A stretch of DNA of 42,860 nt from Myxococcota bacterium. GTDB lineage: Bacteria > Myxococcota_A > UBA796 > CAJQPC01. The notes under the pieces were generated by a model. It was not told the origin of the DNA. It saw only the letters and a list, made by a program, of their open reading frames with translations, and made no database searches. The stretch spans positions 1 to 42,860 of the forward strand of contig JAKLKD010000132.1 of the NCBI GenBank assembly GCA_023150845.1, written 5' to 3'. Positions 1 to 42,860 of the stretch are shown piece after piece. The position numbers were made by a program, and so were the translations under genes. Within the stretch, counting starts at the first letter, position 1. The number at the start of each line of letters is the position of its first letter.

Positions 1-336
1 GGCGACGACGGCCGGGGCGACGACGGCCGGGGCGACGGGCGCCTGGGCCACGGGCGCGGCGGGCACGGGGATCTCCGGCTGGGTCACCCGGGGCGCGCTG
101 CCGTCGGTGTCGATGTTCGCCAGGGTGCTGTGCACCTTGATCACGTCGCCGGGCTTGCCAAAGAGCTGCACGACCCGGCCACCCTTCGGCGTAGAGATCT
201 CCACCGTGGCCTTGTCGGTCATGATCTCGCAGACGGGCTGGTCTTCGGAGACCACGTCGCCGACCTTGACGAGCCACTGCACGATCTCGCCCTCGACCAC
301 GCCTTCGCCGATCTCGGGGAGGTGAAACACGAACAT
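1..336 (-). CDS. Dihydrolipoamide acyltransferase (E2) N-terminus, partial
   Basis: This is the N-terminal 112 residues of an E2 component of a 2-oxoacid dehydrogenase complex; the gene runs off the left edge of the window. Residues 1-76 form a biotinyl/lipoyl domain that opens with FHLPEIGEGVVEGEIVQWL and carries the lipoyl-attachment lysine K42 in MTDKATVEI. A flexible Ala/Pro/Val linker follows, with a PAVVA unit repeated by a 15-base DNA repeat at the window edge; it would lead to the peripheral-subunit-binding and catalytic domains, which are not visible. The ATG at 336 has an AGGAG site 6 bases upstream (343-347). It lies 43 bases after an E1-beta-like gene and downstream of lipA, so the enzyme that makes lipoyl groups and a protein that carries one are co-transcribed. 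Whether the complex is pyruvate-, branched-chain- or oxoglutarate-specific cannot be told from this part. Confidence 0.9.
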   Translation of the reverse strand, partial: MFVFHLPEIGEGVVEGEIVQWLVKVGDVVSEDQPVCEIMTDKATVEISTPKGGRVVQLFGKPGDVIKVHSTLANIDTDGSAPRVTQPEIPVPAAPVAQAPVAPAVVAPAVVA

Positions 337-379
337 ACGACGCTCCTGGCAGGGTGGCCGCGCGGGCCAAAAGGGGGAC

Positions 380-1327
380 TCAGTAGTGGAGGCTCTGGGA
401 GGCGGCCTCACGGATGGCCGCCGCGTTGGCGGCGACCGTCTGGGGCGGCGACTCCAGGTGAAGGAAACAGGCCCGGGTGACGGCGCCGAGGAGCTCCTCG
501 GCCAAGGCGCCCCAGCCGGGATCAACGGCGAGGAGCACCCGCCCCGTGCGCGCCACGGAGGCGACGACGGTGGGCAGATCGAGGGGCCGCAGGCTCACGA
601 GGTCGATGACCTCCATCGACACGGCGCTGTCTTCAGCGGCGCTCAAGGCGGCGAGCACCCCGGCGCCTGCGCTGAGCACGGTCACCTGATCCCCTGCCCG
701 GCGCACCTTCGCCCGGCCCGTCGGCAGGGGCGTGACGCTGTGCTGGCCGCGCTCACCGAGCACCCCGACGGACTCGATGATGAGCACGGCGGCGTCTTGG
801 CCCAGCGCGCCGAGGATCAGGCCTTGGGCGTCTTCAGCGGTGGAGGGCATCGCGAGCTGGAGGTTCTTCGCCGCGGCGACCGCGGCGAGGGGAGAGGCGG
901 CCTCGGGGGTGTCTTGCACCCAGCGCAGGACGACCGGCGTCGGGAGCTCCGCGCCGGGGGCGGCGAGCTCCTGCTGGAGCTGGCCGAGGGCGGGGCCGAG
1001 GGCGCCGCCGAGCTCGACGATGGGCCGCTTGCCCGCCAAGGCGAGGCCGATGGCGAGGCCGACGGTCCCGGCGGAAGAGATGGGCAGGTCGATGACACGC
1101 TCGGCGCCGAAGCGCGCCTGGAGGCCCTCGGAGCTGCCGAAGGCGCCGCCGAGGCGGCCGACGGCCTCGCCGAGCACCATCACCCGGGCGTCCGTGGCCA
1201 AGGCGTGGTGTTGGGCCAGAGCGACCCCTTCACGGAGGCTCACCTCGGTCGGCGCGCCGGACTGCAGGGCCGCGAGGCGGTCGGCGTAGGCGCGGGGCCG
1301 GCTCACGGCGCTGGCGGTGTGGTCCAT
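380..1327 (-). CDS. E1-beta-like (transketolase-family) protein, catalytic residues missing
   Basis: A 315-residue protein with the layout and length of the E1 beta subunit of pyruvate or branched-chain 2-oxoacid dehydrogenase: a pyrimidine-binding domain (about 25-190) and a C-terminal transketolase domain (about 200-310). Recognisable motifs are VMVLGEAVGRLGGAFGSSEGL (about 49-69), RFGAERVIDLPIS (72-84) and LAIGLALAGKRPIVE. Canonical E1-beta has Glu after DTPIS (it activates thiamine diphosphate); here that position is Ser85. The usual GAQHS active-site segment is also not recognisable, the region being replaced by an Ala-rich stretch. No E1-alpha gene is visible next to it. It overlaps the end of lipA by 25 bases and precedes the E2 gene, so it belongs to the same operon. 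It may be a structural or regulatory subunit, or a diverged enzyme; the family assignment is firm, the activity is not. Confidence 0.8.
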   Translation of the reverse strand: MDHTASAVSRPRAYADRLAALQSGAPTEVSLREGVALAQHHALATDARVMVLGEAVGRLGGAFGSSEGLQARFGAERVIDLPISSAGTVGLAIGLALAGKRPIVELGGALGPALGQLQQELAAPGAELPTPVVLRWVQDTPEAASPLAAVAAAKNLQLAMPSTAEDAQGLILGALGQDAAVLIIESVGVLGERGQHSVTPLPTGRAKVRRAGDQVTVLSAGAGVLAALSAAEDSAVSMEVIDLVSLRPLDLPTVVASVARTGRVLLAVDPGWGALAEELLGAVTRACFLHLESPPQTVAANAAAIREAASQSLHY

Positions 1328-2259
1328 TCGGGGCTCCCCTGTGACGGCGCGCTGTCCCCGCGCATCGCCGCGATGTGCTGATGGATGAAGAACTCTCCGG
1401 CCTTGTAGCTGGAGCGCACCAACGGCCCGGAGGCGACGTAGGTGAAACCTAAGGACAGGCCGAGCTGCTCATACTCGGCGAAGCGCTCGGGCGTCACGTA
1501 CTCGCTGATCTTGAGATGCAGCGGGGTGGGTTGGAGATACTGACCGATGGTCAGAAAGTCGACGCCGACCGCCCGGAGCGCGCGCATCGCCTCGGTCATC
1601 TCGGCGACGGTCTCGCCGAGGCCCACCATGAGCGACGACTTGGTGAACATCTCCGGCTTCACGGCCTTGACCTGGGCGAGCACGGCGACGGACTGGTCCC
1701 AGGTGGCTCGGGGGTCACGCACCCGGGCGGTGAGGCGCGGGATCGTCTCGACGTTGTGGGCCAAGACCGTCGGCCCGGCGTCGATGACGCGCTGCAGGAG
1801 CTCCAGATCCCCGCGGAAGTCAGGGATGAGCACCTCGAGCAGGGTGCGGGGGTTCCGGGCGTTGATCTCGCGGATGCAGGCGGCGAGGTGGTCCGCGCCT
1901 TGGTCGGGGAGGTCGTCGCGGTCCACGGAGGTGACGACGACGTAGTCGAGCTGCATCTCGGCGATGGCGTTCGCGACCTTCACCGGCTCATCGGCGTCCA
2001 GGGGGCCGCCCTTCCGCCGGGTGGTGACCGCGCAGAACCGGCAGCCGCGGGTGCAGATGTCGCCCATCACCATGAAGGTCGCCGTGCCGCCGCCCCAGCA
2101 CTCGCCGATGTTGGGGCACTTCGCCTCCTCACAGACGGTGTGCAGGCCGAGGTCACGCGCGCGCTCACGCACGCGGTTGTAGCGGGCCTGCCGCTCGCCC
2201 GTAGGCAGCCGCACCTTGATCCAGGGGGGCTTCTTTCCGGTCGGTGGGGTGCCGGACAT
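1303..2259 (-). CDS. lipA: Lipoyl synthase (radical SAM)
   Basis: Lipoyl synthase inserts two sulfur atoms into octanoyl groups bound to E2 or GcvH, using two [4Fe-4S] clusters. Numbered from the chosen start, the auxiliary-cluster cysteines are C43, C48 and C54 (CEEAKCPNIGEC), the radical-SAM triad is C69, C73 and C76 (CTRGCRFC), and the C-terminal RSSY serine motif is at 282-285; all expected ligands are present. I chose the ATG at 2259 (318 residues) because GGAGG lies 10 bases upstream at 2270-2274; an ATG at 2289 would add ten residues but has no ribosome-binding site. About 20 further C-terminal residues beyond the family core are Pro/Ser-rich and partly overlap the next gene. Its place directly before an E1-beta-like and an E2 gene suits supply of lipoyl groups to that complex. 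Confidence 0.97.
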   Translation of the reverse strand: MSGTPPTGKKPPWIKVRLPTGERQARYNRVRERARDLGLHTVCEEAKCPNIGECWGGGTATFMVMGDICTRGCRFCAVTTRRKGGPLDADEPVKVANAIAEMQLDYVVVTSVDRDDLPDQGADHLAACIREINARNPRTLLEVLIPDFRGDLELLQRVIDAGPTVLAHNVETIPRLTARVRDPRATWDQSVAVLAQVKAVKPEMFTKSSLMVGLGETVAEMTEAMRALRAVGVDFLTIGQYLQPTPLHLKISEYVTPERFAEYEQLGLSLGFTYVASGPLVRSSYKAGEFFIHQHIAAMRGDSAPSQGSPEWTTPPAP

Positions 2260-2347
2260 AGGGAGCGGGCCTCCAGGGGTGGACGGCATGTAACCCGGCG
2301 CGCGGCGCTTGGCTGCTCTCCGCGCCCGGCGTGGAGGAGCTCGGCGC

Positions 2348-3985
2348 CTAGCGCCGCCCCAAGAACCCCAAGGGCCGCTCCGCCCCCAAGGCCGCCGCGC
2401 CGACGGCGACGGCCAAGGCCACCCAGGCCCCGGCGGGGCTCGCGATCGACAAGGACTCCGGCGCGAGGCTCCACGCTAGCCGGGCGATGAGGGCCAAGGG
2501 CACGCCGCCGCGCTGGGCGAGGAGCGCCAAGGCCACGGCCGCCGCCGCGCCGCGTAGGGGATCGAGGGGGGAGCAGATGAGCACAAAGAAGAGCGCCGCC
2601 CGCGCCGGGCCCACGGCCCGCTGCAGGAGCCCGCGGAACATGAGCTCCTGGCCCGCCACGGCCACGAGCGCCGGGATCCAGCCCGCCCAGCCGGGATCAA
2701 GCCCCGCGCTCAGGCGCAGGCGCAGGGCGTAGAGCCAGCCGTTGTCCGGGAACGGCAGCGCCGCCGTCGCCGCCGCGCTCAAGGAGAGCGCCACGCCGAC
2801 GAGGGCCGCCCGGGGGAAGTAGAGGCTCTTGACCCCCTCGGCGGGCAGGTTGAGCAGCTCGGTGAGGGTCCAGTGGCGGCGGAGCGCCTCGACGGCGGCG
2901 TAGAGCCCGAAGAGCGCGCCGCCGACGGCGAGGCCCACGGCGGGGGAGAGGCTCTGCCCAAGATCGGGGTTTCCCGCCAAGGCCCAGGCGGCGGGGGCGG
3001 CGACAGGTAACCACCAGACCGCGGCGCCGACAGCGACGTGGCTCAGCTCGGAGAGGGTCGGCGAGGGCCGGGGATCGCCCTCCGCGTCGAGCGCCCGGGC
3101 GACGCCCCACATCAGCGCCCCGACGCCGAGGGCCGTGCCGACGATCGCGCCCAGCACCGGGGCGAGGCCCGTGAGCAGGCCGCCCGCCATCAAGAGCGCC
3201 CCGCCGAGGGGCACCAAGGCGCCGAGGCCGGGGCTCACCAAGGCGAGGCCATACGCGAGGCCAAAGAGCCCAAGCGCGATCACCGGCAGCGCCCGCAAGG
3301 TGCGCGCGGCGCCGTCCACCTCGTCCTCGGCGTCGCGGCCCAACCACAGGCCCAAGGCCGCGGCCATGCTCCCGGCGAGGGGCAGCCCGAGGCACCACAG
3401 GCCAAGCGGCATCGCCCCGGTCACCCGGCCGCTGAGCGCGACGGCGAGGGTCATGCCGCTCGACGCCCCGGCCCAGGCGAGCCACTTGCCCAGGGCCAGC
3501 TCCCCCCGGGAGATCGACGCGGTGAGTAAGGTCAAGAGCGTCTTGCGGCTGCGCTCCCCGGCGAGGCTCTCGGTCAAGGGCCCAGTCAACAAGGAGAGGC
3601 TCAACAGCGCCAGCACCAGGCCCCGGTGGGGGATCGGCCGCTCGGCGCCGCGCAGCTCAAACCGCACCTTGGGCTCGCCCGGCAGGGTGTCGAGGGCCTC
3701 CCGGAGCGGCGGCGGCACGCGGCTGGCGTGCACCAACACGGGATCCTCACCCTCCATACGCAGGCCGAAGCGGGGGTTCTTCTGAATCTTGTCGGCGAGG
3801 CTCGCCGGGATCTCCCCCGCGGCCTGGGCCACCTCCAGGGGCGTCTTCACCTCGGGGAGCGGCACCGCCCCGGCGGGCAGCAGGAGCGCCAGGGCCGTCA
3901 GCCCGAGCCGCCACGAGCCCTTCCCGGCGAGGACCACCTTGAGGTCGCGGCGGGCGACGGCGAGCACGCGGGCGGGGCGGATCAC
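2348..3985 (-). CDS. ABC-2 permease fused to degenerate CPBP (CAAX-protease-like) domain
   Basis: A 545-residue membrane protein. The N-terminal part (about 1-300) resembles NatB/ABC-2 export permeases: a cytoplasmic start, a first membrane segment near 25-45, an extracytoplasmic loop to about 120, then a block of membrane helices including LTESLAGERSRKTLLTLLT near 136-154, typical of this family. The C-terminal part (about 380-545) looks like a CPBP intramembrane protease domain, with GQELMFRGLLQ at 445-455. Active members have EExxxR there; here the first Glu is Gln446, and the histidines expected in the next two membrane motifs are absent (FFVLICSPLD and LIARLAWS instead). NatB-CPBP fusions are a known architecture. 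The domain is therefore probably non-proteolytic. Its start overlaps the preceding permease gene by 4 bases (ATGA), so the two are translationally coupled. Confidence 0.85.
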   Translation of the reverse strand: MIRPARVLAVARRDLKVVLAGKGSWRLGLTALALLLPAGAVPLPEVKTPLEVAQAAGEIPASLADKIQKNPRFGLRMEGEDPVLVHASRVPPPLREALDTLPGEPKVRFELRGAERPIPHRGLVLALLSLSLLTGPLTESLAGERSRKTLLTLLTASISRGELALGKWLAWAGASSGMTLAVALSGRVTGAMPLGLWCLGLPLAGSMAAALGLWLGRDAEDEVDGAARTLRALPVIALGLFGLAYGLALVSPGLGALVPLGGALLMAGGLLTGLAPVLGAIVGTALGVGALMWGVARALDAEGDPRPSPTLSELSHVAVGAAVWWLPVAAPAAWALAGNPDLGQSLSPAVGLAVGGALFGLYAAVEALRRHWTLTELLNLPAEGVKSLYFPRAALVGVALSLSAAATAALPFPDNGWLYALRLRLSAGLDPGWAGWIPALVAVAGQELMFRGLLQRAVGPARAALFFVLICSPLDPLRGAAAAVALALLAQRGGVPLALIARLAWSLAPESLSIASPAGAWVALAVAVGAAALGAERPLGFLGRR

Positions 3986-4953
3986 CGGGAGCTCCGGTCA
4001 AACACCCAGGCCGCCAGGGCGCAGAGGGCGAGGGTGCTCAGGGCCGCCCCGAGGCCGGGGGTGTCGCCCCGGACCAAGGCGCCGACCGTGGCCACGGGCA
4101 GGTGCCGCCCGACGTCCGGGGCGGAGTAGCCGAGCGCCATGAGCCCCGTCACCGCGACGAGGCCGCGGCTCAGCGGGCCGGAGAGCGACTCGGCGCGACC
4201 CGCCCGGGCCATGAGGCCGAGGCCCAAGGCGGCGCCGCCGAGGCCGGAGAGGCCGCCCGCCACGCACCAGGCGATCGGGGTCGTCACCCCGAGGATCGCG
4301 TGAATCAGCCCCACCGAGGCCGCGAACGCCACGCTGAGCGCCACCCCGGCGGCGCCGAGGCGAGAGGCGGCGTGCACCCAGACCGGCACGGGCAAGGCGC
4401 GCTCGGCGTCGAGGCTGCCGTCCTGCTGGTCGCGGCTCAGCCCGCCCGCGCCGAAGACCACGCCGTAGAGCACAAACAGCACGGCGAGCAGGCCGATGAG
4501 CAGCCGCGTCGTCGGCCCCAAAGCGGCGCTTCTCCCGGCCCGGGGCACGAGCATCGGCCGCCAGGCCGCGTCGAGGCGCCCCCGGAGCTCCGACTCCATC
4601 ATCGTCGTGTAGGCGCCATCAAACCGCGCCAAGAGCACCCAGCCCTCGGGGCCCTCAAAGGCGGCGCGGTCCACCTCCCCCGAGACGAAGGCGGCCTCGG
4701 GATCAGCATAAACCCGGGCGTCGAGGCCCTTGGCGACGAGCACCTCGGCGAGGGCGGCGTCGGGCACGGCGGCGCTCTTTGAGGCGTAGAGCCCAGCGAC
4801 GAAGGTGGCCGAGCAGAGGAGCGTCAGCGCGATGATGAGCGCGGGCCAGATGAGCGCGCGCAGTACGAGGCCCTCTCGTAAGGTCCGGGTGAGCACCGAG
4901 GCCGTGAGCAGGCCCAGGGCCCGGCCGAGGGGAGGGGACCCCGCGGGGCTCAA
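3982..4953 (-). CDS. ABC-2 type transporter permease (NatB-like)
   Basis: A 323-residue membrane subunit of an ABC exporter. One membrane helix near 32-55 (ALIWPALIIALTLLCSATFV) is followed by a soluble extracytoplasmic segment of about 80 residues and then five or so hydrophobic helices from about 145 to the C-terminus, with LSRDQQDGSLDAERALPV near 173-190 in the coupling-loop position seen in ABC-2 permeases. It sits between its ATPase and a second permease fused to a CPBP domain, overlapping each by 4 bases, so the three proteins are made together and probably form one asymmetric exporter. The substrate cannot be read from sequence; NatAB-type systems export sodium, but many relatives export peptides or lipids. 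Confidence 0.85.
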   Translation of the reverse strand: MSPAGSPPLGRALGLLTASVLTRTLREGLVLRALIWPALIIALTLLCSATFVAGLYASKSAAVPDAALAEVLVAKGLDARVYADPEAAFVSGEVDRAAFEGPEGWVLLARFDGAYTTMMESELRGRLDAAWRPMLVPRAGRSAALGPTTRLLIGLLAVLFVLYGVVFGAGGLSRDQQDGSLDAERALPVPVWVHAASRLGAAGVALSVAFAASVGLIHAILGVTTPIAWCVAGGLSGLGGAALGLGLMARAGRAESLSGPLSRGLVAVTGLMALGYSAPDVGRHLPVATVGALVRGDTPGLGAALSTLALCALAAWVFDRSSR

Positions 4954-5687
4954 GGTGTGGGCTCGGCGTTCAGCAGGGCCACGAAGGCGTCGTCGAGGGC
5001 GGCGGCGCCGCCGAGGGCCCGCAGCTCGTCGAGGCTGCCCTCGGCGATCTTGAGGCCCCGGTGGATGATGCAGGCCCGCTGGCAGACCCGCTCCACCTCA
5101 CCCATGATGTGAGAGGAGAGCACGACCGCCCGGCGCTGGGCGGCGAGGCTCTGGATGAGCTGCAGCACGTCCATGCGGCCCTGCACGTCGAGGCCATCCG
5201 TCGGCTCGTCGAGGAGCAGGAGCCCCGGGTCGTGCATCAGCGCCCGGGCGAGCACGACGCGCCGCTTCATGCCCGTCGAGAGCTGGGCGCACTCCCGCCC
5301 GACATAGGCCCCGGCGCCTAGCTCGGTCAAGAGCTGCATCGCCCGGTCCCGGGCCTTGGGCACCCCCTGCACCTCGCCGAAGACCGTGACGGCCTCTAGG
5401 GCGGAGAGCCGCGCGGGCAGGCCGCCCTCGGCGGGCACATAGGCCATGCGCGCCCGGGCCGAGACGGGGTCTCGGAGCGCGTCGACGCCGCCGATCTGGA
5501 TCTGCCCGGCGTCGGGGCGGGTCAAGGTGGCGAGGATCCGCAGGGTCGTCGTCTTCCCGGCGCCGTTGGGGCCCAAGAGCCCGTAGATCTCCCCGGGCTC
5601 GACGGCCAACGAGAGCCCGGCGACGGCGTGAACCACCCCTCCGGCGGGATCGTGAAAGCTCTTCACCAGGTCTGTGGCGCGCAGCAT
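4950..5687 (-). CDS. ABC transporter ATP-binding protein (NatA-like)
   Basis: A 245-residue ABC ATPase that energises the two permeases encoded just downstream. Walker A is GPNGAGKT (39-46), the signature is LSTGM (136-140), Walker B with catalytic Glu is LLLLDEP (156-162), the D-loop is DGLD and the switch histidine is H193 in SSHIMGEVER. These are all intact. The pattern (TDGLDVQGRMDV, short C-terminus) is that of the NatA/DrrA exporter group. It is the first gene of the minus-strand run, with a GAGAGG site just before its ATG at 5687, and it is transcribed divergently from the sulfatase-family gene across about 140 bases. The 4-base overlap with the permease gene indicates translational coupling. 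Confidence 0.95.
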   Translation of the reverse strand: MLRATDLVKSFHDPAGGVVHAVAGLSLAVEPGEIYGLLGPNGAGKTTTLRILATLTRPDAGQIQIGGVDALRDPVSARARMAYVPAEGGLPARLSALEAVTVFGEVQGVPKARDRAMQLLTELGAGAYVGRECAQLSTGMKRRVVLARALMHDPGLLLLDEPTDGLDVQGRMDVLQLIQSLAAQRRAVVLSSHIMGEVERVCQRACIIHRGLKIAEGSLDELRALGGAAALDDAFVALLNAEPTP

Positions 5688-5828
5688 CGAACCTCTCTAC
5701 CTCAAAGCGGGCGGCCTGTGGCGCCGCTGCGGAGAAGATCCCCTGGAACCCCGGCGGCGCGCCCTGCGTGCTTGGGTTAGCCTTTGGCCGCGCGGGAGAT
5801 GACGCCGCGCGAACGTGATGGAGCCGAG

Positions 5829-7817
5829 ATGATTCGGAAGGTGACGATTGGCCTGCTCTCCGGCGTTGTGGCCGGGACCCTTGTGGGCGAGGCCGAGGCC
5901 CTGTGGGTGCTCTCCTCTGCGGGCGCGGTGAGCGACTACGTGGCGCTGTTCTACGCCGCGGTGCTCTACGCGGCCATCGGCGCCGGCATGGGCCTCGCCG
6001 TCGGCGTCGGCCTCGCCGTGCTCTCGAAGATCACCGACAAGGTGAGCGAGCCCTTGGCGTACGCCCTTGGCTTCTTCGGCGTGTTCGCGCCCTTGGGCCT
6101 CGTGATCAGCCGGTACATCGCCAACAAGGTGATCTACGCCGAGGCCGGGGTGCCGATGAGCGGCAACCTCACGCTCTTGGCCGTCTTCGGCGGGATCTCG
6201 CTCGTCGGCCTGTTCTTGGTGCCGATCCTCCTCACCAAGACCCCGCTGCGGATCCTCCTCCAGCCCAAGGGCTCCTTGGCGCTCTGGGGCGCCATCGCCG
6301 TCATCAGCGCGGCCTTCTCTTTCGCTCCCGGCGGCGGCGGCGCCAACACCATGGCGCCGGAGAAGCAGCAGGGCCAAGAGCTCGCCACGCGCCCCGACGT
6401 GCTGCTCATCGTCGTGGACACGCTCCGCGCCGACCACCTCGGCGCCTACGGCTACCCCGTCGCCGACATCTCCCCGAACATCGACGCCTTGGCCAAGGAC
6501 TCCTTGCTCTTTGAGGAGTCCCACGCCCAGGCCTCCTGGACCCGGGCGAGCTTCGCGAGCCTCTACACCTCGATGTTGCCTTCTGCGCACAACACCGCGC
6601 TAAAGGTCTCGGTGTTGCCCGACGACGTGGAGACCATCGCCGAGGTGCTCAGCCGCACGGGCTACGTCACGGGCGGCATGCCCAACAACACGAACGTGAC
6701 GCAGTCCTTCAACTTCCACCAGGGCTTCGACAGCTTCAAGTACCTGGCGCCGAACATGCCGTTCTTCGCGACGGAGTCGGTGTACCAGCTCTCGATGTAC
6801 AGCGTGCTGCGTAAGATCGGCGAGCGCTTCAAGGGCGACCACAAGGTCGTCGAGGACTTCTACCAGCCCGCCAACGTCGTCGTGGACGAGGCCAAGTCCT
6901 TCATCGACGCCCAGGGCCAGCGCCGCTGGTTCTTGATGATCCACTTCATGGATCCCCACGACCCCTACTTCGAGCACCCCTGGAACGGCAAGGGTTATGG
7001 CCGCGCCGAGCACGAGCGCCCCGACCCCGCCGACGTGGAGTACCTCAAGGCCACCTACGACGCCGAGATCCGCTACATGGACTCGGAGATGAAGCGGCTC
7101 TTTGACTGGCTCAAGGAGACGGGCCGGTACAACAACACCGCCATCGTGCTCACCGCCGACCACGGCGAAGAGTTCTACGAGCACCAGGGCTGGTGGCACG
7201 GCACGACCTTGTACGAGGAGCAGATCAACGTGCCCCTCATCGTGAAGCTCCCCAACCAGGAGCTCGCCGGGGCCCGGGTGCCTTGGCCCGTGCGCAGCAT
7301 CGACGTCGCCCCGACCTTGGCGGCCCTCGCGGGCGCCGAGCCCTCGCCGATGTGGCAGGGTGAGAGCCTGCTCGAGGACGCCGACCGCGCGGGCTACACC
7401 CGGCTCCTCGCGCCGCCGCCCCCGCCGGTGGACCCCGCCGCCCCGGTGGACCCCGCCGCCGAGCCCGCTCCCCCGCCCTTCGACCCCAGCAAGCTCGCCC
7501 GCACGGTCATCGCTGAAGAGGACTTTGAGGGCAACCAGATCACGGCCGTGATCCAGGGCGGCTGGAAGTACATCGTCGCCAACGAGGGCAACCCCCGGGG
7601 CCTCAAGCCTGAGGAGCTCTACGACCTCGGCGCCGACGCCAACGAGCTGAGCGACCAGGCCGGGAAGAACGGCGAGAAGCAGGTCGCGCTCTCGGCGATC
7701 CTCACCCAAGAGCTCAGCCAGGCGAAGGGCGGCGCCGTGAAGGCCCAAGACGCTGAGATCGACGCCGCGACCCGCGCCCAGATGGAGGCCCTTGGCTACA
7801 TGGAGGGCGAAGAGTAA
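5829..7817 (+). CDS. Membrane-anchored sulfatase-family (alkaline phosphatase superfamily) protein
   Basis: A 662-residue protein with five predicted membrane helices in residues 5-165 and a large alkaline-phosphatase-superfamily domain from about 188 to 640. Metal-site motifs are VVDTLRADH (D197), MDPHDPY (374-380), TADHGEEF (442-449) and H457. In the nucleophile loop the sequence is ASWTRAS (235-241), not the Cys/Ser-x-Pro-x-Arg that is converted to formylglycine in true sulfatases, so Ser236 or Thr238 would be the nucleophile; a phospho- or phosphoglycerol-transfer/hydrolysis role is as likely as sulfate release. A Pro/Ala-rich insert lies near residues 520-550. I placed the start at 5829, where GGAG stands 5 bases upstream; an in-frame start at 5784 is poorer. 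A strong hairpin terminator follows. Confidence 0.88.
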   Translation: MIRKVTIGLLSGVVAGTLVGEAEALWVLSSAGAVSDYVALFYAAVLYAAIGAGMGLAVGVGLAVLSKITDKVSEPLAYALGFFGVFAPLGLVISRYIANKVIYAEAGVPMSGNLTLLAVFGGISLVGLFLVPILLTKTPLRILLQPKGSLALWGAIAVISAAFSFAPGGGGANTMAPEKQQGQELATRPDVLLIVVDTLRADHLGAYGYPVADISPNIDALAKDSLLFEESHAQASWTRASFASLYTSMLPSAHNTALKVSVLPDDVETIAEVLSRTGYVTGGMPNNTNVTQSFNFHQGFDSFKYLAPNMPFFATESVYQLSMYSVLRKIGERFKGDHKVVEDFYQPANVVVDEAKSFIDAQGQRRWFLMIHFMDPHDPYFEHPWNGKGYGRAEHERPDPADVEYLKATYDAEIRYMDSEMKRLFDWLKETGRYNNTAIVLTADHGEEFYEHQGWWHGTTLYEEQINVPLIVKLPNQELAGARVPWPVRSIDVAPTLAALAGAEPSPMWQGESLLEDADRAGYTRLLAPPPPPVDPAAPVDPAAEPAPPPFDPSKLARTVIAEEDFEGNQITAVIQGGWKYIVANEGNPRGLKPEELYDLGADANELSDQAGKNGEKQVALSAILTQELSQAKGGAVKAQDAEIDAATRAQMEALGYMEGEE

Positions 7818-7846
7818 GCCCCGCTCCCCGTCGAGCGCGACCTGTT

Positions 7847-7882
7847 GACCCCCGCGGCGACCCCCGCGGGGGTCTCTGTTTT
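7847..7882 (+). terminator. Rho-independent terminator after the sulfatase-family gene
   Basis: An 11-base-pair perfect stem (GACCCCCGCGG at 7847-7857 with CCGCGGGGGTC at 7864-7874) with a 6-base loop is followed by TCTGTTTT. It lies 30 bases after the stop codon at 7817 and ahead of the next gene, so the two genes are separate transcription units. Confidence 0.85.
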
Positions 7883-7933
7883 GGGGGCGCTGGACTGGCG
7901 GCGCCCGTCGCCGCGGCGCGGTAAGATCCGCCG

Positions 7934-10231
7934 ATGAAGATTCGATTCCTCGGCGCTGTGGGCACGGTCACCGGCTCACGGTCTCTCCTCCAGGCTGACG
8001 GCGCCCGGGTGCTCGTCGACTGCGGGCTCTTTCAAGGCTTCAAGTCCCTGCGTGAGCGCAACTGGGAGCCTTTCCCCCTCGACCCCCGCGCCTTGGACGC
8101 AGTGGTGCTGACCCACGCGCACCTCGACCACTCGGGCTGGCTGCCCGCCTTGGTGCGGGACGGCTTCCGCGGCCCGGTCTACTGCACCGAGCCCACCCGG
8201 GACCTCCTCGGCCTGCTCCTGCCCGACAGCGGGCGCATCCACGAGGAGGACGCGAACTTCGCCAACCGGCACGGCACCTCCCGCCACACCCCCGCCGAGC
8301 CGCTCTACACCGAAGACGACGCGTTACGCGCCTTGGACCAGCTCAAGGCCGTGCCGTTTCACACGCCGCAGGAGGTCGCCGCTGGGCTCAGCGCCCTCTT
8401 TGTGCCGGCCGGGCACATCCTCGGCGCCTCGACGCTGCAACTCACCCACAAGGGCCAGCGCTGGGTGTTCTCCGGGGATCTGGGCCGTGAAGACGACCTG
8501 CTCATGCGCCCGCCCGAGGCCCCGCCCGAGGCCGACGCCTTGGTGCTGGAGTCCACCTACGGCGACCGCGTGCGCCCCCGGGGCGTGGACCCCCTCGACG
8601 CCCTCGCCGAGCTGATTCAGGTCGTGGCGGGCCGTGGCGGCGTCGTGCTCGTCCCGGCCTTCGCCGTGGGCCGGGCCCAGGCGCTCCTCTGGGCGCTGCG
8701 GCGCCTGCTCGACGACGGGCGGATCCCCGCCCTGCCCGTGATCCTCGACAGCCCCATGGCGGTGAGCGCGACGGACCTCTTCATCAAACACCACACGTTC
8801 CACCGCCTCAGCCCCGCGGACTGCGACCGGATGGCCGAGGGCGTGCGGTTTGTCCGTGAGGTCGAGGAGAGCAAGGCCCTGCGGAACGTCGAGGGGCCGC
8901 ACATCCTCATCTCCGCGAGCGGCATGTTGACCGGCGGGCGTGTGCTGCACCACCTCGCGCGCCTCGGCCCGAACCCCCGGAACGCCGTCGCTTTGGTCGG
9001 CTTCCAGGCGCCGGGCACCCGGGGCGGCGACCTCGTCGCGGGCAAACGCCTCCTCAAGCTCCACGGCCAGGAGGTGCCCATCGAGGCGAGCGTTCACAAC
9101 CTTGAGGGCTACTCCGCCCACGCGGACCAGATCGAGCTCGTGGACTGGCTGCGCCGCCTCAAGTCCCCGCCCGAGGCCCTCTGGCTCAACCACGGCGAGC
9201 CCGCCGCCGCCGAGGCCCTGCGCCGCAAGATCCAGGACGAGCTCGGCCTGCGGGCCATGGTGCCCCCGGAGAACCTCGACCTCAACCTCGACGGCCCCGC
9301 CCGCCGCCCCGCGCCCGCGGGGCCCTCCCCGGCGGCGATGGGCTACGACCCGAGAGAGTCCGCCCGTGTGCGCGCCTTGGTCGAGGACAACTCCTACATC
9401 CCCGCTGACGAGGACACCGCGTTCTTGGACCGGGAGGATCTTCGCGCCACACGCCTCATGCTGGAGTACCTCAAGCCCGATCGCCTCCTGCGGGAGGCGG
9501 GCATCCAGGACGTCGTCGTGGTCTTCGGCGGGGCGCGGGTGCTCTCCCCGGAGCGCGCGGAGGAGGCCCTGCGCCGCGCCGAGCGTGAGCTGGAGCGCTC
9601 CCCCGACGACCCCGCGCGCCAGGCCGCCCTCACCGCGGCGAAGCGCCAGGTCGCCCGCTCGTCGATCTACGTCGACGCCCAGCGCTTCGGCCGCCTCGCG
9701 TCCTCTGAGGAGCTCTGCGCCGGGGTCACCCTCACCGTGATGACCGGCGGCGGTCCTGGCGTCATGGAGGCCGCGAACAAGGGCGCCTGGGAGCTCGGGC
9801 GCCCGTCGGTCGGCCTCAACATCACCCTGCCCAAAGAGCAGCTCCCGAACCCCTTCTTGAGCCCCGGGCTCTGCTTCCGCTTCCGCTACTTCGCGCTGCG
9901 GAAGATGCACTTTCTGCTCCGCGCCCGGGCGCTCGTCGCTTTCCCCGGCGGCTTCGGCACCTTGGACGAGCTCTTTGATGTGCTCTGCCTGATGCAGACC
10001 AAGAAGCTCAGCCGGATGCCCGTCGTGCTCGTCGGCGAGGAGTTCTGGCGGAAGGCGCTCAACCTTGAGCACCTCGTCGAGGAGGGCGTCATCGCCGCCG
10101 AGGACCTCGATCTTGTGCGCTTCGTAGACAACGCCGACGCGGCCTGGGCGACGATCCGCGCGTTCTACGCCAAGGACGGGCCGGGCGGCGCCTTCTTCTT
10201 CGATCCCCCGAACCGGCGGCACGCCCCATGA
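7934..10231 (+). CDS. Fusion: beta-CASP metallo-beta-lactamase RNase + LOG-family phosphoribohydrolase
   Basis: A continuous 765-residue reading frame joins two enzymes. Residues 1-455 are a metallo-beta-lactamase/beta-CASP nuclease: HAHLDH (61-66), H161, D182, LESTYGDR (205-212), PAFAVGRAQ (241-249), GYSAHADQ (392-399, H396) and LNHGEP with H420, matching the RNA-processing KH-free bacterial group related to CPSF73. A Pro/Ala linker spans about 456-470. Residues 471-765 are a LOG/YgdH-type nucleotide 5'-monophosphate phosphoribohydrolase: GGGPGVMEA (605-613), RK (656-657) and PGGFGTLDE (671-679), all intact. The joint is in frame with no stop; an internal ATG at 9338 could start the LOG part alone but has no clear ribosome-binding site. 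The coupling suggests RNA degradation to 5'-NMP followed by release of the base, which is my inference. The stop overlaps the next gene's ATG by 4 bases. Confidence 0.93.
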   Translation: MKIRFLGAVGTVTGSRSLLQADGARVLVDCGLFQGFKSLRERNWEPFPLDPRALDAVVLTHAHLDHSGWLPALVRDGFRGPVYCTEPTRDLLGLLLPDSGRIHEEDANFANRHGTSRHTPAEPLYTEDDALRALDQLKAVPFHTPQEVAAGLSALFVPAGHILGASTLQLTHKGQRWVFSGDLGREDDLLMRPPEAPPEADALVLESTYGDRVRPRGVDPLDALAELIQVVAGRGGVVLVPAFAVGRAQALLWALRRLLDDGRIPALPVILDSPMAVSATDLFIKHHTFHRLSPADCDRMAEGVRFVREVEESKALRNVEGPHILISASGMLTGGRVLHHLARLGPNPRNAVALVGFQAPGTRGGDLVAGKRLLKLHGQEVPIEASVHNLEGYSAHADQIELVDWLRRLKSPPEALWLNHGEPAAAEALRRKIQDELGLRAMVPPENLDLNLDGPARRPAPAGPSPAAMGYDPRESARVRALVEDNSYIPADEDTAFLDREDLRATRLMLEYLKPDRLLREAGIQDVVVVFGGARVLSPERAEEALRRAERELERSPDDPARQAALTAAKRQVARSSIYVDAQRFGRLASSEELCAGVTLTVMTGGGPGVMEAANKGAWELGRPSVGLNITLPKEQLPNPFLSPGLCFRFRYFALRKMHFLLRARALVAFPGGFGTLDELFDVLCLMQTKKLSRMPVVLVGEEFWRKALNLEHLVEEGVIAAEDLDLVRFVDNADAAWATIRAFYAKDGPGGAFFFDPPNRRHAP

Positions 10232-10695
10232 GCGGCCCGGCGCTCTCCGCGGTCCTCTCGGCCCTGCACCTGCTGGCGATGGGCCTCGGCCTCGTCAGCC
10301 TGCGCGGGCGTGGGCTCGCCTTGGCGGGCCCCTTAGACGCCCCTGGCCGCCAGCAGCTCCTGCGCCACGACAACGCCTGGGGCCTCGCCGCGGCGCTCTG
10401 GGTCGGCACCGGCCTCGCCCGCGCCTTCGGCGGCGTCGAGAAGGGCCTCGACTTCTACATGGCCTCCGGCGCCTTCCACCTCAAGATGGGCCTCTTCGCC
10501 CTGGTGCTCGTCCTGGAGCTCTGGCCGATGATCACCTTCTTGCGCTGGCGCTTCGACATCGCCTGCGGGAGAGAGCCCGACACCCGCCGCGCCCGCGCCT
10601 TCTTGTGGATCAACCGCGTCGAGGCCGTCGTCGTGGTGCTGATGGTGTTCGTGGCGTCGTTTATGGCGCGGGGGCTGGGGATGTTGCCGCGTTAG
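10228..10695 (+). CDS. DUF2214 family membrane protein
   Basis: A 155-residue integral membrane protein with four hydrophobic helices (about 7-25, 50-66, 80-105 and 130-150). The helix pattern with LRHDNAWGLAAALWVGTGLAR and FHLKMGLFALVLVLELWPM matches the uncharacterised DUF2214 family, where an Asn/Trp-rich second helix and a Lys-containing third helix are typical. Its ATG overlaps the stop codon of the beta-CASP/LOG fusion (ATGA), so it is translationally coupled to it. Its TAG stop overlaps, on the other strand, the TAA of the converging glycosidase gene. No function is known for the family. Confidence 0.85.
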   Translation: MSGPALSAVLSALHLLAMGLGLVSLRGRGLALAGPLDAPGRQQLLRHDNAWGLAAALWVGTGLARAFGGVEKGLDFYMASGAFHLKMGLFALVLVLELWPMITFLRWRFDIACGREPDTRRARAFLWINRVEAVVVVLMVFVASFMARGLGMLPR

Positions 10696-11552
10696 GGTCC
10701 CGCCGGGGGGCGCATCACCACGGCGTTGATCGTGCCCGCCTGGCCGGTGACCACGAGGCGCTGGCCGTCGATGACCGCCGCGAGCTGGGTGGAGATGCCG
10801 CCGTCGAGGTTCAGGGCGGTCACCGCGTCGGTCGAGTGGAGGAGGTAGTCGGCGAACACCCCCAGGGTGGGACCGGCGTGCTCCGCGGCGCCGAGCTGGA
10901 GCGCCCCGACGCCCGTGGTCGTGACCGTCGCCTCGGCGGCGCTGATCACGAGCCACACCTGCTCTTTGCCGACCACGACGGCGGACCGAGCGGTCTGTGC
11001 CCCACCGACCGTCTTCACCACGCTCGCCCCGGCGTTCACCAGACGATCGATGCTCTGCAGCGCCTCGGGAGGCCCGGCTCGCCAGTCGTCACGGTGCACA
11101 ATCTGGGCGCCCGCTGGGCTCCAGAAGAGCACCCCTGAGCCACCGCGGGGGCTCAGCGGTGTGTGCTCCTTGCCGCCGCTCACGACGAGGCCCATGGCGC
11201 CCTCCTCGTAGAAGCCGCCGTTGATGGCCACCCAGGGCGCGAGCTCCTCTTGCGGCAGGAGCGCCTCGAAGGGCGCCACCCCCTCCGAGGGCCGCACGCT
11301 GAGGCGCGCGTTGAGGGGCGCGCGAGCGCGGTAGGTCACCATGTTGATCGGCGGCTGGCCATCGTCGGGGGCCCAGAGCCAGCGCTGACGCTCGACGCTG
11401 AGGCCGCCTTCAGACATCAGGGTCACCGTCTCGCCGAGGGTGATGACCGATGGTGCGGATGGCGCCAATGGCGCTGATTGCGCTTGGGTTGGGGGTGCTG
11501 CGGCCTCGCCCGGGGGGCCGCTGCAGGCGAGCGTGATGAGGGTGAGGATCAA
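10692..11552 (-). CDS. Phosphodiester glycosidase (NAGPA/DUF2233) domain protein, putative lipoprotein
   Basis: A 286-residue protein whose residues about 70-283 form a NAGPA-type (DUF2233) phosphodiester glycosidase domain, with NGGFY at 111-115, ARSAVVVGKEQVWLVI near 188-203 and the hallmark NLDGG at 248-252. The family splits a sugar from a phosphodiester, as in the uncovering enzyme, and bacterial members are mostly extracytoplasmic. A cysteine at residue 10 in ITLAC suggests lipid attachment, but the hydrophobic stretch before it is only nine residues with no positive charge, so either the start lies further upstream inside the preceding gene or the anchor is atypical. The start read here is TTG at 11552, which overlaps the TGA of the large upstream gene by 3 bases. 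The two genes are thus coupled. Confidence 0.8.
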   Translation of the reverse strand: MILTLITLACSGPPGEAAAPPTQAQSAPLAPSAPSVITLGETVTLMSEGGLSVERQRWLWAPDDGQPPINMVTYRARAPLNARLSVRPSEGVAPFEALLPQEELAPWVAINGGFYEEGAMGLVVSGGKEHTPLSPRGGSGVLFWSPAGAQIVHRDDWRAGPPEALQSIDRLVNAGASVVKTVGGAQTARSAVVVGKEQVWLVISAAEATVTTTGVGALQLGAAEHAGPTLGVFADYLLHSTDAVTALNLDGGISTQLAAVIDGQRLVVTGQAGTINAVVMRPPAGP

Positions 11553-14500
11553 CGGGCCACCGTGAGGAGATTGTGGGCGTTGGAGATGGGGACCGGGCCG
11601 ACGCGTAACACTTTGCCGTTGGAGTCGAACGCCTGCAGGATGTCGTATGAGCCGACGTCCAGGTTCGCGACGCCCTCGACGGTGAGCCCCGGCCCGGCAG
11701 GGGCTGGGGTCGTCATCGCGTGCAGGCTCACGAGCGCGGCCTCATGCAGAGACATCTTTGACCCGCCGGGGATGTCGATGATCGCGACGATCGGAGAGCG
11801 CCCGAACCGCGCGGTCACGAGCAGCCGCCGCTCACGCAGCTCCGCGCTGGCCCGGCCGCTGTCGATCACCAGGGCGCCGTCACTCACGAGCAGATGCGTC
11901 TGGAACGCGCTCGCGCCCTCCTCGCGGAGCCAGTCCACGAGCTCGGAGAGGTCGTTCAGATCGACGAGGGGGCGTAAGCTTCGGTGGCCGTCGGGCAAGG
12001 TCGCGCCACGCTTGAGGTCGAGGATCAGCGGTGGGGCTCCTGGGCGCAGCACGACGAGGCCGTCCATCTTCGAGGAGATGGCGAAGTTGGTGACCTGCCC
12101 GTTCATCATCGCGAAGCCGGCCGTGAGCTTGTCGGCGGTGACGTAGGAGGCCGCGCAGGCGAGCAGCGCGCCGCGTGGGAGGGCCCGCGCCTTGCCCCAG
12201 TCAACCTGCATCTTCCGGGCGTCAAACCGCGCGATCCAGCCCAGCGCGCGTCCATCCCGCGCCAGCTCGGCGTATCGTGCGGCGCCACCCTCGCCGGACC
12301 AGCCGCCCTGGAGGGTGTACTTGGCCTTCGCCGCGGAGGAGATCGCCGCGGCCTCGTCCCGGATGGACTCGTTCGCCTTGAGCCACACCCGACCCAGCAC
12401 GTACTCAAAGTCGCCCGTCCCCCAGGCCCAGAGCGCCTTGTTCAGCGACGAGACGGGCATGTCGAGGTGCACGTCCCAGAGGTTGAGCGCCGCCTCCAAG
12501 ACCACCATCTCGACCCGGCTGGCGCGCCCGTCTGCGAAGTCACGCTCGGCGTTTCGCCCGAGGTCCATCAGCATGAAGCGGCCCAGCAGGTTGTACAGGT
12601 CGGCCGCCGCGGGGTCTCCCACCTGTACCGCGCGGCCACCGACGGTCCAGCGGGCGCCATAACGCACGAGGAGGTAGTCGGAGGCGACCTGGTAACGCGC
12701 GAGCCACTGGTCGGGCGTAGGCTTGATGCGGCTCAAGAATGACTGGATGAGCTGAATCAAGAAGCGGCGGCCTGCTTCGGCGTCAGGGTGCTGGCCGTCA
12801 AGGCGTTGGCGGGCCCGCTCCAAGCGTGGGAGGTCACCCCGGATGCTCACCTCATCCAAGAGCGCGCTCCAAGGCACCGCGGAGAGCACCCCGTCCACGA
12901 CGTCCTGCTCGTCCTTCGCGGAGCGCACGGAGCCCTTAAGCGCCGCCCGCACGTCCGCGTAACGACTGGTGACGCCGTCCAGCGCGGCCTGCGCGCCCGC
13001 GCCCGGACTGAACATCGACCGGGCTCGGGCTTGGGTCGCCGCGGTGGTGTAGAGCCGCGACGGCGCGGCCGTGAGAGGGGACGTGGCGCTCTGCAAGGTG
13101 AAGCCGCTCTGCGCCAGCGCCTCTAGGGTGAGGCACCTCCGTGTGGTCGGCCCGTCCGCGAGCCAAGAGAGCGCGCTTGGCGCGGCCGGCTCCAACAGGA
13201 GCACCAGCGCTTGCTCGTCTGCACCTGCGAAGAACCCAGGCACCTCGACCCGCGGCTTCGCCTCAAGCGCGCCCAAGCGCCCTTTGAGCGATGGAACATC
13301 ACAGACCTGCTGCCAACCCGGCCTCTGGTCTACGTATCGCCGAATGGGCAGCACCCAGGCCCCTCCGGCCGCGCCCTCAACCGTCACCTCTAAAGCGTCG
13401 TGGTTTCGGAAGGCCTTGAGCTTGATGTTCTTGGAGCTTTGATTTGTGGCGATGTGCACACCGTGGACCTCACCTCTGCACCACGCGCGTCGAAGTTGTT
13501 CCTCATCCTTGGGGTTTGGGGGCGTGACTCCGCGCCGAGTCACTACGCTCACCGCGGCCGCGTCAGGGCTGGTGGCGAAGAAGCCCGGCGCCTTCGCGGC
13601 GCGACCGTTGCTCGTGGTCGTCAGCCATTGCCCTGCGCCAAGCCGTGGGTCCCAGCGCAGCGCCGTCATCGTGAGCCCGGCGCGCAGGGCGCTCCAGTGA
13701 AGGTCCGCGCCCTCACGACGCACCTGAACGGCGACCTCGTTGGAGCCTGTACACCCGCCCAGCTTGAGCTCCTCCAGCGCTCGTGGAGTCGGGCGGCTGG
13801 GCGCGCCCGCCAACGGGCCGCTGCTCCGAGCCGCTCGCTCCTCAAGCCGCTCGTTGAGCGTCACGAGGCCTGCGGCGCCGCCGATGCCCGCGGCGATGAG
13901 CGCCACCAGCACGGCGACGCGGTCCCACCACGCCGAGCGTACGCCACGTCCAACGGGGACGCCCGGGAGGCTCGTCGCGCCGTCGCGTAGGCTCTGGAAG
14001 ATCGCCCGAGCGGCGCGCCTTCCCCACCACCAGCGCGGCTTGAGGTGGCCCCACAGGAGCCCACGACCGGTATGAACCTTGAGCTGGAGGGTGAGGCCGT
14101 CCGTCGTGAGCTCCGTCACGCGGCTCCACGGGACGAGCTCGCCGCAATGGGGTTGTACGATCCGCTGAAATACCACGAACACGCCATGGACGGTCAGGGC
14201 GGCCATCGGGACCATGAAGAGCGTGCCCATGACCGTGAACTGGCGCAGGGCCGGGAATCGAACGAGGAGCCCCGAGGCGGTGAGCAGCACAGCGCCAAAC
14301 ACGATGAGCTGGACAAGCAGGCCCAAGAGTCGTGAGAAGAAGCCGAGCAGGCTGCGGATTGGTGAGGTCTTCCGACCCCAGATGCCGACTCCTTCCGCAA
14401 GAAACGACAGCTCCGCGGGGCCGACGAGCTCACCTCGGACACGCCAATCTCGCTGCCAATGGCCCTTAAACGTGACGGGCAAGGGGAGGGGCGGAGGGGC

Positions 14501-14563
14501 TCCCGAGGAGGTCTGAGGGCCATTACCAAGAGAAGAGGACGCAGGATCCACAGGAGCAGGCAA
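11549..14563 (-). CDS. Large membrane protein with possible divergent NAGPA-like C-terminal domain
   Basis: A 1004-residue protein not confidently recognisable as a whole. A Pro/Ser-rich start is followed by two hydrophobic helices (about 75-100 and 108-135), a cytoplasmic segment with a Trp-rich KPRWWWGRRAARAIF, and a third helix at about 215-236; the remaining 760 residues are probably extracytoplasmic. Residues about 798-1004 follow the order of a NAGPA/DUF2233 domain in degenerate form: MMNGQVTNFA near 819, SSKMDGLVVL, THLLVSDGALV, RERRLLVTARFG near 910, SLHEAALVSLHAM near 938 and ANLDVGSYD at 966-974 where NLDGG is expected. The next gene encodes a clear member of that family and is coupled to it, which supports this reading. 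Codon choice is less strictly GC-ended than in flanking genes. The function is unknown. Confidence 0.8.
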   Translation of the reverse strand: MPAPVDPASSSLGNGPQTSSGAPPPLPLPVTFKGHWQRDWRVRGELVGPAELSFLAEGVGIWGRKTSPIRSLLGFFSRLLGLLVQLIVFGAVLLTASGLLVRFPALRQFTVMGTLFMVPMAALTVHGVFVVFQRIVQPHCGELVPWSRVTELTTDGLTLQLKVHTGRGLLWGHLKPRWWWGRRAARAIFQSLRDGATSLPGVPVGRGVRSAWWDRVAVLVALIAAGIGGAAGLVTLNERLEERAARSSGPLAGAPSRPTPRALEELKLGGCTGSNEVAVQVRREGADLHWSALRAGLTMTALRWDPRLGAGQWLTTTSNGRAAKAPGFFATSPDAAAVSVVTRRGVTPPNPKDEEQLRRAWCRGEVHGVHIATNQSSKNIKLKAFRNHDALEVTVEGAAGGAWVLPIRRYVDQRPGWQQVCDVPSLKGRLGALEAKPRVEVPGFFAGADEQALVLLLEPAAPSALSWLADGPTTRRCLTLEALAQSGFTLQSATSPLTAAPSRLYTTAATQARARSMFSPGAGAQAALDGVTSRYADVRAALKGSVRSAKDEQDVVDGVLSAVPWSALLDEVSIRGDLPRLERARQRLDGQHPDAEAGRRFLIQLIQSFLSRIKPTPDQWLARYQVASDYLLVRYGARWTVGGRAVQVGDPAAADLYNLLGRFMLMDLGRNAERDFADGRASRVEMVVLEAALNLWDVHLDMPVSSLNKALWAWGTGDFEYVLGRVWLKANESIRDEAAAISSAAKAKYTLQGGWSGEGGAARYAELARDGRALGWIARFDARKMQVDWGKARALPRGALLACAASYVTADKLTAGFAMMNGQVTNFAISSKMDGLVVLRPGAPPLILDLKRGATLPDGHRSLRPLVDLNDLSELVDWLREEGASAFQTHLLVSDGALVIDSGRASAELRERRLLVTARFGRSPIVAIIDIPGGSKMSLHEAALVSLHAMTTPAPAGPGLTVEGVANLDVGSYDILQAFDSNGKVLRVGPVPISNAHNLLTVAR

Positions 14564-14654
14564 AGTGAGCTTCCATCGTTAGGCGTCGAGTTGAACCAAG
14601 CTCCAACCTCGGCCAGCCTACCGCGCTCCCCGCCCGATCGCTCGGCTGCGCGGG

Positions 14655-15725
14655 TCAGCGTCGCCGCAACCCCCGCTCCCAGAGCTCCACGAGCCGCGCG
14701 CCGAGCACCTCACCGTCGAAGACCCGCTCTACCCGCGCTCGCCCGGCGGCGCCCATGCGCTCTCGCTCGCCGTGGTCTTTGAGGAGGCGCACGAGGCGAT
14801 CCCGGAGCGCGCCGACGTCCCCGGGGGCGATGAGCAGGCCGGTCTCACCCTCGACGACGGCGTCGGGGGTGCCGTTCACGGCGGTCGAGACCACGGCGAG
14901 GCCCGAGGCCATGGCCTCAAGCACGCTCACCGGCAGGCCCTCGGCGTAGGACGGCAAGCAGTAGAGGTCCGCCTCGGCCCAGACCCGCAGGCGGTCGTCG
15001 CCGCGCACCCAGCCCAAGAGCTCGACGGACTCGGTGAGCCCCAGCTCGGCCACCCGCGCCCTCAGCTTGTCCAGCTCCCCGTCGCCGCCGATGCGCAGCG
15101 TCGCGCCGGGCACGGCCTTCACGACCTCGGCCCAGGCCGTCACGAGGTCAAACACGCCCTTGCGCGGACCGATGGCGCCCATGAACAGCACCCTTGGCGC
15201 CTGCCCGAAGGCGCGGGGCGTGTGGCGACCAAGCTCACGGGTGTCGACGGGGTTGTAGAGCACCTCGACCTTCGCCTGGCCCCCGGTCCACTCGTTGAGC
15301 TGGGCGGCCATGTCGGTCGAGACCGCCAAGACCAAGGCCGCGCGGGTGTAGGTGTGGCGCACCAAGGCGGCGTGGGCCCGGCTCTTCGTGTAGAGCTGCT
15401 CGAGGTGGGCGTAGTTGTTGTGCAGCACCACGGGCACCCCGAAGGCGAGGGCCTCCCGCATGTAGACGAGCTTCCGGTAGAACGACATCCCGTCGGCGAC
15501 GTGGATGTGTACGAGGTCCGGGCGGTAGCCCTGAAACACCGCCCGCGCCGCGCGGGCCTGGCCTAAGGCCATCTGGCCGACGCGCTGGGCGATCGGGCCG
15601 GAGCCGACGGTCGGAAAATAGCGCACGTCGTGGGCCCGCACGGCCTGGCTCTGCAAGAAGGTACGGGCCAGGGTGGCGATCCCGCCCTTGGCCTCCAGGT
15701 CGGGGCCGATCATTCCGACTCGCAT
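14655..15725 (-). CDS. GT4-family glycosyltransferase
   Basis: A 356-residue retaining GT-B glycosyltransferase of the GT4 type. The N-terminal domain begins with MRVGMIGPDLEAKGGIATLA (Gly-rich loop near 13-16) and contains VHIHVADG near 72-79. The C-terminal domain has FMGAIGPRKG (181-190, Arg/Lys that bind the donor phosphate), GGDGELDKL and the E-x7-E motif EGLPVSVLE (262-270). It transfers a sugar from a nucleotide donor in the cytoplasm, usually for polysaccharide or glycolipid building. I chose the ATG at 15725, with GAGGTG close upstream, over a GTG one codon earlier. No other polysaccharide genes lie beside it, so acceptor and product are unknown. Confidence 0.93.
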   Translation of the reverse strand: MRVGMIGPDLEAKGGIATLARTFLQSQAVRAHDVRYFPTVGSGPIAQRVGQMALGQARAARAVFQGYRPDLVHIHVADGMSFYRKLVYMREALAFGVPVVLHNNYAHLEQLYTKSRAHAALVRHTYTRAALVLAVSTDMAAQLNEWTGGQAKVEVLYNPVDTRELGRHTPRAFGQAPRVLFMGAIGPRKGVFDLVTAWAEVVKAVPGATLRIGGDGELDKLRARVAELGLTESVELLGWVRGDDRLRVWAEADLYCLPSYAEGLPVSVLEAMASGLAVVSTAVNGTPDAVVEGETGLLIAPGDVGALRDRLVRLLKDHGERERMGAAGRARVERVFDGEVLGARLVELWERGLRRR

Positions 15726-15809
15726 CACGCACCTCAGGTTGAACGCTCAGAGCCCACAAACCGGGGCCTGGATCGGCGAAGTTCGCCGGGGAGAGGATAT
15801 GGTGCGCCG

Positions 15810-16073
15810 ATGCGCTTCATCTCGCCCCTGTTCATGCTCGCCGCGGCGGCCTTCGTCTATTGGACCAACCAGCAGGCCGAAGGCACGGTGCTCGCGTTCC
15901 CCTTCATCTCGTATATCTGGCCGGCCGCCGAGGGGGATCCCGTGAAGATGGGGCAGGGGACGGTGGCCTTGTTCTTGGCCTTGGGCGGCCTGTCCTTGGT
16001 CCGGGCGATCCTCCGCACCCGGCGCGACCGTCAAGAGGCCGTCAGCGACGGGAGTGAGCCCACCACGCCTTGA
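15810..16073 (+). CDS. Small two-helix membrane protein
   Basis: An 87-residue protein with hydrophobic helices at about 3-18 (ISPLFMLAAAAFVYW) and 49-65 (TVALFLALGGLSLVRAIL), joined by an extracytoplasmic-looking segment with SYIWPAAEGDP, and a charged C-terminal tail RTRRDRQEAVSD. The ATG at 15810 is preceded by GGGGAGAGGA at about 15788-15797. I do not recognise the family. It is divergent from the glycosyltransferase gene, and its 3' end overlaps the remains of a rhodanese gene on the other strand by about 32 bases. It could be a spurious frame, but the opposite strand here holds only the shifted tail of a broken gene. Confidence 0.6.
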   Translation: MRFISPLFMLAAAAFVYWTNQQAEGTVLAFPFISYIWPAAEGDPVKMGQGTVALFLALGGLSLVRAILRTRRDRQEAVSDGSEPTTP

Positions 16074-16379
16074 TCCCTCCAGCGAGGGACCAGACGTCGG
16101 TGTGCCGCCGCAGTACAGCACGAGCCGAGCGTCGGGATCGGGGCAGACGCCCTCGACGTCGCGCTCCAGCACGCCACGACCCAGGTAGATCGCGTCAGGG
16201 ATACGATCCTCGGCCCACTCGGACTCCTCGCGCACGTCCACCAGGGTGAAGGGCTCACCCGCAGCGCGCCAGGCGAGCACCGTGGCCAGATCCACCTCAC
16301 GGACACGCTCCTTGGCGTCGTTGACGATGTTCAAGAAACGAGGGGAGTGGGCCACGGGCTGCTCCGGGTGAGAGGGCAC
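16042..16379 (-). pseudogene. Rhodanese-domain protein broken by an internal deletion
   Basis: Residues 1-92 from the ATG at 16379 read as a single-domain rhodanese (sulfurtransferase): VDLATVLAWRAAGEPFTLVDVREESEWAEDRIPDAIYLGRGVLER, ending at LVLYCGG with the catalytic-position C90. The expected active-site loop with Arg and the following helix are then missing. A different frame carries the normal family ending, TDVWSLAGGIKAWWAHSRR followed by TGA at 16042-16044. The two parts are joined with about 45-55 bases lost, which removes the loop and shifts the frame; the frame that continues from the start runs antisense through the small membrane gene with no family likeness. The product would be inactive. 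A deletion in the strain is the simplest reading; an assembly error in GC-rich sequence is possible. Confidence 0.8.
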
Positions 16380-16429
16380 GGTTTATCCTAGCACACTCCA
16401 AGGTTCTGCCGTGGCCGCGCGCCGGGCGC

Positions 16430-16458
16430 TTGACAGGAGCCCCGGGGGAACGGATACT
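16430..16458 (+). promoter_or_regulatory. Sigma-70-type promoter of metK
   Basis: TTGACA at 16430-16435 and GATACT at 16453-16458 are separated by exactly 17 bases, which is the consensus spacing. The sites lie about 87-115 bases before the metK start and downstream of the divergent rhodanese remnant. The leader (about 16465-16544) has a small inverted repeat CCCGATCATCGGG at 16473-16485, but no SAM-riboswitch core that I can recognise. Confidence 0.75.
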
Positions 16459-16544
16459 TCATCGCCCCGGCGCCCGATCATCGGGTCGTCCACCCCGCGC
16501 TCAAAGAGGGACGCGGAGCACTGCACGCGGAGGAGATCGAGCCA

Positions 16545-17705
16545 ATGGCCCTGAAGAACTACCTTTTCACCTCCGAGTCAGTCTCGGAGGGCCACCCCGA
16601 CAAGATGTGCGATCAGATCTCGGACGCCGTACTGGACGCGTACCTGGCTCAAGATCCGCACGCGCGTGTGGCCTGCGAGACCCTCGTCAAGACGGGCGTG
16701 GTCTTCGTGGCGGGTGAGATCACGTCCAAGGCCTTCGTGAACGTCGCGCCGCTCGTGCGCGAGGTCGTGCTCAACATCGGCTACGACCACTCGGACAAGG
16801 GCTTTGACGGCACCACCTGCGCCGTTCAGGTCGCCGTCGAGGCGCAGTCCCCCGACATCTCCCAAGGCGTGACCGCCGGTGAGGGCCTCTTCACGGAGCA
16901 GGGCGCGGGCGACCAGGGGATGATGTTCGGCTACGCCTGCGACGAGACCGACGTGCTCATGCCCATGTCGATCCACTACTCGCACCGCATCCTCGAGACC
17001 CTCACCCACAACCGCAAGCGCGGTGATGTGAGCTGGCTCCGCCCCGACGCCAAGAGCCAGGTCACCGTCGAGTACAAGGACGGCGTGCCGTCCCGCATCG
17101 ACACCGTCGTCGTCTCCACCCAGACCGACGACAAGGTCGAGTACAACGACATCAAGCACTACGTCATCGAGCAGGTGGTCAAGAACACCCTGCCGAGCGA
17201 GCTGCTCGACAACAACACCCGCTACTTCGTGAACCCCACCGGCCGCTTCGTCATCGGCGGCCCCATGGGTGACTGCGGGCTCACCGGCCGTAAGATCATC
17301 GTCGACACCTACGGCGGCCACGGCGCCCACGGCGGCGGCGCGTTCTCCGGCAAGGACCCCTCGAAGGTGGACCGCTCGGCGGCCTACATGGCCCGCTACA
17401 TCGCCAAGAACGTCGTCGCCTCGGGCTACGCCAAGCGCTGCCTCGTGCAGGTCGCCTACGCCATCGGCGTCGCCGAGCCCGTCTCGGTGATGGTGAACAC
17501 CTTCGGCACCGGCGAGGTCTCCGACGAGCGCCTCAGCGCGGCGGTGCGGGAGATCTTCCCCCTTCGCCCCGCGGGCCTCATCAAGCACCTCGACCTGCTC
17601 CGCCCGATCTACCGCCCCACGGCGGCGTATGGCCACTTCGGCCGCGCCGGTTTCTCTTGGGAGCAGACCGACATGGTGGACAAGCTCAAGGCTTACCTGG
17701 CCTGA
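16545..17705 (+). CDS. metK: S-adenosylmethionine synthetase
   Basis: A 386-residue methionine adenosyltransferase, the usual length, which makes S-adenosylmethionine from methionine and ATP in the cytoplasm. It shows the ATP-site [16 protein letters not shown] (16-31, with H17 and K20), the signature [11 protein letters not shown] (120-130) and the P-loop-like [18 protein letters not shown] (257-274), together with metal-binding Asp residues. The ATG at 16545 follows GGAGGAG at 16529-16535 with good spacing. It has its own consensus promoter and is closed by a strong hairpin terminator, so it is a single-gene unit. SAM made here supplies, among others, lipoyl synthase. Confidence 0.98.
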
Positions 17706-17731
17706 GCCTAGGCGCCTAAGGCAGAGACGAC

Positions 17732-17777
17732 ACACCCCCGGGCCCGCGGCGACGCGGACTCGGGGGTGTTCTTCGTT
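17732..17777 (+). terminator. Terminator after metK, between converging genes
   Basis: Perfect 9-base arms ACACCCCCG (17732-17740) and CGGGGGTGT (17761-17769), with an internal GC-rich loop that can also pair, are followed by TCTTCGTT. It stands between the stop of metK (17705) and the end of the converging PP2C gene (17805), and could serve both strands, though the T-rich tail favours the plus strand. Confidence 0.8.
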
Positions 17778-17804
17778 CGGGGGCCGCCGAGGCGGCCGCG
17801 CCGC

Positions 17805-18950
17805 TCAGGCCTGGCCGCGCGCCAAGAGCGAGAGGAGCTGGCGCATCACCCGGGCGGCGATGGTCGGGCGCTGACGCTCCAGGGTGTCATAGGCGCCCAG
17901 GCTGAGGCGCAGGGCGACGCAAGGCTCGCTCGCGACCTCAACCGCGGCCTCTTCAGCCCCGGCGAAGCGGCGAAGCCCCACGACGTCCCCAGGGCCCGCC
18001 TCGCGGCCGTCTGGCCGCCGCGCCTTGCCCGAGAGCAAGAGGTAGAAGGCCTCGGGGTTGTTGAAGGGGGCCTCGGCCTCGAAGGTCTCCCGATCGACGT
18101 AGTGCCGGAGCTGGCGGCGCTCGGTGTCGCTCAAGGTCGAGAGCAGGGGGCAGCCCAAGAACAGCCGACGCTCCTCGTCGAGCGCGACAGGATCTCCGCC
18201 GGTCGTGATTCGGGTGAGCACGACGGTGATGTTGTCCGGCCCGCCGTTGTCGTTCGCGGCCTGAATTAGCGCCGCGGCGGCGCGATCGAGGTTTGTGTGC
18301 TCGGTCAGGATCCGAGCGATGTTGTCCTCGGAGACCGGGCCGGTGAGGCCGTCGGAGCAGACCAAGAGCACGTCCCCGGCGGCGGCGGGCTCGTCGAAGA
18401 TGTCCGGGTCGAGCTCCGACTGGGTGCCGAGGGCCTGGTACAGCATGTGCTGGTAGGGGCTCGCGTCGTGCTCCTCCTTCGTGATCCTCCCGGCGCGCAT
18501 GTGCGCCGCGGCGACGGTGTGATCGTCGGTGAGCGCGCGCAGCTTGCCCTGGCGGAAGAGGTAGGCCCGGCTGTCCCCGGTGTTCGCGATGAGCAGGTGC
18601 CCCCCGGCGACGCAGCCCACGACGAGGGTGGTGCCCGAGGAGCTGCCTCGGGTGATCTGCATGATGGTCTGGGAGCCGAGGTCGGTCAGCCAGCGCATGG
18701 CGTGGGAGAGCTGGCTCCGCGCGCCGCGGCCGGGCTCACGATCCACCGCGGCGATCACGCCTCGAAGGGCTTTCTCCGCCTGCTTGAGCACCTCGATCGC
18801 CGTCGAGGAGGCGACCTCTCCGTGCTCCAGCCCGCCCATGCCGTCGGCGACGGCGACGAGCCCGATGTCGGCCATCACCAAGAACGCATCTTCGTTGTGA
18901 TCGCGCTGCCGACCGACATCCGAGTAGCCCGTCACGTCATCCAGCTTCAT
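17805..18950 (-). CDS. PP2C-family Ser/Thr phosphatase with degenerate cNMP-binding-like domain
   Basis: A 381-residue signalling protein. Residues 1-250 are a complete PP2C phosphatase domain: RQRDHNEDAF (14-23), ADGMGGLEHGE (35-45, D36), GTT (106-108), NTGDSRAYLF, CSDGLTG (198-204, D200) and GGPDNITVVL (236-245, D239); the metal-binding acids are intact. Residues about 262-381 have the outline of a cyclic-nucleotide-binding domain (PLLSTLSDTERRQL, AFYLLLSGKARRPD, GPGDVVGLRRFAG, AAVEVASEPCVALRL), but the phosphate-binding cassette that normally has Gly-Glu and Arg is lost, so nucleotide binding is doubtful. It probably reverses Ser/Thr kinase signalling, with the C-terminal domain as regulator. 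The ATG at 18950 has a near-perfect GGAGGAG site. Confidence 0.93.
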   Translation of the reverse strand: MKLDDVTGYSDVGRQRDHNEDAFLVMADIGLVAVADGMGGLEHGEVASSTAIEVLKQAEKALRGVIAAVDREPGRGARSQLSHAMRWLTDLGSQTIMQITRGSSSGTTLVVGCVAGGHLLIANTGDSRAYLFRQGKLRALTDDHTVAAAHMRAGRITKEEHDASPYQHMLYQALGTQSELDPDIFDEPAAAGDVLLVCSDGLTGPVSEDNIARILTEHTNLDRAAAALIQAANDNGGPDNITVVLTRITTGGDPVALDEERRLFLGCPLLSTLSDTERRQLRHYVDRETFEAEAPFNNPEAFYLLLSGKARRPDGREAGPGDVVGLRRFAGAEEAAVEVASEPCVALRLSLGAYDTLERQRPTIAARVMRQLLSLLARGQA

Positions 18951-19033
18951 CTCTCCTCCGCATGTTCCGACGTCGTATCACGGGGAGGCCCCTCGGGGGA
19001 AGCCGGGCCTTGGCGCTCGCCGCGCGGGGGTGC

Positions 19034-19062
19034 TTGACATGGCCTTCCGCGCCGCATACACC
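19034..19062 (+). promoter_or_regulatory. Putative promoter of the citrate synthase gene
   Basis: TTGACA at 19034-19039 is followed after 17 bases by TACACC (19057-19062), a weaker -10. It lies about 50 bases before the ATG at 19111 and helps to show that the longer in-frame start at 19030, which would run through it, is not used. Confidence 0.55.
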
Positions 19063-19110
19063 CGACGCGAGCCGGTGAGGGCTGACGCCCCGGTGCAGGA
19101 GAAAGCTAGG

Positions 19111-20280
19111 ATGTCTGATCAGAACGAGGTCCTCTTCGAGATCAAGCGCGAACACCTCAACACCGGCCTCCGAGGCTTCCCGGTCGGCACCTGCCGCACC
19201 TCCTCGGTCGATCCCCTTGAGGGTCTCCACTACGTCGGCTACCCCATCGCCGACCTGGCCGACCTCGACCCCGAGGCCGCCGCCTACCTGCTGCTCTACA
19301 AGGCGCTCCCCGACGCCGACCAGCTCGCGGCCTTCAAGGCTGAGCTGGTCAAGCGCTCCGCGGTGAACCCCGTCGTCATCAACACGCTGAAGGCGCTCCC
19401 GAAAGAGGGTCACCCCATGGAGTGGCTCATCGCGGGCCTGAACCTCCTGGGCATGACCTCCAAGACCGGCTCCTTCGAGGAGGATGGCCTCAACGTCATC
19501 GCGCGGATGCCCGAGGTCGTCGCGGCCATCTACCGCATCCGCTCCGGCTGGGGTGAGCCCATCCCCTCCAAGCCTGAGCTCGGCCTCATCGAGAACTTCG
19601 TGCACATGCTCGGTGTGCCCGACGCCGACCCCGAGAAGCTCACCCGCCTCCTGCGCGTGTTCTACGTCCTGCACCTCGACCACGGCGGCGGCAACCTCTC
19701 CACCTTCGTCGGCAAGGCCGTCGCCTCGGGCCTCGCGGACACCTTCGCCTCCTTGGGCGGCGCCATGGCGGCGCTCTACGGCCCCCGCCACGGCCGCGCC
19801 AACCAGGACTGCCTCGACTTCTTGCGTAAGGTCGGCACCACCGACCCCGACGCCGTCGAGTCCTTCGTGCGCAACGAGCTCGCCACGGGCGGCCTCATCT
19901 TCGGCTTCGGGCACGCCGTGCTCCGCGCCGAGGATCCCCGCGCCGCGGTGCAGTACGCCTTGGGCGAGCAGATCTGCCCGAACGACCCGCTCTTCATCAC
20001 CGCCAAGGTGATGCGTGAGCGCGCCGTGAAGGTCCTCAAGGAGAACCCCAAGGTCGCGAACCCGTACCCCAACGTGGACGCGGTCTCCGGCACGCTCCTG
20101 CAGGCCGTCGGCCTCTTGGACTCCGACTACTACACCGTGCTCTTCGGCCTCTCGCGCTGCACGGGCATCGCCGCGCAGATCATCGACGAGCGGCTCAAGT
20201 TCCGCGATGGCAAAGGCGTGGCGATCTACCGCTGCAAGTACATCGCCGAGGGCCAGCCTCGCCGCCGCCTCAAGGCCTGA
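19111..20280 (+). CDS. gltA: Citrate synthase, mitochondrial (eukaryotic-like) type
   Basis: A 389-residue citrate synthase that condenses oxaloacetate and acetyl-CoA at the entry of the TCA cycle. The oxaloacetate and catalytic residues are all visible: H191 in LDHGGGN, H227 in GPRHGRANQ, H268 in GFGHAVLRAEDPRA and D323 in NVDAVSG, plus an arginine in FGLSRCTG; they match the His-His-Asp set of the animal enzyme. NVDAVSG and YYTVLFGLSR are characteristic of the mitochondrial rather than the hexameric enterobacterial form, so it is probably a dimer without NADH inhibition. The ATG at 19111 has GGAG nine bases upstream. It has its own promoter and a downstream hairpin, and is followed by sucCD. 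Confidence 0.96.
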   Translation: MSDQNEVLFEIKREHLNTGLRGFPVGTCRTSSVDPLEGLHYVGYPIADLADLDPEAAAYLLLYKALPDADQLAAFKAELVKRSAVNPVVINTLKALPKEGHPMEWLIAGLNLLGMTSKTGSFEEDGLNVIARMPEVVAAIYRIRSGWGEPIPSKPELGLIENFVHMLGVPDADPEKLTRLLRVFYVLHLDHGGGNLSTFVGKAVASGLADTFASLGGAMAALYGPRHGRANQDCLDFLRKVGTTDPDAVESFVRNELATGGLIFGFGHAVLRAEDPRAAVQYALGEQICPNDPLFITAKVMRERAVKVLKENPKVANPYPNVDAVSGTLLQAVGLLDSDYYTVLFGLSRCTGIAAQIIDERLKFRDGKGVAIYRCKYIAEGQPRRRLKA

Positions 20281-20290
20281 TCCCCTCTAC

Positions 20291-20328
20291 ACGCCGCGCG
20301 GCGTGGGCTCGCTCCCGCCGCGCGGCGT
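20291..20328 (+). terminator. Hairpin after the citrate synthase gene
   Basis: Arms ACGCCGCGCGG (20291-20301) and CCGCGCGGCGT (20318-20328) form a perfect 11-base-pair stem just after the stop at 20280. Only a short TTTC follows, so termination strength is uncertain. Confidence 0.55.
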
Positions 20329-20445
20329 CGTGCTTTCATGTCGTCGCGAGCGCACCCCCCAAGGCTCTGCGACGACAGCGGCCCCCGCCGCGCGCCGGTC
20401 ACGCGGTGAGGTCCGCCCTCATTCAGAACCAGTGAGGTCACGCTC

Positions 20446-21687
20446 ATGAAGATCCACGAATACCAAGCGAAGCAGCTCCTCGCTGCGCACAAGGTCCCGC
20501 TGCTCCAGGGCGGCGCGGCGACCACCTCGGATCAGGCCGTCGAGGTCGCGCGTGGCCTCCCGGGGCCGATCTGGGTGGTGAAGTCGCAGATTCACGCGGG
20601 CGGTCGCGGCAAGGGGCGCTTCAAGGAAGACGTCTCCGCCGAGGTGCTCGCGGGCGTCATCGAGGGCACGCCCCAGCCCGGCAAGGGCGGCGTTCGCCTC
20701 GCGAAGACCTTGGACGACGTGCACGCCGCGGCCCAGGACATGCTCGGCAAGACGCTCGTCACCAAGCAGACGGGCATCGACGGCACTCGGGTGAACACCA
20801 TCTTCGTTGAGTCCGGCTGCGACATCGCCCGGGAGCTCTACCTGGGTGTGCTCCTCGACCGCGCCAACGGCCGCGACGTCATCATGGCCTCGGCCGAGGG
20901 CGGCACGGAGATCGAGGAGGTCGCCGAGGCGCACCCCGAGAAGATCCTCAAGGTGCACGTGGACCCGGTCGTGGGCCTGAGCGCCTACCAGGCCCGGCAG
21001 ATCGCCTTCTTCTTGGGCATGTCCGGCAAGCAGGTCAACTCCTGCGTGAAGTTCGTGCAGTCGCTCTACAAGGCTTACCAGGCCTTCGACTGCTCCATGG
21101 TCGAGATCAATCCTCTCGTCGTGACGAAGGCCGATGAGGTCATCGCGCTCGACTGCAAGATGACCTTCGACGACAACGCGCTGTTCCGTCAGCCCCAGGT
21201 CGTGCAGATGCGCGACATCTCCGAGGAGGATCCCACCGAGGTGAAGGCCTCGGAGTACGACCTCTCCTACGTGAAGCTCGACGGCACCATCGGCTGCATG
21301 GTGAACGGCGCGGGCCTGGCGATGGCGACGATGGACATCATCAAGTTCCACGGCGCTGAGCCCGCGAACTTCCTCGATGTTGGCGGCGGCGCCACCAAGG
21401 AGAAGGTCACCGCGGCCTTCAAGATCATCACCGCGGATCCCGCCGTGAAGGGCATCCTGGTGAACATCTTCGGCGGCATCATGAAGTGTGACACCATCGC
21501 GGCGGGCGTGCTCGCGGCGGTCACCGAGATCGGCCTGCAGGTGCCCCTGGTGGTGCGCCTTGAGGGCACGAACGTCGAGCTCGGCAAGAAGATGCTCATC
21601 GAGAGCGGTCTGAACGTCATCCCTGCGGACAACATGGCCGACGCGGCCCAGAAGATCGTGGCCGCTGTCGCCGCGAAGGAGGCCTGA
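20446..21687 (+). CDS. sucC: Succinyl-CoA ligase (ADP/GDP-forming) beta subunit
   Basis: A 413-residue beta subunit of succinyl-CoA synthetase, the TCA-cycle enzyme that makes a nucleoside triphosphate from succinyl-CoA. It starts with the typical [18 protein letters not shown] and has the ATP-grasp nucleotide domain ([16 protein letters not shown] near 42-57, MVEINPLVV near 218-226) and the CoA-ligase domain with NFLDVGGGA and the power-helix region [13 protein letters not shown]. It is about 25 residues longer than the E. coli protein. GAGGT lies seven bases before the ATG. The alpha-subunit gene starts one base after its stop, so the two subunits are made in equal amounts. The gap 20329-20445 holds no promoter I could define. 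Confidence 0.97.
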
Positions 21688-21688
21688 C

Positions 21689-22567
<879 letters not shown>

Positions 22568-22579
22568 GAAGGAGCCAGG

Positions 22580-23779
22580 ATGGTCTGGGATTTTTTTCGG
22601 CGCAAGGAGGCCCCCCGGGTCGCCGAGCCGTTCTGGGCGGAGGCCCTGGGCGGCTCGGGCGGTCCTTCGGCCCCTGTGCTGATGTTTGTCCTAGACAGCC
22701 GCTACGTCCCCGCCCTTGACATCGCCCTGCGCCAGCGCAACCTCGCCCCGGTGGAGGGGCCGCAGCTCCGCTGGGCGGGCCCGATGCGCGCGGCGATGGC
22801 CGTGCCCCTGCGCCGTGGGGGCTACGACCTCGTCGCCCTCGTCGGCCACCGCATGGAGGAGCTCGCCCAGGGCCTGCGCCTGGAGGCGGGCCTCCCTTTA
22901 GAGCCCGGCGAGGCCCACGCCGCGGACGCCGCCCCCGAAGGTGTGGCCCAGCCTGAGCGCGCCTGGTACATCGGGCTGCCGTCGAACTGGCGGGACCAGA
23001 TCGCCAACGACGAGCGCCAGCTTCACGAGGCCCGGGCCTTCTTGGAGAGCCGCTTCCCCGAGCGGCGGGTGGCGGGGGCCTCGGCCCTCGCGCGCCTGGA
23101 GTCCTTTGACCGCGCCCGCTGGGTCGAGCATGGCGTCGTGGCCTGGGAAGAGAGCAGCGGCCGCGCTGACCTCGCCTTCGCCGGGCTGCTCATGCACGAG
23201 CACACCTGGCTCGACGCTGCCGATGACCCCTTGGCGCCGAAGGTGCACGCCCTCTTGTGGCACCTCGGCGAGCAAGATCAGAACGTCGCGCCGCTGGCCC
23301 GGAAGATCGGGCTGCGGCCGTCTGTGGCCTCGATGGGCGGCCAGCGCCTCTCCCAAGAGGTGCCCGCGGAGGTCGCCGCGGCGGCGGCGGGGCTGCCCCC
23401 AGACCGCCGCGAGGGCTACGCGGGCGAGGCCCGCTACCTGCTCGCCTTGGAGCAGATTCAGGACGTGCCCACCCGCGCCGACCTTCGGGTTGAGGCCGCC
23501 GAGGCGATGTTGGCCCGGTATGGCTCGGGCTGGCACCCCGCCCGCCTGCACGAGATCATCGACACCTGGCTGCTCCCGGCCTTGCAGTCCTACGGCACCA
23601 CCCGCACGGCGAGCCGGGCCCTGGCGCTCCTGCTCTTGGGGCGGGCCTGGGGTGGGCTCGGCGACGCGGCGCAGCGTCGGCAGGCCCTTGAGGACGCGGC
23701 CCGGGTGGCCGTCGATGAGCGTGGCCGCCCCGTAGACGCCGACCTGGCGCGGGCGATCCTGGCGGAGCTGGAGCGCTGA
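22580..23779 (+). CDS. Hypothetical protein, sucCD-linked
   Basis: A 399-residue soluble protein I do not recognise. It starts with MVWDFFRRKEAPRVAEPFW at an ATG with AAGGAG eight bases upstream. Residues 30-115 look like a compact alpha/beta domain (VLMFVLDSRYVPALDIALR, YDLVALVGHRMEEL), the middle (about 125-260) has conserved-looking Trp/His patches such as LLMHEHTWLDA and ALLWHLGEQDQN, and residues 270-399 are helical with the periodicity of TPR-like repeats (EARYLLALEQIQDVPTRADL, ALALLLLGRAWGGLGDAAQR). There is no signal peptide or membrane helix. It begins 12 bases after sucD and probably shares its transcript. A DUF4261-like relationship was considered but is not supported. Confidence 0.75.
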   Translation: MVWDFFRRKEAPRVAEPFWAEALGGSGGPSAPVLMFVLDSRYVPALDIALRQRNLAPVEGPQLRWAGPMRAAMAVPLRRGGYDLVALVGHRMEELAQGLRLEAGLPLEPGEAHAADAAPEGVAQPERAWYIGLPSNWRDQIANDERQLHEARAFLESRFPERRVAGASALARLESFDRARWVEHGVVAWEESSGRADLAFAGLLMHEHTWLDAADDPLAPKVHALLWHLGEQDQNVAPLARKIGLRPSVASMGGQRLSQEVPAEVAAAAAGLPPDRREGYAGEARYLLALEQIQDVPTRADLRVEAAEAMLARYGSGWHPARLHEIIDTWLLPALQSYGTTRTASRALALLLLGRAWGGLGDAAQRRQALEDAARVAVDERGRPVDADLARAILAELER

Positions 23780-23795
23780 TCCGTCATGGGCGTGT

Positions 23796-23813
23796 CCGAG
23801 GCGCTTGCCTCGG
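23796..23813 (+). terminator. Short hairpin between the sucCD-linked gene and ndk
   Basis: CCGAGGC (23796-23802) and GCCTCGG (23807-23813) form a 7-base-pair stem with a GCTT loop, 17 bases after the stop at 23779. There is no T-run, so it may be an mRNA-stability or weak pause element rather than a full stop. Confidence 0.4.
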
Positions 23814-23864
23814 GGCTCCTGACCGGGATAGGGGGCGGCTCCAATCCTCACTGGAGTGTCCCCC

Positions 23865-24284
<420 letters not shown>

Positions 24285-24313
24285 GCGACACGCGGCCCGA
24301 GCGGCTCACCGCG

Positions 24314-24339
24314 GAGGGGCGCGACGACGAGCGCCCCTC
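24314..24339 (+). terminator. Hairpin after ndk
   Basis: GAGGGGCGC (24314-24322) pairs with GCGCCCCTC (24331-24339) over an 8-base loop, 30 bases after the ndk stop. There is no U-rich tail, so the strength is unknown. Confidence 0.5.
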
Positions 24340-24372
24340 TCCTGGTGTAGACTGCGGCTGGCTGGAGGCCTG

Positions 24373-25149
24373 ATGTCGCAGAAGCAGCTCAACGAGGGAT
24401 ACCACTTCTCGATCTCTTTGGGGAAGGCGCTCTTCTCCGATCTCCTCGGCGCGGCCCTGCCGTTCCGGGTAGGCGGCGGGCCCTTCAACCTCGTCGAGAA
24501 CCTGCGCGACCTCGCCCGCACGCTCCAGGTGAAAGAGAAGGTCGCGGGGCTCTTGGAGGGCCCCCAGAACGAGGCTCTGCACAAGGTCAAGGAGCGCGCC
24601 TCCCAGACCTGGGGCGCCCGCCGTGAGCAGGTCTACGACGTGCTCAACGACCTGATCCGGATCGAGGGCGATTGGGAGGTGCTGCTGGACCGCGAGGGCA
24701 GCGAGTTCACCTACGCCCCCCAGCAGATCGGCGCCGAGGCGTACTTTAAGGCCGTCGCCAAGGGCCGGGCGGTCCTGCTCAAAGAGAACATCGAGCTGCC
24801 CTTCGTCATCGAGAAGCGTGTCGGCGCGGAGCTCGCCTTGGGCGACATCCGCTTCGACAGCGACCGCAAGGCCGTCGTCGGCACGCTCAAGAACGTCTCC
24901 GTGGATCTCGGCGACAACCTCCTCCTGCGGCTCGCGAACGACGGCATCGCCAAGCTCCTGGAGCAGCAGTCCCAGAAGTTCAACCCGGTGCCGATCCTGC
25001 CCAAAGAACAACTCGACGGCCTCGTCGGCGGCGCTGGCGCCGCGCTCAAGCTGCGCATGGAGGTCACCGACGTCGCGCTGGAGATCAGCGAGGAGTACAT
25101 GACCCTCAAGGTCCGCTTCGGCTTCACCCAGCTCCAGCTCGGTGCGTGA
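24373..25149 (+). CDS. Hypothetical protein coupled to a molybdoenzyme gene
   Basis: A 258-residue protein of unknown family. I chose the ATG at 24373, which has GGAGG at 24364-24368; the frame is open upstream to 24199 but that part overlaps ndk and the hairpin. The sequence starts MSQKQLNEGYHFSISLGKAL and has no signal peptide or membrane helix. A helical first third (NEALHKVKERASQTWGARRE) is followed by a part with alternating beta-like segments (YAPQQIGAEAYFKAV, IRFDSDRKAVVGTLKNVSVD, LRMEVTDVALEISEEYMTL), which could be a lipid- or ligand-binding beta fold. Its TGA overlaps the ATG of the sulfite-oxidase-like gene, so the two are probably functionally linked. Confidence 0.75.
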   Translation: MSQKQLNEGYHFSISLGKALFSDLLGAALPFRVGGGPFNLVENLRDLARTLQVKEKVAGLLEGPQNEALHKVKERASQTWGARREQVYDVLNDLIRIEGDWEVLLDREGSEFTYAPQQIGAEAYFKAVAKGRAVLLKENIELPFVIEKRVGAELALGDIRFDSDRKAVVGTLKNVSVDLGDNLLLRLANDGIAKLLEQQSQKFNPVPILPKEQLDGLVGGAGAALKLRMEVTDVALEISEEYMTLKVRFGFTQLQLGA

Positions 25150-25772
25150 TGCCGCTCTTTCGGCGTGGACAAGCCCGTCGCCCGGAGCGCTCCACGGAGC
25201 GGCTCCCCCCTGGACAGAAGCTCGTGCGCGGCTGGCCGGTGCTCCACGAGGGCCCGACGCCGACCTTTGACCCCGCTACCTGGAGCTTCCGCGTCTGGGG
25301 CGAGGTCGAGGCGCCGTTCACCCTGAGCTGGGCCGAGTTCGCCGCGCTCCCCCAGGTCGAGACGACGCGGGACTTTCACTGCGTCACGACCTGGTCCCGC
25401 TACGACAACCGCTGGGGCGGGGTGAGCGTCACCGAGCTCATCGCCCGGGCCCGGCCCAAGCCGACGGCGAGCCACGCGCTCATTCACGCCTGGGACAGCG
25501 TCGGCTACACGACCAACCTCGCCTGGGGCGACCTCTACCGCCCCGAGAACCTCTTCGCGACCCACCACGACGGCCAGCCCCTCACCCCGGACCACGGCGC
25601 GCCGATGCGCCTCGTCGTGCACCACCTCTACGCCTGGAAGAGCGCGAAGTGGGTGAGCGGCGTCGAGGTCTTGTCCGCGGACCGCCGGGGCTACTGGGAG
25701 GTGCGCGGGTACCACAACCGCGCCGACCCCTGGCTGGAGGAGCGGTACTCCTACCAAGAGGACCCGGAGTAG
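25149..25772 (+). CDS. Sulfite-oxidase-like molybdopterin-dependent protein
   Basis: A 207-residue protein made of the sulfite oxidase molybdopterin-binding domain alone. Residues 44-185 show FRVWGEVEAPFTLSWAEFAAL, the molybdenum-ligand cysteine C78 in TRDFHCVTTWSRYDNRWGG, VGYTTNLAWGDL, LATHHDGQPLTPDHGAP-type turns and LYAWKSAKWVSGVEVL. There is no Tat or Sec signal, unlike MsrP (YedY), so it resembles the cytoplasmic YuiH-like group. No heme or quinone-reductase partner is seen. It overlaps the preceding hypothetical gene (TGATG), which is thus a candidate partner or substrate. The stop lies 11 bases from the converging gene. Substrate unknown. Confidence 0.9.
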   Translation: MPLFRRGQARRPERSTERLPPGQKLVRGWPVLHEGPTPTFDPATWSFRVWGEVEAPFTLSWAEFAALPQVETTRDFHCVTTWSRYDNRWGGVSVTELIARARPKPTASHALIHAWDSVGYTTNLAWGDLYRPENLFATHHDGQPLTPDHGAPMRLVVHHLYAWKSAKWVSGVEVLSADRRGYWEVRGYHNRADPWLEERYSYQEDPE

Positions 25773-25783
25773 ACGCCCAGCGC

Positions 25784-26944
25784 TCAGCCCTGGCGGCGGT
25801 GCTCCAGCTCTCGCAGCGTGTCTTGGGCCGCCGCGGCCAGCTCACCGTCCCCTTTGGCGGCCTCATGGAGCATCGGCGTCACGGCGGCGGCGCGGGCGTG
25901 GAACCAGCCTGAGGCCGTCGTGCGCACCAGGGAGCCCCGGCGCATCGCGAGCATGAGCGCCACGGTCTCCGGGGCGTTGATGGGGCCCATCTGCTCGATG
26001 AACCACTCCTGCGCGTCGAGGGTAGCGAGCTTCTTGCGCCAGTCGCGGCCGTACTGCCGCAGCACCCGCAGGCCGCCCAAAAAGACCATGTGGGCGTCGG
26101 GCTCGACGACGCTCGCGACGCGGCCGATGCGGCGGCTGATGAGCTCGCTGTCATCGTGGATGTGGGTGTACCAGCGCGGGTCGCCGTCGGTGCTCTCGAT
26201 CGCGGCGCGGCCGCCGTTGAGCACGAGGTGTAAGGACCGGGCGTGGCTCGACTGGCGGTCGGACCAGGGCCGCGGGTCGGCGGCGGACAAGGCGCGCTCC
26301 AGCACGTTCCGCAGCCGGGGCTTGTAGTGCTGGGCCTGCTCCCGAGGCAGGCGGTCGAGGAGGTAACCGAGCTGGAAGGTGAACCACGAGGGCAAGGTCC
26401 AGCGCACCCAGAGCTGCTCGACGCTCATGTCCTCCAAAAGCTCGGTCATCGACTTCACGAGGCGCGTGGGGCCGAGCTGGGCCTCCAGGAGCATACAGAA
26501 GCTCTCGACGGACTGCTCCGACATGCCCGGCGTCGTGCGGGTCATGCGGGTCTCGACGAGGAGGTCCGCCTCGCGGTTGGAGATGGGATCCCGCCGCTCC
26601 AGGGCGCTGGCGACGGACTCGTGGAAGATGTCCTCGTCGAGCCCCCGGGTGAAGATGACCGGCTGGCCCCAGGCCCGGGCGAGGCGCACCGCGGTGGTGC
26701 GCTGCCAGCGCACCCGCCGCTTGAAGTAGAGCTGGCGCAGCACCCGGCGCACCGGCACCGGGGGGTGCTGGGGGTCGTCGTCATCGACGAGCAGGGCGAG
26801 GTGCGGCCAGCCCAAGGCCATGAGCGCGTCCTCGTCGGGCTCAAAACAGAACCCCGGGCGCACACGCTGCAAGCCGATCGCCTCTGACCACGGGTGGCCG
26901 CTAAGCAGGCTTTTGTGGGCGTCTCCACGGGTCGGCTGGGACAT
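25784..26944 (-). CDS. Hypothetical protein with possible HEAT-like repeats
   Basis: A 386-residue soluble, mostly helical protein not matching any family I know. The ATG at 26944 has AGGA five bases upstream; the frame is open to 27019, but the extra 25 residues lack a good start. The first 60 residues (HKSLLSGHPWSEAIGLQRVRPGFCFEPDED) may bind or dock. Residues about 90-130 are Arg-rich (RRVLRQLYFKRRVRWQRTTAVR). The C-terminal third (from about 300) shows helical pairs like HEAT or ARM repeats (TVALMLAMRRGSLVRTTASGW, AAAVTPMLHEAAKGDGELAA). It stands alone between two converging or tandem units. Confidence 0.75.
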   Translation of the reverse strand: MSQPTRGDAHKSLLSGHPWSEAIGLQRVRPGFCFEPDEDALMALGWPHLALLVDDDDPQHPPVPVRRVLRQLYFKRRVRWQRTTAVRLARAWGQPVIFTRGLDEDIFHESVASALERRDPISNREADLLVETRMTRTTPGMSEQSVESFCMLLEAQLGPTRLVKSMTELLEDMSVEQLWVRWTLPSWFTFQLGYLLDRLPREQAQHYKPRLRNVLERALSAADPRPWSDRQSSHARSLHLVLNGGRAAIESTDGDPRWYTHIHDDSELISRRIGRVASVVEPDAHMVFLGGLRVLRQYGRDWRKKLATLDAQEWFIEQMGPINAPETVALMLAMRRGSLVRTTASGWFHARAAAVTPMLHEAAKGDGELAAAAQDTLRELEHRRQG

Positions 26945-27050
26945 GATGATCCTGACGTGAGCGCGCTCAAGATACCAAGGACGGGCTCGCCGGTGGTCAA
27001 ACCGGCGAGAAAACACCATAAGTCGAGGAGTCTGGGCGATCGACCGGCCC

Positions 27051-27081
27051 GCCCGACGCGGCGGAGAGTTGCGCGTCGGGC
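27051..27081 (-). terminator. Hairpin after the first FG-GAP lipoprotein gene
   Basis: GCCCGACGCG (27051-27060) and CGCGTCGGGC (27072-27081) form a perfect 10-base-pair stem with an 11-base loop, just past the stop at 27094 on the minus strand. No clear T-run follows. The stretch 26945-27093 otherwise holds nothing I recognise. Confidence 0.5.
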
Positions 27082-27093
27082 AGGGAGACAGGC

Positions 27094-28998
27094 TCAGCTG
27101 CAGATGCGGTCGAGCCAGACGACGGTGTTGTTCTCTTCGTCACACTCGCTGTGGATCGAGCCGCCCGCGCCGTCATCATCGACGGTGAACAAGAAGCCGT
27201 TGACGCCGATGTCACCCGGCGCCAGCTCCAGCGCGAAGCCCTGAAGCGCCGTGCCCGCGGGGATCGCGTCCAAGGTGCCTGTCTTTACCAGGGTGATGGC
27301 CTCGCCGTCCACCTTGTAGAACGCCCAGGGCGTGCCCGCCTCGACGTCTACGGCGCCCTTGTTGGCGACCTGGAACGAGATCTTGATCGGCCCGTTGTTG
27401 CAGTCGGCGACGCAGAGGTCGTCGTAGCTCACGGTGAGGTCGGCGGCGGAGGGGTCGTCCACCGAGGGCCGGGCGCGGAAGACGTTGTACTTCTGCCAGG
27501 AGGCCTCGGGGGTGATGGGCACGGAGCCGTCGGGGTTGAGGTTGGTCACGGCGAAGTCGTGGGTGCCCCAGGTGGGCCCGGACTGCGGCCAGCCGTCGCC
27601 CGCGTGGCCGAAGACGGTGACGCCCTTCACGCCCGCGCCGCTGTAGACGTTCGACGCGATGACGATCTCCGCGGAGCCGTCCTGGTCCACGTCGGCGATG
27701 ACGGGGTACTCCCAGACCGTCCCCGAGGAGTGCGTGTAGTTCTCGTACAGCACGGCCCCGGTGGCGCCGTCGTACATACGCAGGGCGTCCTCGTCGGCGA
27801 AGAGCACCTCGTAGGCGCCGTCGCCGTCCATGTCGTAGCCCGAGCAGCCCGCGAGGCCGGAGCTGTCCTGCATCGGCATCTGCCAGACCTTCGTGCCGTC
27901 GATCTTCCACAAGGAGATGGTGGTGTTCGCGGGGATGGCGATCTCGATCTCGCCGTCACCGTCGAAGTCCGCGACCGAGGGCGGGCCGGGGTTGGAGCCG
28001 GGGATGACCGTCGACCGGATGAGGGAGCCGTCGTCGTCGTGTAAATAGAGCTGGCTGCCCGAGACGAAGAAGACCTCGCCGCCCGGGTCGCCGTCGACGT
28101 CGGCCACGGCGGAGAAGTTGCCCGCGCCGGTGCCGCTGTTGGACCACAACAAGGAGCCCGTGGCGCTGAACACCCGGTTGCCGAGGATGATCTCTTGTTT
28201 GCCGTCCTGGTCGAGGTCGGCGGCGATGGGCGTGCGCCAGGAGTTCGTGATGCCGGTGAGGGTCGCGACGGTGGAGCCGTCCTCGCCGTTGACCACGCCG
28301 ATGTCGCCGATGACCTCGGGCTTGCCATCCGCGTCGAGGTCGGCGACGGTGGGTTGGGGGTACGACATGACGCCGAAGGTCGCGGACTTCCACTCGGCGA
28401 CGCCGGAGCTGTTCACCGCGGCGATCTGGTTGGCGGTGGTGAAGGCGACGATCTCGGGCTCCCCGTCGGCGTCGACGTCGGCGATGGTGACGCCGCCTTG
28501 GCCGTTGTAGCCGGTGACCTCAAAGATCTCGGAGCCGTCCGCGCCGCTCAGCGCGACGAGGGTGTTGCCCATCCAGGTCGTGAAGACGATGTCGGGGGTG
28601 TCGTTCTCATCGACGCGGCCGTCGCCGTTGTCGTCGGTGAGGTTGCCGACGGCGGGCATGACGATGGCGCCGCTGCCGCCGGAGGTGTAGGACATCTCGA
28701 TGGTGAGGTTGAAGGGGTCGGTCACCGTGCCCGAGGTGCCGCTGCCTTCACACTCCTCGGTGATCTCGACGGTGCCCGGATCGGCGAGCTTGATGTCGCA
28801 GTCCTCGGGATCGACGACCTCAACCTCGGTGTCTTCGGGCGGCTCGCTGTCTTCACAGTCGGGGATCTGGGGCGGGCAGTCGGGCTCACCCGTCTCCTCC
28901 AGGGGCTCGCCGGGATCCTCCTCATCGGGCTTGATCTCGTAGTCCGAGCAGGCGAAGAGGAAGCAGGGCAGCAGGAGTGCGAGGGGCGAGCGCATCAT
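27094..28998 (-). CDS. FG-GAP/VCBS-repeat lipoprotein with C-terminal CARDB-like domain
   Basis: A 634-residue exported lipoprotein. The signal MMRSPLALLLPCFLFAC ends in lipobox LFAC with C17; an acidic and Pro-rich linker follows (residues 20-75). Residues about 110-520 hold several FG-GAP/VCBS repeats forming a beta-propeller, each with calcium-type Asp loops such as VGNLTDDNGDGRVDENDTPD, IADVDADGEPEIV, VADLDADGKPEVI, VADVDGDPGGEVFFV and VADFDGDGEIEIAI. The end (about 540-634) is a CARDB-like beta-sandwich ending IHSECDEENNTVVWLDRIC. Cysteines in the last part are likely paired. It is probably a surface adhesin- or integrin-like protein. The next gene upstream on this strand encodes a close paralog. 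GGAG precedes the ATG at 28998 by 5 bases. Confidence 0.9.
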   Translation of the reverse strand: MMRSPLALLLPCFLFACSDYEIKPDEEDPGEPLEETGEPDCPPQIPDCEDSEPPEDTEVEVVDPEDCDIKLADPGTVEITEECEGSGTSGTVTDPFNLTIEMSYTSGGSGAIVMPAVGNLTDDNGDGRVDENDTPDIVFTTWMGNTLVALSGADGSEIFEVTGYNGQGGVTIADVDADGEPEIVAFTTANQIAAVNSSGVAEWKSATFGVMSYPQPTVADLDADGKPEVIGDIGVVNGEDGSTVATLTGITNSWRTPIAADLDQDGKQEIILGNRVFSATGSLLWSNSGTGAGNFSAVADVDGDPGGEVFFVSGSQLYLHDDDGSLIRSTVIPGSNPGPPSVADFDGDGEIEIAIPANTTISLWKIDGTKVWQMPMQDSSGLAGCSGYDMDGDGAYEVLFADEDALRMYDGATGAVLYENYTHSSGTVWEYPVIADVDQDGSAEIVIASNVYSGAGVKGVTVFGHAGDGWPQSGPTWGTHDFAVTNLNPDGSVPITPEASWQKYNVFRARPSVDDPSAADLTVSYDDLCVADCNNGPIKISFQVANKGAVDVEAGTPWAFYKVDGEAITLVKTGTLDAIPAGTALQGFALELAPGDIGVNGFLFTVDDDGAGGSIHSECDEENNTVVWLDRICS

Positions 28999-29090
28999 GG
29001 TGTCTCCGAGGGTGCCGACAGGGTAGCCAATCCTTCGGGCGGTGTGTGCGATTTTGCGCGTCGGCGCGGACGTTTCACGGCCGTTTGGGC

Positions 29091-30965
29091 TTACTGGCAG
29101 AGGGGATCAACCCAGGCCGCGGTGTTGTTGGTCTCATCACACTCGTCGTGCCGGGAGAAGCCGGCGCCGTCGTCGTCGACGACGAAGAGCAGGCCGCTCG
29201 TGCCCAGGTCGTCCGGGGAGAGCTCGATGGCGAAGCCTTCCGCCGCCACCCCGGCGGGCAAGGCGTCGAGGCTGCCCGTGCCCAAGAGGGTCTGCAGCTC
29301 ACCATCGACCCGGTAGAGCGACCAGAGCGTGCCCGCGGGGAGGTCTACGGCGCCTTGGTTGCTGACCTGCACGGCGAGCTTGATCGGGCCGTTGTCGCAG
29401 TCGGCGACGCAGAGGTCGTCGATGCGGGCGATGAGGTCGGGCGCGGCGGGGTCGTCCACCGAGGGCCGGGCGCGGAAGACGTTGTGCGTCGTCCAGGGGG
29501 CGTCGGGCCGGGCCGGGACCGTGCCATCGGGGTTGAGGTTGCTCACGGCGAAGTCGTGGGTGCCCCAGGTGGGCCCGGAGCGTGGCCAGCCGTCCCCGGC
29601 GTGGCCGACGACCTTCACGTTGATGAGCGCCGCGTTGGAGACGAGCACGATCTCCGCCGAGCCGTCGAGGTCTACGTCGGCGATGACCGGGTACTCCCAA
29701 TACGTCATGGAGGAGTGGCTGTAGTTCTCATAGAGGGTCGCCCCGGTGGCGCCGTCGAGGATACGCAGGGCCACCTCGTCGGCGATGATCACCTCGTAGG
29801 CGCCGTCTCCGTCGAGGTCATAGCCGGAGCAGCCCGCCGAGCCTGAGGCGTCCTGCATCGGCACGTCCCAGAGGTTCGTGAGCTTGTGGTTGAAAGCCGC
29901 CAGCGTGGTGCCTACGGGCACGACGAGCTCGACCTCCCCGTCGCCGTCAAAGTCCGCGACGCAGGGCGGGCCGGGGTTGGGCTCCTCGCCGGGGAGGCTC
30001 GCCCGCTTGAGCTGGGTGCCGTCCTCGTCGTAGAGGTAGACCTGGTTCTTGGAGACGATGTACACCTCGCCGCCGGGGTCGCCGTCGACGTCCGCGACCG
30101 CGGCGAAGGTGCCCATGCCCGTCGCGCCCGTGGTCCAGAGGAGGGCGCCGTTGGCGTCAAAGACGTGCTCGCCGAGGAGGATCTCCTGCTGGCCGTCTTG
30201 GTCAAGATCGGCGGCGACGGGGGTGCGGTGGCGCGTCGTGACGTTGCCGAGGGTGGCGGCGAGGGAGCCGTCCTCGCCGTTGAGCACCGCCAGGTCGGCG
30301 ATGACCTCGGGGAGGCCGTCCCCGTCGAGGTCGGCGACGGTGAGCTGGGGGAAGGTCGGGAGGCCGAGCGCCGGGGAGGTCCACTCGATGGTCCCGGCGC
30401 CGTCCACGGCGATGACCCGGCCCTTGTTGTTGACGGTGACGACCTCGGACACGCCGTCGGCGTCGACGTCGGCGATGGCGACGCCCGCGTCCCCAGCGGC
30501 CCCGGGGAGCTCAAAGAGGAGCGCGCCGTCGTCCCCGGAGATGGCCACGAGGGTGTTTGAGTAGAGGGTGGTGAAGGCGATGTCGGGCACGTCGAGGACG
30601 TCGATCGTGCCGTCGCCGTTGTCGTCGCTGAGGTTCCCCACGACGGGCGTGACGCTTGAGCCGCTGCTCCCGGCGTTGTAGCTCAGCTCAACCGTGAGGT
30701 TGAAGGGATCGGCGACGGGGCCGCCGGTGCTCTCGCAGGCCCCGTTGACGGCGACCGTGCCCGCCGGGGAGACCTTGACCTCACAGTCCTCGGGGTCAAC
30801 CACGACGATCTCGCTGTCGTCGCTGTCGTCGGCGCCGCCGGAGTCCGCGGCGGCGGCGGTCTCCTCAAGGGGCACGCCGGGGTCATCTTTCTCGGGGTTG
30901 AGTCGGTAATCCGAGCAGGCGAGGAGCGAGAAGACGCTCAGCCACGGCAATTGGGCGCGGTTCAT
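29091..30965 (-). CDS. FG-GAP/VCBS-repeat lipoprotein, paralog of its neighbour
   Basis: A 624-residue paralog of the gene at 27094-28998 with the same order of parts: signal peptide with lipobox LLAC (C17), acidic linker (ADSGGADDSDDSEIVVVDPEDCE), FG-GAP/VCBS beta-propeller (VGNLSDDNGDGTIDVLDVPD, IADVDADGVSEVV, VADLDGDGLPEVI, VADVDGDPGGEVYIV, VADFDGDGEVELVV) and a CARDB-like C-terminal domain ending CDETNNTAAWVDPLCQ. GGAG stands six bases before the ATG at 30965. The tandem arrangement, similar length and a 37-base identical DNA stretch (29543-29579 against 27546-27582) show a duplication, followed by divergence mainly in the linker and loops. The gap of 92 bases between the pair holds no terminator I recognise, so they may be one operon. 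Confidence 0.9.
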   Translation of the reverse strand: MNRAQLPWLSVFSLLACSDYRLNPEKDDPGVPLEETAAAADSGGADDSDDSEIVVVDPEDCEVKVSPAGTVAVNGACESTGGPVADPFNLTVELSYNAGSSGSSVTPVVGNLSDDNGDGTIDVLDVPDIAFTTLYSNTLVAISGDDGALLFELPGAAGDAGVAIADVDADGVSEVVTVNNKGRVIAVDGAGTIEWTSPALGLPTFPQLTVADLDGDGLPEVIADLAVLNGEDGSLAATLGNVTTRHRTPVAADLDQDGQQEILLGEHVFDANGALLWTTGATGMGTFAAVADVDGDPGGEVYIVSKNQVYLYDEDGTQLKRASLPGEEPNPGPPCVADFDGDGEVELVVPVGTTLAAFNHKLTNLWDVPMQDASGSAGCSGYDLDGDGAYEVIIADEVALRILDGATGATLYENYSHSSMTYWEYPVIADVDLDGSAEIVLVSNAALINVKVVGHAGDGWPRSGPTWGTHDFAVSNLNPDGTVPARPDAPWTTHNVFRARPSVDDPAAPDLIARIDDLCVADCDNGPIKLAVQVSNQGAVDLPAGTLWSLYRVDGELQTLLGTGSLDALPAGVAAEGFAIELSPDDLGTSGLLFVVDDDGAGFSRHDECDETNNTAAWVDPLCQ

Positions 30966-31041
30966 GGAGCACTCCGATGCTCCACCTAAGGTAGCTGAGA
31001 CTTTGACGCTGCTCTACTCTCCAGCTTAGAGCGAGGTGTTG

Positions 31042-31050
31042 AGGAGGTGA
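31042..31050 (+). promoter_or_regulatory. Perfect ribosome-binding site of the broken bestrophin gene
   Basis: AGGAGGTGA at 31042-31050 is a full match to the anti-Shine-Dalgarno sequence and stands three bases before the ATG at 31054. The intact site suggests the gene was recently functional. Confidence 0.75.
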
Positions 31051-31053
31051 ACG

Positions 31054-31935
31054 ATGATCACGGGCAGCCGCGGCTCCATCTGGGCGATCTTGGGCTGGCA
31101 GTACAAGAGCGCCGTTTATTACGTCGCCGCCGGGGCTTTGGCCTGGGCGCTGCACAGCCACCACAGCCCGCTCTGGCACCTCCCGAGCTTGCCCCTCGCC
31201 GTGATCGGCGGCGCGTTGGGCATCTTCGTGAGCTTCCGCACCAACACGGCCTACGCGCGGTAGTGGGAGGGACGCCAGCTCTGGGGGAGGATGGTGAACA
31301 GCTCTCGGCAGCTCGCCCTGCAGCTCGCGGCGAACCTCCAGATGGAGGATGAGGGCGCGCGGAAGCAGGCCTTGACCCGGCTCTTGTACCGCCACGCCGC
31401 CTACGTACACGCCCTGCGCGCGACTCTGCGGGAGCAGCCAGCCGTGGAGGATGAGGAGCTGCGGGCGCTCCTCTCCGCCGAGGAGCTCGACGGCCTCAAG
31501 GGCGTGTGGAACGTGCCCTTCGCGCTCCTGCGCGCCCAGGCCCTCGACGTGGCCGCGCTGCGGCGCGCCGGGGCTCTGGACGGCCTGCAGCACCACAGCG
31601 TTGACGTGACCTTCGCCTCTCTGCTCGACATCCAAGGCGGCTGCGAGCGCATCAAGGGCACGCCGATCCCCCGGGGCTATGGCTACGCCGCGGAGCTGCT
31701 CGTGCAGATCTACGCGGTGATGCTGCCCTTTGGGCTCGTCGCCGAGCTGGGGCCGATGATCATCCTCTTGAACCTCGTCGTGTGTATGGCCTTCAACCTC
31801 ATCAGCGAGGTCGGCCGGGTGCTGGAGGATCCCTTCACGATGTTCTACAACGGCCTGCCGCTCATGCGGCAGACCCTGGGCGAGGCCGAGCTGCCGCCGC
31901 TGCGGAAGCCCGCGGCGAACAGCGTCTTGATGTAG
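31054..31935 (+). pseudogene. Bestrophin-family (RFP-TM) chloride channel gene with one in-frame amber stop
   Basis: The frame from 31054 to 31935 (294 codons) reads as one bestrophin-like protein: ITGSRGSIWAILGWQYKSAV, then membrane helices, then SFRTNTAYAR, TAG at 31261-31263, WEGRQLWGRMVNSSRQLA, and the usual C-terminal part (LDIQGGCERIKGTPIPRGYG, EDPFTMFYNGLPLM). The conserved family sequence is AYxRWWEGRxLWG, so the TAG occupies exactly the place of the first of two Trp codons; TGG to TAG is a single change. Both halves are in the same frame with no other defect. It is either a fresh pseudogene, a sequencing error, or a case of amber read-through. Prokaryotic members are pentameric anion or cation channels in the inner membrane. 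A restart at ATG 31291 would lack the first pore helices. Confidence 0.85.
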
Positions 31936-32008
31936 GTCAGGGCCGCGGGTTGCGGTCGGGGAGAAGAGCGGCCATCCTGGCTGAAGACCCCTTCCTGGAG
32001 CGAAAAAG

Positions 32009-32863
32009 ATGACCCTCCTCCCAGCGCTCGCGCTGCTCGCCGCCTCGGGCGACGCCCGCGCCTGTGACCCGATGCCTGCGCACATCCAGAAGGTGATGCC
32101 CGCCGACGACCAGCGCGACGTGCCCGCGTCGAGCGCGATCATCATGCGCCTCCCGCTGCTCGGCGAGGCCCAGGAGGTCGGGCTCAGCTACACCGCCGAC
32201 GGCGCTGAGGTCACCCTAGAGAGCACCATCATCCATTTCGCGCCGACGTCCACCGACCAGGTCTTCCGCGACGGCGGCCTGCTCATCGCCCGGCCCACGA
32301 GCGCGGTGTCCGCCGGGGCGGGCATCCTCACTGTCACGGGCGTGACCGACCCGACGGACTGGGACGAAGAGACCGTGCTCATCTGGACCTTGGTGGGCAC
32401 CGACCCGCAGAAGGTCAGCAGCGCGGGCGCCGCGACGGCCACCTTGGGCCCGGCCTTTGAGGAGGATCAGGCCACCTGCGGCGTCGAGCGGGGCCGCCTG
32501 CTGTCGGTCAACCTCACCGGCTACAACGCCGAGGCCGCCGTCGCCGCGGTGCTCGTGCGCACGAACGACGGCGTAGACACGCCGCTCACCGCCGACCTCA
32601 CCGGCGGCAGCGCGAGCCTCACCCTCATCGGCCTCGTCGAGCAAGATGAGCTCCAGACCTGCTGGCGTGTAGACGTCTACGGCCAGGACGGCGGCGTGGC
32701 CTCCACTGAAGAGACCTGCACCGACGCCACGACGGACACCGGCGGCGACACGGGCGGCGGCGACGACAAGGACGACGGCGGCTGCTCCTCGGCCCCCCGC
32801 GGCCTCGGCGCAGCCTGGCTCCTCGGCCTCGCCGCCTTGGTCTCCCGGCGCCGCGCCCGCTGA
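32009..32863 (+). CDS. Secreted protein with MYXO-CTERM-like sorting tail
   Basis: A 284-residue surface protein. A signal peptide (MTLLPALALLAASGDARA) is followed by a mature part starting CDPMPAHIQKVMPADD. Residues 20-235 are beta-rich, without a known domain, and resemble an Ig-like bacterial fold (VPASSAIIMRLP, TADGAEVTLESTIIHFAP, GAGILTVTGVTDP); cysteines near 155, 215 and 233 may pair. A Thr/Asp/Gly linker (TDTGGDTGGGDDKDDGG) leads to the tail CSSAPRGLGAAWLLGLAALVSRRRAR: Cys, hydrophobic helix and Arg cluster, the tripartite pattern of MYXO-CTERM sorting signals, which direct proteins to the outer surface after cleavage near the Cys. GGAG lies 12 bases upstream of the ATG. Its stop codon lies in an inverted repeat shared with the converging MATE gene. 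Confidence 0.85.
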   Translation: MTLLPALALLAASGDARACDPMPAHIQKVMPADDQRDVPASSAIIMRLPLLGEAQEVGLSYTADGAEVTLESTIIHFAPTSTDQVFRDGGLLIARPTSAVSAGAGILTVTGVTDPTDWDEETVLIWTLVGTDPQKVSSAGAATATLGPAFEEDQATCGVERGRLLSVNLTGYNAEAAVAAVLVRTNDGVDTPLTADLTGGSASLTLIGLVEQDELQTCWRVDVYGQDGGVASTEETCTDATTDTGGDTGGGDDKDDGGCSSAPRGLGAAWLLGLAALVSRRRAR

Positions 32864-32874
32864 GCGGCTCAGCG
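32858..32874. terminator. Inverted repeat holding the stop codons of two converging genes
   Basis: CGCTGAG (32858-32864) and CTCAGCG (32868-32874) are perfect 7-base arms around CGG. The TGA of the plus-strand gene (32861-32863) and the TGA of the minus-strand gene (32871-32869) occupy matching places in the two arms. It may serve as a bidirectional terminator. Confidence 0.5.
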
Positions 32875-34200
32875 CAGCTCCAAGCTCCGCCAGTCGCCTC
32901 GCCGCACCACCCACCACTTGAGCAGGGTCTTGAGCACGGAGGTGAGGTTGATCGCCCACCACACCCCCATCGAGCCCAGGCCGAGGGGGAAGGCGAACAG
33001 CCAGGCCAAGGGGACCCGCAAGAGGTTCAGGGGCGCGGAGAGCCAGAAGACCTGGCGCGTCGCCCCTGCGCCGGAGAGCGCGCCCTCGTAGAGCGCCTCA
33101 TACGCCACGAAGAGCTGGGTGAAGGCCAAGGCCGTCGCGTACAGCGTCGCCTCGTAGCGCACCTCGGGATCGAGGCTGAACGCCGCGGCGATGCGCTCGC
33201 CGCCCAGCCAGAACACCACGGCGGCGGTGACGCCGAGCCCGGCGGTGATCGGCGAGGCGAGCTTCAGGGCGCGCTCGGCGAGATCAGGGCGGCCCGCGCC
33301 CAAGGACCGCCCGACGATGGACGCCACGGCGATGGAGAGCCCGTGGAAGGTGGGCCAGGTCACGCCCTCCAAGGCCGAGAAGCCGATGCCCAAGGCCGCG
33401 TTCACCGCCGGTCCCAGGGGCGAGATGCTCGTGCGCAGCATCAGCCAGTACACCGCGGCGTAAAACAGCGTGCCCAAGGCCAAGGGCGCGCCCAGGCGCA
33501 GGATCGGGGCGACGGCGGGCCCGAGGCGGACGTGTTTGACGGTGAGCCCGGTGCGCGCGGCGAGGAGCCAGAGCCCAAGCCCGGCGGCGACGGCGCGGCT
33601 GAGGTTTGAGGCGATGGCGGCCCCGGCGATGCCCCAGCCGAGGCCCGGCAGCCCGAAGGCCTCGTCAAAGATGAAGAGCGGCGTGAGCAAGATGTTGCCG
33701 CCTAAGCTCAACACCTGGAGCGACATCGGCCGCCGGGAGTCCCCCATCGACAAGAACGCCGAGTCGATGAGGGGCGTGAAGGCGTAGGGCAAAAACGTCG
33801 CGCAGAGGGCCGTCCAGTAGGTGACGAACTCTCGGGCGGTGGCGCCGCTGAGGCCGATGCTTCGGGCGAAGAGCTCCGCCCCGGCCACACCGACCACGGC
33901 GACGACCAAGGCGGCGATCAAGGTGGTCGCCATCGCCGCGCCGAGGAGCTCCCGGCGGCGCTCCTCGTCCCCGGCGCCCGTCGCCCGGGCGATGAGCGGC
34001 GCGGCGCCCAAGGCGGGCAGCTCAAAGAGCGTGAAGAAGCCGATCACCACGAACACCGAGGCGCCCACGGCGGCCTGGGCGGCGGTGGAGAGCCCCTGAA
34101 CCCAGTACTGATCGACGCTCCGGAAGGCGTAGGTGAGCACCGTGAGCGCCACGCTGGGCACGGCGAGGCGGATGAGGTCGGTGCGGGTCAGCTCAGTCAT
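32869..34200 (-). CDS. MATE-family multidrug efflux transporter
   Basis: A 443-residue MatE-type antiporter with about twelve membrane helices in two homologous halves. It begins MTELTRTDLIRLAVPSVAL, with the typical first-helix phrase FRSVDQYWVQGLSTAAQAAVGAS, PLIARATGAGDEERRRELL as the first inter-helix loop, and GLSIAVASIVGRSLGAGRPDLAERAL as its counterpart in the second half. It exports cationic compounds in exchange for sodium or protons. The frame is open upstream to 34743, but that part is the antisense of the OPT gene; the ATG at 34200 suits the family start, though no good ribosome-binding site precedes it. It is divergent from the OPT gene across 96 bases. Confidence 0.93.
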   Translation of the reverse strand: MTELTRTDLIRLAVPSVALTVLTYAFRSVDQYWVQGLSTAAQAAVGASVFVVIGFFTLFELPALGAAPLIARATGAGDEERRRELLGAAMATTLIAALVVAVVGVAGAELFARSIGLSGATAREFVTYWTALCATFLPYAFTPLIDSAFLSMGDSRRPMSLQVLSLGGNILLTPLFIFDEAFGLPGLGWGIAGAAIASNLSRAVAAGLGLWLLAARTGLTVKHVRLGPAVAPILRLGAPLALGTLFYAAVYWLMLRTSISPLGPAVNAALGIGFSALEGVTWPTFHGLSIAVASIVGRSLGAGRPDLAERALKLASPITAGLGVTAAVVFWLGGERIAAAFSLDPEVRYEATLYATALAFTQLFVAYEALYEGALSGAGATRQVFWLSAPLNLLRVPLAWLFAFPLGLGSMGVWWAINLTSVLKTLLKWWVVRRGDWRSLELR

Positions 34201-34296
34201 AGGCGCGCGGAGCGTAACGCCGTCCTGAGACCGGGGCTGGCGTTCTGCGCGAGAGGGCGGTATCCTCGCGCGGCGAACCCGCGAAGGAGCCTGTGA

Positions 34297-36291
34297 ATGG
34301 CGCTGATTCAGCCTGCCCCGTCTACGCCCGCCGATGTGCTGGCGAACCGTCCCCTCGACATCCCGCCCGAGGCCGTGGCGGAGATGACCGAGGCCGAGTG
34401 GTACGCGAAGGTGTATCGCGGCGACGACGTGCCCCAGCTCACGCTCCGCGCGATCCTCATGGGGTCGGTGCTCGGCTTCTTCTTGGCGTTCACGAACCTC
34501 TACATCGGGCTCAAGACCGGCTGGCACCTCGGCGTGGCGATCACGGCCTGCATCCTGAGCTACTCCATCTGGACGTTCTTCGTCGGCGTCGGCGTGGCGA
34601 AGACGCCGATGTCCATCCTGGAGAACAACTGCATGCAGTCCACCGCCTCGGCGGCGGGCTACTCCACGGGCGGCACGATGGTCTCGGCCATCGCCGCCCT
34701 GCTCATCCTCTCGGCCACGCCGGAGAACCCCCTGGGCACCCACCTGCCCATCGGCGTGCTCGTGGGCTGGACGGTGTTCTTGGCGATCCTCGGCGTCGTG
34801 CTGGCGATCCCGATGAAGCGAAACCTCATCAACAACGAGCGCTTGAAGTTCCCCTCGGGCCTCGCTTCAGCGGTGACGCTGCAGTCGCTCTACGCCTCGG
34901 GCTCCGAGGCGAGCAAGAAGGCCAAGGCGCTCCTGGTGAGCGCGGTCTTCGGCGCGATCTGGCCGCCGCTCACCGAGCTCAACGTCAAGGGCGGCGAGCC
35001 CCTGCTCACCGGCAGCCTCAAGATCTTCGACTGGCTGCCCATCGGCGGGTTCACCAAAGGCGAAGGCGGCGAGCGGATCCCCGCGAAGGCCTCGGACTGG
35101 ACCATCGCTTGGGACGTGAACCCCGTGATGGTCGCCGCGGGCGCCCTGGTCGGCGTGCGTGTGGCGGCCTGGATGGCCATCGGCGGCCTGGTCTTGGCCT
35201 TCGTCGCTGGGCCCTGGGGCCAGGAGCAGGCCTGGACCAACCTCAACGGCAAAGAGATCTACGCCGTGAGCGCCCCGGGCAAGGCCTGGCGTGAGCTGGG
35301 GCTGTGGCTCGGCGCGCCGATCCTCGTGGCCTCGGGCGTGCTGAGCTTCCTCTTCCAGTGGCGCTCCATCCTCCGGGCCTTCCAGAGCTTCGGCGGCGGC
35401 GCCAAGGCCGCCGCGGACGAGGACCCCCGCGTCGCCGAGACCGAGGTGCCCACCTCGTGGTTTGGCCTCGGGATGCTCGTCTCCGGCGCGGGTGTGGTCA
35501 CCATCGCCGCGATGTACTTTGAGGTGCCCGTGCACCTCGGCGTGCTCGCCGTCGGCATGACCTTCGCTTTGGCGCTCGTCGCCGCGCGTATCACCGGGGA
35601 GAGCGACATCACGCCGACGGGCGCGATGGGCAAGATCATGCAGCTCACCTACGGCGTGCTCTTGCCCCAGTCGGCGACGGCGAACCTCATGACCGCGGGC
35701 ATCACCGCGGGCGCCGCCTCGTCCTGCGCCGACCTCCTGACCGACCTCAAGTCGGGCTATGTGCTCGGCGCCAACCCCCGGCGCCAGTTCTTGGCCCAGG
35801 TCTTCGGCATCATCCCCGGCACCATCGCGACGGTCATCGGCTTCCGCATCCTCGTGCCCGACGCCACGGCGCTCACGGGCACCGGCGACACCCCCGCGGC
35901 CTTCCCCGCGCCCTCGGCCCAGGCCTGGAAGGCCGTGGCGGAGGTGTTCCGCGAGGGCATCGGCAACATGCACCCCGCCCACCAGAACGCCATCGCCTTG
36001 GGCCTCGCCTTCGGCACGGCCTTGGTGCTCGCCGAGCGCTTCTTGCCCAAGCTCAAGCCCTACCTGCCCTCGGCCTCGGGCCTGGGCCTCGGCTTCATCT
36101 TGCCCTTCAACTACCCCTTGGCGATGTTCGCCGGGGCGCTGTTGACCTTCGGCTGGGAGAAGCTCTCGGAGAAGACGGCCAAGGACTACGTCGTGCCGGT
36201 GTCCTCGGGCATCATCGCCGGTGTCTCCATCGTCGGCGTGCTCGTGCAGGCCATCAACAACTTCGTGCTCGGCGGCGGCGGAGGCCACTGA
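34297..36291 (+). CDS. OPT-family oligopeptide/metal-chelate transporter
   Basis: A 664-residue transporter of the OPT/YSL family with about 15 membrane helices. After a soluble N-terminal 45 residues come the conserved QLTLRAILMGSVLGFFLAF, NLYIGLKTGWHLGVAI and ENNCMQSTASAAGYSTGGTM (about 110-129), the family hallmarks, and later GESDITPTGAMGKIMQLTYG and LKSGYVLGANPRRQF. It imports small peptides or metal-chelating compounds with protons. AAGGAG (34284-34289) lies eight bases before the ATG at 34297. It seems to be a single gene or to lead into the nucleotidyltransferase gene 36 bases downstream. The substrate cannot be read from sequence. Confidence 0.95.
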   Translation: MALIQPAPSTPADVLANRPLDIPPEAVAEMTEAEWYAKVYRGDDVPQLTLRAILMGSVLGFFLAFTNLYIGLKTGWHLGVAITACILSYSIWTFFVGVGVAKTPMSILENNCMQSTASAAGYSTGGTMVSAIAALLILSATPENPLGTHLPIGVLVGWTVFLAILGVVLAIPMKRNLINNERLKFPSGLASAVTLQSLYASGSEASKKAKALLVSAVFGAIWPPLTELNVKGGEPLLTGSLKIFDWLPIGGFTKGEGGERIPAKASDWTIAWDVNPVMVAAGALVGVRVAAWMAIGGLVLAFVAGPWGQEQAWTNLNGKEIYAVSAPGKAWRELGLWLGAPILVASGVLSFLFQWRSILRAFQSFGGGAKAAADEDPRVAETEVPTSWFGLGMLVSGAGVVTIAAMYFEVPVHLGVLAVGMTFALALVAARITGESDITPTGAMGKIMQLTYGVLLPQSATANLMTAGITAGAASSCADLLTDLKSGYVLGANPRRQFLAQVFGIIPGTIATVIGFRILVPDATALTGTGDTPAAFPAPSAQAWKAVAEVFREGIGNMHPAHQNAIALGLAFGTALVLAERFLPKLKPYLPSASGLGLGFILPFNYPLAMFAGALLTFGWEKLSEKTAKDYVVPVSSGIIAGVSIVGVLVQAINNFVLGGGGGH

Positions 36292-36327
36292 GCGCCGCTC
36301 CGACGAGCGTACTGGGGCGCGCCGCGA

Positions 36328-37473
36328 ATGGACTTCTCCCTCGGCCCTCGGGTGATCCTGCTCACCGTCGCGGGCAGCCGGGCCTACGGGCTGCACCGCC
36401 CGGGCTCGGACGTCGACCTCAAGGGCGTGGCGATCCCGCCGCGCCGGGTGTTTCACGGCTTCGCCCGGCGTTTTGAGCAGGCGGACAGCTCGTCCCACCT
36501 CGCGCCCTTCGCCGCCTCGCTCAACGCCGAGGAACAAGAGGCCGTCGCCGGGACGAAGCTTGAGGGCTCGATCTACCACATCGTCAAGTTTTTTAGCTTG
36601 GCCGCAGACGCGAACCCCAACATCCTCGACGCCTTGTTCTGCCGGGATGACGAGGTGCGGGTGGCGCACCCCCTGGGCCTCAAGCTGCGGGAGCACCGCA
36701 AGGCCTTCTTGTCGGCGAAGGCCAAACACACCTTCTCGGGCTACGCCGCGGCCCAGATGAAGCGTATTCAGCTCCACCGCCGCTGGCTCATCCAGCCGCC
36801 CAAGGGGGCGCCCACCCGGGCGGAGTACGGCCTGCCCGAGCGCACCTTGATCCCCGCGGATCAGCTCATGGCCGCCCAGGCCGCCGTGCGGACCCAGCTT
36901 GACCGCTGGGAGCTCGACCTCTCGATGCTCGACCCCATGGAGGCCGAGCGTATTCGGGAGCGGATGGAGGCGGTGCTCGTCGAGCGCAGCGTCGCCGCCG
37001 ACGCCCGCTTCTACGACGCCGCCCGCTCCATCGGCTTAGACGACAACCTCATCCTCGTCATGGACCGGGAGCGCCGCTACGAGTCCGCTCGCAAAGAGTG
37101 GGAGCAGTATGTGCGCTGGGGCCGCGAGCGCAACCCCGAGCGCGCCGCCTTGGAGGCGAAGTTTGGCTATGACGCCAAGCACGCCGCCCATCTCGTGCGC
37201 CTCTTGGCCATGGGCCGGGAGATCCTCACGACGGGGGAGGTCCACGTCTGGCGCGGCGGGCGCGACGCGGAGCTGCTCCAGGCCATCCGCGGCGGGGCCT
37301 GGAGCTTCGACCAGCTCATCGAGCACGCCCAGGACGCTGACGCCGAGCTGGAGCAGATCTACCGGCGGGGAGACCTCGCCGTGCCCAAGCAGGTCGATCG
37401 GGACGCCCTTGACCGACTCTGCGTGTCGCTCGTCGAAGAGGGCCTGCAGCGGCTCCCCGAGGACGTAGAATAG
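36328..37473 (+). CDS. RlaP/YcgL-type predicted nucleotidyltransferase
   Basis: A 381-residue protein of the COG3541/RlaP group (DNA-polymerase-beta-like nucleotidyltransferases). The catalytic motif GSRAYGLHRPGSDVDLKG (16-33) has the required GS-x10-DxD with D28 and D30; the third acid is probably in the EGSIYHIVKFF region (about 78-88). The rest is helical, including FSGYAAAQMKRIQLHRRW (about 137-154) and KFGYDAKHAAHLVRLLAMGREIL (near 275-297), both typical of the family. RlaP proteins are often beside an RNA ligase, but no ligase gene is visible here. It is followed at 38 bases by an ATP-grasp gene, so the two may work together. The RNA or protein target is unknown. Confidence 0.88.
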   Translation: MDFSLGPRVILLTVAGSRAYGLHRPGSDVDLKGVAIPPRRVFHGFARRFEQADSSSHLAPFAASLNAEEQEAVAGTKLEGSIYHIVKFFSLAADANPNILDALFCRDDEVRVAHPLGLKLREHRKAFLSAKAKHTFSGYAAAQMKRIQLHRRWLIQPPKGAPTRAEYGLPERTLIPADQLMAAQAAVRTQLDRWELDLSMLDPMEAERIRERMEAVLVERSVAADARFYDAARSIGLDDNLILVMDRERRYESARKEWEQYVRWGRERNPERAALEAKFGYDAKHAAHLVRLLAMGREILTTGEVHVWRGGRDAELLQAIRGGAWSFDQLIEHAQDADAELEQIYRRGDLAVPKQVDRDALDRLCVSLVEEGLQRLPEDVE

Positions 37474-37511
37474 ACGCGCCGCACCCCTCGCGGCACAACC
37501 ACGGAGGCTCC

Positions 37512-38729
37512 TTGGACGTCCTGTTCCTCTCTCCCCACCACCCCGTCGAGATGATCCACTTCACCCGCGGGCTGAGCGAGGTGGGCGCGCGGGTCTGGGG
37601 GGTCGGCGACGCCCCGGTCGCGGCCTTGCCCGCGCTGGTGCGCCAGCACCTCACGGACTACCTGCAGGTGCCGCGCATCTTTGACGAAGAGGACACGGTC
37701 CGGCGCATCCTCCAGTGGCTCAATGGCCGCCGCCCCGACCTCATCGAGAGCCTCTGGGAGCCCCTGGTGCTCGTCGCCGCCCGGCTGCGGGAGGTGCTCG
37801 ACCTGCCGGGCATGACCGTCGACACCGTGCTCGGCTTCCGGGACAAGGGGCTCATGAAGGAGCGTGTGGCCGCCGCCGGGCTCCGGGTGCCCAAGTCCCG
37901 CCGGGCGAAGACCAACGATGAGGTGCGCGCCGCCGCAAAAGAGATCGGCTTCCCGGTCTGCGTGAAGCCCATCGCCGGGGCCGGCTCCGCGAACACCTTC
38001 CGGGCGGACAGCGCCGAGGGGCTCGACGCGCGCCTGCCGGAGCTCGCCGGGGTCGAGGAGGTCTCCGTCGAGGAGTTCATCATCGGCCAAGAGTTCACCT
38101 TCGACGCCATCTGCGTCATGGGGCGGCCGGTCTACCGCAGCGTCACCGTCTACAACCCGCCGCCGATCATCGCCCGCCACGAGGAGTGGATCAGCCCCTC
38201 CCAGACCTGCCTCCGGGACCTCAGCGCCCCGCACCTCACCCCGGGCATTCAGCTCGGCGAGCAGGTCATCCAGGCCTTGGGCATGGGCACCGGGTTTATC
38301 CACATGGAGTGGTTCCTCACCGAGTCTGGCGACGCGGTCTTCGGCGAGATCGGCTGCCGCAGCGGCGGAGGCCTGCTCGTGCACCAGATGAACTTCACCG
38401 GGGACTGCGACCTCTTCCGGGAGTGGGCGCGGGTGGTCTGCTGGGGCGACTACAAGGGCCTCAACGAGCGGAAGTACAACACCGGCGCGGTCTTTAAGCG
38501 GGCGCGTGGCCAGGGGCGCATCCTCCGTCACGCCGGGCTCGACGCCTTCCGCGCGCGCTACGGCCCCTGGATCTGCGCCATGGAGCTCACGCCGATCGGC
38601 GCCCCGCGGCGGGACTGGCGCAACACGCTCTTGGGCGACGGCGTCATCATGGTGCGCCACCCCGATCTCGACGCCGTCGAGCGGATGGTGCGGGACGCGG
38701 CGATGAACGTCGAGCTCATCGCGGGCTGA
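37512..38729 (+). CDS. ATP-grasp family ligase with likely TTG start
   Basis: A 405-residue ATP-grasp enzyme, a group that joins a carboxylate to an amine or thiol using ATP. The N-terminal pre-grasp domain starts DVLFLSPHHPVEMIHFTRGL. The ATP-binding part shows GFRDKGLMKERVAAAGLRVP (about 114-133), FPVCVKPIAGAGSANTFRA with its Lys, SVEEFIIGQEFTFDAI and GFIHMEWFLTESGDAVFGEIGCRSGGG. The metal-site Asn of classical members is not where expected, as is common in this subfamily (Glu-x-x-x-Arg). The start is TTG at 37512, four bases after GGAGG (37503-37507); the next ATG would remove conserved start residues. It may be coupled with the nucleotidyltransferase gene upstream. The substrate is unknown. 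Confidence 0.85.
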   Translation: MDVLFLSPHHPVEMIHFTRGLSEVGARVWGVGDAPVAALPALVRQHLTDYLQVPRIFDEEDTVRRILQWLNGRRPDLIESLWEPLVLVAARLREVLDLPGMTVDTVLGFRDKGLMKERVAAAGLRVPKSRRAKTNDEVRAAAKEIGFPVCVKPIAGAGSANTFRADSAEGLDARLPELAGVEEVSVEEFIIGQEFTFDAICVMGRPVYRSVTVYNPPPIIARHEEWISPSQTCLRDLSAPHLTPGIQLGEQVIQALGMGTGFIHMEWFLTESGDAVFGEIGCRSGGGLLVHQMNFTGDCDLFREWARVVCWGDYKGLNERKYNTGAVFKRARGQGRILRHAGLDAFRARYGPWICAMELTPIGAPRRDWRNTLLGDGVIMVRHPDLDAVERMVRDAAMNVELIAG

Positions 38730-38762
38730 TCCGCGACTCCGCGCCAGAATTGGCGGATCAGC
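38725..38762. terminator. Bidirectional hairpin enclosing two converging stop codons
   Basis: GCTGATCCGC (38725-38734) and GCGGATCAGC (38753-38762) form a perfect 10-base-pair stem with an 18-base loop. The TGA of the ATP-grasp gene (38727-38729) and that of the minus-strand membrane gene (38760-38758) sit at mirror positions in the arms. It probably ends both transcripts. Confidence 0.65.
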
Positions 38763-39795
38763 GGAGGATCCACCGCCGTAAGCCGGGGTTGTGCTCGGCC
38801 CCGGTGCGCCAGAGGACGCCGTCGAGCAGGTAGTGCGTGAGCTGGGGCAAGCTCAGGAGCGGCACCGCCCAGAACCCCGCCCAGGCCGAGAGGTCCGGGC
38901 CGGGGAAGAGCTCGGGGTGCTCCAACCAGACGAGGCGGTCCCAGAGCCACTCCTCCGCCAGCGCCAAGGCCACGAGCGGCAGCACAAAGGCCCAGGCCCC
39001 GGCGGCGGTGAACATCCAGGGGCGGCCTGGGCCCTCACCGCTCACCGCCCAGCGCCCGGCGACGGTCCAGGCCACGAGCGCGAGGTAAGGCACGCCGTGG
39101 TGAATCACGTTGGGCAAGGTGAAGTTGAGGTCACCGCCCGCGAAGACGACGCCGATCCACCACACCGCCGCCGTGGTGAGGAGCCAGAGGTCACGGCCCC
39201 CGGGTTGGCCCTCGCGCAGGCGGCTCCGGAGGTGCAGGAGGCCCAGGCCCAAGGTCAGCGCCCCGGCGAGCTGGGGCACCACCGGGGGCAGGCCCGGCAC
39301 AAAGTCCCCGTCCATGAACCAGGCGAAGGGCTGGGGGAGGTGGGCGTGCCACCACAAGATCGGCGTGCCGGTGACGCCGTAGTAGAGCCAGCGCTCCACG
39401 GCCGCGCCCTCGGCGCCGAGGCCCGCCCGCGCCCGGTAGAGCATGGCGAAGCCGAGCTGCTGCCGGATGAAGTGGAACACGGCGAGGTAAGCCATCGCCG
39501 TCCAGTAGAGCGCCGGGGAGACGCCGTGGAGCATGAGCGCGACGACGGCGCAGGCGAAGGGCAGGCCGATGAGCCAAGGCGCGAGGCGGCGGCGCTCGCC
39601 CGGGTCGAGGAGCGTGCGCCAGAGCGTCGCCCAGACGTGGGCCACATCGACGCCGACGACCAGCGCCAAGAAGCCCAGGGGCCCGACCTCCACCCCGTCG
39701 GGCAGGGCCAGGGCGATGAGCGCCGCGACGAGGGCTGGCCCGATGAGCAGGCCGAGATCAAAACGCGCCGAGACGAGCCAGCGCCCGTCGGTCAC
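38758..39795 (-). CDS. His-rich integral membrane protein of unknown function
   Basis: A 345-residue protein with eight or nine membrane helices. Histidines recur at helix ends: D50/H53 in VDVAHVW, H108 in FHFIRQQ, H150/H152 in WWHAHL, H232/H233 in NVIHHGVPY and H321 with D325 in THYLLDG. This spacing recalls membrane di-iron oxygenases such as Brp/Blh carotenoid dioxygenases, but I cannot assign it to that family. The start is GTG at 39795, which overlaps the TGA of the FAD oxidase gene; it is thus the third coupled gene of the operon with the spermidine-synthase-like enzyme. A metal-dependent role in the same pathway, or in electron transfer, is inferred. Confidence 0.8.
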   Translation of the reverse strand: MTDGRWLVSARFDLGLLIGPALVAALIALALPDGVEVGPLGFLALVVGVDVAHVWATLWRTLLDPGERRRLAPWLIGLPFACAVVALMLHGVSPALYWTAMAYLAVFHFIRQQLGFAMLYRARAGLGAEGAAVERWLYYGVTGTPILWWHAHLPQPFAWFMDGDFVPGLPPVVPQLAGALTLGLGLLHLRSRLREGQPGGRDLWLLTTAAVWWIGVVFAGGDLNFTLPNVIHHGVPYLALVAWTVAGRWAVSGEGPGRPWMFTAAGAWAFVLPLVALALAEEWLWDRLVWLEHPELFPGPDLSAWAGFWAVPLLSLPQLTHYLLDGVLWRTGAEHNPGLRRWILR

Positions 39796-41411
39796 GTCGG
39801 CCCCGCGAGGCGGGGGTCGGTCAGCGCGCCGAGGCCCAGGAGCACCTCCTCGGCGGCCCGGCAGCCATGAAAGCTCGCCTCCTCAAACAGGCTCATGCCG
39901 CTGAGGTCGGCGCTGGCGAAGCTCAGGCCGGGGAGCGGCCGCGCCGCGTCGTCCAAGGCGCCCACCCGGTGCAGGCCGACGCTCGGGATGGCCGTGCCGT
40001 GCCCCCAAGGGCAGACCTCGGCGCCGATGATCCGGTCCCGCAGCCCCGGCATCGCCGAGCTGAGCTCGTCCAGCAAACGATCCACGGCCTCTTGGGGGCG
40101 CTCTTTGAGCAAATCTGCTCTTGACGTGTCAGGCGATCCCGCGGAGAGGGGCTCGTAGCAGGTCAAGGTCGCCGGGCCCCGGCCAAAGTCCCCGGTCTGG
40201 TGGGTGTTGGTGACGAAGCCCAGGCTCTCGGCCCCCCAGATCACGCTGTCCCAGGCGGCCTTCACGCCCTCGGCGGCGGGGAGGCGGTCGACGTGCAGGT
40301 TCACCACCCGCCAGGGGGCGCTCGGCGCCGTCACCGGGGTCGGGCGCCGCACCACCCGGCTCACGACGTGGGCGGGCAGGGCCATGATCACGGCCTTGGC
40401 CTGGATCTCGACGTGGGCGTCGCCGCTGAGCGCCGCGAGCCGCCAGCCCTCGGCCTCGGGCTCACAAGACACGACGAGCACGCCGAGGCGCGGCGTGTAG
40501 GGGATCTTCTTGAGCAAGGCGCTAATCAGCGCGCCGTTGCCGCCGGGCCAGGTCAAGACCGTGGTGCCGAGCGGCGTGGCGGGGTCCGGGCGCCGGGCGC
40601 AGTGGTAATGAAGCCCCGCCCAGGCCGAGATCTGCGCCAGCTCGGCGCCGAAGTCGTCCCGGGCGGCGTAACGCAGCCAGGCGCGCAGGGCAGGGGAGCT
40701 CAGCCCCTCGGCGTCTAAGAAGTCGGCGAAGCTCTGCTCCGCCAAGGCGCGCAGCGCGGGATCTTGGGAGGACCGGGCGAGGGGGATCGAGAAGGCCGGG
40801 CGGTCGTCGGCGCCTCGGGCCTGGGTGAGCCGGGCGGTCAGGGCGTCGAAGTGGGCCTTCTGGGCGCGGTCCTCGGCGGAGAGCGCGGCCTCGGGCCAGA
40901 GCCCCGGCTCCCAGCGCCCGCCGTGGTAGAGGCGCTCCTCGGGGTCGAAGCAGAGGTCCGTCTCGCGGTAGCGCGGGCGTCCCTCGGCGTCAAACCCCTG
41001 GATGATCCCCAGGTCTTGGAGCATCAGGCGGACGTGGACCGCCTCGGGGGAGGGCAAGGTGATGTAGTGCGCGCCCAAGGGGAACTCGCCGCTCGGCCCC
41101 GTGGCCATCGCCGCCGTGCCCCCGGGCCGGTCGCCGAGCTCGAGCCACGACACGCTGCCGCGAAAGCCCGCCCGGGCCACACGCCAGGCGGCGCTCACCC
41201 CCGCCGCGCCCGCCCCGACGATGAGCAGGTCCACACGCTCCACCCCGCTCACCCGGATCTGCGGCTTGCCGTCCCGGACGCGGTGGGCCGAGGCCGCGAG
41301 GCCGGGCAAGGTCTCGGTCACGGGGATCGGCCCCTTGGGCGGCGGCGACTCCCCGCAGCCCAGGCCCAAGGCCGAGGCCCCGAGCAGGAGCTCTCGTCGG
41401 CTGAGGCGCAT
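39792..41411 (-). CDS. FAD-dependent amine oxidase/desaturase with Tat lipoprotein signal
   Basis: A 539-residue flavoprotein of the amine-oxidase/phytoene-desaturase superfamily. The N-terminus MRLSRRELLLGASALGLGC has a twin-Arg motif (R5-R6) and a lipobox ending at C19, so it is probably folded in the cytoplasm, exported by Tat and anchored by lipid. The FAD-binding beta-alpha-beta unit is VDLLIVGAGAAGVSAAWRVA (about 60-79), with E91 and the RPGG of the second motif (95-98). GTTVLTWPGGNGAL and AHVVSRVV mark the substrate domain, and SFASADLSGMSLFEEASFHGC near the end is the usual C-terminal FAD contact. The ATG at 41411 overlaps the TGA of the preceding spermidine-synthase-like gene (TGATG). 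A role in oxidising a product of that enzyme is inferred. Confidence 0.92.
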   Translation of the reverse strand: MRLSRRELLLGASALGLGCGESPPPKGPIPVTETLPGLAASAHRVRDGKPQIRVSGVERVDLLIVGAGAAGVSAAWRVARAGFRGSVSWLELGDRPGGTAAMATGPSGEFPLGAHYITLPSPEAVHVRLMLQDLGIIQGFDAEGRPRYRETDLCFDPEERLYHGGRWEPGLWPEAALSAEDRAQKAHFDALTARLTQARGADDRPAFSIPLARSSQDPALRALAEQSFADFLDAEGLSSPALRAWLRYAARDDFGAELAQISAWAGLHYHCARRPDPATPLGTTVLTWPGGNGALISALLKKIPYTPRLGVLVVSCEPEAEGWRLAALSGDAHVEIQAKAVIMALPAHVVSRVVRRPTPVTAPSAPWRVVNLHVDRLPAAEGVKAAWDSVIWGAESLGFVTNTHQTGDFGRGPATLTCYEPLSAGSPDTSRADLLKERPQEAVDRLLDELSSAMPGLRDRIIGAEVCPWGHGTAIPSVGLHRVGALDDAARPLPGLSFASADLSGMSLFEEASFHGCRAAEEVLLGLGALTDPRLAGPT

Positions 41412-42860
41412 CAACGCCCCCCGAGCTTCTGCCAGTCCTCGTCGTAGAGCCGCACGAGCACCTGGTCGTCCAGGCGGTTCACCGGCTGCGGCCCCCGGCG
41501 CAGGTCGAGGGGGAACTGGAACAAGGTGTCGAGGGTCGCCTCGTCGAGGAAGCGGAGCCCGGCGGGCAGGGGGCGCTGGATCGTCGTCTCTTGCTTCGAG
41601 AACAAGGCGAAGCCCCACTCCCCAAAGGCCGGGATGTAGGCGTGATACGGCCTGACGTAGGGGAGCTCGGCCCCCAAGGTCGCCACGATGCACCAATACG
41701 CGTCGGGCGAGAACAAGGGACTCGTCGCCTGGATGCTGCCGACGGCGTGGGGCGCCATCACCCGGGCCAACATCCGGTAGAAGTGGTTCGTGTAGAGCTT
41801 GCCCAGGGCGTAGTCGTTGGGGTCGGGGAAGTCGATGATCACCGCGTCGAAGAGGCCCAGGCCCTCGCCCTGCAGCCAGCGGAAGGCGTCGTCGTTCACC
41901 ACCTTCACCCGGGGGTCGGCCAAGGCGCCCTCGTTCAGGACCCGCAGCTCCTCCCGCTCGGTGAAGAGGCGGGTGACGATGGGGTCGAGGTCCACGAGCA
42001 CGAGCTCCTCGACGCCCTCGTGCTTGAGCGCCTCTCGGGCGGCGAGGCCGTCACCGCCGCCCATGATGAGCACCCGGCGTGGGGTCTGCACGGCGCGCAG
42101 GGCGGGGTGCACGAGGCTCTCGTGGTAACGGTGCTCATCGACGCTGGAGAACTGCAGGGCCCCGTCGAGGAACAGGCGTGTGTCCCCGGCGCGGTGGGTG
42201 ACGGTGACCCGCTGGTAGGGGCTCACCTCCCGCAACACGACGGGGTCGGCGAAGAGCTGGGCGTCCATGGCCCGCTCGGCGTGCCCCGCGAAGCCGAAGC
42301 CCAGGCCCAAGGCCACGAGCGCCGCCGCCGCCATCAGCCGCAGCCGCAGCTTCACCGCCGGGGGCGCCTCAAACAAGAAGGTCGTCCACAGGGCCACCGC
42401 GGCGTTCAGGATCCCAAACACCAAGGAGGTCCGCAGGAGCCCCAGCCGCGGCACGAGCAGGAGCGGGAACAGCAGCGACGCGAACAAGGCGCCGATGTAG
42501 TCCAAGAACAGCACCCGGGCGACGAGGTCCTTGAGCGAGCTGCGGCTCTCCAGGATGCGGATGAGCAGGGGCAGCTCCAGGCCCACCAAGGCGCCGATGG
42601 TGAGCACGAGGCCGTAGAGCACCGGGGCGAAGCCCGGGGTGTAGGTGAAGGCCGCGAAGAGCGCCGGGGCCTCAAAGCCGCCGATGAGCGCCACGGCGAT
42701 CTCGATCTCGACGAAGCGGGCCACGAGCCCCCGCTCGATGAACTTGCTCAGGTAGCTGCCGAGGCCCATCGCCGAGAGGTACGCCCCGATGATCAGCGAG
42801 AACTGCGTGATGCTGTCGCCGAGCAGGTACGAGGCCAGCGCCCCCGCGACGAGCTCGTAG
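41411..42860 (-). CDS. Membrane spermidine-synthase-like aminopropyltransferase, partial at right edge
   Basis: The gene enters from the right edge: the frame is open to 42860, with 30 codons (YELVAGALASYLLGDSITQF and on) ahead of the first ATG at 42769, and these match the usual membrane part of such fusions. About 482 residues are visible. The N-terminal half has roughly six membrane helices; the C-terminal half is a spermidine-synthase fold with ILIMGGGDGLAAREALKHEG as the SAM-type Gly-rich loop, LVLVDLDP, VVNDDAFRWL and the active-site region IIDFPDPNDYALGKLYTNHF. Such proteins transfer aminopropyl or related groups from decarboxylated SAM. It is the first visible gene of a coupled operon with an FAD oxidase and a His-rich membrane protein. 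Substrate unknown. Confidence 0.9.
   Translation of the reverse strand, partial: YELVAGALASYLLGDSITQFSLIIGAYLSAMGLGSYLSKFIERGLVARFVEIEIAVALIGGFEAPALFAAFTYTPGFAPVLYGLVLTIGALVGLELPLLIRILESRSSLKDLVARVLFLDYIGALFASLLFPLLLVPRLGLLRTSLVFGILNAAVALWTTFLFEAPPAVKLRLRLMAAAALVALGLGFGFAGHAERAMDAQLFADPVVLREVSPYQRVTVTHRAGDTRLFLDGALQFSSVDEHRYHESLVHPALRAVQTPRRVLIMGGGDGLAAREALKHEGVEELVLVDLDPIVTRLFTEREELRVLNEGALADPRVKVVNDDAFRWLQGEGLGLFDAVIIDFPDPNDYALGKLYTNHFYRMLARVMAPHAVGSIQATSPLFSPDAYWCIVATLGAELPYVRPYHAYIPAFGEWGFALFSKQETTIQRPLPAGLRFLDEATLDTLFQFPLDLRRGPQPVNRLDDQVLVRLYDEDWQKLGGR

Follow-up and report, generated by a model that had tools for sequence, protein, structure and literature searches.

A TTHA0252-type beta-CASP ribonuclease and a LOG phosphoribohydrolase domain joined in a single protein of Myxococcota

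LOG proteins are common in bacteria, where their role beyond cytokinin chemistry is unclear, and ribonucleases of the TTHA0252 type have likewise been left without a settled cellular task. For TTHA0252 of Thermus thermophilus, 5'-3' exoribonuclease activity was reported, and endonucleolytic cleavage is probable too (PMC4229858). The LOG enzymes hydrolyse AMP-type 5'-monophosphates; N6-modified AMP is preferred by some of them, and for several, cytokinin nucleotides are much better substrates than AMP (PMC8234997). Both families are known; their combination, as a fusion or as a pairing of genes, was not found described in the literature searched, in which subscription papers were partially covered, and this does not prove novelty. 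To our knowledge, no beta-CASP/LOG fusion has been described.

The window analysed here is a stretch of 42,860 nucleotides from a Myxococcota bacterium (contig JAKLKD010000132.1), and its initial annotation proposed that a beta-CASP ribonuclease and a LOG enzyme are encoded as one protein of 765 residues. This was confirmed: positions 7934-10231 (+) form a single uninterrupted frame of 765 codons with an ATG start and no internal stop, the Pfam families of both enzymes are recognized in its product, and a congener carries the same frame. Pfam placed Lactamase_B at residues 17-198 (55.0 bits; gathering cut-off, 22.7), Beta-Casp at 248-367 (113.9 bits; 27.7), RMMBL at 380-444 (67.4 bits; 21.6), and Lysine_decarbox (PF03641), which is the LOG family, at 611-740 (100.8 bits; 27). 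The features of the gene are:

7934-10231, + strand: beta-CASP/LOG fusion gene, 765 amino acids (open reading frame, Pfam)
7934-9283, + strand: beta-CASP ribonuclease module (MBL, beta-CASP and RMMBL), residues 1-450 (Pfam, TTHA0252 match, Foldseek)
8114-8131, + strand: metal-site motif 2, HAHLDH, residues 61-66, invariant in 6/6 aligned fusions
8675-9034, + strand: Beta-Casp domain, residues 248-367 (Pfam)
9071-9265, + strand: RMMBL domain, residues 380-444, containing H396 and H420 (Pfam, motif reading)
9284-9403, + strand: linker, residues 451-490 (low pLDDT, below 50 at 455-467; dN/dS 0.32)
9404-10177, + strand: LOG (phosphoribohydrolase-type) module, residues 491-748 (Pfam, alignment to solved LOGs, HMM)
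9746-9772, + strand: LOG nucleotide-site motif GGGPGVMEA, residues 605-613 (alignment with solved LOGs)
9899-9901, + strand: LOG Arg656, in ALRKMHF (alignment)
9944-9970, + strand: LOG motif PGGFGTLDE, residues 671-679, with Glu679 (alignment)

All catalytic residues of the ribonuclease half are present, namely D29 (motif 1), H61, H63, D65, H66, H161, D182, E206 (motif A), H396 (within GYSAHADQ of the beta-CASP RNase site), and H420, and with them MBL motifs 1-4 and beta-CASP motifs A, B, and C, the set that marks the bacterial YSH1/TTHA0252-type RNases. The fold agrees, being an MBL domain with an inserted beta-CASP domain and an RMMBL segment; Foldseek returned 3ie1 (4.7e-38) and 2dkf (7.4e-38), and the module matched Thermus TTHA0252 at 2.4e-77 with a TM-score, normalised by target, of 0.91. 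RNase J was considered and discarded, as no RNase J model was among the NCBIfam matches at E 0.01. In the LOG half, the GGGPG..EA motif, the Arg (R656, 23 residues ahead of E679), and PGGxGTxxE lie in register with those of 5wq3, 5zi9, and 1wek, and the module matched an HMM of stand-alone LOGs at 2.7e-90. With NCBIfam TIGR00730, the window protein scored 92.3 bits, narrowly under the cut-off of 96.35, and a homologue from a genome of another family, G046, 102.1. The motifs that had been read earlier from the sequence (HAHLDH at 61-66, H161, D182, H396 in GYSAHADQ, H420, GGGPGVMEA at 605-613, and PGGFGTLDE at 671-679) were all recovered intact in their places, and D29, E206, and R656 are added to that list. 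A linker had also been anticipated, at about 9300-9340; it is present and proved broader, extending over residues 451-490 (9284-9403). The AlphaFold model (mean pLDDT, 88.5) shows two well-folded bodies with a linker of low confidence, at about 455-467, between them, and its pTM of 0.62 leaves their mutual placement open.

That the two halves were joined by chance without any shared function, or by an assembly error, could be argued from the draft state of the genome (444 contigs) and from the lack of a fusion in most relatives. However, the congener G001, which was assembled separately, has the same unbroken 765-codon frame, 93% identical and with approximately 200 synonymous differences, and G046 encodes a third intact fusion, so that neither chance nor an assembly artefact accounts for the gene. 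It had been recognized at the outset that separate genes in all close relatives would speak against the fusion, whereas the congener and the genome of another family both have the genes fused. Between the two species of the genus, dN/dS was 0.055 for the MBL part, 0.12 for beta-CASP, 0.037 for RMMBL, 0.32 for the linker, 0.16 for the N-terminal part of LOG, and 0.043 for the LOG core; judged by these ratios, strong purifying selection acts on both enzymes and a much weaker one on the linker. Considering the independent genomes together with the neighbourhood counts given below, in which the two genes adjoin far more often than chance predicts, joining by chance or error is effectively refuted.

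Outside the order, the two enzymes are encoded by separate genes. An initial search, whose hits were sorted by how well they covered both domains, returned such genes as neighbours in Chloroflexi, Desulfovibrio, Syntrophaceae, Desulfarculus, Bacteriovoracaceae, and Rheinheimera; because this ranking favours adjacent loci, it was excluded from the counts, which were made in evenly drawn genome samples and taken by hand from tables. In the phylum of the Syntrophaceae genome, the genes lie within about 1 kb of each other in 12 of the 37 genomes having both (the centre genome excluded), where random placement would give 0.2. The corresponding values for Dehalococcoidia are 5/14 and 0.08; all five loci were read directly, and one of them has a gap of about 1.2 kb containing another gene. 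Adjacent genes were also found in five Myxococcota genomes from beyond the order (G140, G201, G169, G083, and G172, with a 4-base overlap in G083) and on annotated plasmids of Hoeflea and Sulfitobacter (Alphaproteobacteria) and of Aureibacter (Bacteroidota). On the Hoeflea sp. plasmid (L163:4378-11056), the pair is situated between a TetR-type regulator gene, which it overlaps by a few bases, and HlyD/RbbA/ABC efflux genes. Either gene may come first, or the two may be divergent or convergent, and the LOG partner is of the short or the long type. A wider conserved operon was rejected, as the neighbours, read by eye from their N-termini, differ between loci and the pair alone recurs. Adjacency is kept in only about one third of the genomes having both genes, and the Alteromonadales sample (E 1e-20) gave no case besides the Rheinheimera centre genome; the pairing is thus not universal.

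No fusion was found outside the order in the samples of the Myxococcota phylum, Dehalococcoidia, the phylum of the Syntrophaceae genome, or Alteromonadales. Apparent single frames of 709-723 amino acids in Dehalococcoidia were resolved as two genes with in-frame stops (L035, L155, and L156). The two genes share a reading frame in several Dehalococcoidia, where only a few codons separate them, and hence they show a possible route to fusion. Given that the genes are separate outside the order and yet neighbours far above chance, the functional link is taken to be real, and the fusion is, from its distribution, derived from a gene pair that is itself widespread. On this genomic evidence, the fusion and a functional association of the two enzymes are regarded as virtually certain.

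Within a sample of 63 genomes of the order, intact fusions were found in the genus of the window and in G046, whose protein (L113) has 718 amino acids and is 54% identical to the window protein in the RNase and 60% in the LOG half. In four more genomes, a beta-CASP protein ends in a degenerate LOG tail, detected with the HMM of stand-alone LOGs at E values of 5e-25 (G014), 1e-14 (G048), 1e-11 (G029), and a weak 0.007 (G020). In the three of these that can be aligned, Glu679 is replaced and GGGPG destroyed, whereas all ten RNase residues are invariant. The LOG domains of G014, G029, G048, and probably G020 would therefore lack LOG activity although these proteins retain the tail, and LOG catalysis appears to be dispensable in some relatives. 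The C-termini of the proteins at L005, L008, L114, and L006, LOG-derived and without catalytic motifs, may be pseudoenzyme domains or represent ongoing decay. Two further genomes (G042 and G043) have a flavin-reductase-like domain in place of LOG at the same C-terminal junction of RNases of the same clade:

L118:880-2859, - strand: beta-CASP/flavin-reductase-like (PF01613) fusion, same order
L120:1501-3477, + strand: beta-CASP/flavin-reductase-like (PF01613) fusion, same order

In many genomes of the order, the RNase occurs alone. Because the fused LOGs form one group in the LOG tree (support, 87/91) and a single clade of fused and flavin-reductase forms is not rejected in the RNase tree (p-AU 0.85), the likely course was a single fusion and, later, decay, replacement, or loss.

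The retention of the tails invites the explanation that LOG serves as a nucleotide sensor or oligomerisation module, which would bind an NMP or an alarmone and tune the RNase, or hold its dimer together, with catalysis secondary or vestigial. At least three fusions without Glu679 and GGGPG retain a LOG-derived tail of about 130-250 residues next to an intact set of ten RNase residues; LOGs, moreover, dimerise with the active sites lying close to the dimer contact (PMC8234997), and (p)ppGpp controls the related PpnN by way of extra domains (PMC6717881). We nevertheless consider this explanation doubtful. The LOG core of the window genus has its full motifs and an evolutionary rate as low as that of the RNase (dN/dS 0.043), G046 has full motifs as well, and the separate LOG partners elsewhere retain theirs, whereas the degenerate tails diverge fast, with G029 and G048 of one genus sharing 67% identity in the RNase and 33% in the tail, a pattern suggestive of relaxed constraint.

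Immediately around the fusion gene, two features were noted:

7847-7874, + strand: terminator-like hairpin separating the fusion gene from the sulfatase-family gene upstream of it (consensus scan)
10228-10695, + strand: DUF2214 membrane protein (DUF2214, 116 bits), overlapping the fusion stop codon as ATGA

The terminator scan yielded 2 hits in the region against 1.1 expected, and Rfam gave nothing in the window at 5-14 kb. Translational coupling of the DUF2214 gene had been suggested, and the ATGA overlap, which recurs with the same fusion/DUF2214 arrangement in the congener, bears it out. Among the loci read, however, DUF2214 was not seen beside homologues outside the two genomes of the genus; the protein was consequently rejected as a conserved partner and is regarded as peripheral to the core system. 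The sulfatase-superfamily gene is intact in the window (5784-7817) and split into two frames in the congener (L154:5518-7573), by an assembly frameshift or as a pseudogene. The frame 10692-11552 (-) is convergent with the DUF2214 gene, overlaps the end of the latter, and encodes a lipoprotein-like product with a NAGPA (phosphodiester glycosidase) domain; next to it lies 11549-14563 (-), encoding a predicted membrane-anchored protein of 1004 amino acids with no Pfam match at E 0.01. Farther along, the adjacent genes 27094-28998 and 29091-30965 (-) encode similar predicted lipoproteins of 634 and 624 amino acids with CSDY... after the signal in both, apparently tandem paralogues. In G046, a gene for PNPase, another RNA-degradation enzyme, lies directly upstream of the intact fusion on the same strand, about 130 bases apart (L144:5219-7369, +; 970 bits against a cut-off of 525).

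The reading that we favour, with a probability of roughly 0.5, is that of a bifunctional enzyme acting sequentially in RNA catabolism. The RNase module would hydrolyse single-stranded RNA in a 5'-3' exo- and/or endonucleolytic manner; with TTHA0252 reported to be a 5'-3' exoribonuclease (PMC4229858), the release of NMPs by the fused RNase is plausible. The LOG module, on its flexible tether, would then cleave the N-glycosidic bond of the freed 5'-NMPs to yield base and ribose 5-phosphate, and thereby remove them from the pool that can be rephosphorylated. We infer some benefit of the tether, which need not imply true channelling. The complete active sites, the low dN/dS values, the PNPase gene beside the G046 fusion, and the gene pairs in several phyla argue for such a sequence of reactions; the second, stand-alone LOG encoded by the same genome (38-39% identical) and adjacency in no more than a third of genomes with both genes argue against it. 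Strict channelling would be at odds with the loss of LOG catalytic residues from related fusions and with the separate proteins of most relatives. As degenerate fused LOGs could not perform the second step, this step would be dispensable there, or the role of the domain non-catalytic.

The NMPs cleaved may be of the ordinary kind, or chiefly N6-modified nucleotides derived from tRNA and rRNA. RNA breakdown yields modified NMPs, and a special case of the sequential mechanism, serving another purpose, would have LOG destroy those arising from RNA turnover (e.g., N6-isopentenyl- or N6-methyl-AMP) and so block their rephosphorylation and reuse. Consistent with this, the LOG of M. tuberculosis cleaves isopentenyl-AMP efficiently and AMP slowly (PMC8234997), and given the LOGs that prefer cytokinin nucleotides, ordinary NMPs may be poor substrates. 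However, the substrate is not fixed by anything in the sequence analysed, with prenyl-binding residues variable among LOG types, and such sanitation of the nucleotide pool is regarded as an unlikely purpose of the fusion.

More broadly, and tentatively, with the odds somewhat against it, TTHA0252-type RNase and LOG, fused in one Myxococcota order, may act as a dedicated pair in a widespread undescribed pathway that commits RNA breakdown to base release or the disposal of modified NMPs and not to NTP resynthesis. If true, this would be a main role of many bacterial LOGs whose present annotation is that of cytokinin enzymes. The fusion and the statistically strong pairing in several phyla connect LOG and the TTHA0252-type RNase to one process; the fusion, moreover, provides one purifiable protein for testing, and its LOG-degenerate relatives provide natural controls.

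Compared with described systems, the nuclease core is homologous to those of Cas14 of type VII CRISPR (350.7 bits) and aCPSF1/FttA (268.7 bits), and the fusion falls far under their equivalog cut-offs (800 and 580.2); Cas14 has a C-terminal part of its own and aCPSF1 has KH domains. Assignment as a Cas14/CRISPR nuclease was rejected, as only profile positions 1-438 of 612 were matched and no CRISPR-like array is present in the window at 3-16 kb. PpnN (YgdH), the NMP nucleosidase of E. coli, has a related Rossmann core and catalyses the LOG reaction (PMC6717881) but, unlike the fusion, it is flanked by PAG1 and PAG2 domains of its own and is under the control of (p)ppGpp; this identity was also rejected, with 23.4 bits for NCBIfam PpnN against 450 and no PAG-domain (DUF4478/DUF3412) Pfam match. 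TTHA0252, a bacterial YSH1-type beta-CASP RNase (PDB 2dkf, 3iek), shares the MBL/beta-CASP/RMMBL architecture, the metal site, and 36% identity with the RNase module; with 431 residues, it is without the LOG domain of the fusion. Known LOG phosphoribohydrolases (TIGR00730/PF03641; PDB 5wq3, 5zi9, 1wek) share the signature motifs and stand alone, whereas the LOG of the fusion follows an RNase in the chain and has a longer helical part at its N-terminus. In the IPT-LOG chimera of Claviceps purpurea, LOG is joined to the enzyme producing its substrate (PMC8234997); its partner there is an isopentenyl transferase, and in the present fusion it is a ribonuclease.
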